DNA of 59,104 nucleotides from an uncultured Saprospiraceae bacterium. Lineage in GTDB: Bacteria > Bacteroidota > Bacteroidia > Chitinophagales > Saprospiraceae. A program made the position numbers and the translations under genes. The notes beneath the pieces are model-generated. The model made no database searches, was not told the origin of the DNA, and was given only the letters and a program-made list of their open reading frames with translations. Below, piece by piece: positions 1 to 59,104 of this stretch. Within the stretch, counting starts at the first letter, position 1, and every line of letters begins with the position of its first letter. Location: NCBI GenBank assembly GCA_938015925.1, contig CALLVY010000162.1:1-59104 (forward strand), given 5' to 3'.

Positions 1-306
1 CAAAGAAGATTTGTAAATCGTAGGACGATGTTCGACAATCAATTTATTGTAAACCTCAAAAGGATTTTCTGCCACCAAAATCACTTTCCCCTCGGGACAA
101 GGAGCTGCTTCATTGAGAAGGATGATGGTAGCCGCAGAATCCAATGACTTTTTAAAATATTTTTTAACATCCGAAAAAGTGATGTCCCCTGCTTCGACTT
201 TATGGATCTCATTGATCCCGGTGGCCAACAAATTTTCATCGCCAATGATTTGCAAATCGAATCGTTGGGCCAATTCACGAACGGGAATGGGGGTTTTAAA
301 TTTCAT
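1..306 (-). CDS. LpxD-like UDP-3-O-acylglucosamine N-acyltransferase, N-terminal part (cut by window edge)
   Basis: Only the first 102 codons are present; the gene runs off the left edge of the window. It starts with ATG at 306 as MKFKTPIPVRELAQRF and continues with GINEIHKVEAGDITFSD, followed by a stretch ending CPEGKVILVAENPFEVYNKL. This matches the N-terminal uridine-binding region of LpxD acyltransferases, in the variant with the GINEIHKV signature found in Bacteroidota. LpxD adds the N-linked acyl chain to UDP-3-O-acylglucosamine in lipid A synthesis at the cytoplasmic membrane. The left-handed beta-helix catalytic part lies outside the window, so enzyme activity is inferred. Bacteroidota often carry a second LpxD-like paralogue, so this may not be the canonical copy. 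It lies 76 bases downstream of polA on the same strand. Confidence 0.75.
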   Translation of the reverse strand, partial: MKFKTPIPVRELAQRFDLQIIGDENLLATGINEIHKVEAGDITFSDVKKYFKKSLDSAATIILLNEAAPCPEGKVILVAENPFEVYNKLIVEHRPTIYKSSL

Positions 307-382
307 GGTTAGGATATATTAAACGTTGTACTGGGAACAGGTTTTATTCGCAGTGAATGAAACCTGTTCTCAATCAAAAACC

Positions 383-3199
383 TTAATGCGCTTCCAGCCA
401 ATTTTGTCCCGTCCCCATCCCTACGATGATTGGTACTTTTAAATTGGGCAAAGCATTTTTCATTTTTTCTTCGATCACCGGACGAAGTTCTTCCAACTCA
501 TCTTTGTGGACATCAAATACCAATTCATCATGTACTTGCATGATCATTTTGGTTTTGTAATTTCCTTCTTGTAAAAACTTGTGGATGTCAATCATTGCGA
601 TTTTGATCATGTCTGCAGCGGAGCCCTGGATTGGGGTATTGACCGCTACCCGTTCCGCATTGCTTCTTTCGAGACCGCTTTTGGAATTGATATCGCGCAG
701 GTAACGACGACGACCTAAGAGCGTGGTGACATAACCATTTTCCTGAGCAAATTCTACGGTCTTATCCATGTAGTCTTTGAGTCCCTGGTATTGTTGGAAA
801 TAGTTTTTGATCAATTCACTTGCTTCCGTTCGTTTGATACTAAGTTGTCGAGAAAGATTGGTCGCACCAGCACCATAGATGATACTAAAGTTGACCGTCT
901 TGGCATTTCTTCTTTCGTCGGGTGTTACTTCTTCCAAAGTTTTACCATATACTTTTGCTGCCGTTGCCTGGTGAATATCATGTCCTAGTTGGAAAGCTTC
1001 TATCATCGCGGCATCTCCACTAATCTCTGCGATAAGCCGCAATTCGATCTGCGAATAATCCGCAGCCAATAAGATGTGATCTTTATCCCGAGGCTCAAAT
1101 GCTTTTCGAATTTCGCGACCCGCTTCATCTCGAATTGGGATGTTTTGCAAGTTGGGACCTTCAGAACTCAAACGTCCTGTAGCGGCTCTGGCTTGATTAA
1201 AAGAACTGTGTACTCGGCCGGTACGCGGGTTTACCAATTGAGGTAAAGCATCTACGTAGGTCGATTTAAGTTTATTGATTTTTCTGTAATCCAAGATCGA
1301 TTGAACAAAAGGATACTCTAAGGCTAATTCTGATAATTTGGTTTCGTTAGTAGAGAATTTTCCTGTGGAAGTTTTTCTCCAGCGATAAGGAATTTCCATT
1401 TGCACAAACAAAATATCTCCAACTTGTTTGGGAGAATTGATGTTGAATTTTTTTCCAGCTTCTTCGTAAATGACTTTTTCTTTTTCTTCAATCAAAGCGC
1501 CCAAGACCTTGGAATAATCGTTGAGGAAATCAGGGTTGATTCGCACGCCTTCAAATTCAATATCCGTGAGTACTTTGATGAGTGGTGCTTCAATTTCCTG
1601 ATACAATTTAGTCGCGCCAATTTCTTCCAGCATCGGTTCAAAGACCTCTTTAAGTTGCAAAGTAATATCGGCGTCTTCTGCTGCATATTTGCTCACGCGC
1701 TCTATTTCGATATCGCGCATGCTCAATTGGTTTTTTCCTTTTTTACCAATGAGTGATTCGATAGGAACCATTTGGTATTTGAGGTAGGCTTCCGCCAAAT
1801 AATCTAGCTTATGACGCAGGTCGGGTTCGCAGAGGTAATGGGCGATCATGGTATCAAACAAAGTACCTTGTACTTCTACGCCATACCATTTCATCATGAG
1901 CATATCGTACTTGATGTTTTGTCCGATTTTCTCAATATTCTTATCTTCTAAAACATCTTTGAATTCAGCTACAATTTTTCGGGCTTCCTCTTGATCTGCA
2001 GGAGTAGGAACATAATAACCTTCCTTGGCTTTTACAGAAAAAGCAAGACCGACCAGTTCTGCCTGATTGGCATCAACCCCTGTAGTCTCCGTATCAAAGC
2101 AAATGGTTTTTTGCTTTTCTAAAAGCTTCACCAATTTTTTTCTATCGGCGGGAGTTTGGACCAATTGATAATCGTGTTCTACATTTTCGAGATTGAATTC
2201 TGCGAGAGAATGTTCGTCTACCGAGGGAGTGCTTTTGCGTGGAGCCGTTCTTGGAGTATTGCCTACTGGTGCTCCAAATAAATTTCCTTGCACGGGGCCG
2301 CTTGGGGCCTTCTCTTCTACTCCGCTGTCTCCAAGTATTCGTTGACTTAGACTACGAAATTCGAGTTCTTTAAAAATACCACTGACCGCTTCCCTGTTGA
2401 TGGGTTCCACCTTATAGGTTTCTGCGTCAAATTGAATCGGTACATTAAGATCAATGGTTGCCAGTACCTTGGACAATCGTCCTTGCTCTGCAAATTCTTC
2501 TACTTTTTCTTTTTGCTTGCCTTTCAGTTTATCGGTATTCGCCAAGAGACCTTCCATATCTCCAAATTGCTTGAGCAACTTAACGGCAGTCTTTGCACCG
2601 ATCCCTGGTATTCCCGGAATATTATCCACCGCATCTCCCTGCAAGCCTAAGATGTCAATCACCTGATCAACTCTTTCGATATCCCATTTTTCCAAAACCT
2701 CTTTTTTCCCTAAGATTTCTACTTCGCCTCCTTTTCTTCCTGGCTTGTACATAAATACGGTATCGGATACTAGTTGGGCATAATCTTTATCCGGTGTTAC
2801 CATATAAACTTTAAAACCTTCTTTCTCCGCCTGCTTCGCCAAGGTACCAATCACATCATCGGCTTCGTAGCCTTTACAGGTAACGACAGGTACATTAAAA
2901 GCCCTGACAATGCTTTCGATATAAGGAAAAGCCAAGGTAATATCTTCGGGTTGTGCATCCCGATTCGCCTTGTAGGGTTCAAACATTTCATGGCGAAAGG
3001 TTGGACCAGACAAATCAAAAGCGACTGCTACGTGCGTAGCGTTTTGATTATTGAGTACATCCCAGAGGTAACGGGTAAAGCCATTGATGGCCGAAACGTT
3101 AAAGCCTTTGGAGTTAATTAAAGGTCGGGTAATAAATGCGTAATGGGCACGATAAACCAAGGCATGGCCATCCAGAAGGAAGAGTTTTTTTTCAGACAT
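383..3199 (-). CDS. polA: DNA polymerase I
   Basis: A 938-residue full-length Pol I with all three modules, used for lagging-strand processing and repair in the cytoplasm. Residues 1 to about 290 are the 5'-3' nuclease, with VTPDKDYAQLV and the helix-hairpin-helix GDAVDNIPGIPGIGAKTA. A linker rich in Pro, Thr and Ser follows (about 300-345). The 3'-5' exonuclease appears intact: Exo I is FDTETTG, Exo II is IGQNIKYD and Exo III is YAAEDAD, so proofreading is expected, unlike in Taq-type enzymes. The polymerase shows motif A (AADYSQIELR), motif B (RRNAKTVNFSIIYGAG) and motif C (MQVHDELVFDV). It starts with ATG at 3199; no Shine-Dalgarno site is seen, as usual in this phylum. The LpxD-like gene follows on the same strand and may share the transcript. 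Confidence 0.97.
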   Translation of the reverse strand: MSEKKLFLLDGHALVYRAHYAFITRPLINSKGFNVSAINGFTRYLWDVLNNQNATHVAVAFDLSGPTFRHEMFEPYKANRDAQPEDITLAFPYIESIVRAFNVPVVTCKGYEADDVIGTLAKQAEKEGFKVYMVTPDKDYAQLVSDTVFMYKPGRKGGEVEILGKKEVLEKWDIERVDQVIDILGLQGDAVDNIPGIPGIGAKTAVKLLKQFGDMEGLLANTDKLKGKQKEKVEEFAEQGRLSKVLATIDLNVPIQFDAETYKVEPINREAVSGIFKELEFRSLSQRILGDSGVEEKAPSGPVQGNLFGAPVGNTPRTAPRKSTPSVDEHSLAEFNLENVEHDYQLVQTPADRKKLVKLLEKQKTICFDTETTGVDANQAELVGLAFSVKAKEGYYVPTPADQEEARKIVAEFKDVLEDKNIEKIGQNIKYDMLMMKWYGVEVQGTLFDTMIAHYLCEPDLRHKLDYLAEAYLKYQMVPIESLIGKKGKNQLSMRDIEIERVSKYAAEDADITLQLKEVFEPMLEEIGATKLYQEIEAPLIKVLTDIEFEGVRINPDFLNDYSKVLGALIEEKEKVIYEEAGKKFNINSPKQVGDILFVQMEIPYRWRKTSTGKFSTNETKLSELALEYPFVQSILDYRKINKLKSTYVDALPQLVNPRTGRVHSSFNQARAATGRLSSEGPNLQNIPIRDEAGREIRKAFEPRDKDHILLAADYSQIELRLIAEISGDAAMIEAFQLGHDIHQATAAKVYGKTLEEVTPDERRNAKTVNFSIIYGAGATNLSRQLSIKRTEASELIKNYFQQYQGLKDYMDKTVEFAQENGYVTTLLGRRRYLRDINSKSGLERSNAERVAVNTPIQGSAADMIKIAMIDIHKFLQEGNYKTKMIMQVHDELVFDVHKDELEELRPVIEEKMKNALPNLKVPIIVGMGTGQNWLEAH

Positions 3200-3464
3200 A
3201 AGGTAGTGAATGATGTAGTGAATCTCGGAGCGGTGTCTTTAGGTGGCAAGTTAGCAAAATATCTTTTGATGAGAGGGGTACAGGAATAGAATTCTATAGG
3301 ATAGCTTCTTCCAGGAAAGAAAGTCAGTCTAATAAGAGAGCGAAGACCTTTGTAAGTGCAAAGGTCTCCAATAGTGTTTAATTGGAATCGTTTTATCAAA
3401 AATCTTTACATCACAATTAGAGAGAATGAGACGCTCTCTTAAGAGAAATAAGATAAAAAAGGGC
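3200..3464. other. Intergenic region upstream of polA
   Basis: No credible gene is seen. A 9-bp perfect stem-loop lies at 3344-3367 (AGACCTTTG, loop TAAGTG, CAAAGGTCT). It falls in the presumed 5' leader or upstream region of polA and has no U-tract on either strand, so it is not a classical terminator. No clear TAnnTTTG promoter was found for polA. Confidence 0.35.
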
Positions 3465-3494
3465 AAAAAAAAACTCACTCCAAAAAGGAGTGAG
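3465..3494 (-). terminator. Rho-independent terminator of the DUF3078 gene
   Basis: The stem CTCACTCC (3474-3481) and GGAGTGAG (3487-3494) is a perfect 8-bp hairpin with a 5-base loop. On the minus strand it is followed by nine U (3473-3465). It lies about 80 bases past the stop of the minus-strand gene that ends at 3573. Confidence 0.85.
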
Positions 3495-3572
3495 CCTAGT
3501 CTATTTGTTTGGGTAAGACTATTATGGGGAAACTTGAGTATTATCTAAAGTTTCTTATAAAATACTTTTTAC

Positions 3573-4652
3573 TTAGAAGCTATAAGAAAGCCCCAAGTTC
3601 CAAAACAACTGTAATGGGTTGTCAGCGATATTTGCAGCGCCAGCAGCAGTCGCAAGTGCAGCAGCATCAGCAGTAGGGTTTTCTGCAAGGAAAGAAGTAG
3701 CAGCACCTCTCAAACGACCTTGATCTGCGATTTGAGAATCTCCTCTCATTCCAACGTTAAGACCAACACCAACTCCTTTCCATACTGTGAAAGAGAAACC
3801 ATTGTTCCACAACCAGTTCACCAAATCACCACCTTTGTAATCTACTGTTCTCAATAGTACATCAGCAGCATCTTTGTGTCCAACAGAAGCTCCACTAGTG
3901 TAAGGAATAAAGGCACTCAAACTAGAGTTCCATTTCAATCCTGGGAATAATTCTTTGGTATAAGTCGCACCAATTTTAGCACCAGGAGAAGAGATAAAAT
4001 CACCAGGCCAGTTTTGCTGGAATCCTAATGGGTGAATCAATACTACCAAATCGGTAATTGGCAACCAAGTAATACCTGCACTAGCAGTCAATTGACCTGG
4101 GCTATTGAGGCTAAAAGAATAAACATCATCTAAAACACCATTTCCTTTAGGATCTAGTTCGATTAGAGAAGACAACCATTTTACTTCCGCAGAAACAGCG
4201 AGTTTTGGATTTAATTTGTATCCAAATAAAGAAGCAAAATCCAAAAGGTCAGCTAAAGCAACAGATTTGGTAGCAGGAATATCTTTGTCTCCAAAAGCAG
4301 TGATTCTATTTAAGTTGACATTCAAGCCATTTCTCCAGAAAAATTTATCTTCATCAAGGTTAGCGAAACCAGTAAAACCAAGACCTAAGCCAGTCGCACT
4401 AGAATTAGGATTGGCGATAGCAAACCAGTCATTATTAGAGTTGATATTAAAACCTAATGTTCCAACACCACCTACTTTCCAACCTGGGAAAGCATCAATC
4501 TGTCCTTGAAGGGCATTAACCTCTCCAGTAAGAGCATCAAGTTGAGCTTGTTTTTCTGCTTTTTGTGCTTTAAGTTCTTCAACAGTTTGGGCTTGTAGAT
4601 TCAAACAGAAAAAAGCCAAAACCAGGGGTAAAAGTAATACTTTCTTAATCAT
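3573..4652 (-). CDS. DUF3078 family outer-membrane protein
   Basis: A 359-residue secreted protein of the DUF3078 family, found mainly in Bacteroidota; function unknown. The start is set at ATG 4652 because MIKKVLLLPLVLAFFCLNLQAQ is a clean signal peptide cleaved after AQA or AQ. A further in-frame ATG at 4697 would put 15 residues before it and hide the signal. A short coiled coil with repeated LKAQKAEKQAQLDALTGE follows, then a glycine- and aromatic-rich region beginning GWKVGGVGTLGFN. Alternating hydrophobic strands run to the C-terminal LGLSYSF, whose terminal Phe is typical of a beta-barrel end. Insertion in the outer membrane is inferred. The gene is monocistronic and ends at a strong terminator. 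A 6-bp inverted repeat, CAATGA-TTGT-TCATTG (4700-4715), lies just upstream and might be an operator, though it is short. Confidence 0.75.
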   Translation of the reverse strand: MIKKVLLLPLVLAFFCLNLQAQTVEELKAQKAEKQAQLDALTGEVNALQGQIDAFPGWKVGGVGTLGFNINSNNDWFAIANPNSSATGLGLGFTGFANLDEDKFFWRNGLNVNLNRITAFGDKDIPATKSVALADLLDFASLFGYKLNPKLAVSAEVKWLSSLIELDPKGNGVLDDVYSFSLNSPGQLTASAGITWLPITDLVVLIHPLGFQQNWPGDFISSPGAKIGATYTKELFPGLKWNSSLSAFIPYTSGASVGHKDAADVLLRTVDYKGGDLVNWLWNNGFSFTVWKGVGVGLNVGMRGDSQIADQGRLRGAATSFLAENPTADAAALATAAGAANIADNPLQLFWNLGLSYSF

Positions 4653-4847
4653 CGAATTAATTTTTAGTTTAACAATTAAATGCATAGTTATGAACACACC
4701 AATGATTGTTCATTGATCTATTTTCTTGAATTATTTATATGATTTTTTGGACTATGGGCTATGTGATATGTACCATTAAGACCAAGACTACAATTAAATA
4801 ATGGAGTCCTAATTTGTTTATAGTATATAGACGTTACAGGTGTTGGA

Positions 4848-5660
4848 TTAGTCACCAAAAATTTCAACCTGTCCTTTCGAAAGGATACTTAATGGAATAA
4901 TAACTTTAGAGTTTTCCGATTGTAGTGTTAGCGAATTGTTGTCCATGCGAATAATTTCACCTTTAACACCATTGATACTAATTACATCACCAATGATAAA
5001 GCGGTCTTTGCTATAAAAAGAAGCCAGGTAATTGGACATGGTATCTTTAGACGCCAAACCATATCCAATAGCAAAAGCCAATACTGCTCCTGCTATGATT
5101 ACAGATAAGTTGGTCGATAGAAAATCCGTGTCAATACCAATTTGAGTAAGTGCCGTTACTAAGGAGATCAGTAGTATAAAATAAAACACAAAACTCGCGA
5201 TAATTTTGGCGGAAGGGATTCCCAGGGATTGAGTTGTAGTGAGTACAATATTTTTTAGTGCTTCTGCGACGAGGATACCGATCATCAAGACCAATGCGGC
5301 CGAAATCACGAGTGGGATATAATTTAGTATATCCAATACCAATTGAGATACAGGTTCGACCTGTAATATTTCGGCAGATACGATAGAAAAGATCAGGAGT
5401 AAAACATAGTAAATAATTTTTGAAACAATGGTACTAGGTACTACTTTGACATTCGTTTTTTGAACGATTTCAATATCATTAAGCTGTTCCGCTAATTTAT
5501 CGATACCGATGGCACTCATTGCTCGTTTGATGATCCGCGCCACTATTTTGGCAATCATCCAACCTATAAAGAATACAATAATAGCCCCAAATACATTTGG
5601 GATTACCGATAAAAATTGTTCCAGTAAGTCTTGCAATAAGGTTAAAATTCTCTCGACCAT
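4848..5660 (-). CDS. Small-conductance mechanosensitive channel-like membrane protein (CmpX/MscS type)
   Basis: About 270 residues with four hydrophobic segments. The first two form conserved TM-helix repeats (VFGAIIVFFIGWMIAKIVARIIKR and later PLVISAALVLMIGILVAEALK). A further pair is followed by AIGYGLASKDTMSNYLASFY and a short beta domain, GDVISINGVKGEIIRMDNNSLTLQ. This layout resembles CmpX-like relatives of MscS that carry a truncated C-terminal beta domain. ATG at 5660 is preferred. An upstream GTG at 5684 would add eight residues, and its codon overlaps an out-of-frame ATG. It is the last gene of an operon behind an ECF sigma factor and a small acidic protein, with a 36-60 base gap. 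That context suggests an envelope or osmotic stress role (inferred). Confidence 0.75.
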   Translation of the reverse strand: MVERILTLLQDLLEQFLSVIPNVFGAIIVFFIGWMIAKIVARIIKRAMSAIGIDKLAEQLNDIEIVQKTNVKVVPSTIVSKIIYYVLLLIFSIVSAEILQVEPVSQLVLDILNYIPLVISAALVLMIGILVAEALKNIVLTTTQSLGIPSAKIIASFVFYFILLISLVTALTQIGIDTDFLSTNLSVIIAGAVLAFAIGYGLASKDTMSNYLASFYSKDRFIIGDVISINGVKGEIIRMDNNSLTLQSENSKVIIPLSILSKGQVEIFGD

Positions 5661-5720
5661 TTTGTAAGCAGTTTCTTTATTCACATGGTTTTCCGGAGTA
5701 TTCCGGGGGGGATAATATAT

Positions 5721-5990
5721 CTAGAGATCTGATTTTGGGCTCCCTATGGGGCCATCATCAGAATCACTTTCTAATTGATCGTTGGGTGTCATTTTTTTTT
5801 TCACTTCTTGGTTATTACCAAAGAAAGAAAGAATCATTTCGAAGATTCTTGGCAAATAAAGCTCTACGACATCTCCCATAAAATGAGTCATCCGCATGTT
5901 ACCCATCAAATTATTCTCAATCTCCGGTGGAGCATGTGGGAATTGTTTTTCCTCCTCCTCTTCTAATTTTTTAAAATTATTTGTAGACAT
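5721..5990 (-). CDS. Small acidic protein of unknown function in the sigma-factor operon
   Basis: An 89-residue protein starting with ATG at 5990, only 11 bases after the stop of the sigma factor gene. The N-terminus is acidic (KKLEEEEEKQF). The middle, NNLMGNMRMTHFMGDVVELYLPRIFEMILSFFG, is the most protein-like part and could form an amphipathic or weakly membrane-associated helix pair. The tail is polar (DSDDGPIGSPKSD). No signal peptide or recognisable domain is seen. Its tight position between an RNA polymerase sigma factor and a membrane channel makes a coding function likely. An anti-sigma or membrane adaptor role is conceivable but is speculation; it lacks the zinc-finger or transmembrane architecture of classical anti-sigma factors. 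Confidence 0.65.
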   Translation of the reverse strand: MSTNNFKKLEEEEEKQFPHAPPEIENNLMGNMRMTHFMGDVVELYLPRIFEMILSFFGNNQEVKKKMTPNDQLESDSDDGPIGSPKSDL

Positions 5991-6001
5991 AGCACTGGGA
6001 A

Positions 6002-6601
6002 TTAATTAATATAAATTGATTTATATACTGCTTGAGCTTTGTGTTTCGCTCTTTTTATTTTCATTTTAATTGCACTCTCTGTTTTATCCAAACTTGCTGC
6101 AATTTCCTTGATAGACATTTCTTCTTGATATTTCATCAACAAGATCGCTTTGTCTCCTTCCGGGATATTCTCTAATACATTTTTCAACCTCCCCACTTCC
6201 ATTTCCATCAACTCCGTATCTAATACTTCGTCTATTTGATCTGGTGGATCTTCCATTTCAGAAGAAAAAAGGTTTTTATGTTTTTTCCTTCTTCTAAGAA
6301 AATCAATACAGTAATTGTAAGTTATGGAGTAGATCCAGGTGGAAAACTTGGATCGCTCGCTAAACTTCGCCAGATTCAAATAAATTTTGGTAAAAATTTC
6401 TTGAGCTGCATCTTGAGCTAAAGCCTCATCCTTCAACAGGGAGATACACTTACTATACACTTTACCTGAATACCGCCGATATAACACCTGAAAGTAACCA
6501 GAATTCCTGGTACTTAAATAGAGGTGAATCAACTCCAAATCAGTTAATTTAGAGTTGGACCTGCCAGCATTTGACTTAGATTCAATCGTCGGGGTTTTCA
6601 C
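6002..6601 (-). CDS. ECF-type RNA polymerase sigma-70 factor
   Basis: A 199-residue ECF sigma factor. Region 2 is FQVLYRRYSGKVY through DAAQEIFTKIYLNLAKF and FSTWIYSITYNYCIDFLRRR. Region 4 is NIPEGDKAILLMKYQEEMS, then the helix-turn-helix IKEIAASLDKTESAIKMKIKRAK. The reading frame opens with GTG at 6601. No in-frame ATG precedes region 2 and a stop lies a few codons upstream, so GTG is the likely start. A -7-like TAATTTTG lies at 6709-6702, but no properly spaced -33 TTG was found. It heads an operon with the small acidic protein and the MscS-like channel. Lack of a typical adjacent anti-sigma gene means its control cannot be read from the sequence. Confidence 0.88.
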   Translation of the reverse strand: MKTPTIESKSNAGRSNSKLTDLELIHLYLSTRNSGYFQVLYRRYSGKVYSKCISLLKDEALAQDAAQEIFTKIYLNLAKFSERSKFSTWIYSITYNYCIDFLRRRKKHKNLFSSEMEDPPDQIDEVLDTELMEMEVGRLKNVLENIPEGDKAILLMKYQEEMSIKEIAASLDKTESAIKMKIKRAKHKAQAVYKSIYIN

Positions 6602-6943
6602 AGGTAGTTGTAATTTCTACGTAGTTAAAATTTGTATTAGATTTATCTCGAAATTTGAATTCAAGAAAAATCAATAAAAATCAGTTATTAATCAATCGCC
6701 GCAAAATTAGTTAATTGTGCGACAATTTTTCATAACTATCTACGCAAACAAGCATTTTGTATAGAATTATGAGAAATAAGAAAAGAAATCTCGCTAGTAT
6801 GCTAATTTTCCATTCCCCATTTAGACGCCTACTTTTTTAAAAAGACACCTTTATCTCAAAAGAAAAGTGTTAAAATTTTTCTGACTAAAAAAAATAATGT
6901 AGCCAGATGAAAGGTGGGATAATCAGGATTTACCTTTTAGTAC

Positions 6944-6978
6944 AAAAAAAGAGAGGTAGCACTTTAAAGTACTACCTC
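6944..6978 (-). terminator. Intrinsic terminator of the candidate small RNA
   Basis: Stem GAGGTAG/CTACCTC (6953-6959 with 6972-6978) encloses ACTTTAAAGT, which is itself self-complementary, giving an almost continuous hairpin with one mismatch. On the minus strand it is followed by CTC and seven U (6950-6944). No minus-strand protein gene lies upstream to account for it; the sigma factor gene starts further on at 6601. Confidence 0.7.
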
Positions 6979-7107
6979 CGCCCTAACCAAATAAAACCAA
7001 ATTATTCTTTAGCAATTATTTTACTGCTAATGGGCTTCTTTTCAAACTTTAGAAGCCCATTAGTAGTTTTCTCTCGCAGAATCAATTTAGTGTATAAACT
7101 ACAATAA
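6944..7107 (-). ncRNA. Candidate small RNA with three stem-loops and its own promoter
   Basis: On the minus strand this protein-free stretch has the elements of an independent small RNA of about 160 nt. A promoter lies just upstream (7114-7146). Three ordered stem-loops follow. H1 has the stem GTAGTTT/AAACTAC (7102-7096 with 7069-7063). H2 is a perfect 12-13-bp stem (CTAATGGGCTTCT, 7063-7051, with 7039-7027) and an 11-base loop. H3 is an intrinsic terminator at 6978-6953 followed by a U-run. Between H2 and H3 lies an A/U-rich single-stranded stretch. No known RNA family was recognised; a divergent 6S-like RNA cannot be excluded. Opposite-strand reading as a 66-residue protein is unconvincing. 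Confidence 0.55.
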
Positions 7108-7113
7108 CAGAAG

Positions 7114-7146
7114 CAAAAGTAGTCCATTTTTCTCTTATTTCCCAAA
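7114..7146 (-). promoter_or_regulatory. Bacteroidota-type promoter for the candidate small RNA
   Basis: On the minus strand a -33 element TTTG (7146-7143) is followed after 21 bases by TACTTTTG (7121-7114), an exact match to the -7 consensus TAnnTTTG. Predicted transcription start is near 7107, directly before the first stem-loop. Confidence 0.55.
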
Positions 7147-7502
7147 TTTCACATCTAAGAATATTAGGCTAAACGCTTGATTTCCAAAGAAAAACAAGCC
7201 AATCAAAATAAAAAAAGGGATTTTATGTATGAAAAAAATATAATACGGATAATGTCTTTTTTTCCAAATTTTGTAGAGAAATAAGAAATAGCTTTTTTTT
7301 AACCCGTTGACTAAAAATCATTATTCAAGCCCGCAATAAGCTATTATCCTTTTTAGATCACTATTTTGGGCACAAAGGAATTAGGATTAGACCTGTTCAG
7401 AAAAACGTAAATGCTGAATCTCGAATCTCCATTTTTGAACAAAATGTCCATCCCTAGCTTAGAATTAAATATTTTTGTTTCACACCAATAACTTGAGCTT
7501 TC

Positions 7503-8903
7503 ATGTACTACTTTCGCGCCTTAGTCTTTATTTTCTTTTTTGCTTCCCAAGTTTCTATGCTCTATGCCCAGGAAAAAACCTCTGACGAGGATGCTTTCTT
7601 TATCAAAAGCATCTACCAAAAAGCACTTAGCCAAGGAGCTTGCTATCAATGGTTAAGTGACCTTAGTACCCAACATGGCGGTAGAATCGCAGGTTCTGCC
7701 CAATCTGCTGGCGCCGTAGAATTTGTCCGTCAGATATTGGATACGCTCCAATTGGATTCTGTTTGGCTACAACCCTGCATGGTAAGTAGCTGGGAAAGAG
7801 GAGAAAAAGAGCAAGTCAGGATCGTCAATTCTCCCAGCAGAGGAACTATTGACCTTGGCGGGCTTGCCTTGGGCAATACCATTGGCACAGGAACAGCGGG
7901 GCTAACCGCTGAAGTCATCGAAGTACAAGGACTAGATGAACTAGAAGAACTTGGTCGTTCAAAAATCGAAGGAAAGATTGTTTTTTTCAATCGCCCCATG
8001 GACCCGACTCAACTACGCACATTCAATGCCTATGGAGGAGCGGTAGACCAACGAGTATACGGAGCAGCCAGAGCCGCTCGCTTTGGTGCAGTAGGAGTAC
8101 TCGTTCGTTCATTGACTACCCGTCTCGATGATTTCCCACATACCGGAGTCAGTGTTTATGAAGAAGGAACGCCTCCAATTCCTTCCATCGCCATCAGTAC
8201 TTTGGATGCGGAATTACTTAGCCAGTTGGCCCGTAAAGAGAAAGTGCAGGTTTTTATGCGCAATACCTCCAGCCCTCGTCCAGACCAACCTTCTTTTAAT
8301 GTGATTGGGGAAATACGGGGCTCAGAATTTCCGGAAGAAATTATATTGGTCGGTGGGCACCTCGATTCCTGGGATGTAGCAGGTGGCGCACACGATGATG
8401 GTGCAGGATGTGTCCATGCCATGGAAGTACTCCGCATTTTAAATCAACTCAACTACCGCCCCAAGCGCACCATTCGTTGTGTCTTATTTATGAATGAAGA
8501 AAATGGATTGAAAGGAGCTTTGAAATATGCAGAAGTTTCCAATGCTAAAAATGAATTTCATATGGCCGCCATCGAATCTGATGCGGGAGGCTTTACGCCC
8601 AGAGGTTTTAGCTGTACAGCAGATGAAAGCGTTTTTGTGGAGCAGTTTAAAAAAATCATCCAACGATTTTCTTTGATGGAACCTTATGGTCTTTACCTGA
8701 GCAAAGGAGGCGGAGGCGCCGACATCAATCCGTTAAAAAGTCAAAAAGGATTACTCTTTGGGCTTCGCCCTGATTCTCAGCGGTATTTCGATTATCACCA
8801 TGCCGCCAATGATAATATTGATGCGGTCAACAAACGAGAGTTGGAATTAGGAGCCGCAGCTATCACGGGATTACTGTACCTATTAGATCAATATGGTTTA
8901 TAA
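7503..8903 (+). CDS. M28 family zinc metallopeptidase, carboxypeptidase Q-like, secreted
   Basis: A 466-residue exported peptidase. Residues 1-22 (ending SMLYAQ) are a signal peptide. Residues about 95-270 contain a PA-like insert. The M28 catalytic core shows GGHLDSWDVAGGAHDDGAGC (metal ligands His286 and Asp298), the Glu-Glu pair in FMNEENG (332-333), Asp360 in IESDAGGF and His432/433 in YHHAANDN. These five ligands are as expected for a di-zinc aminopeptidase or carboxypeptidase of the plasma glutamate carboxypeptidase group. A -7-like TATTTTTG lies at 7470-7477, though no -33 was found at normal spacing. The hpt gene follows after 44 bases. The likely role is trimming of peptides in the periplasm or outside the cell; substrate unknown. 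Confidence 0.9.
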   Translation: MYYFRALVFIFFFASQVSMLYAQEKTSDEDAFFIKSIYQKALSQGACYQWLSDLSTQHGGRIAGSAQSAGAVEFVRQILDTLQLDSVWLQPCMVSSWERGEKEQVRIVNSPSRGTIDLGGLALGNTIGTGTAGLTAEVIEVQGLDELEELGRSKIEGKIVFFNRPMDPTQLRTFNAYGGAVDQRVYGAARAARFGAVGVLVRSLTTRLDDFPHTGVSVYEEGTPPIPSIAISTLDAELLSQLARKEKVQVFMRNTSSPRPDQPSFNVIGEIRGSEFPEEIILVGGHLDSWDVAGGAHDDGAGCVHAMEVLRILNQLNYRPKRTIRCVLFMNEENGLKGALKYAEVSNAKNEFHMAAIESDAGGFTPRGFSCTADESVFVEQFKKIIQRFSLMEPYGLYLSKGGGGADINPLKSQKGLLFGLRPDSQRYFDYHHAANDNIDAVNKRELELGAAAITGLLYLLDQYGL

Positions 8904-8947
8904 AACGTATTTTTGTAAAAGCATTTTTTGAAACTCAACGTATTTTT

Positions 8948-9499
8948 ATGGAAATCACGGAAAAAACAAATATTCAGGTAAAAGACTTACAATTTACCCC
9001 CTTTCTTGATGAAGCGGTGATTTCTCAAAAGGTTCAAGAAATGGGAAAAACCATTCGCCAGGAATTTAAGGACAAAAATCCAATTCTAATCAGCGTCCTA
9101 AATGGTGCTTTTATTTTTACCGCCGACCTGATGCGTGCTATTCACATCGACAGCGAAGTGGCTTTTACTCGGCTATCCTCTTATGAAGGCCTAAATTCTA
9201 CTGGCGAAATCAATACTAAACTGGGGCTCACCGTTGACCTAAAAGATCGTCATGTCATTGTCGTTGAAGACATTATCGATACGGGAAAAACGCTCCATTA
9301 TTTTCTGGGCTTATTGCAAAAACTTTCCCCCGCAAGCTTATCTGTAGCCGCTCTTTTGGTAAAACCTGACGCGATTACACATCATTTTCCGATAGACTAT
9401 ATTGGTTTTAATATTCCTGATAAATTTGTAGTCGGTTATGGTCTGGATTATGATGAAGCCGGACGGCAGTTGCGAAGTATTTATCAGTTAGTATCTTAG
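8948..9499 (+). CDS. hpt: Hypoxanthine phosphoribosyltransferase
   Basis: A 183-residue cytoplasmic purine-salvage enzyme converting hypoxanthine (and usually guanine) plus PRPP to the nucleotide. The PRPP-binding loop VVEDIIDTGKT is complete. Upstream, ILISVLNGAFIFTADLMRAI and TRLSSYEGLNSTGEI are family hallmarks. The C-terminal FVVGYGLDYDEAGRQL carries the base-binding Asp loop. Length is normal. It lies seven bases upstream of the hydrolase gene, so the two are probably cotranscribed. TATTTTTG at 8908-8915, about 30 bases before the ATG, matches the -7 consensus and may give it a separate promoter. Confidence 0.93.
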   Translation: MEITEKTNIQVKDLQFTPFLDEAVISQKVQEMGKTIRQEFKDKNPILISVLNGAFIFTADLMRAIHIDSEVAFTRLSSYEGLNSTGEINTKLGLTVDLKDRHVIVVEDIIDTGKTLHYFLGLLQKLSPASLSVAALLVKPDAITHHFPIDYIGFNIPDKFVVGYGLDYDEAGRQLRSIYQLVS

Positions 9500-9506
9500 C
9501 CTGCTT

Positions 9507-10349
9507 ATGTGGTGGAACTTACTCTTATATGGTGCGATCTTTTACGCGGCTTTGTGCATTATCTTTTATTTTGCGCAAGATTACTTTTTCTTTAGACCAG
9601 AAATTCTCCCGACTACCTTTACCTACAAATACGCTTTTCCTTTCGAAGAAGTCAATTTCGAAATGGAAGATGGCGGTACGATCAATGGTATTCATTTTAA
9701 AGTTCCGAATTCCAAAGGTGTTGTTTTCTATTTTAAAGGCAATTCGCGGAGTATCAAAGGTTGGGGGAAATTTGCCAAGGATTTTGTAAGCAAGGGCTAT
9801 GACTTTTTCATGGTAGATTATCGAGGATTTGGGAAAAGCAGAGGTCGCCGTACAGAAAGTATCCTTTATAATGATAGCCAGCATGTTTATAAATGGCTGT
9901 CGGATCAATATCCGGAAGAAAAAATCCTTATTTATGGTCGATCCCTGGGTAGTGGCATTGCCACACGCATTGCTTCTTGGAACAAACCTCAAATGTTGAT
10001 TCTCGACTCTCCTTATTATAGTTTTTATGATCAGATTCGACGTTATGGTTTTTTATTGCCGATTCGTTGGTTGTTGCGGTATCAGATTCGCACCGATCAA
10101 TTTATCAAAAAGGTAAACTGCCCTATTTTTATCATTCATGGCAAAAAGGATGTATTGATCCCTTTTAAGCATAGTGAGATGCTCCAGCGGCTAGTTCCTC
10201 AGAATTGCCATCTTTTTGGTATTGAGGCGGGAGGACACAATAATCTTCCTGGATTTGCGGAATATCACGACATGCTCTATGATATCCTCAATGAAGAGGC
10301 ACTACATGCTCGATTAACGGCAGAAAAAAACCAAAGTCCTGCCGCTTAG
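9507..10349 (+). CDS. Alpha/beta hydrolase, membrane-anchored (BEM46/ABHD13-like)
   Basis: A 280-residue protein. An N-terminal membrane helix (WNLLLYGAIFYAALCIIFYFA) is followed by the alpha/beta hydrolase fold. The nucleophile elbow is YGRSLGSGIA, the acid is in IIHGKKDVLIPF and the catalytic His is in AGGHNNLP. VDYRGFGKSRGR is the typical strand-4 region. This set fits the BEM46/ABHD13-like serine hydrolases, whose substrates are mostly unknown. It begins seven bases after hpt, and the tRNA-Gln gene follows. The catalytic domain probably faces the cytoplasm, as judged from the positively charged residues after the helix, but this is uncertain. Confidence 0.82.
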   Translation: MWWNLLLYGAIFYAALCIIFYFAQDYFFFRPEILPTTFTYKYAFPFEEVNFEMEDGGTINGIHFKVPNSKGVVFYFKGNSRSIKGWGKFAKDFVSKGYDFFMVDYRGFGKSRGRRTESILYNDSQHVYKWLSDQYPEEKILIYGRSLGSGIATRIASWNKPQMLILDSPYYSFYDQIRRYGFLLPIRWLLRYQIRTDQFIKKVNCPIFIIHGKKDVLIPFKHSEMLQRLVPQNCHLFGIEAGGHNNLPGFAEYHDMLYDILNEEALHARLTAEKNQSPAA

Positions 10350-10414
10350 AGCAGTTATCCAATTTGGAAAAATCTTCTCTTTTAGACAAACTTTAAAAAA
10401 ATAATCTCCAAGGC

Positions 10415-10445
10415 TTTACTTAAAGCCAAAAATGTTATAAATTTG
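10415..10445 (+). promoter_or_regulatory. Promoter of tRNA-Gln
   Basis: TTTA (10415-10418, one base off the -33 TTTG) is followed after 19 bases by TAAATTTG (10438-10445), an exact TAnnTTTG match. The predicted start lies about 20 bases before the mature tRNA 5' end. Confidence 0.5.
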
Positions 10446-10472
10446 CATTCGCGCTTCCTAAAAAGTGTGGAT

Positions 10473-10543
10473 TGACCCATAGTGTAATGGTAACACTACA
10501 GTTTTTGGTACTGTCATTCAAGGTTCGAGTCCTTGTGGGTCAA
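10473..10543 (+). tRNA. tRNA-Gln (anticodon TTG)
   Basis: A complete 71-base cloverleaf. The acceptor stem is TGACCCA/TGGGTCA with discriminator A at 10543. The D stem is GTGT/ACAC and the anticodon stem is ACAGT/ACTGT, enclosing the loop TTTTGGT with anticodon TTG. The T stem is CAAGG/CCTTG with loop TTCGAGT. CCA is not encoded. It is flanked by its own promoter and a strong terminator, so it is transcribed alone. Confidence 0.97.
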
Positions 10544-10549
10544 CAAAAA

Positions 10550-10594
10550 AAAGGACTTTTCAGAATATTTTTCTGAAAGGTCCTTTTTCTTTTA
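10550..10594. terminator. Bidirectional intrinsic terminator after tRNA-Gln
   Basis: AAAGGAC and TTTCAGAA pair with TTCTGAAA and GTCCTTT around a 5-base loop (10550-10586), with a single T-G wobble. U-runs lie on both sides (10584 onward on plus, A8 at 10545-10552 on minus). It can serve tRNA-Gln and the convergent histidine kinase gene ending at 10618. Confidence 0.85.
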
Positions 10595-10617
10595 GTACAA
10601 CACTTGTGTCTTTCTGA

Positions 10618-12405
10618 CTAAACCGCCACTTGCTCCAATTCTACTCTTCGGTCTTTAGGAATATTGAAGTGAAAGGACGCACCTCCCATTTCGTTATCCG
10701 AAACCCAGATTTTTCCACCATAAGTATTGATGATTTTTTTACAAATCGATAGGCCAATTCCGGTGCCTTGGTAATTCATCTTATCGAGTTGCTTAAAAAC
10801 GTCGAAGATTTTTTTGTGGTATTCTTCTTTGATCCCAATTCCATTATCACTTACGCTAAAAAGATATTCGTCTTTATTTTCTGTTAGGTCAATTTTGATA
10901 TAAGTTGATTGTTCTTTTTTAGAAAACTTCAAGGCATTCTTAATTAGATTTCCCAACAAGATTTCCAAATGGAAGCTATGCATTTTTACTGGAACAAAAT
11001 CTAAAAATTCTATGATGGCTCTTCGACTATTGATCTCCTCGGTATGATTGTCAATCACATGCATCAAAACTTTATCGACTTCACAGCTTGGCATGTCTCC
11101 TTTGGCTTCACCGATGGTGATGTACCTCAATAAGTCATCTAGCATTTTATATAAATGCTTAGAATTATCAAGGGCAAAATCTAGATAAAATTGACAATCT
11201 TCATCTACCTTTGCTCTATTCTTTCTAGAGAATAAACCTATAAAGTTGGAGATATTAGAGAGTGGTGTTTTTAAATCATGCGCTACGATATAAGCAAACT
11301 GTTCTAGTTGCTCCTTCTGCATTTGGATTTCACGATTGTGTTTTTCCAATTCAAAGATTTCCAATTCCTTCTCTTCCAAAAATTTGAGAAAATTGGTCGT
11401 CCTCATTTTCGAACGCTGATCTTTTTGATTGGCCACCATTTGCTTACTACAAATCAAGGCCTCCTTATATGCTCCCTGATTTTCACAGAATTGAATCATC
11501 AGCCTCAACCATTCATCCTTGTCTTCATAGAAATCATTTTTAGAGCAAAATTCTAATGAACTCGCAAATATTTTTTCAAATCCAGCTTTGTCTTTTTTCA
11601 AAAACAAAAGCTCTCCTTCCAGCAGATAAGCATTGGATAAGGCACTAAGTGAATTACTCGTTTTTGCTCGTTTCTGGATCTTTTGAATCAAGGTAGGAAC
11701 TTCACTAAACTGATTGGATTCGAGGTAACACTTGACCAAGCCAATCTCTAAATAGCTTTGGATATAGACGACACTTTGCTCATTTTCGATAACCTTATAA
11801 GCTTCCTCACAGGCGCTAAGGCCTAATTGGTAATAGGTTATCGCTTTCGGATAATTTTTCTCTGCCCGAATTAGATTCCCAAAATTTTCATAAATAAAAC
11901 AAAGGGTATAAGGGTCATTACTTTCTAGACAAAAGCGTTGTCCTTTGGTCAGATAAGAATAGGCTTTATCGTATTCTCCTAAACTTATGTACTGAGATCC
12001 AATATTGTTGTACAAGGCTGTTCTTAGCTCCTTCACATTATAGCTCAATGCCTTTAGGGTATAATCGAGAGCAGAATGGAAATTGAAAAAGCCATCACAA
12101 TAAATACAGCCGTATTCTTTATAGAGGTAAGCCAGTCGGTTTTCGTCATTGGGCAAATAACGATTGATCGAACGATAGGCAAGATTGCATTGCTCAATAC
12201 CATCAAAAAACTTTCCTTGAAACCTATATGTCCGGGCTCGAAAAATCAATATATCGCAAATCAAAGGATAATTCTCCTCTGCCTTTGCTTTCGCTTCTCC
12301 TTTATCGAGCAAATCAAAAGCTTTTTCAGAAGATTCTGAAGCTATTTCTTTTGCTTTTTCAAAAAGATGTTCCGCACTTAATTCGGTCACAATCAAATTA
12401 CTCAT
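10618..12405 (-). CDS. Cytoplasmic TPR-containing sensor histidine kinase
   Basis: About 595 residues without signal peptide or transmembrane segment. Residues 1 to about 340 form TPR-like helices, for example ALYNNIGSQYISLGEYDKAYSYL and YENFGNLIRAEKNYPKAITYYQ. A coiled coil (EEKELEIFELEKHNREIQMQKEQ) leads into the HisKA domain with AYIVAHDLKTPLSN. The ATPase has the N box LLGNLIKNALKFS, G1 SVSDNGIGI, and G2 GTGIGLSICKKI. The frame is open further upstream to a TTG at 12417, but ATG at 12405 (MSNLIVTE) is preferred. The TPR part probably senses a protein partner. No response regulator is adjacent; the nearest is at 17535. It is transcribed toward the tRNA and shares the bidirectional terminator. 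Confidence 0.88.
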   Translation of the reverse strand: MSNLIVTELSAEHLFEKAKEIASESSEKAFDLLDKGEAKAKAEENYPLICDILIFRARTYRFQGKFFDGIEQCNLAYRSINRYLPNDENRLAYLYKEYGCIYCDGFFNFHSALDYTLKALSYNVKELRTALYNNIGSQYISLGEYDKAYSYLTKGQRFCLESNDPYTLCFIYENFGNLIRAEKNYPKAITYYQLGLSACEEAYKVIENEQSVVYIQSYLEIGLVKCYLESNQFSEVPTLIQKIQKRAKTSNSLSALSNAYLLEGELLFLKKDKAGFEKIFASSLEFCSKNDFYEDKDEWLRLMIQFCENQGAYKEALICSKQMVANQKDQRSKMRTTNFLKFLEEKELEIFELEKHNREIQMQKEQLEQFAYIVAHDLKTPLSNISNFIGLFSRKNRAKVDEDCQFYLDFALDNSKHLYKMLDDLLRYITIGEAKGDMPSCEVDKVLMHVIDNHTEEINSRRAIIEFLDFVPVKMHSFHLEILLGNLIKNALKFSKKEQSTYIKIDLTENKDEYLFSVSDNGIGIKEEYHKKIFDVFKQLDKMNYQGTGIGLSICKKIINTYGGKIWVSDNEMGGASFHFNIPKDRRVELEQVAV

Positions 12406-12417
12406 CGGTATCCACAA

Positions 12418-13010
12418 AATTTGTGATTCAGCCTGATAATTATTAACGCTCTACAGTTCGCCTTGAATCAGATAAAAAAAAGGTGGGTCTTCTCTTATTA
12501 AGTACAATTCTTGTTCCAAGAATCATCAGATAAGTTTTTCTTAAGAATTACTTTTGTGTAGCAAAAAATATTACCATTATTTAGAGCGTCTCTTGAATCC
12601 ATAAGCCTTTCTCAGGAATACTTAATAAAAAGTCATTATTTATAAATAACTAGTGTGTCATGTGCTTAGGTCTGCATTTGATATTTTCAGCTTGAGGGAC
12701 TAGCTAAAAGCTCCTATTCGTAAATATTCCACCATTATCTTTATACAAATCCTATTTATTTGCCTCTATTGCAGGGGCGATCGCCCTAAAATACCCCTTA
12801 AAGGTTATATACATTCGCTACTTTATTCATATATTTGCCACTGAAGCCGGAAAGGTTTCACATCCCAATACCCACCGATTTTAATTTCCCAATACCGCAC
12901 TAGAGAAAAGAATAACCTTCTTATAGAGCTTTATTTAGGCCATTTCATTAACCAATTCTGAAGTTGGTGCTTTAAAAGCGCATTAAGCAGGGAATACTGT
13001 ATAGTTTTCA
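12418..13010. other. Intergenic region, no gene recognised
   Basis: AT-rich, with stops in all frames at short intervals. A GGGCGATCGCCC palindrome lies at about 12775-12786 and is probably chance. No promoter with both elements was found for the kinase gene. Confidence 0.4.
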
Positions 13011-13354
13011 ATGAACATCAAGGATATTCAGAAGGGATTTTTGAATGCAGTCCTTTACTATGAGTCAACTACACAACTATTCCTTTTGCCCTAACCAGCC
13101 TTTTCCCAAGGAGGCCCTTGCGCTGGTTTGTTCAAAAGCAATGAACAAAACCAACTTTGGTTTTATGATCCCATGTACGAATTAAACACAGTAGCGGTAG
13201 ATGGCACCCTACTGAACTAGTCAACTACACACTAGCCATCGATTCCATGAACATCAACCCCGGAATCCCACATGGGATTCCCCCAAACGCATTTGATCTC
13301 ATGAAGTTCATTCATCTTGTCATAGGGAAATTATTGGATGAACTAATTGCATGA
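13011..13354 (+). pseudogene. Possible decayed coding remnant
   Basis: From ATG 13011 a frame reads MNIKDIQKGFLNAVLYYEST for 27 codons and stops. It then stays open in the same frame, reading for example CAGLFKSNEQNQLWFYDPMY, until a TAG near 13220. A second frame, from about 13235 to 13354, reads MNINPGIPHGIPPNAFDLM then KFIHLVIGKLLDELIA before a stop. Both stretches look protein-like in composition, but in-frame stops and a frame change break them. A perfect 9-bp hairpin, GGAATCCCA-CA-TGGGATTCC (13262-13281), lies inside. No family was recognised. The orphan terminator 120 bases downstream fits a lost plus-strand gene. Confidence 0.25.
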
Positions 13355-13473
13355 TCTGGCTTATTTTTCTTAGGAATTAGAAGCTTTGATATTGCAATAA
13401 AGAGAGGAGTACCCTGCAAATTGCATAGTACACAACCTACAGGAACTCCTTCTCGAATCTGTTTTTGGGATGT

Positions 13474-13511
13474 AGCCTCTTTCTTCGTGAAAGAGGCTTT
13501 TTTTGTTTTTA
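13474..13511 (+). terminator. Strong intrinsic terminator with no intact gene upstream
   Basis: GCCTCTTTC (13475-13483), a 5-base loop, GAAAGAGGC (13489-13497) and then seven U. An extra A-U pair closes the base. The closest intact plus-strand gene upstream ends at 10349, so the terminated transcript is either a remnant gene or an unannotated RNA. Confidence 0.75.
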
Positions 13512-13635
13512 GCAGTGCCCAGGCTATTTAAACACCAATATTCAATTGCTAAGCAGGTGGTCAAAATTGTGTTACCAATAAATTAGTTCGTACCTCTTGA
13601 ACCTCCCTTGTCGGTTTGAGATGAATTTTGTTTTT

Positions 13636-13716
13636 AGCCGAGGCATGAACGAGCAAGGCTCGTGAACCGCAAAGCGGACGGGTGGCTCAAGGCGATGCCT
13701 AGTATCGGCGAGGCTT
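13636..13716. repeat. GC-rich branched (cloverleaf-like) structured element
   Basis: Inside very AT-rich DNA this 75-base GC-rich block folds as follows. An outer stem GCCGA-GGCAT (13637-13646) pairs with ATGCC (13695-13699) and TCGGC (13705-13709). Inside are ACGAGC-AAG-GCTCGT (13649-13663) and CCGC-AAA-GCGG (13667-13677), and possibly a third small stem GGC/GCC. GGCTTTTTA follows. It has no T-loop motif and is not a tRNA. It may be a REP-like repeat unit or an RNA structure. Confidence 0.4.
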
Positions 13717-14033
13717 TTTAACGATGGATAAGAATAAAAGTCGCTCAAGTTATTAGGTGATTTAATTTGAACACTTACTTCTCTGTTTCAGGTAAAAAAA
13801 AGCATCGTTTTACAAGGTCTAACTTCTTTTATTCAAGCAATCCAAGCACAAGATCTTTGTCCTAATCCTACAAAAAAGATTAAAAATCCTTATTTTTAAG
13901 TAGCTCTTTAAGCTTTTTACACGCATAGAGTTCTACAAATCCCATTTTTTGTACTTTTTATTTACTCTTTTTGCTCTTAATTTTGGAGTACCCAATACCG
14001 AAAAACCTAATTAAAAAAAGTAAATCTATTCCC

Positions 14034-15374
14034 ATGAAATTTTTCAACTCCTTTCTCTTCATTCTCTTTTGTTCCTCTATTGGCTTTAGTCAAACTTTAG
14101 TTTGCCCTGGAGCCACCACCGTTTTCAAGGATTGGCCCAATCAAGGTCAAGGAACGGCCATCAGCAATATTCAATACTTTATTGAAAGCATCGAACCGGG
14201 CCAAACAAGTGGTCCAATCACAGCCGCTCCGATGAGTGGTGGTAGTGGTTCCTGTATCGACTTAGACGCCGCTCCTCCAGTAGCAGACGGTGGCCGGTAT
14301 AGAATTTATCCTGTAAAAGATGTGGATCATAGAAATGGAGTAAGTACACTCGACCTGGTACTGATCGCCAGACACCTAATTGGAACTTCTTCTCCGCTCA
14401 ATCCTTTCCAATTATTAGCCTCAGATGTGGATGATAGCCAATCGATAAATGTGCTAGATATTTTAACGCTGCATAAGCTAATTCTTTACATCAATAATGA
14501 GTTGCCAACGACTTCCTGGAAATTTGTAGATCGCTCTGTAGACCTGATCAACAACCCTGGAGACATTAGCAAAGATTTTATCGAAATCGACCCTAATAAT
14601 CCACCTTCAGAGCTCTTGTTTTGGGGAGTAAAAATGGGAGACATTAATGCCAACAATAGTCCTTTTTCTGCTGGAAACGATGACCTGAAACTGAGAATCG
14701 AAAATCGTGATTTGGTAGCAGGCGAAACCATCACCGTTGATTTTTTAGCTCAAGATTTTCAGGATTTTTTGGCTTATCAATTTAGTTTGGTTTTCGATCA
14801 AAACGTTCTAGCTTATGAAGCACATGAAAGCGTGGGTTTACCTGGAAATGATTTGATTGGTTGGAATACCACAGAAGCACAAACAGGAGTCATTCCCAAT
14901 CTTTGGGTAGGTCTTGGTGAAAACATCGAAATCAAAGACGGTGAACCTCTTTTTAGCGTTACTTTTAAGGTATTAGGAAATAGCACCTTACAAGAAGTAC
15001 TCCGCGCCAATTCCGTCCTTACTCAAAACCTCGCTTATACTAAAGATTCCGAAGAAGCTTCCAAAGTAGTCCTCGATTTTAACTTGACTACCAATTTGGA
15101 AAACCAAAAGCTTGCGAATGACCAGCTAATGCAAAACCAACCCAATCCCGTAGATCAATTTACCATCATTCCCTTTTCTCTGGAAAAACCAGGTAAAGTG
15201 GAATTGAGTATCACCGATGCCTTAGGTAGAATCGTTAAATCTATGGAATGGCAAGGACTGGCTGGTTCTCAACAAATTGAACTTCAACGTACCGATTTTG
15301 GTGCAGCAGGCCTCTATCATTACACGCTAAAAACAGCCTATTCTCAAATAAGTAAACCCTTAATTGTAAAATAA
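14034..15374 (+). CDS. Secreted protein with dockerin-like and cohesin-like domains and a T9SS sorting domain
   Basis: 446 residues from ATG 14034 (MKFFNSFLFILFCSSIGFSQ, signal peptide); the frame is open further upstream to a TTG at 13971. A dockerin-type pair of calcium-loop repeats follows: VKDVDHRNGVSTLDLVLIARHLIG and SDVDDSQSINVLDILTLHKLIL, each Asp-rich loop preceding a helix. Then comes a beta-sandwich resembling cohesin domains (RDLVAGETITVDFLAQDFQD, AYQFSLVFDQNVLAYEA, PLFSVTFKVLG). The C-terminus (QNQPNPVDQFTIIPFSL through AAGLYHYTLKTAYSQISKPLIVK) is a type IX secretion type A sorting domain. Export across the outer membrane and surface attachment or release are therefore expected. 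Carrying both dockerin-like and cohesin-like parts in one chain is common in Bacteroidota surface proteins and does not imply a cellulosome. Confidence 0.85.
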   Translation: MKFFNSFLFILFCSSIGFSQTLVCPGATTVFKDWPNQGQGTAISNIQYFIESIEPGQTSGPITAAPMSGGSGSCIDLDAAPPVADGGRYRIYPVKDVDHRNGVSTLDLVLIARHLIGTSSPLNPFQLLASDVDDSQSINVLDILTLHKLILYINNELPTTSWKFVDRSVDLINNPGDISKDFIEIDPNNPPSELLFWGVKMGDINANNSPFSAGNDDLKLRIENRDLVAGETITVDFLAQDFQDFLAYQFSLVFDQNVLAYEAHESVGLPGNDLIGWNTTEAQTGVIPNLWVGLGENIEIKDGEPLFSVTFKVLGNSTLQEVLRANSVLTQNLAYTKDSEEASKVVLDFNLTTNLENQKLANDQLMQNQPNPVDQFTIIPFSLEKPGKVELSITDALGRIVKSMEWQGLAGSQQIELQRTDFGAAGLYHYTLKTAYSQISKPLIVK

Positions 15375-15417
15375 AATAGCGCCCTTTTATAAAAGAATTC
15401 TTCATTCCCTGAAGAAC

Positions 15418-15461
15418 AGCCGAAGTTTCCTCCTTGGAAATTTCGGCTTCTTTATTTTTAT
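15418..15461 (+). terminator. Intrinsic terminator after the T9SS-sorted protein
   Basis: AGCCGAA and TTTCC (15418-15430) pair with GGAAA and TTCGGCT (15436-15448) through one G-U wobble around a 5-base loop. The U-rich tail is TCTTTATTTTT. Confidence 0.8.
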
Positions 15462-15568
15462 TATTCAACTATAATCGCAAAAAGGAACGCTTTATTAAAA
15501 TAGATCGTTTATTTTTGTGGCATCGTTTATGATATTATACTTTTTTATCAACTAAATCTTATCAGCTC

Positions 15569-17338
15569 ATGTACAGGACGCACACCTGCGATGAACTCCG
15601 AATGGAGAACATTGGACAAGAAGTAACTCTTAGCGGATGGCTACAAGCCAGCCGGGATTTTGGAGGAATGACATTTATTGACCTGCGAGATCGCTATGGC
15701 ATCACCCAATTGGTCTTTAATATGGAAGATGATCAGGATTTGTGTGCCCAAGCGAGAAAACTAGGCAGAGAATTCGTTTTGCGTATTAGTGGTTCTGTGA
15801 GAGAACGCAGTAATAAAAACCCTAATCGCTCTACTGGAAATGTCGAAATCGTTGTCACAGAAATGGAAGTACTCAATGCTTCCAAGACTCCTCCGTTCAC
15901 CATTGCTGATGAAACAGATGGAGGTGAGGATCTGCGAATGAAGTATCGTTACCTCGATTTGCGTCGAACACCAGTACAACAAAACATTATCTTCCGAAGC
16001 AAATTGGCTTTGGAGACTCGTAAATATCTCTCTGATCAGAATTTTGTGGAGGTAGAAACTCCTTTTCTCATAAAAAGCACACCAGAAGGTGCTCGGGACT
16101 TTGTCGTTCCTAGTCGAATGAATACTGGACAGTTTTATGCTTTACCACAGTCTCCGCAAACCTTTAAGCAGATTCTTATGGTTGCGGGCATGGATCGGTA
16201 TTTCCAAATTGTCAAATGCTTTAGAGATGAAGACTTGAGAGCCGACCGTCAGCCTGAGTTTACACAGATTGACTGCGAAATGGCTTTTGTCACTCAGGAA
16301 GATATCCTCAATACTTTTGAAGGACTCACCAAGCATTTATTTAAGCACACGCTTGATGTAGAATTGGGAGACTTCCCCAGAATGTCCTATGATGAAGCGA
16401 TGCTTCGCTATGGTTCTGACAAACCAGATTTACGCTTTGGGATGGAGTTTGTAGAACTCAACGATGTCGCCAAAGAAAAAGGCTTTAGTGTCTTTGATAA
16501 TTCGGAACTCGTAGTGGGAATCTGTGCGGAAGGTCAGGCAGAATCTTATTCCAACAAGGACATCAAGAAATTGACTGAATGGATGCAGCGGCCACAGATT
16601 GGTGCCAAAGGTTTGGTTTATGTAAAAGTTGGCGCGGATGGTATTAAATCTTCCGTTGGTAAGTTTTTTAGCGAAGAACAATTGCAAGTTTGGGTAGAGA
16701 AATTTGGTGCGAAGCCAGGAGATTTATTATTGGTTCTTTCTGGAGAAATTGATAAAACCCGAAAACAATTGGGTGAATTGCGCCTGGAAATGGGTCGTAG
16801 GATGGACTTGATGAAGGACGGTGATTTCAAACCGCTTTGGGTATTGGATTTTCCTTTATTGGAATGGGATGAAGATTCAAATCGTTTTCATGCGATGCAC
16901 CACCCCTTTACTGCTCCGAAGAAAGAAGATGTGGATCGCATGTTGAATGGCGACCATGAAACAATGAAAAACTTACGGGCAGATGCCTATGACTTGGTGC
17001 TTAATGGTTCTGAAATTGGTGGAGGTTCCATTCGGATTCACGATCGGGATTTACAGTCTAGAAATTTTGACCTCCTTGGTTTTACCAAAGAAGAAGCGGA
17101 AGCTCAATTTGGTTTCTTGATGGGGGCTTTTGAATATGGTGCTCCTCCGCATGGAGGAATTGCCTTTGGTTTTGATCGCCTTTGTGCGGTCATGAATGGT
17201 CAATCTTCTATCCGTGATTTTATCGCCTTCCCTAAAAACAATCAGGGTCGCGATATGATGATTGATGCTCCTGCTCCGGTGGCAGAAGAGCAGTTGGTAG
17301 AATTGGGTATAGACCTTGTAAAAGAAGTCATCGAGTAG
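15569..17338 (+). CDS. aspS: Aspartyl-tRNA synthetase
   Basis: A 589-residue class II synthetase that charges tRNA-Asp in the cytoplasm. The N-terminal OB fold has [29 protein letters not shown]. The catalytic core has motif 1 near [20 protein letters not shown], motif 2 in [18 protein letters not shown], and motif 3 in GIAFGFDRL. The bacterial GAD insertion sits between (about 290-420). Length is typical of the bacterial enzyme. TATTTTTG (15510-15517), 50 bases before the ATG, matches the -7 consensus; a -33 element is not clear. It is transcribed alone, with a strong terminator downstream. Confidence 0.97.
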
Positions 17339-17361
17339 GTTCGGACAAAAAATCCAGTAAT

Positions 17362-17404
17362 AAACGCCCTTAAAGCCGAAAGACTTTAAGGGCGTTTCTA
17401 TTTT
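17362..17404 (+). terminator. Intrinsic terminator of aspS
   Basis: A perfect 14-bp stem AAACGCCCTTAAAG/CTTTAAGGGCGTTT (17362-17375 with 17384-17397) with loop CCGAAAGA is followed by UUUCUAUUUU. Confidence 0.88.
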
Positions 17405-17534
17405 GGCATAATTTTATATGTATTTATTCTATCAATTGACCCCAAATTACTGTCACAAAACAAACAGTCAAGTACTTCCCCCTTTTACTTTAGTGCAGTA
17501 CATTTGAAAAAATAAGCTCAAAACATTTAAAAAG

Positions 17535-17957
17535 ATGAAAAAATTCACATCCATTCTCCTTGTCGATGATGACGAGGCAACTAACTATCTCCACGAATTG
17601 TATATCAAAGAATGGGGATTTGCAGAAAATATTTATACGGCCCTCAATGGCCAGGAAGCCTTGGAATTTTTAAGAAACAGTGAGGCTTTCAAAAACAACC
17701 GTCCTTCTCTGATTCTACTCGACGTCAATATGCCGATCATGAATGGTTTCGAATTTATGGAAGCCTATGAAGATATAGAAGATGAATTTAAAGCGACTCA
17801 AGTAGTCGTGATGCTCACCTCTTCCCTACATGCCAACGATCAGGCAAAAGCTGCGGGGCTTAATACCTTGGATAGTTTTATCAATAAACCTTTGTCTCGA
17901 GAACAAATGGAAAAAATCGTTGATCAGATTCAATTAGAAGAATCTAATGCTGAATAA
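17535..17957 (+). CDS. Single-domain response regulator (CheY/Rcp1-like)
   Basis: 140 residues comprising only a receiver domain. The acidic pocket is ILLVDDDEATN, the phospho-acceptor Asp is in LILLDVNMPIMNGFEF, the switch Thr is in VVMLTSS and the Lys is in FINKPLS. No output domain is present, so it must act through protein contacts. It is convergent with two tandem sensor kinases that begin 21 bases past its stop. Their shared position suggests one phosphorelay (inferred). TACATTTG at 17499-17506, a perfect -7 element, lies about 30 bases before the ATG. Confidence 0.9.
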   Translation: MKKFTSILLVDDDEATNYLHELYIKEWGFAENIYTALNGQEALEFLRNSEAFKNNRPSLILLDVNMPIMNGFEFMEAYEDIEDEFKATQVVVMLTSSLHANDQAKAAGLNTLDSFINKPLSREQMEKIVDQIQLEESNAE

Positions 17958-17978
17958 TTCTTTTGCTAAATAACCGCA

Positions 17979-19459
17979 TTAAATAAAAGCAGATTCTACT
18001 ATAGGATCTGCTTTTGTTTTTTCTTGGGGAAAGAAAACTTTTATCCTTGTTCCCTGATTGACTACACTTTCTATTTCTAGTTTACCTCCATTCTCATCAA
18101 CCAGTTTTTTGACGATATAAAGCCCTACACCGGAGCCTTCTACGTGATTGTGGAATCTATTGAACATCCCAAATATTTTTTCTTTGTGGATCTCCAAATC
18201 AACACCTACGCCATTATCTGCTACAGACAAACAAACATAAGCTCCTGAAAGATAACTTTTGATTTCAATCTTGGGAGGGCGATCCTTAGAATGGTACTTT
18301 ATGGCATTGGTCAAAAGGTTGGCTAATACACTTTTCATATTGATTCTGGAAAAATAAATCACCGGCATCTCTTCCAGGTCCTGAACGATTTTAATGTAAT
18401 CTTTCTCAATACTATTTATATTCTCTGCAAGGATTTCATCTATTATTTCTTTGAGAAGCAAGTCTTCTTTTTTATCTGTCAGATTTCGTTCTATTCTCGA
18501 TACTTTTAATAAATCAAAAATAGTTTGTTCCAATTTCTTAGTGGTCTTGCCCATAAAAAAGGCACTCCTTTTTAGGATTTCATCGTCTATGTTGATCACT
18601 TGTTTATTGATGATTGTCAGTAAGGATTGGATATTGATGACCGGAGCTTTTAAATCATGGGAAACACGGTATACAAAAGAATCCAGGGAATCGTTTTTAA
18701 GTTTTAATTCCCTGTTCAAATCTTCTAACTGTTCATTTTGTTTTTCTATTATTTCTGCTTGCTTGGCTCTACTGGCCAATTGATTTAAGCTTTTTCCTAA
18801 GATGGAAAATTCGGTATTTCCTTTAAAAGAAACTTTTTGGGAATAGTTTCCATTTTCGATGGCATTCGCAGCTTTTTTCAATTCCAAAACAGAATTATCT
18901 AGTCTGTTTTTCAGAAAGTAGCCTACATAGATCACGACACAAAAGAAAATCAAAGAAAGGACCAAGGAGCCTATTCTTGCCATTCCTATCCGATCAGCGA
19001 TCATGGTAACATCTGTCGTAAAATGTTCCTTTTCAATTGTCCTTAAATGCTTCAGATAATTAGATTGTTTAGTTCCAATCGATTGTAGTTTCGCGATCTT
19101 CTCTCCTTCTTTAAAATCACTCTTCGATTGTAACAGCAGTAAATATTCATTTTCTATTGCTACTATTTGCTCCAGCTTCAAATGTTCTTTGGGAAGATCC
19201 ATTTGCTCTACCAATCCACTAAATTTTTCTATTTCTGCTTTTAGTCCAAGTTTTTTTTTTGGTCAAAAACTCCTTCGCTCACGTTTTGAATAGACTTTTG
19301 CAAATCATTCATCAAGTGCAAATTATGATTGACTGTTTTGATCGAAGAATGCATTCGCCCCATATCTTTTGTAGTGATAAACCAAGCAAAGATACTGATG
19401 ATCAAAATCATTGTAGCAATCACAAAAATAGAAATGGAAATCTGTTTACTAATCTGCAT
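17979..19459 (-). CDS. Membrane sensor histidine kinase interrupted by a frameshift at an A10 tract
   Basis: Two reading frames together form one kinase of about 490 residues. The first, from ATG 19459, gives a membrane helix (ISISIFVIATMILIISIFAWFI) and the start of a sensor region, and stops at 19241. The second frame resumes at the A10 run (T10 on plus, 19251-19260) and continues KLGLKAEIEKFSGLVEQ. It carries a second helix (IGSLVLSLIFFCVVIYVGYFL), HAMP and HisKA with YRVSHDLKAPVINIQSLL. The ATPase follows: N box LLTNAIKYHSKD, G1 VADNGVGVD, G2 GSGVGLYIVKKL. One extra A would restore a single frame. The neighbouring paralogue is intact and of equal length. Transcriptional slippage, mutation or a sequencing error are all possible. 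It starts 19 bases after the paralogue's stop, so the two are probably one operon. Confidence 0.8.
17985..18026 (+). terminator. Intrinsic terminator of the response regulator, overlapping the kinase 3' end
   Basis: AAAAGCAGAT/ATCTGCTTTT (17985-17994 with 18006-18015) with an 11-base loop is followed by GUUUUUU. It is read from the plus strand and lies within the last codons of the convergent kinase. On the minus strand the U-tract is weak (UUUUAUUUAA). Confidence 0.7.
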
Positions 19460-19478
19460 GGCAACTCTTTTTATTGAC

Positions 19479-21008
19479 CTAAACCAGTTCTTCCTTCTCC
19501 TTTTTCATCCTCCTTTCATCTCCCTTTCCTTCTATTAAAAAATATAATTTGATAGTTGTTCCTTTATCCACTTCACTTAGAATTTCTACTTTCCCTTCAT
19601 TCTCGTCCATTAATTTCTTAACGATATACAATCCTACTCCAGAACCTTCTACATGATTGTGAAAACGATTAAACATCCCAAACATTTTCTTTTCCTGTCT
19701 TTTCAAATCGATCCCCAAACCATTGTCGGTAATAGAAAAACAAACGTAATCATCTGCAACTTCCGTTTTAAGTGCAACCTTTGAGGGTCTATCCGGGGAA
19801 TGGTATTTTATGGCATTGTCAATCGTATTGTTCAAGATGCTTTTTAAGTTCGTTTTAGAAAAATAGATCTGCGAAGCTTCTTCAAAGTCCTGAGTAATCG
19901 TCACTCCAGCTTCCTCGATAAGCATCATTTTATCCTCTACAATTTGGTCGACCATTGTTTTGATCGAATTTTGTTCTTTGCTGCTTTTCAAATGCTCCTC
20001 AATCCTCGATACTTCCAATAAATCATAAATGGTTTGTTTAAGTTTCTCTGTCGTTTTTCCCAAAAAGAAAGTAGTTCTCGTTAAAACAGGATTGTCCATT
20101 TTGTAAACCTGACTATTGACCACCTTCAATAAAGATTGGATATTAATAACCGGAGCTTTTAGGTCGTGAGAAACGCGATAGACAAAACTATCCAACGAAT
20201 CATTTTTATTTTTCAAGCGCTTGTTGAGATCTTCCAGTTGCTTATTTTGATTGGTAATGATTTCGGATTTTTGTAAATCCTCTGCCAGGTCATTGAAAGA
20301 CACACTCAACTTACCAAATTCATCTGAACGCGTCAAGCCTTCCTGTTGAGAGTAATCGCCTTCTGATAAACGCTGCGCTCTCAGCTTCAAATAATCTATC
20401 GCCTTCGACAAATCTCTCGCGATAATCTGCCCAAAAACAATAGCACATAAGAATATCGAAAAACTTGCCCAGGATATCCAACTCAAAATTTGCTGATAGA
20501 CTCCTTCAATCTCTCTTCCTTCTATCTGACACTCTTCCATCCCGGCAGCTTTTGCTGCTAGCAGCGTTCCGGTCATCTCTAGTCGTATTTGATCGACCTC
20601 TTTCCAAACCTCTGCTTTGTTATCGGATGATCCTGTAGAATGACTTTGTAAAGATTTTTCTACACCAAGCAACTTAGAAAAGGAACTCATCAATTCATTG
20701 GCCACTTTCTCCTGGCGTTCACCTAATGCTCCAAAGCGAGTAATCTGCTCATGTAATTCTTCTATTTTTCCTTTTGGATCACCAATTCCGTTTCCAGTAG
20801 CATTGATCCCCTTCATCATTTCAATTTGTGAAGAAGTTAAAACTGCTTGTATCTCCTCCAAAACCAGAGACTCCTGATGCCATTCTTCCACTTTCTCGGT
20901 ATAACTATACTCCACACTTTGAGACCTTTGATAACTCATCATTCCTGCCACTGCTGCCAGAATTGCTACAAACGTACTACTGGCAATGATTTTGTGTTTA
21001 AGTGTCAT
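19479..21008 (-). CDS. Membrane sensor histidine kinase (tandem paralogue)
   Basis: 509 residues. An N-terminal helix (KIIASSTFVAILAAVAGMMSY) and a helical extracytoplasmic sensor of about 150 residues precede a second helix (ILSWISWASFSIFLCAIVFGQII). HAMP follows (DLSKAIDYLKLRAQRLSEGDYSQ), then a short coiled coil (NQNKQLEDLNKRLKNK). HisKA has FVYRVSHDLKAPVINIQSLL. The ATPase has N box LNNTIDNAIKYHS, G1 ITDNGLGID and G2 GSGVGLYIVKKLMDEN. The kinase half is nearly the same as in the downstream gene, while the sensors differ, which suggests duplication with sensor divergence. It starts at ATG 21008. The palindromic element at 21079-21282 sits immediately upstream and might affect its transcription. 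Confidence 0.92.
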   Translation of the reverse strand: MTLKHKIIASSTFVAILAAVAGMMSYQRSQSVEYSYTEKVEEWHQESLVLEEIQAVLTSSQIEMMKGINATGNGIGDPKGKIEELHEQITRFGALGERQEKVANELMSSFSKLLGVEKSLQSHSTGSSDNKAEVWKEVDQIRLEMTGTLLAAKAAGMEECQIEGREIEGVYQQILSWISWASFSIFLCAIVFGQIIARDLSKAIDYLKLRAQRLSEGDYSQQEGLTRSDEFGKLSVSFNDLAEDLQKSEIITNQNKQLEDLNKRLKNKNDSLDSFVYRVSHDLKAPVINIQSLLKVVNSQVYKMDNPVLTRTTFFLGKTTEKLKQTIYDLLEVSRIEEHLKSSKEQNSIKTMVDQIVEDKMMLIEEAGVTITQDFEEASQIYFSKTNLKSILNNTIDNAIKYHSPDRPSKVALKTEVADDYVCFSITDNGLGIDLKRQEKKMFGMFNRFHNHVEGSGVGLYIVKKLMDENEGKVEILSEVDKGTTIKLYFLIEGKGDERRMKKEKEELV

Positions 21009-21055
21009 TAATTTAAAATTTTACCATATAAACGGTAGGAAAAGCCAAATCCATT

Positions 21056-21308
21056 AACCCAGATAAGCATTTTATTAGTAGGTTAAACGCACCAAAATAT
21101 TACCCCACAACTTTAGTTGTGGGTGGATAAATGAAAATAGCATTAAACGGTTTCAACCGTTTTTCTCAAGTCCATTAATATTTAAAACCGTTAAAACGGT
21201 TGTTCCAAAGACTAATTCTATCTCCCACAACTAAAGTTGTGGGTTGAAATTAGGTATCAGCCGTTTTGATGCGTTTAACCTATTTTATTAGCGGGAAAAC
21301 CCAGATAA
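21056..21308. repeat. Outer 11-bp direct repeats around the palindromic element
   Basis: AACCCAGATAA occurs at 21056-21066 and again at 21298-21308, outside the 9-bp repeats. The nested pairs of direct repeats suggest either an older insertion event at the same site or an origin of the whole block by duplication. Confidence 0.45.
21079..21282. mobile_element. 204-bp palindrome-rich MITE/REP-like element
   Basis: Terminal inverted repeats of 19 bp with one mismatch: TAGGTTAAACGCACCAAAA (21079-21097) and TTTTGATGCGTTTAACCTA (21264-21282). They are flanked by identical 9-bp direct repeats TTTTATTAG (21070-21078 and 21283-21291), as a target-site duplication would be. Inside lie four palindromes. 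P1 is CCCACAACT-TT-AGTTGTGGG (21104-21123). P2 is AAACGGTT-TC-AACCGTTT (21145-21162). P3 is AACCGTT-AA-AACGGTT (21186-21201). P4 is CCCACAACT-AA-AGTTGTGGG (21224-21243), the exact reverse complement of P1. There is no open reading frame, so any movement would need a transposase in trans. Confidence 0.7.
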
Positions 21309-21498
21309 TACAATGCTATTGTAGACTAAAGACGCAAGGCTCTCCATTTTTCGGAAATTTTTATATTCAGAAAACTTATATGTTTTACTCTTTTTTATAG
21401 CTTATGTTGCAAATGGACGGGAGGCATCCTCTCAAAACTGCTGGCTTAAGACGGAGGGTTAAATCGACAAAGAAAGGCAGGAGAATAGTTTACTTACA

Positions 21499-21535
21499 AA
21501 GATAGCCAGACCCGATTAAAGGATCTAGCTATCTT
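21499..21535. terminator. Stem-loop downstream of the S9 peptidase gene
   Basis: AAGATAGC and AGA (21499-21510) pair with TCT and GCTATCTT (21524-21535) with one mismatch. It lies about 65 bases past the stop of the minus-strand peptidase gene. The U-tract on either strand is weak, so termination is only a suggestion. Confidence 0.4.
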
Positions 21536-21600
21536 GATTTATCATTTTGTCACTTTATCGTGACGTAAAATGCATTTTAACCTCTGAGATATAGGTTTGT

Positions 21601-24060
21601 CTATTTCTTATTCTTCACATAAGTATCTAACCATTCCGACATTTCCCAGAGCATGTGCATGACCGATTCGCGAGCGCGGTAACTATGGCTTTCGTGAGGC
21701 AACATTACTAAGCGCACTATAGCACCATGGCCTTTCATGGCACCATACATCCGTTCGCTTTGCATAGGGTAAGTTCCAGAATTATTATCTGCTTCTCCAT
21801 GAATCATTAAGAGCGGAGCTTCAATTTTATTGGCCGAAACAAATGGAGACATCTTGAAATAAGTTTCTGGAGCTTCCCAAAAAGTACGCTCTTCTGACTG
21901 AAATCCAAAAGGGGTTAGGGTTCGATTATAAGCTCCGCTACGTGCAATACCTGCGGCAAACAAATCGGTATGCGCCAATAAATTGGCCGTCATAAAAGCG
22001 CCATAAGAATGCCCACCAACTGCCAAGCGATCGACATCCGCAACACCCATTTTTTCCAGTTTCTTCACCGCAGCTTCGGCTCCATCGCTCAATTGTTCGA
22101 TAAAGGTTTCATTCGGTTCTTCTTCTCCTTCTCCTATGATTGGCATGCCAAAATCATCAAAAACAGCGTAACCTCTAGTCACCCAAAAAATCGGAGACCA
22201 CCAACCAATCCGAATAAATTCGTAAGGAGAATCTTTGACCTGACCAGCAGCATCTGCACTTTTAAACTCTCGAGGATATGCCCACATCAAAACAGGTAAG
22301 CGGCCATCTTTCTTCGGATTATACCCCTTTGGGAGGTAGAGGTTTCCAGTCAGCTCTACCCCATCAGCTCTTTGATATTTGATCAATTCTTTCTTTACAC
22401 CATCCAAGGCCAGATAAGGATTTTCAATCTGCGTAATGCGATTGATTTTTTTAGTTTTTAGGTTTCGTAAAAAATAATTCGCAGGTTCTTCATTCGACTC
22501 TCGTCGAGTCAGAAGTATCCCCTCTTCTATATTTAAAATAGCAATCAATCTTTCGTAATAAGGTGCTTCAGAACGCCAAAGTCTTTTACTTTTTTTGCTG
22601 GTCACATCAAACTCATCCAAGAAAGGTCGGTTGCCTTCTTCAGAGGCTCCCTGCCCTTTAAGGTATAAGGTTTTGCCTTCGTCTTTTGTAAGCAATACTC
22701 TTCGACCATATTCATTGGGAGCTGTTTCAAAATCCCCTGGGTCATTGTATCGATCTTCCCAAGAACGATCTGACAATAAAGTTTTGCCCGCTTTGATATT
22801 ATCCGGTTGCCAGGTACTTGTCATTATTTGTCGATTGGCCAACCACCATTCATAAGCGATCGCCAAATCTCCTGTTCCCCAAGTTACTCCTCCATAGCGC
22901 AATTTAAATTCGATTCCGGCAGTTGGTTTTTCAGCATCAAAAGGCGCTTCCAGATAGTACATTCGGTCTCGGATAGCCACTTCCTTTTTAGGATCTCCAC
23001 CATCTTGAGCTTCGACCCAAACCAAAGTTGCCGGAGCATCCGACCGCCAGGCAAAAGATCGCGCATGATCACTTACCGCTCCGAATCCTTTTGGGATATT
23101 TTCGGCTACCGGAGCATTCGCAATTTCGCGAATATGATCCCCCGTACGACTAAAAACATTTAAAGAAAAAGCAAAACGACCTTGGGGCACTACATAAGAA
23201 AAAGGCTTTTCCTTATTCATCACAAACAGGTATTGGCCATCAGGAGAGGTACTGAAATTACTAACAATTCCTGGTTCTCCGAATTTCAAATATTCATTCG
23301 TCAATAAATTTACGAGATACAATTGGGAGGTGGTATAATATTCAAACAAGGCTTCATCATGTGCATTTTTCAATAAATCCTGATACGTTCTAACGGGTGC
23401 AGAAGCACCAAGATTTTCCTGAATAACTGGCCCAACCGGAACCAATGCCTCTTTTGGAGCAGGTCCTCTTTTATCTGCGATGGTTTTGAAAAGGATATTT
23501 TCACTATCTGAAAACCATCGATAAGGCAAACCGGGCATCGCATCATTGATCAGAGGTAAACTCAAGCGGCGCGCCTTGCGCGAATCCACTTCTGCTACCC
23601 AAAGTTCCAAACCATCTTCTTTGGTCAAGGTAAATGCAATTTTGCTTCCATCGGGGGCCCAGCTTACATTTTCGATTTGTAAATTTTCGGGAAGACCGGA
23701 AAAAGCCAACTCTTCGCCAGCACCTATTGTTTTAAGTTTTAGGTTGTTGTAATAAAAAGCGCGGCTCGAACTATTGGTTTTTGGATTGATCCGCAGTCCT
23801 GCGAGGCGAAGCTCTTCCTGTGCGACTTCTTCCAAAGAAGGTAGACTTGGTCGAAACAACATCAAAATCCTATTTCCGTCGGGACTAATACTTGCCACTG
23901 GGGTTGGTGCAGCATCGATCAAGTTGACAACCGTTGGATCTGGCAACTGATAGGATAAATTATCTTGGGCTTTTGTGGTTTGTAACATAAGGAAAAAAGA
24001 ACTGATACAAAGAATGGTTTGCACGTAGGTGCAAACTTTTAGATTTTTTATTGGACTCAT
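21601..24060 (-). CDS. S9 family serine peptidase (prolyl oligopeptidase / glutamyl endopeptidase-like), secreted
   Basis: 819 residues from ATG 24060; a TTG three codons upstream is less likely. A signal peptide (VQTILCISSFFLMLQTTKAQ) is followed by a beta-propeller-like region with YWTD/WD-type repeats, for example VASISPDGNRILMLF, VSWAPDGSKIAFTL and FSTSPDGQYLFVMN. The C-terminal peptidase has the nucleophile in VGGHSYGAFMTANLL, the acid in MIHGEADNNSGTYPMQSERM and the His in MLPHESHSYRARES. Size and layout agree with dipeptidyl or glutamyl peptidases of S9, including chloroplast glutamyl peptidase homologues. It probably digests peptides in the periplasm. It follows the DUF5916 gene on the same strand after about 200 bases. 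Confidence 0.9.
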   Translation of the reverse strand: MSPIKNLKVCTYVQTILCISSFFLMLQTTKAQDNLSYQLPDPTVVNLIDAAPTPVASISPDGNRILMLFRPSLPSLEEVAQEELRLAGLRINPKTNSSSRAFYYNNLKLKTIGAGEELAFSGLPENLQIENVSWAPDGSKIAFTLTKEDGLELWVAEVDSRKARRLSLPLINDAMPGLPYRWFSDSENILFKTIADKRGPAPKEALVPVGPVIQENLGASAPVRTYQDLLKNAHDEALFEYYTTSQLYLVNLLTNEYLKFGEPGIVSNFSTSPDGQYLFVMNKEKPFSYVVPQGRFAFSLNVFSRTGDHIREIANAPVAENIPKGFGAVSDHARSFAWRSDAPATLVWVEAQDGGDPKKEVAIRDRMYYLEAPFDAEKPTAGIEFKLRYGGVTWGTGDLAIAYEWWLANRQIMTSTWQPDNIKAGKTLLSDRSWEDRYNDPGDFETAPNEYGRRVLLTKDEGKTLYLKGQGASEEGNRPFLDEFDVTSKKSKRLWRSEAPYYERLIAILNIEEGILLTRRESNEEPANYFLRNLKTKKINRITQIENPYLALDGVKKELIKYQRADGVELTGNLYLPKGYNPKKDGRLPVLMWAYPREFKSADAAGQVKDSPYEFIRIGWWSPIFWVTRGYAVFDDFGMPIIGEGEEEPNETFIEQLSDGAEAAVKKLEKMGVADVDRLAVGGHSYGAFMTANLLAHTDLFAAGIARSGAYNRTLTPFGFQSEERTFWEAPETYFKMSPFVSANKIEAPLLMIHGEADNNSGTYPMQSERMYGAMKGHGAIVRLVMLPHESHSYRARESVMHMLWEMSEWLDTYVKNKK

Positions 24061-24257
24061 AACTAACAAATTTCAACTCTTGGAAAAGGAGTTGTTAACG
24101 AATATAGACAGTGCTACCACCAATCCAAAGTAATTTTGCTTATGTTTGGAAAAATTAACCTACTTTTCAATAAAGTGAAGTTGTTTAAAATGAATTGATG
24201 CTTTATTTAGCAAATGAGTTGTTTATAAAAGAAAGCAATTCTGTGAATTACTTCAAG

Positions 24258-26789
24258 CTAAAGAGGTTTCCCTTTTGGCTGGACAATATTGAGGTAATCT
24301 AGAAAGTAAACCAACTTTAATGAAAAGCTATTTCTTTGAGCTTGATCAAACAGGCGATTGATATTTTGTGAAAAACTAATTTTATTAATTTCACTTTCTT
24401 CCAAAATAGCATTTTTCCAAACCACAAAAAGATCACTCCCAGGAGCGAAGCGCCAGCGGTAAATCGCGTCGATATTAAAGGCATTGAAATTGATGTCTGA
24501 AAAATCATTGAAGCTTGTTTCTTCTAATCCTCCATCAAGCCCCAATGCTCCGAATGACTCATAATTGACGGTAGACCAATTGTGATTGAGTCGAAAAGAG
24601 AAATTCATATTGTGGGTAAAATTGTAGTTGATATTCGTTCGAAGGGAAAGTCTCTGGATGTCTCTGGTGCCAAAGATAATTTCTTCCTTCTCATCAACGG
24701 CCAAAGTCGTCACATAACCTTCATCTTTCTTAACGGTTTCCACATTAGCTCCCAGCAACACAAACAATTTATCGCTCAAGCGAAAACGTGGCGCAAAATC
24801 CAAAGACAAACTACCTCGACCTTTGCTATCAATAAGGCCTATTCTGGGTCTAACATCCAGCGCGACTTTTTTTCGATAATCTGTGGAAACATAAGCTCTA
24901 AGGTTGATGAACTTAGGCATGCGATAAAAGCGACTAAAATCATCTGTTTGCGGCTGATAATAATTATATTCTTCTACCGGCTGGAAATAAGTGGACATTC
25001 CAAAATTGATAAAATTTTTGGTTTGCAAACCTCCCCACAGATTAATTCCAAAATTAAAAAACTCATCGGGCTTATACAATCGACTGTACTGCGTATACAG
25101 GCCAAAGTTCGCATTATTAAAAGCACCAAAAGGCTGGTAGATGTTATAGCTCACATTACCAAACACTTCCCGACTATTATTGGCAAATAGAATTCCTAGA
25201 TCATTGCGATCATAAGTATCGCTTTCTTCGGAATAACCCAATTCGAAATTAAACTGACCACTGTTTTTTCCCAACCCGATATTCATCTCATGCCCGAAAT
25301 CTGTATTTTCAGAGTAATACAATTGGCTCAAAGCACCTTTACCACTTAAGGAATAAGAATTGGCTTTATTATTTAAGTTAAAGACTACACCTGTTACATT
25401 GGCATCATAGGTGCCGCCGCTTCTCCACACATTGGTATTGACCAAAGAGACAAAGGAATTGTTTTTTAAGTTTTGGTCGAAGACCATCACATTGTAGTTT
25501 GTCAAACTACTGGTCTCAAACTCGCGTTCTTCTCCTGATTCGAGATTCCTTATAATCGCCTTGCTTGGGGCAGCGGTAGCATTGAACAAACCCAAACCTA
25601 GGCCACTAGTCGTTCGTCCGGATATTTTGGTGGCATTGTACAATTGAGTGGTCACGGGATTACTAATCACTTCTTCCAGTGCCACTTCCTTTCCTTCAAA
25701 GTCAAGCCCCATCCTGAGGTCTCCATCTACATCGCCATAATGAATCGGCTGTCCCCCAACTCTTCGAGAATAAAATAGATTCCCTTTACTAAACAACTCC
25801 AATCCTTCGGTAAAAAAGGGTCGGTTTTCGTTAAATTGTATTTCAAAGGGAGAAAGATTAAGTACTTGATTATCAGATTGTGCTTCTCCAAAATCCGGGA
25901 TAAGGGTAAGATCTAAGGTAAAAGCATCATTTATCCCATACTTTACATCCATTCCTCCATTGATTGATTTTCCCCAGATGCTTTGTGGATTGGCGCTTTT
26001 ATCAAAATTGTTTTCGGCATAAAGTGCGATAAAAGGAGTAGCAGAAAGGCGAACAGGAGATTTGATATTTTGAATCCCTGTGAGTTTTCCCGATTGGCGC
26101 AATAAGCCAGATTCTTCAGGTATTATCTCGTTCCAAAAAGATTGTTCTCGATGTCTTCGAATCATCCGTCCAAAATTGATATTCCAAAGGTGTTCTTCTA
26201 CATTTGGAAAACGCAGAGCCGAGTAAGGAATTCTCATTTCCACAGCCCAACCGTCCTCCCTAATTCTTACTTTACTATCCCATACCGCATCCCAATTACT
26301 ATCTCCCCGAAAAATAAGTCCTGAGCCACTAAAAAACTGCGCCGTAGAATATTTGATGTCAATTTGTACACCCGCTGCTGTGACGATAAAGCCCAATCCA
26401 TTTTGGCCATCTTGGTAAGGATCTAAGACCACTCCAAAATAATCCGCAATTCCTGCCTGATCTCTTTGAGCAATTTGTCTTAAAATACTATCGGGATGTT
26501 CATCCAAAAGGTTGGCAGCAATGTAAATTGCCTTATTATCGTAGACTACTTTTACTTCTGTAGCTTGACTTGGAGCTACTCCCGGTTTGGGTTCTAACTG
26601 AATAAAATCTCCTGCTGGACTGGCTTTTTGCCAGGCAGGTTCATCAAAGATGCCATCTATCTTGATTAAGGCCTCTATTCGCTGGGTATGTAGTGTTTTT
26701 TTAGCCGCCAGTTGTCCAAAACAATTGGTCAAACAGCTCACTAAAATCAACAAAACAAAGGCTTTCTTAATCAGTAAATCAAAAATCAT
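24258..26789 (-). CDS. DUF5916 protein with carbohydrate-binding family 9-like N-terminal domain
   Basis: 843 residues. A signal peptide ends near SCLTNCFGQ. Residues about 35-230 are a CBM9-like domain: ALIKIDGIFDEPAWQKASPA, EVKVVYDNKAIYIAANLLDE, and the Arg/Trp-rich VEMRIPYSALRFP. The rest (about 240-843) is a DUF5916 region: FNENRPFFTEGLELFSKGNLFYSRRVG, followed by many alternating strands typical of an outer-membrane barrel. The natural ligand of this family is unknown. A paralogue lies at 35070 in the same window. CAAAAATA at 26825-26832 reads as TATTTTTG on the minus strand, a -7 match, with TTTG 24 bases upstream. Confidence 0.85.
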   Translation of the reverse strand: MIFDLLIKKAFVLLILVSCLTNCFGQLAAKKTLHTQRIEALIKIDGIFDEPAWQKASPAGDFIQLEPKPGVAPSQATEVKVVYDNKAIYIAANLLDEHPDSILRQIAQRDQAGIADYFGVVLDPYQDGQNGLGFIVTAAGVQIDIKYSTAQFFSGSGLIFRGDSNWDAVWDSKVRIREDGWAVEMRIPYSALRFPNVEEHLWNINFGRMIRRHREQSFWNEIIPEESGLLRQSGKLTGIQNIKSPVRLSATPFIALYAENNFDKSANPQSIWGKSINGGMDVKYGINDAFTLDLTLIPDFGEAQSDNQVLNLSPFEIQFNENRPFFTEGLELFSKGNLFYSRRVGGQPIHYGDVDGDLRMGLDFEGKEVALEEVISNPVTTQLYNATKISGRTTSGLGLGLFNATAAPSKAIIRNLESGEEREFETSSLTNYNVMVFDQNLKNNSFVSLVNTNVWRSGGTYDANVTGVVFNLNNKANSYSLSGKGALSQLYYSENTDFGHEMNIGLGKNSGQFNFELGYSEESDTYDRNDLGILFANNSREVFGNVSYNIYQPFGAFNNANFGLYTQYSRLYKPDEFFNFGINLWGGLQTKNFINFGMSTYFQPVEEYNYYQPQTDDFSRFYRMPKFINLRAYVSTDYRKKVALDVRPRIGLIDSKGRGSLSLDFAPRFRLSDKLFVLLGANVETVKKDEGYVTTLAVDEKEEIIFGTRDIQRLSLRTNINYNFTHNMNFSFRLNHNWSTVNYESFGALGLDGGLEETSFNDFSDINFNAFNIDAIYRWRFAPGSDLFVVWKNAILEESEINKISFSQNINRLFDQAQRNSFSLKLVYFLDYLNIVQPKGKPL

Positions 26790-26824
26790 ATAAAAGGGTC
26801 TAAAAATAAATTTTTCTCAGCCTA

Positions 26825-26860
26825 CAAAAATAAAGCTTTGAAAGCGGATGATGATACAAA
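26825..26860 (-). promoter_or_regulatory. Possible promoter of the DUF5916 gene
   Basis: On the minus strand TTTG (26860-26857) and TATTTTTG (26832-26825) are separated by 24 bases, slightly beyond the usual spacing. The -7 element is a perfect TAnnTTTG. Confidence 0.35.
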
Positions 26861-27279
26861 GTCTACCATTAGTGGTTTAAGGTAGATAGACGACCTGCAA
26901 AGAAAGCTTTTCTTTGCACTCTTACATACATACCTCTTTTAGGGAAATTCGTTTCAAATTAAAGTACTTTTAACAGGTTAATGCAGCTCCAAAAGTAATT
27001 TTAAGGCATTTTTATAAATGTCCTAAACATAAAAACAAAAACAGCATAAATTCGTAAACCTTGGGAGATCGAAATAAAATCAAATACAGGTTCTGTAAAA
27101 GGATTTCCTTAAAAGCGATAAAATAACGGTCCTTCTCGCGTTTAATTCGTAATTTTCACGCACATTGCAAGCCCCCTTTTTCTATCTACGAGTACTAGCA
27201 AAAGGATTTCAAAAACCCAGAGTAAACGAAAGTTTACTTCAATAGCTTTATCGCACAATCACAAGAATTTAAATAGGTA
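26861..27279. other. Intergenic region between divergent DUF5916 and cyclase genes
   Basis: No gene seen. A 10-bp perfect hairpin TGCAAAGAAA-GCT-TTTCTTTGCA lies at 26896-26918. The rest is AT-rich without a recognisable complete promoter for the cyclase gene. Confidence 0.35.
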
Positions 27280-30200
27280 TTGAGAAATCTTATCCCACAT
27301 TTTATCCAGGAGCAATTTCTCCAGAACAAGTTGCAAGGCAACTTTCAGGCTTATACCATGTATATCGACCTGTCGGGATTTACGCCACTAACGGAGACCT
27401 TGATGAATCGAGGCAGCTCGGGGGCAGAGCAGTTGTCTCTTATTCTCAATAATATCTTTGGCCTAATGGTCCAGGTGGTTTATCAACAAAACGGCTTTGT
27501 TCCCTATTTTGCCGGAGATGCCATTACTGCGATCTTTCCGATAGATCAAACCAATATAAGTGCTCGAGATTTACTCCAAACAGCCCAGCGTTTAGAAAGC
27601 CTCTTCACCGATAAAAATTTACAAAAAACGAAATTTGGAGATTTTGAAATTGGTATTAAAATTCGGCTTTCCTTTGGTGAGGTCGAATGGGGAATCGTGG
27701 GCAATCAATTGAAAAGTTTTTATTTCCGTGGTTCCGCCATAGATCAACCCTCACTTCCCAATGAAGTTTCAGACGATCAAGGCATTCTTTTCGATCATTT
27801 TTTATGGAACCGCATCCCCAAAACAGAGATGCCCGTTTTGGAATTGGTAAAAAATAAATTTTATCGAATAAAGGAAGACTTAAATATTGAAGAACAAGAA
27901 ACCGAAACCAAAGCATTACCTGCTTTGAAAAGGTCGGTATTGGCTCAATTCCTTCCCAGTTCTATTTTAGATTTCAATCAGCAAGGAGAATTCCGAGAAG
28001 TTCTTTCTTTATTCATCACATTTAAAGGCATTGAAGATCATTCAATGATGAATCGCTTTGCGAGTATTGCCTTGGATTTAGTCGATAATTTTTCTGGCTA
28101 TTTTAAAGAAATTGATTTTGGAGACAAAGGTGGAATGATGGTCATTTTCTTTGGAGCACCCGTTTCTTTTGAAAACAATATTGATCGTGCCCTGGAATTC
28201 ATCACCGTACTCCACAATGAAACTCAAGAACTTCAAGTCAATAATCAATTACAATTTAGAGTAGGCATTTCCTGTGGTTTGGCTTATACTGGTTTTGTGG
28301 GAGGAGATGAAAGATGCCAATATGCCGTGGTCGGAAACCTGGTTAATCTTGCAGCGCGACTCATGACCCAGGCAGATTGGGGCTTAAGTCGAGTGGACGA
28401 ATCGGTAGCACGAAGCAAGACTTTCGACTTTACACTTATCGGCGATACTCAATACAAAGGCATTAAAGGAAATATTCCTACTTACGAACTAGTGGGCAGA
28501 ACACAAGAAGACCAAGCAGGTTTTACCAATAAAATGGTCGGCCGAGAATCTGATAAAAACCAATTAATTGAGTTTGCCAAACCCATTTTCTCCGGCGCTT
28601 TTGCAGGCATTGCCTGCCTCTATGGCGAAGCTGGAATAGGAAAAAGTCGGCTAGCTTATGAGGTCAAAAAAGCTTTAAATCAACAAGGAAAACTAACTTG
28701 GTTGAGTTGTCCTGCAGATCAAATTCTCCGCAAACCATTCAATCCTTTTACCTCCTTACTCAAAAGTTATTTTCACCAAAGTTCAGAAAATTCTATCGAC
28801 ACCAATAAAGTATTTTTTGAAAAAAAATATAGTCAGTTGCTCCAGGAACTGGAAGCTTTAGAACTTCCCGATTCAGATCTCATCCACAAAGAATTGCAAA
28901 GAACACAATCCATTCTGGCGGCGCTTATTTCTATTCCCTATTCCAATTCTCTTTGGAGTCAATTAGACGCAAAAGGGAGATATCAAAACACCCTGGAAGC
29001 CCTCTCTGCCCTAATCATCGCAGAATCCCTGCTCCACCCTATTGTATTGGAATTGGAAGATGGACATTGGTTCGATAAAAGTTCGAAAGACTTCTTAAAG
29101 AAATTTGTTAGTCGAATTCGAAAGTATCCCATTTTTATTTTGATCACCTCCCGCTACCTCGATGATGGCAGCAAACCTCGATTGATTGAAGAGGAAGTTT
29201 TACTTAAAAATCATATCGAACAATTTGACCTGGACTTAAATATTTTTTCGAAAGAAAGCCTGCTCCAATTTTCAGAAAGCATGCTGGGAGGAAAAGTCAG
29301 TAGCGAATTATTACAACTCTTGCAAAGAAGCACCAATGGCAATCCGTTCTACCTCGAACAGATTCTCGAATATTTTTCAGAAAGTCAGCTCCTTAAAAAA
29401 GAAAACAACGAGTGGGTCATAAAAGATCCGAATGTAAGAGTCTCTGGTTCGATTAGTTCTATTCTGATGGCCAGAATAGATCGGCTTTCTATTTTGGTAA
29501 AAGAGACCGTAAAAGCGGCAGCGGTTATTGGACGAGAATTTGATATTCCCGTGCTTACCGAAATCATGAAATCCAATAAGGAATTCACCAAATTCAATGG
29601 CAACCAACAGAACGTTTTAAAAGAACAAGTACAATCGGCCGAACGGGTACAAATTTGGTTGGCGATGAATGAACTGCGGTATATTTTCCGACATTCGCTT
29701 TTGCGAGAGACGGTATACAGCATGCAAATGGGTACCCGCCTCCGGGAATTGCACGGTCTTATTGCCAATGCTATAGAACGTTTACATGCCGAAAATTTAA
29801 AAGAAAAATACGTAGATCTTGCTTTTCATTACGAACAGGCAGAACAAATAGAAAAGGCCTGTGAATACCTGGAAAAGGCCGCCAACCATGCTCGAAGTAA
29901 TTTCCAAAACGAACAAGCTTTAGAGTGCTATGATCGATTACTTCCTCAAATCTCTGATCAAAAACAACGCTCAGATATTCTATTGCAAAAGGCAAAAGTA
30001 CTTGAACTTATCGGAGAGTGGGATACCTGTGAAATCGATTTAAGAGCTGCGCTAAAATTGGCCAATGAAGAGGAAGATCATTTACTCATTGGCAGAGCCA
30101 ACAATCGCCTTGGCCGGATCAATATGTTGCGGGGCAATTATGAACCTGCACAAAAACACTTCGAACTAGCTCGACAACTTTTCGAACAGATCAGTGATAA

Positions 30201-31311
30201 TATTGGCATTACTAAAGTCAATGGCAATTTGGGGAATCTTTATTTCCGACAAGGAAATTACGAGAAAGCAAATAATTTTTTCTACAAAAGTCTAAAATAC
30301 AGCCGTACGGAAAAAATGAATATTTCTCAGGCCAATATCGTTTCGCACCTTGGCTTGGCCTATATGAATCAAGGAAAATTTGAAGAAGGTATTGAGGTAC
30401 AATTGGAAGAATTGCAAAATGCTAAGCGCCGTAATGACAAACAAGGCATGGCTTCCTTGTATACCAATATGGGGATTGTTTACTTTGAGAAAGGAGATTA
30501 TGACAAAGCTTTAAAAAGTTATCAAAAGGGCCTAATGCATGCAGAAGAATTGGGCAACAAACAATTGACCTCTATTGCCATAGGTTGCATTGGTAGTGTG
30601 TATCAACAACAAGGAGATTATGCCAAATCTTTGGAAAACTTTCTGACGGATTTAAAAATTTGCGAAGAAATTGGAGACAAACAGGGAATCGCTATTGCAC
30701 TTGGCCTTTTAGGAGAATTGCGTGCGGTAGAAGGCGAATTTGATTTGGCGAAAGACTATCTGGAAAAAGCCATTCAATTGAGTCAGGAACTGAATTATCA
30801 AAAAGGCATTGCCAAATCAGCCAATAACCTTGGAGACATTTATACTTTTAGAGGGGATTATGACAAGGCGATTTTCCATTATGATCAGGCCATTGAAATC
30901 GCGCGGAGAATTTCCAATCAATTGGTTTTGGGTTTTAGTTTGGTAGAAAAAAGCGAGGTCTATGAAAAAATGGGGCTTCCAGAAGAAGCTTTAAAAATAC
31001 AAGACGAAGCTAATGCAATTGCAGAAGCTCTGGGAAATCCTGATTTACTATTTCAGTCTATCTTACTAAAAGCACGTTTAAAAAATCACTTTGAAGAAAC
31101 TTCAGCAGCTAGGGCCATTCTATTGCCTATGCTCTATGAAGACATTGAAGTCGATCATCGGGCCGATATTTATTTCGAACTCTTCCGTATGAATCCAGAG
31201 ATCGAAGAATACCGAGATACCGCCCTAAAATTATATCAGCAATTGTATCAGAACACACCAAAATATAGTTTTCAGGTAAAGATCGATCTTCTGCAAAAGC
31301 AAGGAACTTAA
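27280..31311 (+). CDS. Tandem class III cyclase domains - NTPase - TPR protein, similar in layout to soluble adenylyl cyclase
   Basis: 1343 residues, cytoplasmic. C1 (about 20-165) keeps both metal Asp residues, D30 in MYIDLSGFTPL and D80 in YFAGDAITAIF, but lacks the Asn-Arg pair (FYFRGSAIDQP). C2 (about 235-405) has lost the metal Asp (LSLFITFKG) but keeps K283 in FGDKGGMMVIFFGAP and N356/R360 in VVGNLVNLAARLM. Together they could make one active site at the C1/C2 interface, as in mammalian sAC. Next is an AAA-type NTPase with Walker A GEAGIGKS (about 449-456), then at least ten TPR units (about 850-1290), for example GNLYFRQGNYEKANNFFYKSL. The frame opens at TTG 27280 just after a stop; the next ATG would remove part of C1. 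Whether it makes cAMP or cGMP, or is only a regulator, is open. Confidence 0.85.
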   Translation: MRNLIPHFIQEQFLQNKLQGNFQAYTMYIDLSGFTPLTETLMNRGSSGAEQLSLILNNIFGLMVQVVYQQNGFVPYFAGDAITAIFPIDQTNISARDLLQTAQRLESLFTDKNLQKTKFGDFEIGIKIRLSFGEVEWGIVGNQLKSFYFRGSAIDQPSLPNEVSDDQGILFDHFLWNRIPKTEMPVLELVKNKFYRIKEDLNIEEQETETKALPALKRSVLAQFLPSSILDFNQQGEFREVLSLFITFKGIEDHSMMNRFASIALDLVDNFSGYFKEIDFGDKGGMMVIFFGAPVSFENNIDRALEFITVLHNETQELQVNNQLQFRVGISCGLAYTGFVGGDERCQYAVVGNLVNLAARLMTQADWGLSRVDESVARSKTFDFTLIGDTQYKGIKGNIPTYELVGRTQEDQAGFTNKMVGRESDKNQLIEFAKPIFSGAFAGIACLYGEAGIGKSRLAYEVKKALNQQGKLTWLSCPADQILRKPFNPFTSLLKSYFHQSSENSIDTNKVFFEKKYSQLLQELEALELPDSDLIHKELQRTQSILAALISIPYSNSLWSQLDAKGRYQNTLEALSALIIAESLLHPIVLELEDGHWFDKSSKDFLKKFVSRIRKYPIFILITSRYLDDGSKPRLIEEEVLLKNHIEQFDLDLNIFSKESLLQFSESMLGGKVSSELLQLLQRSTNGNPFYLEQILEYFSESQLLKKENNEWVIKDPNVRVSGSISSILMARIDRLSILVKETVKAAAVIGREFDIPVLTEIMKSNKEFTKFNGNQQNVLKEQVQSAERVQIWLAMNELRYIFRHSLLRETVYSMQMGTRLRELHGLIANAIERLHAENLKEKYVDLAFHYEQAEQIEKACEYLEKAANHARSNFQNEQALECYDRLLPQISDQKQRSDILLQKAKVLELIGEWDTCEIDLRAALKLANEEEDHLLIGRANNRLGRINMLRGNYEPAQKHFELARQLFEQISDNIGITKVNGNLGNLYFRQGNYEKANNFFYKSLKYSRTEKMNISQANIVSHLGLAYMNQGKFEEGIEVQLEELQNAKRRNDKQGMASLYTNMGIVYFEKGDYDKALKSYQKGLMHAEELGNKQLTSIAIGCIGSVYQQQGDYAKSLENFLTDLKICEEIGDKQGIAIALGLLGELRAVEGEFDLAKDYLEKAIQLSQELNYQKGIAKSANNLGDIYTFRGDYDKAIFHYDQAIEIARRISNQLVLGFSLVEKSEVYEKMGLPEEALKIQDEANAIAEALGNPDLLFQSILLKARLKNHFEETSAARAILLPMLYEDIEVDHRADIYFELFRMNPEIEEYRDTALKLYQQLYQNTPKYSFQVKIDLLQKQGT

Positions 31312-31363
31312 GAGCAATTTAAAGCCGAATGGTATCAACTTAAGCGTTTTTTTCTTGTTGAAA

Positions 31364-31396
31364 ACCCAGGATGCCGCTTTGAGCGGCTTCCTGGGT
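31364..31396. terminator. Long stem-loop between convergent ends
   Basis: ACCCAGGA-T-GCCGCT-TTG-AGCGGC-T-TCCTGGGT: 14 base pairs with one T-T mismatch. It lies 50 bases past the cyclase stop and just past the end of the minus-strand remnant at 31426. The minus strand continues with UUUUC, the plus strand has no U-run. Confidence 0.5.
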
Positions 31397-31425
31397 CACC
31401 CATAACTTATTCCTTCTAAATGAAA

Positions 31426-31545
31426 TTAAAAAAGTAGTGTGCTTCCTAAGTTGATGACATTCAATCTAAAGCCAGGGCCCCTTTTCTCTGTCCGATACAC
31501 GAAGAAAATTCCACCTGATGCAACACCGCCCAATCCTAAACGTTT
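31426..31545 (-). pseudogene. Remnant 3' end of an outer-membrane protein gene
   Basis: On the minus strand, about 40 codons read NKRLGLGGVASGGIFFVYR then TEKRGPGFRLNVINLGSTLLF and stop at 31426. The glycine-rich strand pattern, the turn RGPG and the terminal Phe look like the last two strands of a barrel protein. Its upstream part is replaced by the start of the plus-strand gene at 31554, so only the tail survives. The adjacent hairpin (31364-31396) would have been its terminator. It could be chance, because the frame is short. Confidence 0.35.
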
Positions 31546-31553
31546 ATTAAAAC

Positions 31554-32525
31554 ATGAAGCAAATACATTCCAGGTTTTTTCATGGCTTACTCCTTTTGGT
31601 CTTTTTCTTGGGCCATACTCAATGTAGTCTTGGACAGCGAACAACAGGAGAATTAAATTCATCCAAGGAAAAAAAGCAAGCAAATTTCCAATTTCCTTAC
31701 ACGCTCCAAGAACCGGACAAGGTATTTAAACTTCCCAATAAATTAGTTGAAATTTCAGGCTTAAGCCTTTCCGATAATCCGCAATATCTTGTGGCCGTTC
31801 AAGACGAAGATGGCATTGTCTTTTTGATCAACAAGGCTACTGGTGAGGTAGAAGAAACGATTCCATTTGGAAAAACCGGAGATTACGAAGGAATCGAAAT
31901 GGTCGGGGCGGATGTCTATATCGTCAAAAGTTCTGGAAAAATTTATGCCGTTAAAGATGCAGGACAAGAATCCAGGGTGATCACCAAATATAAAACCCCA
32001 TTAAACAAAGAATTTGATGTAGAAGGACTCACTTATGACTCCAAAAGCAATGCACTGCTATTGGCATGTAAAGGTCAACCTGATGCGCTGGAAGAAGAAA
32101 CCCAATTTGCCAAAGCCATTTATGCCTTTCAATTGGATTCGATGGTTTTTGATAGTATTCCTGTCGTGATTTTCGATCAGCAGGAGATTCTCACTTATTT
32201 TGAAACGCATCCTCCGCTTATCAAAACAAAGAAGGATGGCAGTACAGAAGAACTAGCTCCTAAGAAAATCGAGTGTCACCCTTCTGCCATGGCCATTCAT
32301 CCGCTTGATGGCAATTATTATATTTGTTCTTCCAAAGGAAAAACGCTATTTGTGCTTTCTCCCGAGGGAAAACTGCTCCACATTGAAAAATTGAGCAAAA
32401 AAGTGCATCCACAGCCGGAAGGAATCGTAATTGATAAAGACGGCACCCTTTTTATTTCCAGTGAAGGAGATGAGGATAGAAAAGCCAGAATTTCGGTCTT
32501 TAATTATCCTATTTCCGTTAGGTAA
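31554..32525 (+). CDS. SdiA-regulated-type beta-propeller protein, secreted
   Basis: 323 residues. A signal peptide (SRFFHGLLLLVFFLGHTQCSLGQ) is followed by a beta-propeller. Family hallmarks are LPNKLVEISGLSLSDNPQYL, VQDEDGIVFLINKATGEVEETIPFGKTGDYEGIEMVGADVYIVKSSGKIYAV, FDVEGLTYDSKSNALLLACKG and HPQPEGIVIDKDGTLFISSEGD. This is the SdiA-regulated domain family of SMP-30-like propellers, common in Bacteroidota with no established activity. A Cys at the end of the hydrophobic core (TQCSLGQ) might allow a lipoprotein, but cleavage at LGQ seems equally likely. It stands alone between the cyclase gene and sucB. Confidence 0.75.
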   Translation: MKQIHSRFFHGLLLLVFFLGHTQCSLGQRTTGELNSSKEKKQANFQFPYTLQEPDKVFKLPNKLVEISGLSLSDNPQYLVAVQDEDGIVFLINKATGEVEETIPFGKTGDYEGIEMVGADVYIVKSSGKIYAVKDAGQESRVITKYKTPLNKEFDVEGLTYDSKSNALLLACKGQPDALEEETQFAKAIYAFQLDSMVFDSIPVVIFDQQEILTYFETHPPLIKTKKDGSTEELAPKKIECHPSAMAIHPLDGNYYICSSKGKTLFVLSPEGKLLHIEKLSKKVHPQPEGIVIDKDGTLFISSEGDEDRKARISVFNYPISVR

Positions 32526-32553
32526 TAAGTTGGGCGTAAAATTCAGCAAACTA

Positions 32554-32588
32554 TTTGATCTCGAAGTTGTTAAAAATCAATAACTTTG
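32554..32588 (+). promoter_or_regulatory. Promoter of sucB
   Basis: TTTG (32554-32557), 23 bases, then TAACTTTG (32581-32588), a perfect TAnnTTTG. Predicted start near 32595 gives a leader of about 210 bases before the sucB ATG. Confidence 0.5.
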
Positions 32589-32656
32589 TCTCAATTAAAG
32601 TTCCTCGTACTAAGAGGACAGTAAGGTTGAAAAATAAGTTCGACGTTCTTCAATTA

Positions 32657-32680
32657 ACTAAACGACTTACTAAACGACTT
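32657..32680 (+). repeat. Tandem 12-bp direct repeat in the sucB leader
   Basis: ACTAAACGACTT occurs twice without a gap at 32657-32668 and 32669-32680. It lies between the predicted start and the sucB ATG, so it could be a protein-binding site or a chance duplication. Confidence 0.45.
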
Positions 32681-32805
32681 GAAAAGAAGGTAGTTTTGAG
32701 TTAAATGAAAAATCGGCCTGCTGGCAAAGGCAAGCTCAAAAAAGAACCTATTCTTTTAACAGCACTAAATAATCTCTTTCAACTCAGTTCTTAAAAACAA
32801 AACCA

Positions 32806-34056
32806 ATGAGTATCGTTGAAATGCGGGTTCCACCCATCGGAGAATCCATCACAGAAGTCACCCTCTCTCAATGGCTAAAAGGCAATGGAGAGTATATCAA
32901 TATCGATGAGCCCATCTGCGAATTTGAATCAGATAAAGCTACCCTGGAGTTTCCAGCAGAAAAAGCTGGAAAATTGATCTTTGTCGCCAGTGAAGGTGAT
33001 GATTTGGAGATCGGTGCCCTGGTAGCCAAAATAGATACGAGCGTAGCCGCTCCTGCTGGTGGAGAGAGTACTCCCCCCGCAGCAAAAGAAGAAGCAAAAG
33101 CCGTGGTAGCAGAAAGCGCAGCCGCGCCGGTTGCTGTTGAAAGTAAAAGCTATGCCAATGGTCATCCATCTCCAGCTGCAGCCAAACTGATGAAAGAGAA
33201 TGGTCTCGGCACAGCAGATGTCAAAGCCACTGGCAAAGACGGAAGAATTACCAAAGGAGATGTTCTGGCAGCAAGTAGCGCCAAAAAAGCAGCTCCTGCA
33301 CCTGCGGCAAAAGCAAGCACTCCTGCTCCGCAACCAGTAATCGCCAGCAATTTTAGCCGAGAAACTTCTCGCAAAAAGATGAGCCGGATGCGTCGAACCA
33401 TCGCCAAAAGATTGGTTTCTGCCAAAAACACAACGGCCATGTTGACTAACTTCAACGAGGTGGATCTTACAGCAATAATGGCTTTGCGTAAAAAATACCA
33501 GGAAGAATTTGTGGCTAAGTATGGTACCAAACTAGGTTTTATGTCTCTTTTTGCGAAGGCATGTGCCAAAACCTTGATGGAGATGCCAGATGTAAATGCA
33601 CAATTGCAAGGAGACGAATTGGTTTATCACGATTATGCTGATATTTCTATTGCGATTTCTACTCCCAATGGATTAGTTGTTCCTCCAGTTCACAATGTAG
33701 AATCTTTGAATTTTCACGAAATCGAACTGAAGATAAAAGCATTGGCAGTAAAAGCCAGAGAAGGTAAGTTAACGCTTGACGAGATGAGCGGAGGTACCTT
33801 TACCATCACCAACGGAGGTGTGTTTGGTTCTATGATGAGTACGCCTATTCTAAACGAGCCACAATCGGCGATTTTGGGAATGCATACCATTCAGCAAAGG
33901 CCGATGGCCGTCAATGGGCAGGTAGAAATCCGACCAATGATGTACTTGGCTTTGTCTTACGATCACCGGGTTATTGATGGAAGTACATCCGTTACCTTCT
34001 TGGTAAAAGTGAAAAAACTATTGGAAGATCCTGTAAAATTATTGATGGATCTCTAA
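32806..34056 (+). CDS. sucB: Dihydrolipoyllysine-residue succinyltransferase, E2 of 2-oxoglutarate dehydrogenase
   Basis: A 416-residue E2 of the TCA-cycle complex that passes the succinyl group from E1 to CoA. The single lipoyl domain has its Lys44 in [11 protein letters not shown]. An Ala/Pro/Lys-rich linker (about 78-115) precedes the E3-binding domain ([33 protein letters not shown]). A second linker and the catalytic domain follow, starting [19 protein letters not shown] and ending with the active-site [12 protein letters not shown]. One lipoyl domain and this size fit SucB rather than the pyruvate E2. No sucA or lpd lies next to it, although that pairing is common; the E1 must be encoded elsewhere. 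A promoter and a terminator bracket it. Confidence 0.93.
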
Positions 34057-34076
34057 GCATAAAATTTTCCATAAAG

Positions 34077-34116
34077 AAACAGGATGTTCCTTCCAAAAGG
34101 CATCCTGTTTTTTTTG
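34077..34116 (+). terminator. Intrinsic terminator of sucB
   Basis: AAACAGGATG (34077-34086) pairs with CATCCTGTTT (34101-34110). An inner CCTT/AAGG step is offset by a TT bulge. Eight U follow. Confidence 0.85.
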
Positions 34117-34343
34117 ACCTGCTTGTAAAATAGAACTTAAAAAGTCATCAAAACCGCTTCTCCTTCCTGATTTTACCACTTTTCTGCCAATCATAAGCTA
34201 TTTCGAAGAGCCCTGCATCTCTAAATTAGGGTCCCTTTTCTACGAACTTTCTTCTTAAAGAAATCACCTGTCCCTTGTTAAGCTAAGCTCTAGCCTTCCT
34301 CAGCCTAATACATATATTTTATTTTCGAAGATATAATACTCGC
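34117..34343. other. Intergenic region upstream of the 34555 gene
   Basis: About 230 AT-rich bases follow the sucB terminator without any gene or repeat that could be recognised. The sigma-54-like site begins at 34344. Confidence 0.4.
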
Positions 34344-34360
34344 TTGGCGCCATTTTTGCA
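34344..34360 (+). promoter_or_regulatory. Candidate sigma-54 (-24/-12) promoter
   Basis: TTGGCGCCATTTTTGCA has GG at 34346-34347 and GC at 34358-34359 with exactly ten bases between. It matches TTGGCAC-N5-TTGCA at all but one position (G for A). Predicted start is near 34371, about 185 bases before the ATG at 34555. rpoN is encoded in the same window. Confidence 0.45.
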
Positions 34361-34554
34361 TAAAATCTGGCATATAAGAGGTCTGTTTTAATCACATTTA
34401 AAACCACCTGTTTCAAGATAAAATACTTCGTACTTGCTTAAACTTAAAACTCATTTTTACTCAACATTTCCAATTTACATTACTAACAAAATTGGTTCTT
34501 TGATTTTACCGTGTTCGCATCAGTCAAAGTACCTAAAAATTCAACTATCGACTT

Positions 34555-35064
34555 ATGACCCTCCAAGAGTTTTTTAATCTATTATCGGAGAATCCATCCA
34601 TCATTTTGGCTTATTTTGGCCTGATTCCCATCACTGCTTTGATTGCAGGAATTTTGGGAAAAGGAGAAGGCCATATTTCTCCCTGGAGTATTTTGTACTC
34701 TACGTTGATTTACCTGATTGCTATTCCAGGAATTTTTGCGATCACCCTAAACGTTTACTTCTTCATTTTCGAAAGAAGGAGCATTCTGCAGACCGATGTT
34801 TATACGCAAATTCTTCCCATCCTCTCGATGGTGGTTACCCTTTTATTGATTCAAAAAAATGTAGCCTTGGATCGCATTCCTGGCTTTGGAAAACTATCTG
34901 GCTTGGTCATGATGATCTTGTCTGTTTTTGTTATCCTGTGGGTAATCGAAAAAACCCGGATCTACGCTATCACTTTTATTCCTTTTCAATATTTCATCCT
35001 CTTGTTTGTTGGTCTTCTGGTGATTGTTCGATTAGGTTGGACTCGACTTTTCAGTAAAAACTAA
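34555..35064 (+). CDS. Four-helix membrane protein of unknown function
   Basis: 169 residues, mostly hydrophobic, with four predicted membrane segments: IILAYFGLIPITALIAGIL, WSILYSTLIYLIAIPGIFAITLNVYFFIF, ILPILSMVVTLLLIQ plus SGLVMMILSVFVILWVI, and FQYFILLFVGLLVIVRLGW. No catalytic motif or domain was recognised. The next gene (DUF5916) begins five bases after its stop, so the two are translated from one message. A sigma-54-type promoter match lies about 185 bases upstream. A role in the envelope together with the DUF5916 protein is plausible but unproven. Confidence 0.7.
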   Translation: MTLQEFFNLLSENPSIILAYFGLIPITALIAGILGKGEGHISPWSILYSTLIYLIAIPGIFAITLNVYFFIFERRSILQTDVYTQILPILSMVVTLLLIQKNVALDRIPGFGKLSGLVMMILSVFVILWVIEKTRIYAITFIPFQYFILLFVGLLVIVRLGWTRLFSKN

Positions 35065-35069
35065 ACAGA

Positions 35070-37277
35070 TTGGCTAATATATTTCATAAAAGGCTTTCAG
35101 GTTTTTTATTCCTGTTCCTGAGCAAAATGCTTCTTTTTGCTCAAGGGCCTCAGATGAATATATCTTTTACTCAAGAAGCTATACAAGTTGATGGGATCTT
35201 AGACGAAGTGGCTTGGCAAAACGCGCCCGCTACAAGCAATTTCCAACAACACTTTCCAAACAATGGAGCTATTGCCGATCAGCAAACAGAAGTAAAAATG
35301 CTCTTCGATCAACGCTTCCTTTATATTGCTGCTTACTGCAAACAAAACAGCGAACAGAGTTTTGTGGTACAATCACTCAAACGAGATTTCGAATTGTCCG
35401 AAAATGATGCTTTCGAAATTTACCTCGATGCTTTTTCTGACGCCAATAGCGGTTTGGTCTTTGGCGTGAATCCTTTTGGTGTCCAACGAGACGGAATCAT
35501 TCCCAACGGTGGAATCAAAGGAATAGATCTTACCTGGGATGGTCAATGGTTTGCTGAAGTCACTAAACAGGCCGATGGCTGGTTGGTAGAAATGGCCATT
35601 CCGTTCAAAACACTGCGCTTCAATCAAGCTCAAAAATCGTGGAAAGTTAATTTTTCCCGAAGTACTGTTCGGCAAAACGAACTATCCACCTGGGCTCCTA
35701 TTCCTCGTGGATTTCCTTTGTCGACGCTCGCCTTGATGGGCACACTCAATTGGGCCAACGCACCTCCAGCCTTTCAACACAACATTGCACTCATCCCTTA
35801 TCTGGCTACTAAAGCCGAAAAGGAAGGAAACGCCGATCGGTCTACCAATCCATTAAGTGGTTTGGACATGAAAGTGGGCGTTAGTTCTTCCTTGAATCTT
35901 GACCTCACGATCAATCCCGATTTTTCACAAGTAGAAGTAGACCAACAAGTCATCGATCTCAATCGCTTTGAATTATTCTTTCCTGAGAAGCGTTTGTTTT
36001 TTCTGGAAAATAGCGACCTGTTCAACAACTTAGGCAATAGCAGAATCCATCCTTTCTTTTCGCGACGGATTGGCTCCTTAAACAATGAACCCGTTCCCAT
36101 TCTTTACGGTGGTCGTTTGAGTGGAAAAATTGGAAAAGATTGGAAGATCGGATTGATGAATATGCAATCCAAAGAGAAAAAAGAGGAGCAGATGAGTGCC
36201 CAAAACTATCTGGTAGCCACGCTGCAAAAAAGTATATTCTCTGGGTCGAGTCTAACCGGTTTTTTGACCAATCGTCAATCCGTAGATGGTCTTCATTTTG
36301 ATGCGGATGATTTTTCTAAAATCGCAGGCTTTGAATTTGACTATCGATCTAAAGATAGTAAGCTCACCGGAAAATCCTTTCTACACTATAGCCTTTCTCC
36401 TGGCGCACCCAAAGATGCTTTTGCTTATAGCGCCAAGGCGCGTTATCGCACCAAGGAATTTAGTCTTTTCATGGGCTTGGATGGGGTTGGAAAAAATTAC
36501 ATTCCAGACATGGGTTATGTCCCCAGACTCTATCACGACAATGAAGCCAAAGACACTAGTATTCGCATTAGCTATATCGAAAGTCGAACCAATGGTTACT
36601 ATCGCTATTTTCTCAAAAACAATCCAGAGATAGATTTTGTGGGTACGGAATTGCGAATGAAATTATATACCGATCAGAATTTCAAATACCAGGAGCATCA
36701 ATTTGATTGGAATCTCCACTTGGCATTTGTCAATAAAAATAGTTTGACTTTAAGTTTTTCTGATTACTCTCAAATTCTTTTCTTCCCTTTCACTTTAGAT
36801 GGGCTCGACCAGGCTTTTCAGGAAGGCATTTATCCCAATCAAAAATTTTCAATAGAGTTTGATACCGGCAAAAGACAGGCCCTTTATGGAAAAGCGAAAG
36901 TGGCGTATTCCGGAGAGTTTATGGGTGGGAAATTTAGTTTGAATGGCGCAGCCAATTATCGCTATCATCAACATTTGGTTTTGGGCTTTACTTTTTCTTA
37001 TCAGGAATTGAGAGATTTTCCTTCGACTTATGGCGACGCTTATTTCACCTTATTGGGTTCTCAATTAGAACTTTCTTTTAGTCGAAACCTTTTCTTCACC
37101 ACCTTCCTTCAATACAATACCCAAGCCCAAAACATCAACGTCAATAGTCGCTTCAATTGGCGTTTTCATCCCCTATCGGATTTATACATTGTCTACACCA
37201 GCAATTATTACTCGGAAGATTTATCCAAAAGAAACAATGCCTTGGTTTTAAAAATAAATTATTGGTTGAATTTATAA
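35070..37277 (+). CDS. DUF5916 protein with CBM9-like domain (second copy)
   Basis: 735 residues. The signal region KRLSGFLFLFLSKMLLFAQ is followed by a CBM9-like domain (AIQVDGILDEVAWQNAPATSN, EVKMLFDQRFLYIAAYCKQ, VEMAIPFKTLRFNQAQKSW). The DUF5916 barrel part follows (FELFFPEKRLFFLENSDLFNN, HPFFSRRIG) and ends in LVLKINYWLNL. It is about 110 residues shorter than the copy at 24258 and clearly diverged. The only start that keeps the signal peptide is TTG at 35070, because no ATG occurs before residue 20. Its 3' end overlaps the convergent GH25 gene by 19 bases. It is coupled to the four-helix membrane protein gene upstream. Confidence 0.83.
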   Translation: MANIFHKRLSGFLFLFLSKMLLFAQGPQMNISFTQEAIQVDGILDEVAWQNAPATSNFQQHFPNNGAIADQQTEVKMLFDQRFLYIAAYCKQNSEQSFVVQSLKRDFELSENDAFEIYLDAFSDANSGLVFGVNPFGVQRDGIIPNGGIKGIDLTWDGQWFAEVTKQADGWLVEMAIPFKTLRFNQAQKSWKVNFSRSTVRQNELSTWAPIPRGFPLSTLALMGTLNWANAPPAFQHNIALIPYLATKAEKEGNADRSTNPLSGLDMKVGVSSSLNLDLTINPDFSQVEVDQQVIDLNRFELFFPEKRLFFLENSDLFNNLGNSRIHPFFSRRIGSLNNEPVPILYGGRLSGKIGKDWKIGLMNMQSKEKKEEQMSAQNYLVATLQKSIFSGSSLTGFLTNRQSVDGLHFDADDFSKIAGFEFDYRSKDSKLTGKSFLHYSLSPGAPKDAFAYSAKARYRTKEFSLFMGLDGVGKNYIPDMGYVPRLYHDNEAKDTSIRISYIESRTNGYYRYFLKNNPEIDFVGTELRMKLYTDQNFKYQEHQFDWNLHLAFVNKNSLTLSFSDYSQILFFPFTLDGLDQAFQEGIYPNQKFSIEFDTGKRQALYGKAKVAYSGEFMGGKFSLNGAANYRYHQHLVLGFTFSYQELRDFPSTYGDAYFTLLGSQLELSFSRNLFFTTFLQYNTQAQNINVNSRFNWRFHPLSDLYIVYTSNYYSEDLSKRNNALVLKINYWLNL

Positions 37278-37972
37278 GAGAGGATTTGTTGGGAAGGGAT
37301 TCCCCATTGTTCCAATTCTTTTGGCGTTCCATTAAACACATTTAAGTCTACATCTCCTTCTATTCCATCGAGTTGGCCTTTATTGCCATATTGCCAAAAT
37401 TGCCAGTTTTTCCCTTTCGGTAAATAAGGTTTCCGGCGACTGTATCTGGCAATCCAAACCGGGTATTCTGGAAATTCTTTGGCGAGGTATTCTATATAAA
37501 AATTATAATTGGAATAAAGGATGGGGCGAATCTTGTATTGTGCTTCTATTAAAAGAAGCCATTCTCTTACGCCTTCTATTATTTCCATCTTACTAGCTCC
37601 ATCCGTAAGTTCTACATCTAAGACTGGTGGCAAATCCCCCGCTTTCAGTTCTACTTGTTCTACAAAATTCTCAACTTGCAATCGAACAGATACCTTGGGT
37701 CTAAAAAAATGATAGGCTCCTTTCTTTAAGCCAACTCGTTCCATTTCTTTCCAATTATTACAATAGTGTTGGTCTTGCAAACTACTTCCTTCTGTCGCTT
37801 TTGCAAAAGCAAAGGACACTCCTTGTCCAACAATAACATCCCATTGAATATGAGATTGATAATGAGAAATATCGATTCCATGTACTTCATACCCCTCCAT
37901 TCGTTCTGTAATAGAATTACAAGACAGAAAGCTTAAAAGCAAAAGAATGATACTGGAAGTTCGTATAGTCAT
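37259..37972 (-). CDS. GH25 muramidase-like lipoprotein
   Basis: 237 residues. The lipobox is LLLSFLSC with Cys18, so the protein is likely lipid-anchored facing the periplasm or the outer membrane. The glycoside hydrolase family 25 domain starts VHGIDISHYQSHIQWD and includes FAFAKATEGSSLQD, KKGAYHFFRP and the acidic PPVLDVELTD, which supplies the Asp and Glu of the active site. NWQFWQYGNKG and DVDLNVFNG close the fold. All GH25 landmarks are present, so N-acetylmuramidase activity on peptidoglycan is expected. It lies downstream of the PhyH gene on the same strand (125-base gap, with no evident terminator) and overlaps the DUF5916 gene tail to tail. Confidence 0.88.
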   Translation of the reverse strand: MTIRTSSIILLLLSFLSCNSITERMEGYEVHGIDISHYQSHIQWDVIVGQGVSFAFAKATEGSSLQDQHYCNNWKEMERVGLKKGAYHFFRPKVSVRLQVENFVEQVELKAGDLPPVLDVELTDGASKMEIIEGVREWLLLIEAQYKIRPILYSNYNFYIEYLAKEFPEYPVWIARYSRRKPYLPKGKNWQFWQYGNKGQLDGIEGDVDLNVFNGTPKELEQWGIPSQQILSYKFNQ

Positions 37973-38097
37973 CTCGATATTTTCAACTCAAACACTCTTG
38001 ACGCAAGGCACCGTAATAAACGACCTTAACTGGAAGACCTTTCAAAACTAAACGACAAAATATCAAAAAAGGATGTCCTAAGTCTTTCTTTTTTAGG

Positions 38098-38970
38098 CTA
38101 ATGTTGGGAAACGACCATTCTCATATCGCGAAAAGGGGAATCTGGAGGACGTTGTAGCCAATTTTGCGCAGACCATTCACACTGAGCATCTACCAGATGA
38201 AGGATATAAGATTGCCTCGAACGCTCCGAGCGATTCGCAGAACTTGCATGAATCACTTCCCCACTAAGCAAAACCAAAGTCCCCGCAGGTACTTCTACTG
38301 GAATCAATTCTTCCACTGGCCATTCGACTCGCTCTGCGGAAGTTTTTACAAATGTTGTTCCTGTCCCCTCCGCATTCCGAATATATTGCTCTTGCAAAGG
38401 GTACTTTTTATGCGAACCTGGAATAAAACTAAGACAGCCATTCTCTACACTTGCAGCTTCCAAAGCTACCCAGGCCCCCAAACAAGAATAAGGAGTCGTG
38501 TAAATAAAAGTTGAATCCGTATGTGGATTTACCTTCGCTCCTATTTTGGCTTGTTTGAAAATATATTGACTTTGTACAATTTGCGGTTGACTTAAACCCA
38601 AATCCTGAGCCAATGCTAAAAATTTTGCCTGATAAGAATATTCCTCAAACACCGGAATTCTATCATGAAGAGCATGTCCAATTTTATTGATCGCCAAATG
38701 TTTTTCGGTCTTCAAATCTCCATTTTCATCAAAAGCTTCTTCTTCAAAAAAACAACGAACCTTTTCTGCACTTTCCAGAAAATAATGATCCAGGACATCA
38801 CTTTGATTTTCTGTTGTAAAAATTTTCAATTCCTCCAAAGTCAAGGCATCAAGGATTTCGGAAGCGCCAGCCTTCATTGCTTTGATCGTCTCAGCATCAA
38901 TAAAGTCAGGGATTATCAAATAGCCATTTGTTTGAAAAGATTCAATTTGGGCTGGAGTAAGGTAAGGCAT
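38098..38970 (-). CDS. Phytanoyl-CoA dioxygenase (PhyH) family protein
   Basis: 290 residues from ATG 38970 (MPYLTPAQIESFQTNGYLIIPDFID), the usual opening of PhyH proteins. The frame is open further upstream, but those residues do not resemble the family. The Fe(II)/2-oxoglutarate site is visible: the H-x-D in VNPHTDSTF, the distal His in SGEVIHASSANRSERSR, and an Arg in the same stretch for 2-oxoglutarate. CLSFIPGSHKKYPLQEQ is also typical. Function is oxygenation of an unknown small molecule in the cytoplasm. It is divergent from the aminotransferase gene with an 86-base gap. Confidence 0.87.
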   Translation of the reverse strand: MPYLTPAQIESFQTNGYLIIPDFIDAETIKAMKAGASEILDALTLEELKIFTTENQSDVLDHYFLESAEKVRCFFEEEAFDENGDLKTEKHLAINKIGHALHDRIPVFEEYSYQAKFLALAQDLGLSQPQIVQSQYIFKQAKIGAKVNPHTDSTFIYTTPYSCLGAWVALEAASVENGCLSFIPGSHKKYPLQEQYIRNAEGTGTTFVKTSAERVEWPVEELIPVEVPAGTLVLLSGEVIHASSANRSERSRQSYILHLVDAQCEWSAQNWLQRPPDSPFRDMRMVVSQH

Positions 38971-39056
38971 ATTGTTTTTATTACTTTTGTAAAACAGAGT
39001 TGATTCTAATCTGTTTCCTAATTCTATTTTCCAATTTTCTTCTGCAAAATAAAAAA

Positions 39057-40253
39057 ATGCCATCACTCCGTCAGCTATTCCTCCAACATTTAGCACCAAC
39101 TAGTGCTTTTCCTTTGCTCCTACAAGTAGATCGAGCAGAAGGCATTTACCTTTTTGATGAAACCGGAAAAGCATACATCGATCTTATCTCCGGGATTGGA
39201 GTAAGTGGTTTGGGGCATTGTCACCCAGAGGTTGTTGCGGCCATTCAGCAACAAAGTCAGCGCTATTTGCACACCATGGTTTATGGCGAGTATGTACTTT
39301 CTCCGCAAGTAGAATTGGCGCAATTGCTGGCTCAGAATTTACCCGACAATCTGGACTCTGTTTACTTCGTCAACTCCGGAACAGAAGCGACCGAAGGAGC
39401 TATGAAATTAGCCAAACGTTATACGGGTCGCTACGAAATCATTTCTTGTATCAATGCTTATCACGGCAGTACTCAAGGAGCCATTAGTCTGATGAACAAT
39501 GAAGAATTGACGCAGGGATTTCGACCACTACTCCCAGGCATTCGCCACATTGATTTCAATTGTGAATTTTGTTTGCAGAAAATCAGTAAAAAAACGGCGG
39601 CAGTTATTATAGAAACGGTGCAAGGAGAATGGGGCGTCCGCAAACCCCAAAAAGCATTTTTACAGAAACTGAGAGAACGTTGTACGGAAGTTGGAGCTCT
39701 ATTGATTTTGGATGAAATCCAAGCGGGAATGGGACGGACGGGAAGTCTATTTGCGTTTGAGCAATACGGTATTGTCCCTGATGTTTTGCTTTTGGCAAAA
39801 GGACTCGGCGGCGGTATGCCGATAGGTGCTTTTATTGCTTCTGCGGAGGTAATGAAGGTTTTCTCTTTTGATCCAATCTTGGGACACATCACTACATTTG
39901 GTGGGCATCCGGTTTCTTGTGCCGCAGCTTTGGCTACTTTGCGGGTATTGACTGAAAGTGATTTGATTGCTCAGGTTCCGAAAAAAGAAGCCCTCTTTTT
40001 GGAATTGCTCCAACACCCTTTGATTCGAGATGTGCGTAGTGCGGGGTTGATGATGGCGGTAGAGTTAAAAGATTTTGATCAGGTACAAAAAGTGATTAAA
40101 ACCTGCATCGAAAATGGGTTGATTACCGATTGGTTTTTATTCAATGATCGCAGTCTGCGAATTGCTCCGCCTTTGATTATCACCGTACAAGAAATACGAA
40201 AAGCATGTAGTATCATTCTAGCTGCTTTGGATCTTGCAAAAGACGAAGCTTAA
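39057..40253 (+). CDS. Class III (ornithine/acetylornithine-type) aminotransferase
   Basis: 398 residues from ATG 39057; an upstream TTG at 39000 is less likely. PLP fold type I. VNSGTEATEGAMKLAKRYTGR is the phosphate-binding region, AYHGSTQGAISL the substrate loop, and LILDEIQAGMGRTGSLFAFE contains the Asp that pairs with the ring. The Schiff-base Lys248 is in LLLAKGLGGGMPIGAF. TTFGGHPVSCAAAL follows. It resembles acetylornithine, ornithine or 4-aminobutyrate aminotransferases. No arg genes lie next to it, so the substrate cannot be fixed and no symbol is given. It is convergent with rpoN. Confidence 0.88.
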   Translation: MPSLRQLFLQHLAPTSAFPLLLQVDRAEGIYLFDETGKAYIDLISGIGVSGLGHCHPEVVAAIQQQSQRYLHTMVYGEYVLSPQVELAQLLAQNLPDNLDSVYFVNSGTEATEGAMKLAKRYTGRYEIISCINAYHGSTQGAISLMNNEELTQGFRPLLPGIRHIDFNCEFCLQKISKKTAAVIIETVQGEWGVRKPQKAFLQKLRERCTEVGALLILDEIQAGMGRTGSLFAFEQYGIVPDVLLLAKGLGGGMPIGAFIASAEVMKVFSFDPILGHITTFGGHPVSCAAALATLRVLTESDLIAQVPKKEALFLELLQHPLIRDVRSAGLMMAVELKDFDQVQKVIKTCIENGLITDWFLFNDRSLRIAPPLIITVQEIRKACSIILAALDLAKDEA

Positions 40254-40274
40254 CGATAAGCTTTATAAACAGAA

Positions 40275-40307
40275 ATCCCGAATTCTGGATTTTCCAAAAT
40301 TCGGGAT
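40275..40307. terminator. Stem-loop between aminotransferase and rpoN
   Basis: ATCCCGAATT (40275-40284) and AATTCGGGAT (40298-40307) form a 10-bp stem. An inner TGGA/TCCA step extends it. It lies between convergent gene ends. The minus strand continues with UUUCUG, a weak tail, so it probably ends both transcripts without a strong U-tract. Confidence 0.5.
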
Positions 40308-40341
40308 GACCTTTGTATTGCTCTATCTAATACGAATTGAC

Positions 40342-41871
40342 TTACAATTCTTTACGCAATCTTGCCACTGGAATATTCAATTGCTCGCGGTATTTAGCAA
40401 CCGTTCGTCGGGCAATTTCATAACCTTTCTCTCGAAGCAAGTTTTTCAACTTTTCGTCAGAAAATGGTTTTTTCTTATGCTCCTCTCCAATGATATCTGT
40501 CAATATTTTTTTCACCTCTAAGGTCGACACCTCTTCTCCAGAACTGGTTTGTAAAGATTCTGAGAAAAAGTCTTTGAGTCGCTTGGTCCCAAATTCGGTT
40601 TGTACAAATTTGCTATTCGCTACCCGAGAAACGGTAGAGATATCCAGACCAGTAATGTCTGCAATATCTTTGAGGATCATTGGCCGCAAAGTTTTTTGAT
40701 CTCCCGTTCGGAAAAAGTCATATTGGTATTGCATAATCGAGTACATCGTTTTGTACATCGTTTGCTGTCTTTGTCGAATGGCATCAATAAACCATTTGGC
40801 AGAGTCGATTTTTTGCTTGATAAAAAGCACCGCCTCTTTTTCTTGTCGACCTGTTTTTTTATTTTTCTTATTGACCTTATACGTTTTGAGCATGTCTTTA
40901 TAATGCTCATTGATTCTGAGGTCAGGTGCGTTTCGAGAGTTCAGCGTCAGGTCCAATTCTCCGTCGCGATTAACGATCGTAAAATCAGGAACGATATAGT
41001 GAATCGTACTACTTCCACTTCCTTTATAACCACTCGCGGGCTTTGGATTTAGTTTTAGTATTTGTTCGATTGCATTTTTAAGTTCTAATTCACTAATGCT
41101 CAAATAACGTTGTAGCTTCTGGTAGTGCTTTTTAGAAAACTCATTGAAATACTCTTTGATGATTCTCAAGGCCAAGGCGATGTTGTGCAAATCATCATCA
41201 TCGTGTTTACTATCTTCCGCCTCCAGTTTATTGCGCAATTGTAGCGTAAGACTTTCTTGCAAGTCTCTTGCTCCTACTCCTGGTGGATCAAATTTTTGTA
41301 TTTTAGAAAGTAGAAAGTAAATTTCTGTTTCGGAGGAAACGATATTTTGTGCAAACATCAAATCATCAATAATCGCAATCGGGTCTCTTCTCAAATAGCC
41401 ATCATCATCAATACTTCCAATAATCTGATTGGCGATTTTAATTTCTCTCTCATCTTGTAATTTGAGCATTCCCAACTGGGTTTCCAAATACTCATGAAAA
41501 GTATCCTGAACGGCAATGGGGATCGACTTATCTTCGTCGTCAGCCGCAAAATTTTCGGTTTTCAATTTGTAACTAGATGGATCATCTTCGATGTATTCAT
41601 TGATGTAATCATCCAATTCAAATTCGTCATCGCGAGATTCCTCACTCTGATCTGCTTCTGTTTCAGCGAACTTAGCTTCTTCTGCTTCCGTGTCCGTCTC
41701 CGTTTCTTTCTCTTCATTCTCTTCCCCTTCATCCAGAGCCGGATTGGCTTCTAGTTCTTCCTTAATTCTTTGCTCCAGGGTCGCTGTCGGTATTTGCAGC
41801 AGTTTCATGAGTTGAATCTGTTGCGGGGACAGTTTCTGGAGGAGTCTGTGGCTTAAATTCTGCTTCAGCAT
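40342..41871 (-). CDS. rpoN: RNA polymerase sigma-54 factor
   Basis: 509 residues. Region I is LSHRLLQKLSPQQIQLMKLLQIP with the Gln- and Leu-rich enhancer-response helix. Region II is strongly acidic (EENEEKETETDTEAEEAKF and DQSEESRDDEFELDD). The core-binding part follows (QDEREIKIANQIIGSIDDDGYLRRDP, FDPPGVGARDLQESLTLQL). The helix-turn-helix region is ILKDIADITGLDISTVSRV. The RpoN box ARRTVAKYRE binds the -24 element, and the C-terminus is PVARLRKEL. The factor is complete. A near-perfect -24/-12 site lies upstream at 42131-42148 on the same strand, suggesting autoregulation. It needs an AAA activator, none of which lies in the window. Confidence 0.96.
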   Translation of the reverse strand: MLKQNLSHRLLQKLSPQQIQLMKLLQIPTATLEQRIKEELEANPALDEGEENEEKETETDTEAEEAKFAETEADQSEESRDDEFELDDYINEYIEDDPSSYKLKTENFAADDEDKSIPIAVQDTFHEYLETQLGMLKLQDEREIKIANQIIGSIDDDGYLRRDPIAIIDDLMFAQNIVSSETEIYFLLSKIQKFDPPGVGARDLQESLTLQLRNKLEAEDSKHDDDDLHNIALALRIIKEYFNEFSKKHYQKLQRYLSISELELKNAIEQILKLNPKPASGYKGSGSSTIHYIVPDFTIVNRDGELDLTLNSRNAPDLRINEHYKDMLKTYKVNKKNKKTGRQEKEAVLFIKQKIDSAKWFIDAIRQRQQTMYKTMYSIMQYQYDFFRTGDQKTLRPMILKDIADITGLDISTVSRVANSKFVQTEFGTKRLKDFFSESLQTSSGEEVSTLEVKKILTDIIGEEHKKKPFSDEKLKNLLREKGYEIARRTVAKYREQLNIPVARLRKEL

Positions 41872-42130
41872 GGATCTGTTCTGGGTTTTCTCTTTTGTTT
41901 GTAAATATTTTTTTCAGATAGTCTTCTTTTTCGGGATAGCTGTAATCATGAAAACTTAGATGGATATTATAATTTGTTCTTACTAATCACGGTTTTTTTT
42001 TACGACCTTTGTTTGAAGGTTTTTTGAAAAATGTGACAGGCTTAATACCCTAAGACACATATTCGAGGAACCTTACAGAGCCAATATAAATCAAATAGTT
42101 TAATATGTCCAGTGGCAAGGCCGCTTTTAT

Positions 42131-42148
42131 AGCAAAAAAAGTGCCAAA
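42131..42148 (-). promoter_or_regulatory. Sigma-54 (-24/-12) promoter candidate upstream of rpoN
   Basis: On the minus strand TTTGGCACTTTTTTTGCT matches the consensus TTGGCAC-N5-TTGCW at every conserved position. GG (42145-42144) and GC (42133-42132) are separated by ten bases. Predicted start is near 42120, giving a leader of about 250 bases before the rpoN ATG at 41871. It faces rpoN, not the divergent peptidase gene. Confidence 0.6.
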
Positions 42149-42339
42149 TCCTTGAATTAATTGATTATTTATATTTAAAATAAAAATATGAATTGGGTAA
42201 AAACACCACTTCACTTCCTATTTTAGGAAAGCTTATTTTTATTTCCCCGTCAAGGCGACATTCAAAAGAGTGACACAAATCCGGAATTTCAATCTTTATT
42301 CTTAATTTTCGTCTTTAATAATCAATTAGGACCTCAAAT
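42149..42339. other. Intergenic region upstream of the aminopeptidase gene
   Basis: AT-rich. TAATTTTC (about 42303-42310), one base off TAnnTTTG, might be a -7 element for the aminopeptidase gene. No further structure was seen. Confidence 0.3.
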
Positions 42340-44121
42340 ATGACCGTAAATAATAGAATCAAAGCCCTAAGAGAGCAGTTGGCATTAAACAATCTAGCCG
42401 CTTATTTGATTCCTAGCAGCGATCCTCATCAAAGTGAGTATGCAGCTGGCCATTGGAAAAGCCGAGAGTGGATATCTGGCTTTACCGGTTCTACAGGCCT
42501 GGTGATCGTCACTCCCGATCACGCTGGACTTTGGACAGACTCCAGATACTTTATCCAAGCCAACCAAGAATTAAAGAATAGTGAGGTAGAGCTACACAAA
42601 CTTAGAGTTCCTCACACTCCAGAGTATATTGAATGGCTTGAAGACTATCTTCCGCCTGGTAGTCAAATTGGCTGTGACGGTAGCCTTTTTTCCAAGCGAC
42701 AAATTCAAGGTCTGACACAAGCCTTGCAAGGAAAAGAAATCCGTATCAATCTCAGCCTTGATCTTTTTTCTGTCATTTGGACCGACCGACCAGCACTCCC
42801 CAGCACCAAAGCCTTCTTATTGGAAGATCATTTTACAGGGGAATCACGCGCGCTAAAACTGGGTCGTATCCGAAAAATCATGAACGACTTTGGAGCAAGT
42901 GATCACCTGCTCTCTGAATTGGGAGACATTGCCTGGATTCTCAATATTCGCTCTACGGATATCGATTTCAACCCAGTCTTGATTTCCTATTTACACATAG
43001 GCCTCACTAATGCTTATTTGTTTGTAGATCAAATCAAAATTAGTGCAGACTTAAAGGCGGCTCTGGAAGTAGACGGAATTCTCCTCAAACCCTACCAAGA
43101 ATTACATAATTTTCTTCAACAACTCGATAAGGATACCAAAATCTTAATCGACCCATCCACCACAAACATTCGCACAATCGAATGTCTAAATGCAGTACAG
43201 ACCATTGAGGAAGCCAATCCTTCTTTGCTCATGCGAAGCATCAAAAATGAAACAGAAATTTCGCATATCAAAGAAGCCATGATTAAAGATGGCATCGCCT
43301 TAACCCGATTGTACCGCTGGATTGAAAAAGAATTAAAACATAGAACACTTCCAGAGTTTGAAGTTGGGGAGAAATTGGATCACTTTCGACGAGAACAAGG
43401 CGATTATCAAGGAGAAAGCTTTCCTGCAATTGTTGGTTATGCAGGCAATGGCGCCATTGTTCATTATCGCCCAACGGCAGATCAATGCTCCATGATAAAG
43501 CCAGAAGGAATATTACTGCTGGATTCTGGAGGACAATACCTGCAAGGAACAACCGACATTACGCGAACCACTGCCCTCGGCATCCCAAGCGCAGAGCAGA
43601 AGGAACACTTTACACTTGTGCTAAAAGGACACATTGGCTTGGCGAAATTAAAATTCCCCAAGGGCACCAGAGGCAATCAGATGGATGTCCTCGCTCGTCA
43701 GCATCTTTGGGAAAAAGGGCTCAACTATGGGCATGGAACGGGGCATGGAGTCGGCTTTTTACTGAATGTACATGAAGGTCCGCAATCCATTAATGGAGGT
43801 ACCAGCAAAAAAGTATCTACTCCTTTTCAGATAGGAATGTTTACTTCCAATGAACCTGGTTTTTACCAAACAGAAGAATATGGGATTCGGATTGAAAACT
43901 TAATTCTTTGTAAAGAATATAAGCAAACGGAGTATGGGCAGTTTTTGGAATTTCAAAAGCTTACTCTTTTCCCTATAGATTTAAACCTTATTGAGGAACA
44001 ACTGTTAAATGCTTCTGAAAAGGAATGGCTGGAAACGTATCACAAGAAAGTATACGAAGAATTGGCACCAAGGCTAAATGCGGAGGAAAAAGAATGGATG
44101 GCCAAGCAATGCGGTTTGTAA
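42340..44121 (+). CDS. Xaa-Pro aminopeptidase (M24B, aminopeptidase P type)
   Basis: 593 residues, cytoplasmic. Two N-terminal creatinase-like domains (IKALREQLALNNLAAYLIPSSDPHQSEYAA, ISGFTGSTGLVIVTPDHAGLWTDSRYF) precede the pita-bread metallopeptidase domain. Metal ligands are visible: Asp in LLLDSGGQY and in GTTDITRTTAL, His in GTGHGVGFLLNVHEGP, Glu in FTSNEPGFY and Glu in YGIRIENLIL. The length fits the three-domain eukaryotic-type aminopeptidase P common in Bacteroidota. It removes the N-terminal residue from peptides with Pro at position two. It stands alone. Confidence 0.94.
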   Translation: MTVNNRIKALREQLALNNLAAYLIPSSDPHQSEYAAGHWKSREWISGFTGSTGLVIVTPDHAGLWTDSRYFIQANQELKNSEVELHKLRVPHTPEYIEWLEDYLPPGSQIGCDGSLFSKRQIQGLTQALQGKEIRINLSLDLFSVIWTDRPALPSTKAFLLEDHFTGESRALKLGRIRKIMNDFGASDHLLSELGDIAWILNIRSTDIDFNPVLISYLHIGLTNAYLFVDQIKISADLKAALEVDGILLKPYQELHNFLQQLDKDTKILIDPSTTNIRTIECLNAVQTIEEANPSLLMRSIKNETEISHIKEAMIKDGIALTRLYRWIEKELKHRTLPEFEVGEKLDHFRREQGDYQGESFPAIVGYAGNGAIVHYRPTADQCSMIKPEGILLLDSGGQYLQGTTDITRTTALGIPSAEQKEHFTLVLKGHIGLAKLKFPKGTRGNQMDVLARQHLWEKGLNYGHGTGHGVGFLLNVHEGPQSINGGTSKKVSTPFQIGMFTSNEPGFYQTEEYGIRIENLILCKEYKQTEYGQFLEFQKLTLFPIDLNLIEEQLLNASEKEWLETYHKKVYEELAPRLNAEEKEWMAKQCGL

Positions 44122-44277
44122 AACTAAAGATTCTCCTAACCAAGATGCTTTTTTAGGGCGTTCTTGAGAAAAAAGAGACCATCATTACCTATAAATTATT
44201 GTGCTCTTTTACTCAAGTCTTTGCGGTTACCATTTATTTTCATTTTCTTTGCGTAACAAAATCAAAATAAATTAGAA

Positions 44278-44397
44278 ATGTCAGATCAAATCAACGATGC
44301 AGGAGGTAAAGGATATTGCATGATGAAATTTTTTATCGGCTTTTTCCTTTTTGTTGCACTCATACTCAAACTATACTGGTCTAATTTTAATCTCTAG
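44278..44397 (+). CDS. 39-residue single-helix membrane peptide
   Basis: ATG 44278, reading MSDQINDAGGKGYCMMKFFI and then GFFLFVALILKLYWSNFNL with a stop at 44395-44397. A polar, glycine-containing N-terminus precedes one hydrophobic helix of about 17 residues. A possible promoter lies upstream: TTTG near 44219-44222, 22 bases, then TTTCTTTG (44244-44251; first two bases differ slightly from TAnnTTTG). A strong terminator follows at 44468. These flanks make a real small gene more likely than chance. Function unknown. Confidence 0.5.
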   Translation: MSDQINDAGGKGYCMMKFFIGFFLFVALILKLYWSNFNL

Positions 44398-44467
44398 ACA
44401 AAGTAAGCAGATTGAATGCTAAAAGCTGTTCTTTAAGAATACCTTTCTAGAAAGCTGGTATAGCGTC

Positions 44468-44502
44468 AAAAAGCCTTGCAGGAAATTCCTGCAAGGCTTT
44501 TT
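44468..44502. terminator. Bidirectional intrinsic terminator
   Basis: AAAAAGCCTTGCAGG/CCTGCAAGGCTTTTT (44468-44482 with 44488-44502), a perfect 15-bp stem with a 5-base loop. The stem itself supplies U5 on either strand. It serves the small membrane peptide gene and the convergent OmpA-like gene ending at 44553. Confidence 0.85.
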
Positions 44503-44552
44503 CAAAATAAGGATACGCTAAAATCCAGGTCATCAAAAAGCTTTCACTTTTA

Positions 44553-45356
44553 CTATAGCGCCTGGCTCATTCGGAACAACTCGGACGGATTGGTCACTAC
44601 TGCAAATTCAGCACGTCTGTTGTATTCTCGTGCCTCTTCTTTATTATCCAAACCTTCATAAGACATCGCCGGCTTATCAGAACCATGTCCTACTGCAATC
44701 AATTGAACAGGGTTCACTCCCATTTTTACCAATGTCTTCACTACTGCATTAGCTCTTGCCTTACTCAATTGTTTGTTGCTTGCATAAGGAGCGCCTTCTT
44801 TCATCGGTACATCATCCGTATGCCCCTCTACAATCATCTGCGCCGTAGGATCTGACATTAAGACATCTACAATAATCTGCAGTCCTGCTTTTGAATCTTT
44901 TGTCAGCCTCGCAGAGCCACTTTTAAATCTAACAGGACTATTGGCATACAAACCTCCACCTTTCTCTGTCAACTGCAATCCTTTAGCGGTATAAGGAGAG
45001 AATGGGCTTTTTACCGCAGCAGATAATTTGCTGATCTCTGCATCCTTGCCCTCTACCATCGCTTCCATTTCATTCGCCTTTGTCTTAGCTGCCTCCAAGT
45101 CGGTCTGGATTCCGCTAATTGCATCATTCAATCGACTTGTCTCTGAATTGAATTCTTCTTGTAATTCTGTTTTCTCATCACCTAAAGTGACTACATCATT
45201 CTCAAGGGATTTGACTTGCTCTTGAGTTTGAGACAACATCATATCTAATTGCTCTTTATCATTCATCAGCTCTGTCCATTTCTTCTTAGATACACAGGAA
45301 GAAAAAAGAAATACAAAAGTCAGGCATACAATTGGAAGGAGGCGTAGTTTTCTCAT
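44553..45356 (-). CDS. OmpA-like peptidoglycan-associated lipoprotein
   Basis: 267 residues. The lipobox LFSSC gives a lipidated Cys21. Residues about 30-115 form a coiled coil with heptad Leu/Met (NDKEQLDMMLSQTQEQVKSLENDVVTL, ETSRLNDAISGIQTDLEAAK). The C-terminal OmpA domain (about 130-262) starts GGGLYANSPVRFKSGSARLT and includes IVEGHTDDVPM, the SKARANAVVKTLV helix and YNRRAEFAVV. The Asp and Arg that hold diaminopimelate are present. It likely tethers the outer membrane to peptidoglycan. It is convergent with the small membrane peptide gene, and a 450-base gap lies upstream. Confidence 0.9.
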   Translation of the reverse strand: MRKLRLLPIVCLTFVFLFSSCVSKKKWTELMNDKEQLDMMLSQTQEQVKSLENDVVTLGDEKTELQEEFNSETSRLNDAISGIQTDLEAAKTKANEMEAMVEGKDAEISKLSAAVKSPFSPYTAKGLQLTEKGGGLYANSPVRFKSGSARLTKDSKAGLQIIVDVLMSDPTAQMIVEGHTDDVPMKEGAPYASNKQLSKARANAVVKTLVKMGVNPVQLIAVGHGSDKPAMSYEGLDNKEEAREYNRRAEFAVVTNPSELFRMSQAL

Positions 45357-45807
45357 AATAAGTTTGTTTTTAAAATCTAGAATTTATCTTTTAATAATTG
45401 GGTTGCGAAATAGAAGGATCGAACAAAGCATTTGTCCTTCCTAATTTGATACTGGAAGCATTTTCCCTTCTGCTTACCACTATCTAATTTTATTACAGTT
45501 TTTGGAAATTTTGTGTTTAACGATTTTGGAGGATCAAATTTATAAAAGACCTGAGTAAAACAATTCCTTATTGTCTATTTTTTTCACTCTCAACAACGAT
45601 TATATAAGCTACTTATATACTTAAACTTAAAGTAAAACTTTAAATTAAGTCTGCTAATTCCTATGTTATCAAGTAAAGAACCAAAGGAGCTTGAGGAGGA
45701 TCTATTTTTGACTAAACTCAAGCCTTCTTTCCTTTTTTTCAACAAAATTTTGCTGGGTAAAGCAAAATTCATTTCCCATTCTCTCCAAAGCTTTTATTTT
45801 TGTCGGT
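45357..45807. other. Divergent intergenic region, OmpA-like / isoaspartyl peptidase
   Basis: No gene seen. TATTTTTG at 45795-45802, a perfect -7 element, is followed directly by the ATG at 45808. That would leave almost no leader, so it is either a promoter for a leaderless message or coincidence. Confidence 0.4.
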
Positions 45808-46716
45808 ATGAGAGCACGTTTGATTATACACGGAGGAGCTTGGAACATTCCAGAAGACCAAGTCCAAGATCATTTGCATGGAATAAAGGAAAGCTTGCTT
45901 ACTATTTTTCCAAAACTCCTAAATGGACTTTCTGCACTAGATGCAGTAGAACAAGCCGTCAGGATTCTTGAACTCAATCCGACTTACGACGCCGGGAAAG
46001 GGGCCTTTCTCAATGAAGCTGGAGAAATCGAATTGGATGCTATTATTATGGATGGCCGAAATCTGGACTTTGGAGCAGTGGGCGCCTTACAAAACATTCT
46101 TCACCCCGTCAGTGTGGCCCGAAAGGTCATGGAAGAAACCGAACATGCCTTTTTAGTAGGCAAGGGAGCTCAAAAATTTGCCAGAGAGATGAATTTCCCC
46201 GAAGAAGACCCCAAATCATTATTGACCGCCAGAGAATTAGCCTTTTTCGAAGCCATCCAAAAAGACCCCAATTTCCGTCCACACCATCCCTTTGGAGAAA
46301 GTCCATCAGATACAGTAGGCGCGGTGGCCTTAGACCAATACGGAAATCTTGCCGTGGCCACTTCTACCGGCGGAACACCTCGAAAACTCGTCGGTCGAGT
46401 TGGCGACTCGCCAATTCCCGGCGCAGGTGCCTATGCCGACAATGAATCAGGAGCCGTATCCGCTACTGGCTGGGGAGAATCCATCATGAAAGTTTTATTG
46501 AGTAAAAGCGTATGCGATCTGATTTCGCATTTTCCGCCTAAGGAAGCGGCAGAAAGAGGCATCCAAATGATGCAGCAAAAAGTTGGTGGTCTTGGTGGAA
46601 TCATTGGAATTTCTCCCGAAGGAAGCTACCTTTTTGCCCACAACACCCCCAAAATGGCCTTTGGCTACATGGACGCAAAAGGAAAAGAAGTACTACGAAT
46701 AAAAACGGATTCCTAA
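45808..46716 (+). CDS. Isoaspartyl peptidase / L-asparaginase (Ntn hydrolase, plant-type)
   Basis: 302 residues starting RLIIHGGAWNIP. The precursor is expected to cleave itself before Thr169 in SPSDTVGAVALDQYGN, which becomes the nucleophile of the beta subunit. ATSTGGTPRKLVGRVGDSPIPGAGAYAD supplies the other catalytic and substrate residues, and LEPTYDAGKGAFLNEAGEIELDA-like ELNPTYDAGKGAFLNEAGE lies in the alpha part. No signal peptide, so it is cytoplasmic. It releases the isoaspartyl residue from damaged peptides and can deamidate asparagine. A 9-bp hairpin, TTCTTTGAC/GTCAAAGAA (46756-46787), lies after the stop without a U-run. Confidence 0.92.
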   Translation: MRARLIIHGGAWNIPEDQVQDHLHGIKESLLTIFPKLLNGLSALDAVEQAVRILELNPTYDAGKGAFLNEAGEIELDAIIMDGRNLDFGAVGALQNILHPVSVARKVMEETEHAFLVGKGAQKFAREMNFPEEDPKSLLTARELAFFEAIQKDPNFRPHHPFGESPSDTVGAVALDQYGNLAVATSTGGTPRKLVGRVGDSPIPGAGAYADNESGAVSATGWGESIMKVLLSKSVCDLISHFPPKEAAERGIQMMQQKVGGLGGIIGISPEGSYLFAHNTPKMAFGYMDAKGKEVLRIKTDS

Positions 46717-46919
46717 AGCCTTTCAAAAAAAGGATTCCATCTACTACTAAAGTGATTCTTTGACGAAGCATTGATTTTGTCAAAGAAAGGAAAAAATCAA
46801 TATTTTATTAAACAACTTCCTTAAATTTGTCCCGCGAATTCAAATCGAAAGATTGTTGTCTCAATTCTTTTATTTCCTTTGATTCGATCACTTCTTAAAT
46901 ATTGCTGAAAAAACAAATA

Positions 46920-47612
46920 ATGAGTCGTAGAAATAAACTCCAAAAATTTTCCGAACTCCTTGCCTTTCCTAATGTGTACGAAAACTTCGATCCTAAGAAC
47001 CCAGGATTGATTGGCTTGGACGGTGTAGATGTAGATTTGACCGGAAAATGGGGGAAAGAACATTTTAAAAATGAAGCACCTATCACACTAGAATTAGCTT
47101 GTGGTCGTGGAGAATATTCTCTAGGTTTATCCAGAATGTACCCTGAGCGGAATTTTATCGGTGTAGACATCAAAGGAGCGCGAATATGGAAGGGCGCGAA
47201 AATCGCTTTGGAGGAAAATTTGTCTAATACCGCTTTCCTTCGCACTCGAATCGAACAAATTGCTCTTTTCTTTGCCCCCAACGAAATCAATGAAATATGG
47301 ATCACCTTCCCCGATCCTTTTTTGGGTAAAACCAAGATCAATCGACGATTGACTTCTCCCCGATTTATCGATAGTTATCGCAAGTTTTTAGTTCCCGGAG
47401 GTATCTGTCACCTCAAAACAGATGATCCGACACTCTATGAGTATTCGCTAGAGACTCTTTCTGCCATCCCTTTTGTAGAAATCCTCTATCAAGATGATGA
47501 CATCTACAGCAAGGCTCTTCCCTTGCCAGAATTGGATTTAAAAACCTATTACGAGTACCAGCATCTCCGCGACCAAAAGACCATCAAATATTTAAAATTT
47601 GCCATTCAGTAA
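46920..47612 (+). CDS. trmB: tRNA (guanine-N7)-methyltransferase
   Basis: 230 residues from ATG 46920 (MSRRNKLQKFSELLAFPNVYEN). A TTG six codons upstream is less likely. The SAM site is ELACGRGEYSLGL, followed by NFIGVDIKGARIWKGA. The TrmB signature is seen in NEIWITFPDPFLGKTKINRRLTSPRFIDSYRKFLVPGGICHLKTDD. It makes m7G46 in the variable loop of tRNAs. The length is typical. It stands between the isoaspartyl peptidase and uvrA genes; separate transcription is likely because of gaps over 150 bases. Confidence 0.93.
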   Translation: MSRRNKLQKFSELLAFPNVYENFDPKNPGLIGLDGVDVDLTGKWGKEHFKNEAPITLELACGRGEYSLGLSRMYPERNFIGVDIKGARIWKGAKIALEENLSNTAFLRTRIEQIALFFAPNEINEIWITFPDPFLGKTKINRRLTSPRFIDSYRKFLVPGGICHLKTDDPTLYEYSLETLSAIPFVEILYQDDDIYSKALPLPELDLKTYYEYQHLRDQKTIKYLKFAIQ

Positions 47613-47774
47613 TTTGCAAGAATGAATGAGCTTCCTTTTTGAAAAACAAACTTTCGTTCAGTAACTTTACTTTCCTTCCAAACTTTAAACTAAGTGCTTG
47701 GACAAAGGGTTTACTTGTTTTATTACTTCGCTGTGTCGCCCTTTTTATCGCTCAGCATTTGAACATCCTATACT

Positions 47775-50636
47775 ATGGCTCAGAAAAAAAAGAATGGCGT
47801 CAAAAAAAACGGCCAGCATCCTTTAGAAAACGACTACATCACCGTGACTGGAGCAAGGGTACACAACCTTAAAAACGTCAGTGTAAAAATTCCCCGAAAC
47901 CAATTTGTAGTCATCACAGGAATCAGTGGCAGTGGAAAATCTTCCTTGGCTTTTGATACCATTTATGCAGAAGGGCAACGCCGCTATATGGAGACCTTCT
48001 CCGCCTATGCCCGGCAGTTTATTGGCGAAATGGAACGCCCCGATGTAGAACAAATCACTGGCCTAAGTCCCGTCATTTCTATCGAACAAAAAACGACAGG
48101 AAGAAATCCACGATCTACCGTCGGTACCATCACTGAGATTTATGATTTTCTAAGACTCTTGTATGCGCGCGTGGGAGACGCTTATTCCTATGAGACCGGC
48201 AAGAAGATGGTAAAGTACACGGAAGAACAAATGGTCGAGCACATCTTCGATCAATTCAAAAATAAAAAAACACTCTTACTTGCTCCTCTTGTCCGATCTA
48301 GAAAAGGGCACTATCGAGAGCTGTTTGACCAAATCAGAAAACAAGGTTATACCAAAGTGCGGGTAGACGGAGAAATCGTCGACCTCAAACCAGGAATGCA
48401 AGTCGATCGCTATAAAGTACACGATATTGAAGTAGTCATTGATCGAATCAAAGTCACTAAAGAAAGACAAGAACGACTAGCAACTTCTCTTGGTACCGCT
48501 TTAAATATGGGAAATGGTCTCATCATGGTGATGAATCACGACACCCAAGAAACTTCGCCCTACAGCAAACACCTCATGGACCCCGATACGGGAATTTCCT
48601 ATGAAGAACCTTCTCCCAATGCTTTTTCCTTCAACTCCCCTTACGGAGCTTGTCAGACTTGTAATGGTTTAGGAAAAATCAATATCGTAGATCTCGACAA
48701 AGTCATCCCTGATGACAGCAAGAGTATCAATGAAGTGGGCATCCCTCCCTTTGGAGAAGTTCGAGACAATTATACTTTCAAGCAACTAAAGGCGATTGCC
48801 AAAAAATACAAATTCACCTTTGATACACCAGTCGCTAAGATTCCAAAAGAAGCCTTAGAAATCATTCTCAACGGCGGTGGAAAGACGAATGTAAAAATGA
48901 ATTATGGTAGTGGTGATTTTGCCTACAATCTTGCTAGTGAGGGATTGACGAATATGTTGCAGCGCTGGTTTAAAGATACTTCTTCGGATACCATTCGACG
49001 CTGGGCAGAAGAATTTATGAGTATCGACGTTTGTGAAACTTGTGCGGGGATGCGCTTGCGCAAAGAGTCGCTACACTTCAAACTCAATGAACAAAACATT
49101 TCTCAACTCGCGCAATTGGATATCCAGGAACTTTCCAAAGCGATGCTCGCTTTGGAGAAAAAATTGACGAAGCGCCAGGGAATGATTGCCAAAGATATTC
49201 TCAAGGAAATCAATTTGAGAATTGGCTTCCTATTGCATGTTGGATTAGATTATCTGACGCTGGATCGCCCGGCAAGAACACTTTCTGGTGGCGAAGCCCA
49301 ACGCATTCGCCTAGCGACTCAAATTGGATCTCAATTGACGGGGATTACTTATATCCTCGACGAACCGAGTATCGGACTTCACCAAAGAGACAATCAAAAA
49401 CTAATTGAAGCACTGCGGGAATTGGCCAATATCGGCAATACTGTTTTAGTGGTCGAGCACGACAAAGACATTATGCTCGCTTCCGATTACTTAATTGATT
49501 TAGGTCCTGGAGCGGGTAAGCTTGGTGGTGAATTAGTCGGAGAAGGAATCCCGAAGGATTTTCTCAAAAATAAAACCATTACTTCCAGTTACCTCAATGG
49601 TCGCAAAAAAATCGAAGTTCCTGAGGAAAGAAGAAAAGGCAGTGGAGAATTTTTAGAGCTTAAAGGAGCGACTGGAAACAATCTAAAAAACGTAGACATC
49701 AAAATTCCACTAGGGACTTTCACTTGCATCACTGGTGTTTCGGGAAGTGGAAAATCTACGCTAATCAATGAAACGCTTTATCCTATTTTGCGGCAGCATT
49801 TGTATAAAAGTCGTAAAAAACCGATGCCTCATAAATCCTTTAAAGGACTAGACAAAGTCGACAAGGTTATTGAGATTGATCAATCTCCGATTGGGCGAAC
49901 ACCTAGATCCAATCCGGCAACTTATACCAAAGTATTTTCTGACATCCGAAAAATATTCTCTGGTTTGCCGGAGGCAAAGATCAGAGGATACAAACCTGGA
50001 CGATTTAGTTTTAATGTAAAAGGAGGACGCTGTGAAGAATGCCAGGGCGCTGGAAAACGAGTGATCGAAATGAATTTCTTACCGGACGTACAAGTAGATT
50101 GTGAACGTTGTATGGGCCGTCGTTACAATCGGGAAACCCTTGAGATTTTGTTTAAAGGAAAATCGATTAGTGACGTACTCGATATGACCGTAGATGAAGC
50201 AGTGGTCTTTTTTGAAAAAATACCCAATATTTATCGGCGCATGCAAACCCTAAAGGATGTTGGACTAGGCTATATTACTTTGGGACAACAAGCCACGACC
50301 CTTTCTGGTGGAGAAGCACAACGGGTAAAACTCTCCGAAGAATTATCCAAGCGATCCACTGGCCAAACCATTTACATCCTCGACGAACCCACTACCGGAC
50401 TTCACTTTGAAGACATTCGGCACCTCCTACATGTACTCAATCGCCTCGTAGACAAAGGCAATACGATCGTTATTATTGAGCACAATATGGATGTAATAAA
50501 AGTCGCTGATTTTATTATTGACATGGGGCCAGAAGGAGGACATCGGGGAGGTACCGTAGTGGTACAAGGTACGCCTGAGAAAGTAGCCAAACACAAAAAA
50601 AGCTATACTGGAAAGTTTCTAATCGAAGAGTTATAG
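47775..50636 (+). CDS. uvrA: Excinuclease ABC subunit A
   Basis: A 953-residue DNA-damage recognition ATPase of nucleotide excision repair, working with UvrB and UvrC. Two ABC modules are complete. The first has Walker A ITGISGSGKSSLAFDT, signature LSGGEAQRIRLATQ and Walker B YILDEPSIGLHQRDN. The second has TGVSGSGKSTLINET, LSGGEAQRVKLSEEL and YILDEPTTGLHFED. Zinc-finger cysteines are seen in YGACQTCNGLG with ETCAGMRLR, and in CEECQGAG with CERCMGRRYN. UVR-binding and insertion domains lie between (IEQKTTGRNPRSTVGT). It starts with ATG 47775; a Lys-rich N-terminal tail (QKKKNGVKKNGQ) precedes the first domain. Confidence 0.97.
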   Translation: MAQKKKNGVKKNGQHPLENDYITVTGARVHNLKNVSVKIPRNQFVVITGISGSGKSSLAFDTIYAEGQRRYMETFSAYARQFIGEMERPDVEQITGLSPVISIEQKTTGRNPRSTVGTITEIYDFLRLLYARVGDAYSYETGKKMVKYTEEQMVEHIFDQFKNKKTLLLAPLVRSRKGHYRELFDQIRKQGYTKVRVDGEIVDLKPGMQVDRYKVHDIEVVIDRIKVTKERQERLATSLGTALNMGNGLIMVMNHDTQETSPYSKHLMDPDTGISYEEPSPNAFSFNSPYGACQTCNGLGKINIVDLDKVIPDDSKSINEVGIPPFGEVRDNYTFKQLKAIAKKYKFTFDTPVAKIPKEALEIILNGGGKTNVKMNYGSGDFAYNLASEGLTNMLQRWFKDTSSDTIRRWAEEFMSIDVCETCAGMRLRKESLHFKLNEQNISQLAQLDIQELSKAMLALEKKLTKRQGMIAKDILKEINLRIGFLLHVGLDYLTLDRPARTLSGGEAQRIRLATQIGSQLTGITYILDEPSIGLHQRDNQKLIEALRELANIGNTVLVVEHDKDIMLASDYLIDLGPGAGKLGGELVGEGIPKDFLKNKTITSSYLNGRKKIEVPEERRKGSGEFLELKGATGNNLKNVDIKIPLGTFTCITGVSGSGKSTLINETLYPILRQHLYKSRKKPMPHKSFKGLDKVDKVIEIDQSPIGRTPRSNPATYTKVFSDIRKIFSGLPEAKIRGYKPGRFSFNVKGGRCEECQGAGKRVIEMNFLPDVQVDCERCMGRRYNRETLEILFKGKSISDVLDMTVDEAVVFFEKIPNIYRRMQTLKDVGLGYITLGQQATTLSGGEAQRVKLSEELSKRSTGQTIYILDEPTTGLHFEDIRHLLHVLNRLVDKGNTIVIIEHNMDVIKVADFIIDMGPEGGHRGGTVVVQGTPEKVAKHKKSYTGKFLIEEL

Positions 50637-50844
50637 TCTCTGAGTTTTCTATTTAGTTTTCATTGCTTTTATTTTTTTTATCAAGCAAATCAAAATATTA
50701 AGAATTATTTTTTATTTTTAGTTAGGAAATAATACCAAATGTATAGTTGTTGATTCTTTGAGATCCTTGTTCCTTACTTTCAAATACAAAGAATAGAGTT
50801 ATTTTACTCGGAGGAACGAATTTAAACAAACTTCCTAACCGCTA

Positions 50845-52383
50845 ATGAGAAAATCTTTCAATGCCTTATTCAAAAAGTATTACCAGTTCAGGTATCGACG
50901 CCTCGATGCAATGGTCAATACGCCTTTGGATTTGCAGCAGCAGTGGTTTGAAAGTTTGCTCTACGATGCTCAACACACCGAATGGGGACAAACCCACGGA
51001 TACTCTTCCATAAAAACCTATGCTGATTTTTGCCGAAAGGTGCCCATTCAAGATTATGAAGGTTTAAAGCCCTATATTTCTCGAATGATGGAAGGAGAAC
51101 CCGATGTGCTTTGGCCTGGCCAAACACTGCTTTTCTCCAAATCATCTGGTACGACCAATGACAAGAGTAAATTCATTCCGGTCTCCGATCAAAATTTCCG
51201 CAATTGTCATATTCAAGGGACTTGGGATACCATGACGGCTTATTATAATGAGCATCCTGATAGTCTGATTTTTGCAGGTAAGAATTTTGTCATGGGCGGT
51301 TCTTACCAACAGTACAAACCAGAATCTCCGATCATCTTTGGAGATGTTTCCGCATTGATGATCAAAAACATGCCGATCATAGCACGGCCATTTTTCGAAC
51401 CAGATTTCGACATTTGCCTCATGGCAGAGTGGGAATTAAAGTTAGAAAAAATGGTAGACGTGGGGACTGATCCCAAAATCGCTTCGGAAGTAACCATGGT
51501 GGGAGGAGTCCCGACTTGGGTCATTGTCTTGTTTAGAAAACTATTGGAACGCACTGGAAAAGATAACATCCTCGAGATCTGGCCCAACTTCGAAGCATTC
51601 ATACACGGCGGCGTAGGCATGGCTCCTTATCGAAAACAAATGCAACGCTTTTTACCTTCCGAAAAAGTCAATTACCACGAAGTCTATAATGCCTCGGAAG
51701 GCTACTTTGCCACTCAACTCAACAAGGAAGATGACGACATGTTATTGCTACTCAATAATGGTGTTTTCTATGAATTCTTGCCGGTGGAAGAATGGAACAG
51801 CGATGATCCACAAGCCATTCCACTGGAAGGTGTAGAACTGAATAAGGTTTATGCCTTGATCATCAGTACCAATGCGGGGTTGTGGCGATATCAAATCGGA
51901 GATACGGTGAAGTTTACCTCCTTACAGCCTTATAAAATCCAAATCACTGGAAGAACCCAACAATTTATCAACACTTTTGGAGAAGAAGTAATGGTGGCCA
52001 ATACCGATAAAGCCTTGGTCAAAACCTGTCGTCAATTTGAAGTCGCGGCCAGTGAATATACCGTTGGTCCTGTTTATTTTCAAAACGATGAAAAAGGTGG
52101 CCATGAATGGCTGATCGAATTTGAAAAAGAACCCACTGACATCAATGAATTTGCCAATCAATTGGATTTGAATTTGCAGATGATCAATTCAGACTATGAA
52201 GCCAAGCGCTACAAGGATTTGGCTTTGACACGTCTTCGCTTACACCCTGTCCCTACGGGTACTTTTTTAAACTGGATGCGTTCCCGAGGTAAATTTGGCA
52301 ATCAAAATAAGATTCCAAGATTGTCTAATTCCAGAGAATACCTTAATGAACTTTTACGTTTTAGAGATGTTACCCGTCAATAA
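50845..52383 (+). CDS. GH3 auxin-responsive promoter family acyl-adenylate/amide synthase-like protein
   Basis: 512 residues of the GH3 family, members of the ANL adenylate-forming superfamily. The N-terminal part is RRLDAMVNTPLDLQQQWFESLLYDAQHTEWG. The phosphate loop is LLFSKSSGTTNDKSKFIPVS. Further family features are FVMGGSYQQY, VNYHEVYNASEGYFA, LWRYQIGDTVKF and ITGRTQQFINTFGEEVMV. Plant relatives couple acids such as auxin or jasmonate to amino acids; the bacterial substrate is unknown. No signal peptide. The DUF2141 gene follows after 53 bases and may be cotranscribed. Confidence 0.9.
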   Translation: MRKSFNALFKKYYQFRYRRLDAMVNTPLDLQQQWFESLLYDAQHTEWGQTHGYSSIKTYADFCRKVPIQDYEGLKPYISRMMEGEPDVLWPGQTLLFSKSSGTTNDKSKFIPVSDQNFRNCHIQGTWDTMTAYYNEHPDSLIFAGKNFVMGGSYQQYKPESPIIFGDVSALMIKNMPIIARPFFEPDFDICLMAEWELKLEKMVDVGTDPKIASEVTMVGGVPTWVIVLFRKLLERTGKDNILEIWPNFEAFIHGGVGMAPYRKQMQRFLPSEKVNYHEVYNASEGYFATQLNKEDDDMLLLLNNGVFYEFLPVEEWNSDDPQAIPLEGVELNKVYALIISTNAGLWRYQIGDTVKFTSLQPYKIQITGRTQQFINTFGEEVMVANTDKALVKTCRQFEVAASEYTVGPVYFQNDEKGGHEWLIEFEKEPTDINEFANQLDLNLQMINSDYEAKRYKDLALTRLRLHPVPTGTFLNWMRSRGKFGNQNKIPRLSNSREYLNELLRFRDVTRQ

Positions 52384-52436
52384 GTAATTTGACGGAAGAA
52401 AAAATCATCCTTTTTTCCGTCTCTAAAACTGATTTA

Positions 52437-52871
52437 ATGAATATATCCTTACGAAAAATACTATTTCTCCTCCTCCCTTTCCTAACGCTTCCTTTCTTCA
52501 GTTCTGCTCAACTCACACTAGAAATCAATTCTATTAAAGAATTTACTGGTAATATGTACATTGCTGTTTACAATACTGAGGAGGGCTTTTTAGATGAAGA
52601 AAACATGTATCGTCAAAAGATTGTCCCGGTAGAAGGAGCGATACTAAAGTGCCACTTCCCGGATCTTCCCGTTGGCCAATATGCCATTGCGATATACCAC
52701 GACAAAAATAGCAATGAACAGTTTGACACTAACTTTATGGGGCTTCCCAAAGAAGGTTATGGATTCTCCAATGATGTCATGGGACGTTTTGGGCCTCCAA
52801 GTTTTTCTGCTGCTGGATTTAATACCGCAAGTGTGAATGAGGCTAAAACGGTTCACATTCGATTAAAGTAA
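52437..52871 (+). CDS. DUF2141 family secreted protein
   Basis: 144 residues from ATG 52437 (MNISLRKILFLLLPFLTLPFFSSAQ, signal peptide). A TTG upstream at 52389 would hide the signal and is rejected. DUF2141 features are LTLEINSIKEFTGNMYIAVYN, LPVGQYAIAIYHDKNSNEQFDTNFMGLPKEGYGFSNDVMGRFGPPSFSAA-like stretches, that is the HDKNSNEQFD loop and the GLPKEGYGFSND motif. The fold is a small beta sandwich in the periplasm; function unknown. It probably shares a transcript with the GH3 gene. Confidence 0.85.
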   Translation: MNISLRKILFLLLPFLTLPFFSSAQLTLEINSIKEFTGNMYIAVYNTEEGFLDEENMYRQKIVPVEGAILKCHFPDLPVGQYAIAIYHDKNSNEQFDTNFMGLPKEGYGFSNDVMGRFGPPSFSAAGFNTASVNEAKTVHIRLK

Positions 52872-52987
52872 GTCCTTCTTTAGCAAATAAGTAAGAGCAT
52901 ATTTGTAGTTTTGCAGCGCAAAATCTAATTTCCTTGTAACCTAATTTAGGCATCCGGGGTTAAATACTTTGTTTGACGACTTTAGCT

Positions 52988-53983
52988 ATGCCCAAATATT
53001 CAATCATTATTCCTGTTTATAATCGCCCGGTAGAAGTTCAAGAGCTTCTAGAAAGTTTGGCCGTACAAGACTTTAAGGATTTTGAATTGGTGATTGTGGA
53101 AGATGGTTCTAGTGAGGCTTGTGAGCACATCATCAAAAATTTTGCAGAACAAATTGACATCCGATATTTTTTCAAAGAAAATACAGGACCGGGCTTGAGT
53201 CGAAATTTTGGTATGGACAAAGCCCTCGGAGATTGGCTCCTTTTCTTCGACTCTGACTGCCTCATTCCTCCTCATTATTTAAGCACCCTAGATCAATCCT
53301 TACAACAAAGACCTCTAGACGCTTTCGGTGGCCCTGACAATGCCCACGAATCTTTTAGCATCATCCAAAAAGCGATCAATCATTCCATGACTTCCGTCCT
53401 CACTACTGGAGGGATTCGAGGTAAAAAAAAGCAATTGGATAAATTTCAACCTCGGAGTTTTAATATGGGCTTCACCAAAGAAGTCTATCAAAAAGTAGGT
53501 GGCTTTGGTAAAATTCACCCTGGAGAATATCCGGATTTGAGCTATCGAATCATGGATGCAGGTTTCAGAGTTGGTTTGGTTCCAGAGGCCTTTGTTTACC
53601 ACAAGCGACGGATTGATTTTGGGAAATTTTACACCCAGGTTTACAAGTTCGGCGTCGTGAGAATCATCCTTAGCAAATGGCATAAAGGAAGTTTTAAATT
53701 AGTCTATGCCCTTCCTGCTCTATTCTTATTGGGTTCCTTGTTGCTCTTGCTACTTAGTTTGATCTGGTCTCCCTTGTTTCTGATTCCACTTGCGCTTTTT
53801 GCGGTTTTGGTTTTTTTAGAAGCTTTATTGACAAGTCGCCATATTGTCGTCTCCTTCCTTGCAGTATTCGCTAGTTTTATCCAACTTTGGGGATATGGCT
53901 ATGGATTCTTAAAAGCCTGCTGGCGGATTGTAGTTCTAAAAAAAGAAGAACGTCTCGCCTTCCCAGGAATGTTTTTTGAATAA
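52988..53983 (+). CDS. Family 2 glycosyltransferase, membrane-anchored
   Basis: 331 residues from ATG 52988 (MPKYSIIIPVYNRPVEVQELL); an upstream TTG at 52973 is less likely. GT-A fold: DFELVIVEDGSSEAC is the nucleotide-binding stretch, and the D-x-D metal site is FFDSDCLIPP. An acceptor-side region follows (FTKEVYQKVGGFGKIHPGEYPDLSYRI). Residues about 250-300 form two or three membrane helices (LVYALPALFLLGSLLLLLLSLIWSPLFLIPLALFAVLVF). It probably transfers a sugar to a lipid or protein at the inner face of the membrane. TAGTTTTG (52906-52913), about 80 bases upstream, is an exact -7 match. Confidence 0.88.
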   Translation: MPKYSIIIPVYNRPVEVQELLESLAVQDFKDFELVIVEDGSSEACEHIIKNFAEQIDIRYFFKENTGPGLSRNFGMDKALGDWLLFFDSDCLIPPHYLSTLDQSLQQRPLDAFGGPDNAHESFSIIQKAINHSMTSVLTTGGIRGKKKQLDKFQPRSFNMGFTKEVYQKVGGFGKIHPGEYPDLSYRIMDAGFRVGLVPEAFVYHKRRIDFGKFYTQVYKFGVVRIILSKWHKGSFKLVYALPALFLLGSLLLLLLSLIWSPLFLIPLALFAVLVFLEALLTSRHIVVSFLAVFASFIQLWGYGYGFLKACWRIVVLKKEERLAFPGMFFE

Positions 53984-54025
53984 AACCAATCCATTTTTTC
54001 GCTCCAATTCCTCTTATTAAATCTT

Positions 54026-54652
54026 ATGATTATGCGGCTACTACTGCTTCTATTTTGCCTATACACTCCTTTTTGTTTTGGTCAAACAAAAGAAGCACCA
54101 AGCACTAATCCAAAAATCCAGTGGGCGGCGACCTATCTCCACAATGGCACCGTTAATCCCGGATTTCAACTAAATGGAACATGGATTTTTAAAGAAAACA
54201 TCAAAGACAAAAAGAAAGCTGGTTTAATCAATCGACAACAAAAAAGACAATTTGCCTTAGAAGGCCGTTTGGGATTTTACTGGGATCCATTGAGTCATAT
54301 TAGCCTTTTCAATCAATACTTATTTTCCTATCGTTGGGTGTTTGAAAAAGAAGGAAGTCCCGAAAAAACTTGGACCTTAGCGGCAGGCATTGGTCCCGGT
54401 TATCAGCGAAATTTTTATGAAGAAACTTACGAGGTCGATGCCAATAATCAAGTAAAAAAATTAAAGTCCGCTAGTCGAGGTTTTGTCTCTTCCACCTTGG
54501 ATGTTCATTTTATTCGAGCGCGCAAAAACAAAAGATTCAGTGCCTGGATTCTGGGCTTCAACAATACCTTTCTATACCACTACAATGCGACCATCGCTCC
54601 GATCAATAATTTTTACTTTGGCTTTCGTTTCAACTTCAAACCTAAAACATGA
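54026..54652 (+). CDS. Secreted protein of unknown function, barrel-like
   Basis: 208 residues. The signal peptide MIMRLLLLLFCLYTPFCFGQ is followed by a mature part of alternating polar and hydrophobic strands, for example GRLGFYWDPLSHISLFNQYLFSYRWVF, AAGIGPGYQRNFYEE and the C-terminal NFYFGFRFNFK. This is consistent with a small outer-membrane beta barrel. No family was recognised. Its TGA stop overlaps the ATG of the next gene (ATGA at 54649-54652), so translation of the two is coupled. Confidence 0.65.
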   Translation: MIMRLLLLLFCLYTPFCFGQTKEAPSTNPKIQWAATYLHNGTVNPGFQLNGTWIFKENIKDKKKAGLINRQQKRQFALEGRLGFYWDPLSHISLFNQYLFSYRWVFEKEGSPEKTWTLAAGIGPGYQRNFYEETYEVDANNQVKKLKSASRGFVSSTLDVHFIRARKNKRFSAWILGFNNTFLYHYNATIAPINNFYFGFRFNFKPKT

Positions 54653-55701
54653 AAAATTGGAAATACCTAGTGATCCTTTTTTTCGCAGCTAGTTTTTTTA
54701 GTTGTCAAAAAAATGATTTGAGTAATTTAAAAGATGTGCTGCACGTGCGTCGCAATAATGCGGACATGCCTGCGTACATCTATGGCAATGGAGCCAGCAA
54801 GGTTTTCCTCGTCATTCTACACGGCGGCCCGGGAGGAAGCGGTCTCGAATATAGAGTCGGAGAATACAAAGACGATTTGGAAGAAAGATATGCGGTGGTG
54901 TATTGGGACCAAAGAGGTCAGGGAATGGCTCAGGGCAATTACGAAAGGAATGACATCACCATTGCCGAGCTCGTAGAAGATGTAGAAGCATTGGCCCTCA
55001 CCTTGCGCCACAAATATGGGGATGACATCGACCTTTTCCTTTTGGGACATAGTTGGGGGGGCACTCTTGGAAGTGCGTTCTTAACTACCGATGATTATCA
55101 AAATCATTTTCAAGGTTGGATTGAAGTCGATGGTGCGCATGACTTCCCGGAAGTTTATCGCCAAGCGGTAAAGACTTACCAAAGCATCGGTTCAGAGCAA
55201 ATCGGATTAGGGAATGATCTTAGTTATTGGGAAGAAGTTTTAAAACGCGTGGCAGAAGTAGATACGATCAATCGCAACCTGGAAGACTTCAGTTATTTGA
55301 ATATAACTGCCCGTAGCGCTGAAGAGAAATTGACCCTAAGTGGTGCAATCAATGCTAACGATCTTTCTGCCATTAGCAATAGCTTGATAAATACTACTTT
55401 TATCAATAGTAAAAGCCTGGCCAATGCCAGTGGTACCATGACCAATCAAACGCTTTTTAGGAATGAGCTACTCGACTATTCTGCAACGCCTCTTTTAAAC
55501 CGAATCAGCATCCCAAGTTTGATTCTTTGGGGAGCCAATGACATTGTGGTACCTGTTGCGCTGGCCCAACAAGCATTTGACTCGATTGGCAGTTTTGAGA
55601 AAGAATTGGTCATCTACCCTGCCTCAGGTCACTCTCCAATGATCACAGATGCCGCCAAATTTAGCCAGGATGTGATTCGATTTATCGAAAAGTATAAATA
55701 A
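54649..55701 (+). CDS. Alpha/beta hydrolase lipoprotein (proline iminopeptidase-like)
   Basis: 350 residues. A lipobox (FFAASFFSC) gives a lipidated Cys. The alpha/beta hydrolase has LHGGPGGSGLEYR (oxyanion HGGPGG), YWDQRGQGMAQG, nucleophile elbow LGHSWGGTLG, acid in WGANDIVVPV and His in ASGHSPM. HGGPGG and DQRG are hallmarks of the proline iminopeptidase / S33 group. The cap domain lies at about 190-270. Lipidation would place it on the outer side of the inner membrane or on the outer membrane. It overlaps the upstream barrel-like protein gene by four bases. Confidence 0.88.
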   Translation: MKNWKYLVILFFAASFFSCQKNDLSNLKDVLHVRRNNADMPAYIYGNGASKVFLVILHGGPGGSGLEYRVGEYKDDLEERYAVVYWDQRGQGMAQGNYERNDITIAELVEDVEALALTLRHKYGDDIDLFLLGHSWGGTLGSAFLTTDDYQNHFQGWIEVDGAHDFPEVYRQAVKTYQSIGSEQIGLGNDLSYWEEVLKRVAEVDTINRNLEDFSYLNITARSAEEKLTLSGAINANDLSAISNSLINTTFINSKSLANASGTMTNQTLFRNELLDYSATPLLNRISIPSLILWGANDIVVPVALAQQAFDSIGSFEKELVIYPASGHSPMITDAAKFSQDVIRFIEKYK

Positions 55702-55842
55702 GAATTGGAGCAAATAATTGTCAAAATACTGGATCGCTGATCGATTATTGATTCCCGCTTTGTCGCATTTCCTTCAAAAACCCTAAAAAAAATAGCCCAA
55801 TCGGCGGATATAGTCAATTCCTGTATTCTTGTTTACAGTTTT

Positions 55843-57156
55843 ATGACATTAAACCAAGCGTCTAAAAGTACTTTTGTAGAGAAGAAGTGTATCATATCAT
55901 TGATTAATCCGATTACCAGTTTGCTATTAAGAAACTACAAAATATTAACCCTTACTCATAAGCAGGCCAAATTAAAAGACCTAAGCAGCTTTATGCTTCA
56001 GCACGATACTGAAGAAGAGTTGAAAAAAAGGCTTTTTGAGCTCCGTGATGCTTTCGGTATCCAAGAGCTCCTTTATTTGTCTACTTGCAACCGGGTTCTA
56101 TTTTTTCTTAATCATTCTGCCAATCTAGATCAGGATTTCCTTTCCAACTTTTGTCAATCCATTCAAGCTGATTTATCTGACGAAGATCTTCAATCCTTGG
56201 TCAGTAATGTGCAGGTACTCGAAGGAGACAAAGCATTGATGCACCTCCTTGAAGTTTCTGCTTCTATCGACTCGATGGTCGTTGGAGAACGAGAAATTTT
56301 ACGGCAGTTGAAAGAAGCTTATACCCGTTGTCAAGTATGGGGCTTAACCGGCGATCACATTCGCCTGGCGATGAAGACCACGATCGAGGCAGCCAAAGAA
56401 GTATATGCTAAAACTCGGATTGGTGAAAAACCGATCTCTATCGTTTCTTTAGCGATTAAGCAGCTACTCAAAGCAGAGGTTCCCAAAAAAGCCAGAATTT
56501 TACTTGTTGGAGCAGGGCAAACCAATACTTTGGTCGCCAAGTTTCTCAAAAAACACAGTTATAAAAACGTAGTGGTTTTTAACCGCTCGATAGATAAAGC
56601 CGAAAAATTGGTTAGCCTCTTAGGCGCTGAAAAAGCGGCGACGCTCGATCAATTGGCCAATTATAAAGATCACTTTGACGTGATGATCACTTGTACAGGA
56701 CATACTCAGTCTTGGATTGATCCCGCTCTTTTCCAGCAATTGTTACAAGAAGAAACGGAGCAAAAGGTAGTGATTGATCTCGCGGTTCCCAATAACCTCA
56801 CAGAAGAGGTTCGCAGTCAATTTGACTTACAATATATTGAAGTAGAAGCACTCCGTCAGTTGGCTAGTGAAAATATTGCTTTCCGCCAACGCGAAGTCAC
56901 TCAGGCTAAAGAATTGCTAGAGCAGCAACTGCTTTCTTTCCACCAGCTTTTCCAGATGCGTAGCATCGAACGCGCCATGCACCAAGTACCTCAAGAAATC
57001 AAAGCCATCAAGTCTCACGCGATGAATCAGGTATTTAAAAAAGAATTGGCGGATTTGGCTCCGGAGTCTCGGCAGTTATTGGAGCGGATGATGGATTATA
57101 TGGAGCGGCGTTGTATTTCGGTACCGATGGTAGCGGCGAAGCGTTTGGTGGAATAA
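55843..57156 (+). CDS. hemA: Glutamyl-tRNA reductase
   Basis: Catalyses NADPH-dependent reduction of glutamyl-tRNA to glutamate-1-semialdehyde, the first step of C5 haem synthesis. ATG at 55843 gives 437 residues. The first 26 or so do not resemble the family, whose usual opening corresponds to RNYKILTLTHKQAKLKDLSSF. A TTG at 55921 would start exactly there, so the extension is uncertain. The catalytic Cys is in LYLSTCNRVLFF (Cys82 in the long form). SASIDSMVVGEREILRQLKEAY is the substrate region, and ILLVGAGQTNTLVAKFL binds NADPH. The C-terminal dimerisation helices follow. No other hem genes are nearby, although hemC often follows in this phylum. Confidence 0.93.
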   Translation: MTLNQASKSTFVEKKCIISLINPITSLLLRNYKILTLTHKQAKLKDLSSFMLQHDTEEELKKRLFELRDAFGIQELLYLSTCNRVLFFLNHSANLDQDFLSNFCQSIQADLSDEDLQSLVSNVQVLEGDKALMHLLEVSASIDSMVVGEREILRQLKEAYTRCQVWGLTGDHIRLAMKTTIEAAKEVYAKTRIGEKPISIVSLAIKQLLKAEVPKKARILLVGAGQTNTLVAKFLKKHSYKNVVVFNRSIDKAEKLVSLLGAEKAATLDQLANYKDHFDVMITCTGHTQSWIDPALFQQLLQEETEQKVVIDLAVPNNLTEEVRSQFDLQYIEVEALRQLASENIAFRQREVTQAKELLEQQLLSFHQLFQMRSIERAMHQVPQEIKAIKSHAMNQVFKKELADLAPESRQLLERMMDYMERRCISVPMVAAKRLVE

Positions 57157-57207
57157 GCGGTATCTTTCTATCCCTATTTATTTTCTCTAAATTTCCCTTT
57201 TCTAATT

Positions 57208-58500
57208 TTAATGATTGTACGCGCTGGAATCAGCGTCGGTTCTTCTGATGCTAAAACAGGAGCCTGCTTTAGGATTTGTTTTGCTAGAAGGATTGCGGTA
57301 GAAGTCGTCTAGTTGTTGAGACAATGCAGTATGCGCAAAGTGGCAATAGCGTACGGGAATATAGCCGTAGTTTCCTTCTTTTATTCTCACATAGAAATAA
57401 CTTTCTTTCGATTGATGGCCATTGCTAGTGGTCTTCCACTTATCGTGTTGTCTAATGACCGATAGTGATTCATCGGGGCGAATAGAGCGGATCCGCGGAG
57501 CGGATGCATTGGGTGCTTCTTGTAGTACGACTCCTGGAATTTTGACTTGTACTTGTGGGGCGCTCCGGTTTTCCTGATAGAGCATTTGGTATTTTTTCGA
57601 TTGGCTATTCCAGTGATAGGTATAGGTTACAAATTCGAGACATTTATCCGGTGAACTTCCTAAAATTCCTGTGCGCAAGGAAAGAGAATATTCCTGGCAG
57701 GGTTTGGTTTCCAGGTATTCTACCCGGATGGTTTTCTTATCCAGTTCTATAAATTTGTAGGGCGATGGAAGTTGTCCTTTTTCCTTTGTTTCCAAATTCA
57801 ATCTTTCCTCAAATACTTTTTTAATCGTTCCTGCCTGAAAGGAATAGAGTTCGAGACTTTTCTGTTTGCTTTTTTGTCCAAGCACTTCATTGTGTCGTAG
57901 TAAGACTAGCTCGGGAATCAGGTCACCATTAAGTTCTTGAAACTGCATTTCTTCTACCCCACTCAAACCTTGTGTGCTCTCACCGCCATAGTGGATATGT
58001 ACAGACTTCCCTCGATGGTTGGTCACGACGATATAGGCTTCTTGATAGATTGGATTGAGCAAGCGGTTGGCATGAAAATTATCATGGCCTTCAATGGCTG
58101 CCATCCAAACCACTGCATTTTCAAAACCGATCCCAAATTTCATTTTCTTTTTATGATAAGACTGTACCGCTTGGCTTAAATTTTCGGAAGGAATCATTAC
58201 GGCCAAACCATCGCCAAAAACCCAGCCTTCGCGCCCCCCTTCCATGCGGACTTTGTACCATTTAAACGTTTGGTTTTGTGCATCATCTTCATGTTCCAAT
58301 TCGGTTTCTCCGATGATTTCCAATAACTGCCCGGCGGTAAAAGAATAAGGAGTGGGTTGGGTATAGGTACTATCTGAATAAATCGTGAGTGCATTGAGTG
58401 CTGTACCTGCCCGACCATTGAAAATAACATCTGAAGACATTGCGGTACAATGCCAGGAGAAGCTAAAGATCAGACAAAATGCAAAAATGCTCGATTTCAT
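57208..58500 (-). CDS. SH3b-domain secreted protein of unknown function
   Basis: 430 residues. The signal peptide MKSSIFAFCLIFSFSWHCTA precedes a bacterial SH3-type domain (GTALNALTIYSDSTYTQPTPYSFTAGQLLEIIGE to WYKVRMEGGREGWVFGDGLAVM). The middle is unassigned. A second SH3-like region lies near the C-terminus (VQVKIPGVVLQEAPNASAPRIRSIRPDESLSVI to FYVRIKEGNYGYIPVRYC). Such domains commonly bind peptidoglycan or act as adaptors, but the function here is unknown. Its stop is 51 bases from the hemA stop, tail to tail. An AT-rich hairpin lies 40 bases upstream of its start. Confidence 0.75.
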   Translation of the reverse strand: MKSSIFAFCLIFSFSWHCTAMSSDVIFNGRAGTALNALTIYSDSTYTQPTPYSFTAGQLLEIIGETELEHEDDAQNQTFKWYKVRMEGGREGWVFGDGLAVMIPSENLSQAVQSYHKKKMKFGIGFENAVVWMAAIEGHDNFHANRLLNPIYQEAYIVVTNHRGKSVHIHYGGESTQGLSGVEEMQFQELNGDLIPELVLLRHNEVLGQKSKQKSLELYSFQAGTIKKVFEERLNLETKEKGQLPSPYKFIELDKKTIRVEYLETKPCQEYSLSLRTGILGSSPDKCLEFVTYTYHWNSQSKKYQMLYQENRSAPQVQVKIPGVVLQEAPNASAPRIRSIRPDESLSVIRQHDKWKTTSNGHQSKESYFYVRIKEGNYGYIPVRYCHFAHTALSQQLDDFYRNPSSKTNPKAGSCFSIRRTDADSSAYNH

Positions 58501-58882
58501 ATATTGATGGTTTGGGGAAAAGTCTTAGTAATTTGACGGAAATAAAATCAATAGTTTTGATTTTATTTTTTTCTCGTCACTTAGAGTACAGGGACTCCCC
58601 AATTTCTTACAATTTCTACGCCGCAGCAGCAAAAAACCTCGTAATTAAAGGATTTTTAACAGAATGAGGCAGGTTCTTTCCTTTATTTAACGCTCTCCTT
58701 CTGCAATTTGCGTTAGGAGCAAGCAAATAAAACAGACTTCCCTAAAACATATTAAAACTAATCCTATGCAAAACCCATGCTAAATACACGCTTTCCTCTT
58801 TAAAAGTCGCCTGGGAGAACTTGTGTTCGATTTTTTTATCTTTACTTGTGCACCTTATTCCAATATAAAACCACCAACCATC
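58501..58882. other. Divergent intergenic region, SH3b protein / MBL-fold protein
   Basis: A perfect 12-bp AT hairpin AAATAAAATCAA-TAGTT-TTGATTTTATTT (58540-58568) with a U-run on plus lies just upstream of the SH3b gene, in its likely leader. For the plus-strand MBL gene, TTG (58821-58823), 19 bases and TACTTGTG (58843-58850, one mismatch to TAnnTTTG) could be a promoter. No gene seen. Confidence 0.4.
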
Positions 58883-59104
58883 ATGAAATCATTTGCCTTT
58901 ATTCTATGCTGTTTGTTTATAAATTCCTTGCAAGCACAAGATTTCTCTGACGTCAAGATCCTTCCCCAAAAAATCAATGATCATATGTATATGCTCACTG
59001 GCTCTGGTGGGAATATTGGGGTTTGTATGGGAGCAGATGGTTTGTTTATGATTGACGATCAATTTGCTCCGCTGGGCGACAAGATCAAGGCGGCATTGAT
59101 CGAA
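58883..59104 (+). CDS. MBL-fold metallo-hydrolase, secreted (N-terminal part, cut by window edge)
   Basis: The first 74 codons from ATG 58883. A signal peptide (MKSFAFILCCLFINSLQAQ) is followed by DHMYMLTGSGGNIGVCMGADG and LFMIDDQFAPLGDKIKAALIE. GGNIGV and FMIDDQF match the first two strands of metallo-beta-lactamase-fold hydrolases in the periplasmic group often annotated as MBL-fold metallo-hydrolase. The HxHxDH zinc motif would lie beyond the window, so activity cannot be judged. Confidence 0.75.
   Translation, partial: MKSFAFILCCLFINSLQAQDFSDVKILPQKINDHMYMLTGSGGNIGVCMGADGLFMIDDQFAPLGDKIKAALIE

Follow-up and report, generated by a model that had tools for sequence, protein, structure and literature searches.

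A probable ISAs1-type MITE with an inner pair of inverted palindromes in a Saprospiraceae draft genome

Which kind of transposase, if any, accounts for a palindromic stretch of 204 bp that lies between a histidine kinase gene and a peptidase gene of an uncultured Saprospiraceae bacterium? The window, i.e., the whole stretch of DNA that was analysed, is 59,104 nucleotides long, and an initial annotation of it had described a non-autonomous element whose palindromes recall REP units moved by Y1 transposases and whose flanking direct repeats point to a DDE transposase instead. The element is present in the sequence as described. Its terminal inverted repeats are 19 bp long, complementary at 18 of 19 positions, with TAGGTTAAACGCAYCAAAA-type ends; the 9-bp direct repeats stand flush against them on both sides; and all 4 inner palindromes are found, P1 and P4 forming an inverted doublet 100 bp apart. 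The outer 11-bp repeats that had been counted with the element are real as well, but lie beyond the 9-bp duplication, and therefore belong to the target region and not to the element. The features of the locus are as follows.

19479–21008, minus strand: neighbouring gene for a HAMP/HATPase sensor histidine kinase, its start codon 70 bp from the element
21056–21066, plus strand: left copy of the outer 11-bp repeat AACCCAGATAA, outside the target duplication
21070–21078, no strand: left copy of the 9-bp target duplication TTTTATTAG
21079–21282, no strand: putative ISAs1-type MITE of 204 bp, overlapped by no ORF of at least 80 aa in the ORF list of the window
21079–21097, plus strand: left terminal inverted repeat TAGGTTAAACGCACCAAAA, an ISAs1-type end
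21104–21123, plus strand: P1, perfect palindrome CCCACAACTTTAGTTGTGGG; 99 of 100 cells equal the window copy
21145–21162, plus strand: P2, palindrome AAACGGTTTCAACCGTTT
21186–21201, plus strand: P3, palindrome AACCGTTAAAACGGTT, read from the sequence
21224–21243, plus strand: P4, exact reverse complement of P1; 79 of 80 cells identical
21264–21282, minus strand: right terminal inverted repeat, TAGGTTAAACGCATCAAAA as read on that strand
21283–21291, no strand: right copy of the 9-bp target duplication TTTTATTAG
21298–21308, plus strand: right copy of the outer 11-bp repeat AACCCAGATAA, outside the target duplication
21601–24069, minus strand: neighbouring gene for an S9 (prolyl oligopeptidase) family peptidase

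When up to 3 mismatches are allowed, the P1/P4 pattern has 2 matches in the window compared to a mean of 0.00 in 100 shuffles. The P2 pattern also has 2, against 0.42 in shuffles, but 7 shuffles reach this count, and P2 and P3 are therefore unremarkable by themselves. The inner 166 bp contain 3 perfect hairpins with arms of at least 8 bp (P1, P2, and P4), versus 0.045 per shuffle. The predicted fold of the whole element has z-scores of -9.1 (RNA of the plus strand), -10.8 (RNA of the minus strand), and -8.5 (DNA), and none of 200 shuffles equals its strength in any of the 3 cases. The Bacteroidota-type promoter motif TAnnTTTG occurs 3 times in 20950–21620 and is absent from the element.

Further copies had been proposed as the check on mobility, and the same draft genome (7.5 Mb in 905 contigs, 77.78% complete) contains them. 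Long matches, 77–97% identical, lie on 7 contigs: C162 (the window), C647, C385, C52, C280, C302, and C381. Since the contig ends of C647 and C280 overlap with 141 of 141 bases identical, they are probably one copy, so that the 7 contigs probably hold 6 copies. The C385 copy is truncated to its left half, the C302 copy has a degraded right end, and the C381 copy is without P2 and half of P3. According to the ORF calls, the copies sit between genes, with the C381 copy touching a stop codon; 2 short ORFs overlapping the C302 and C385 copies are taken as spurious. The 9-bp duplications differ in sequence from site to site and match at 9/9 positions for C162 and C381 (the latter AATTTGTTG), 8/9 for C52, and 7/9 for C647 and C280, assuming that both contig ends represent one copy. 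All 4 sites that can be read at both ends thus have a 9-bp duplication of at least 7/9 (3 of 3 if C647 and C280 are separate copies). The right ends of the degraded C302 copy and the truncated C385 copy are unreadable, and these 2 therefore speak neither for nor against a duplication. As a chance scale, flanks swapped among 44 other elements, among the matches listed, reach 7/9 in 0.16% of 1892 comparisons. The dispersed copies with their differing duplications bear out the mobility claimed initially and, as judged from these sequence comparisons, 21079–21282 is mobile DNA.

Searches of the same genome at lower stringency gave mostly short matches. At E 10, there are 43 matches to the element, mostly palindromes and end repeats matching each other or stretches of approximately 15–30 bases. 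The strongest short match outside the copies, 25 bases on C674 (E 5e-4), was rejected as a stretch without the palindrome pair of the element. The end pattern, with up to 3 mismatches, is found in 17 places, 8 of them within copies, compared to 6 for the reversed control, and 15 loci with weak matches yielded 2 weak repeat pairs, both without duplication.

Of 60 genomes searched at E 0.001, only its own matched the element; it was unmatched in plasmids and phages by distant blastn, and viral contigs gave 0 matches to the P1/P4 and end-repeat patterns. An empty site had been named as a second check on mobility. Among the relatives searched, G001 is the only congener, and both neighbouring genes are conserved there (DNA identity of 73% over 588 bases for the peptidase gene; 23 of 58 residues identical for a histidine-kinase-like start). 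In G001, the 2 genes are separated by 76 bp and the element is absent, whereas 592 bp separate them in the window. The G001 gap is too diverged to be aligned at the junction and therefore represents a syntenic locus without the element rather than a base-exact empty site. When 21009–21600 of the window is set against locus L069, the element and its duplication account for 213 bp of the difference in gap length, implying that about 300 bp more were gained or lost. Queries for the C302 and C381 copy sites have no match at all in G001 and are therefore uninformative on empty sites.

Two further observations concern the surroundings of the element. Between the element and the peptidase gene, an imperfect stem (AAGATAGCCAGACCC .. 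GGATCTAGCTATCTT, 21499–21535) was read by eye; it is perhaps a terminator, and is absent from the sites of the terminator scan. On the other side (17535–21008), a response-regulator-like gene on the plus strand adjoins 2 histidine kinase genes on the minus strand (17979–19214 and 19479–21008), which have near-identical stretches in common and are perhaps a tandem duplication.

The strong predicted fold, together with 2 weak terminator-like sites on the minus strand inside the element (2 in the region compared to 0.8 in shuffles), would suit a fixed, non-mobile cis-regulatory RNA that serves the histidine kinase or the peptidase gene as attenuator or terminator. However, the copies on other contigs lie beside other genes and have their own target duplications, and the syntenic gap of the congener is without the element. 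Moreover, no family reached its gathering score when the element was scanned against Rfam, where 2 sub-threshold miRNA matches were dismissed as chance. We consider a fixed RNA of this kind extremely improbable; a secondary regulatory effect of the mobile element may exist.

To our knowledge, target duplications of 9 bp and end repeats of 19 bp are not features of Y1 transposition. The initial annotation had likened the palindromes to REP units moved by Y1 transposases. In a REP or REPIN-type element, P1 and P4 would be inverted REPs moved by a Y1 REP-associated tyrosine transposase (RAYT). P1 and P4 are indeed an inverted pair of perfect palindromes, as are the pairs of REPINs in the passages cited (PMC3116915), and the genome has one RAYT match (NF047646, 92.3 bits with a cut-off of 80), which is the only RAYT and the only Y1 gene found:

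G000:C860, locus L246, 1219–1938, minus strand: RAYT (NF047646)

However, the draft genome has 12 P1/P4 sites when up to 2 mismatches are allowed, and every one of them falls within a copy of the element; the exact P1/P4 pattern is found only in this genome among the 298 of the order; and the RAYT is flanked by TGAATGC..GCATTCA and TCAATGC..GCATTGA hairpins and not by P1/P4. According to the part of the literature cited here, REP palindromes bear a GTAG or CGTC tag at their foot (PMC3733652); direct reading of the sequence around P1 and P4 reveals neither tag. With all P1/P4 sites in copies and other palindromes at the Y1 gene, the Y1 reading is therefore unsupported, and we regard a REP or REPIN origin of the whole element as highly unlikely. 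The hairpins on both sides of the RAYT, of which TGAATGC..GCATTCA is set in CGGGT..ACCGAG, are a REP-like family of their own and have no exact counterpart in the window.

Ends that begin with CAGGG and are accompanied by 9–10-bp duplications are what we take to be ISAs1-like, and this prompted us to test ISAs1 as the class of the helper. Using a fixed yardstick in same-family genomes, repeats of the MITE type matching at 14/19 positions or better are present on both sides of 13 of 18 ISAs1 loci, versus 0 of 20 Y1 loci. At 5 of the 18 ISAs1 loci, one side or both miss 14/19, and 2 of the 20 Y1 loci have a single end that attains it, so that one end alone is near noise. The 18 loci are the near full-length matches among 30 loci, with the partial L234, L238, and L239 excluded. 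The ends nearest to those of the window are found at L226 (TAGGTTAAACGCACGAA-) and L231 (CAGGTTAAACGCATCAAAT), where the ISAs1 transposases between them have open frames 366 and 390 aa long and score 344.5 and 294.6 bits, respectively, to NF033564 (cut-off 70). The full end pairs read TAGGTTAAACGCACGAAC/T at L226 and CAGGTTAAACGCATCAATT/CAGGTTAAACGCATCAAAT at L231. It had been suggested that insertion sequences with TAGGTTAAACGCA ends would name the helper, and such ends do flank the ISAs1 transposase of L226, in a same-family genome.

Duplications at the ISAs1 loci come from an inverted-repeat search around 21 ISAs1 genes that was blind to the MITE ends and had a score that rewarded duplication, and they are thus best-of-many. 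L231 is without a duplication (best 5/9) and L226 has only a 7/8 match, one base off register, while perfect 9-bp duplications are present at L189 (TAGGTTGATTGCATCAAAA) and L227 (TAGGGCTATCGCATCAAAA). Perfect duplications of 8–10 bp are found at L188, L189, L222, L223, L227, L230, and L239, some of them one base off the CAGGG register; at L224 and L238, the search returned no pair. Among published ISAs1 elements, ISArsp11 bears CAGGGCTGATGCAAAGTCG ends together with a direct repeat of 10 bp in the passage cited (PMC6305408).

At E 0.001, 43 of 328 same-family genomes match the ISAs1 transposase family (NF033564), and 34 of the 328 exceed the cut-off; the draft genome that carries the element (77.78% complete) has 0 matches, and the sole congener has none. 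The helper was therefore lost, is missing from the draft, or was never resident.

Very probably, then, the element belongs to the ISAs1 class as a short non-coding MITE on which an ISAs1-family DDE transposase would act in trans. Such an enzyme would recognise the 19-bp terminal inverted repeats of the element (consensus YAGGKYAAACGCAYCAAAA), and insertion would leave the 9-bp target duplication. The helper of this genome may have been lost or may lie within the missing fifth of the draft, and the copies would be old and mostly inactive. The copy number, the 9-bp duplications at different sites, and the ISAs1-type inverted repeats all agree with the non-autonomous, DDE-moved element proposed at the outset; the conflict between Y1 and DDE is resolved in favour of DDE, and a helper class can be named. 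Together, the copies make up a new family of ISAs1-type MITEs, for the most part decayed, in a genome of Saprospiraceae type; the family is ordinary in kind but has noteworthy inner palindromes. A literature search on Saprospiraceae MITEs matched a bioreactor community study, which is no proof that such elements are unpublished.

The same type of end is spread over many genomes. A scan of 257 billion bases with the pattern AGGKYAAACGCAYCAAAA gave at least 118 stretches, which do not amount to a census; among the matches listed are Bacteroidota, Chloroflexota, Cyanobacteria, Synergistaceae, and others. By simple arithmetic, approximately 60 matches are expected by chance and, in the 298 genomes of the order, the end pattern with up to 1 mismatch is found at 11 places in 10 other genomes, barely above the reversed control (6 in 6). 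Only pairs with a duplication are therefore informative. The matches listed include 44 short repeat pairs of 60–600 bp. Duplications are 9 bp long at 15 of these pairs and 10 bp long at 11 (counted at 7/9 or 8/10 and better, respectively), compared to 1, 1, 1, and 0 pairs with duplications of 7, 8, 11, and 12 bp. A set of 29 elements with duplication, which adds the same-family loci L064–L069, requires a duplication of at least 77% at 8–11 bp; related copies are included in both the 44 and the 29. Short elements that share one type of end repeat, with duplications of 9–10 bp, are thus present in Saprospiraceae and other Bacteroidota, in Anaerolineae, and in a Legionella MAG, among others.

Several stretches with such ends have features of their own. 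In the Saprospiraceae MAG CALFBH01, the same 43 bases, consisting of the end repeat minus its first base plus TTTTAGTCGTGTTCTATCAAAGCAT, occur at L085, L088, L090, L102, L135, and L153 and belong to a different element family with these ends. At L110 of a Bacteroidales MAG, 2 tandem end repeats (4318 and 4344) are 26 bp apart, with several such ends nearby. At L066 (777–1402), ORFs consist of repeated IWDLGF/IYDLRF motifs in overlapping frames; the underlying DNA is a short tandem repeat that lies next to a MITE-type end.

To return to the inner palindromes, the number of variable columns across the copies is 2 of 40 for P1 and P4, 9 of 36 for P2 and P3, 16 of 38 for the end repeats, and 58 of 90 for the spacers (Fisher P = 4e-11 for P1 and P4 versus spacers, and 1e-4 versus end repeats). 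Because columns and not cells were counted, shared ancestry does not inflate the numerator, though linked columns are not fully independent; the overlapping contig ends C647 and C280 entered as one row, and P3 was taken as 21185–21202. Conserved palindromes beside decayed ends fit either constraint or a conversion process that keeps the palindromes alike. We hypothesise that the inverted P1/P4 pair would be cargo under a separate constraint. The palindromes do not look inherited from an insertion sequence, since 11 of 13 ISAs1 elements have no perfect hairpin (arms of at least 8 bp) between the end repeat and the coding match. The most likely role, which we infer only weakly, would be that of a hairpin, in RNA or DNA, by which neighbouring transcription is shielded or a host protein is bound.

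Alternatively, an ISAs1-type MITE could have P1 and P4 kept by mutation bias or repeated gene conversion between inverted copies, without any role, an explanation that is quite conceivable even if we lean towards doubting it. P1 and P4 are identical as reverse complements, so that conversion within or between copies could hold both constant. Furthermore, in a covariation analysis of the end-repeat pairing and the 4 local hairpins, 0 of 50 pairs changed on both sides and the score was no better than in shuffles, leaving the pairing without covariation support. However, P2/P3 and the end repeats, which are likewise inverted, are more variable than P1 and P4. Should the inner palindromes truly be under the stronger constraint, the part of the MITE that is kept would be its cargo and not its ends.

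Palindromes within comparable elements provide a parallel. Among the matches listed, 6 of the 29 short elements that combine such ends with a duplication contain a perfect inner hairpin (arms of at least 8 bp), compared to 0.86 expected from shuffles, and 4 of the 6 come from a single Anaerolineae MAG. The inner palindromes of this MAG are GTAG-tagged inverted pairs (GTAGGGGCGGTTCGCGAACCGCCC .. GGGCGCATCACGATGCGCCCCTAC in L165). A near relative, GTAGGGGCGGCTCGCGAGCCGCCC .. GGGCGCGTCGCGACGCGCCCCTAC, is found free at L165 564–642, approximately 1.9 kb from the element, and the pair recurs inverted at L092 318–396, where it abuts a weak repeat pair without duplication. Between the enclosed and the free form, changes on one arm are matched by changes on the other. 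Element L132 of a Legionella MAG likewise has a hairpin pair inside, and a free GTAGGGGCG was not found in its 8 kb. At six Bacteroidota loci, GACCTC..GAGGTC palindromes are enclosed by such ends or lie just within them, and the stretches examined contain no free ones; for 3 of the 6, only one end was found, and their borders are therefore assumed. As far as the sequences compared go, palindromes within elements bearing these ends recur and, in one genome, are related to free REP-like pairs.

These parallels allow a more speculative scenario, which we regard as rather unlikely: ISAs1-type MITEs would carry captured REP-like doublets, which are spread by DDE ends and not by a RAYT and are then constrained more strongly than the ends. 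The doublet of the window would survive only inside the MITE, and the free and enclosed doublets of the Anaerolineae MAG would show capture midway. If the constraint on the palindromes is real, REP doublets and DDE MITEs, which are usually treated separately, become linked.

How does the element compare with known systems? ISNpu3 belongs to the ISAs1 family. Nezha, a cyanobacterial MITE, has been proposed to be moved by ISNpu3-like elements (PMC3049150); its likeness to the element of the window is one of general description, and an inverted palindrome pair is nowhere mentioned in the passages cited. BrickBuilt of Porphyromonas gingivalis is a MITE-like element from Bacteroidota and, in the part of its description cited, has repeat cargo inside its end repeats (PMC4596501), as has the element here. 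It differs in that the cargo is a 23-nt tandem repeat and its GAGACCTTTGCA-type ends match other insertion sequences. REPINs, according to the cited passages, share an inverted palindrome pair that is better conserved than the rest (PMC3116915). Unlike them, the element of the window has DDE-type end repeats and a target duplication, and its palindromes were neither found free nor matched by RAYT-linked ones. The ISAs1 insertion sequences themselves (ISArsp11; L189, L226, L227, and L231) have the same type of end repeat and 8–10-bp target duplications, but encode a transposase, whereas the element described here encodes nothing.
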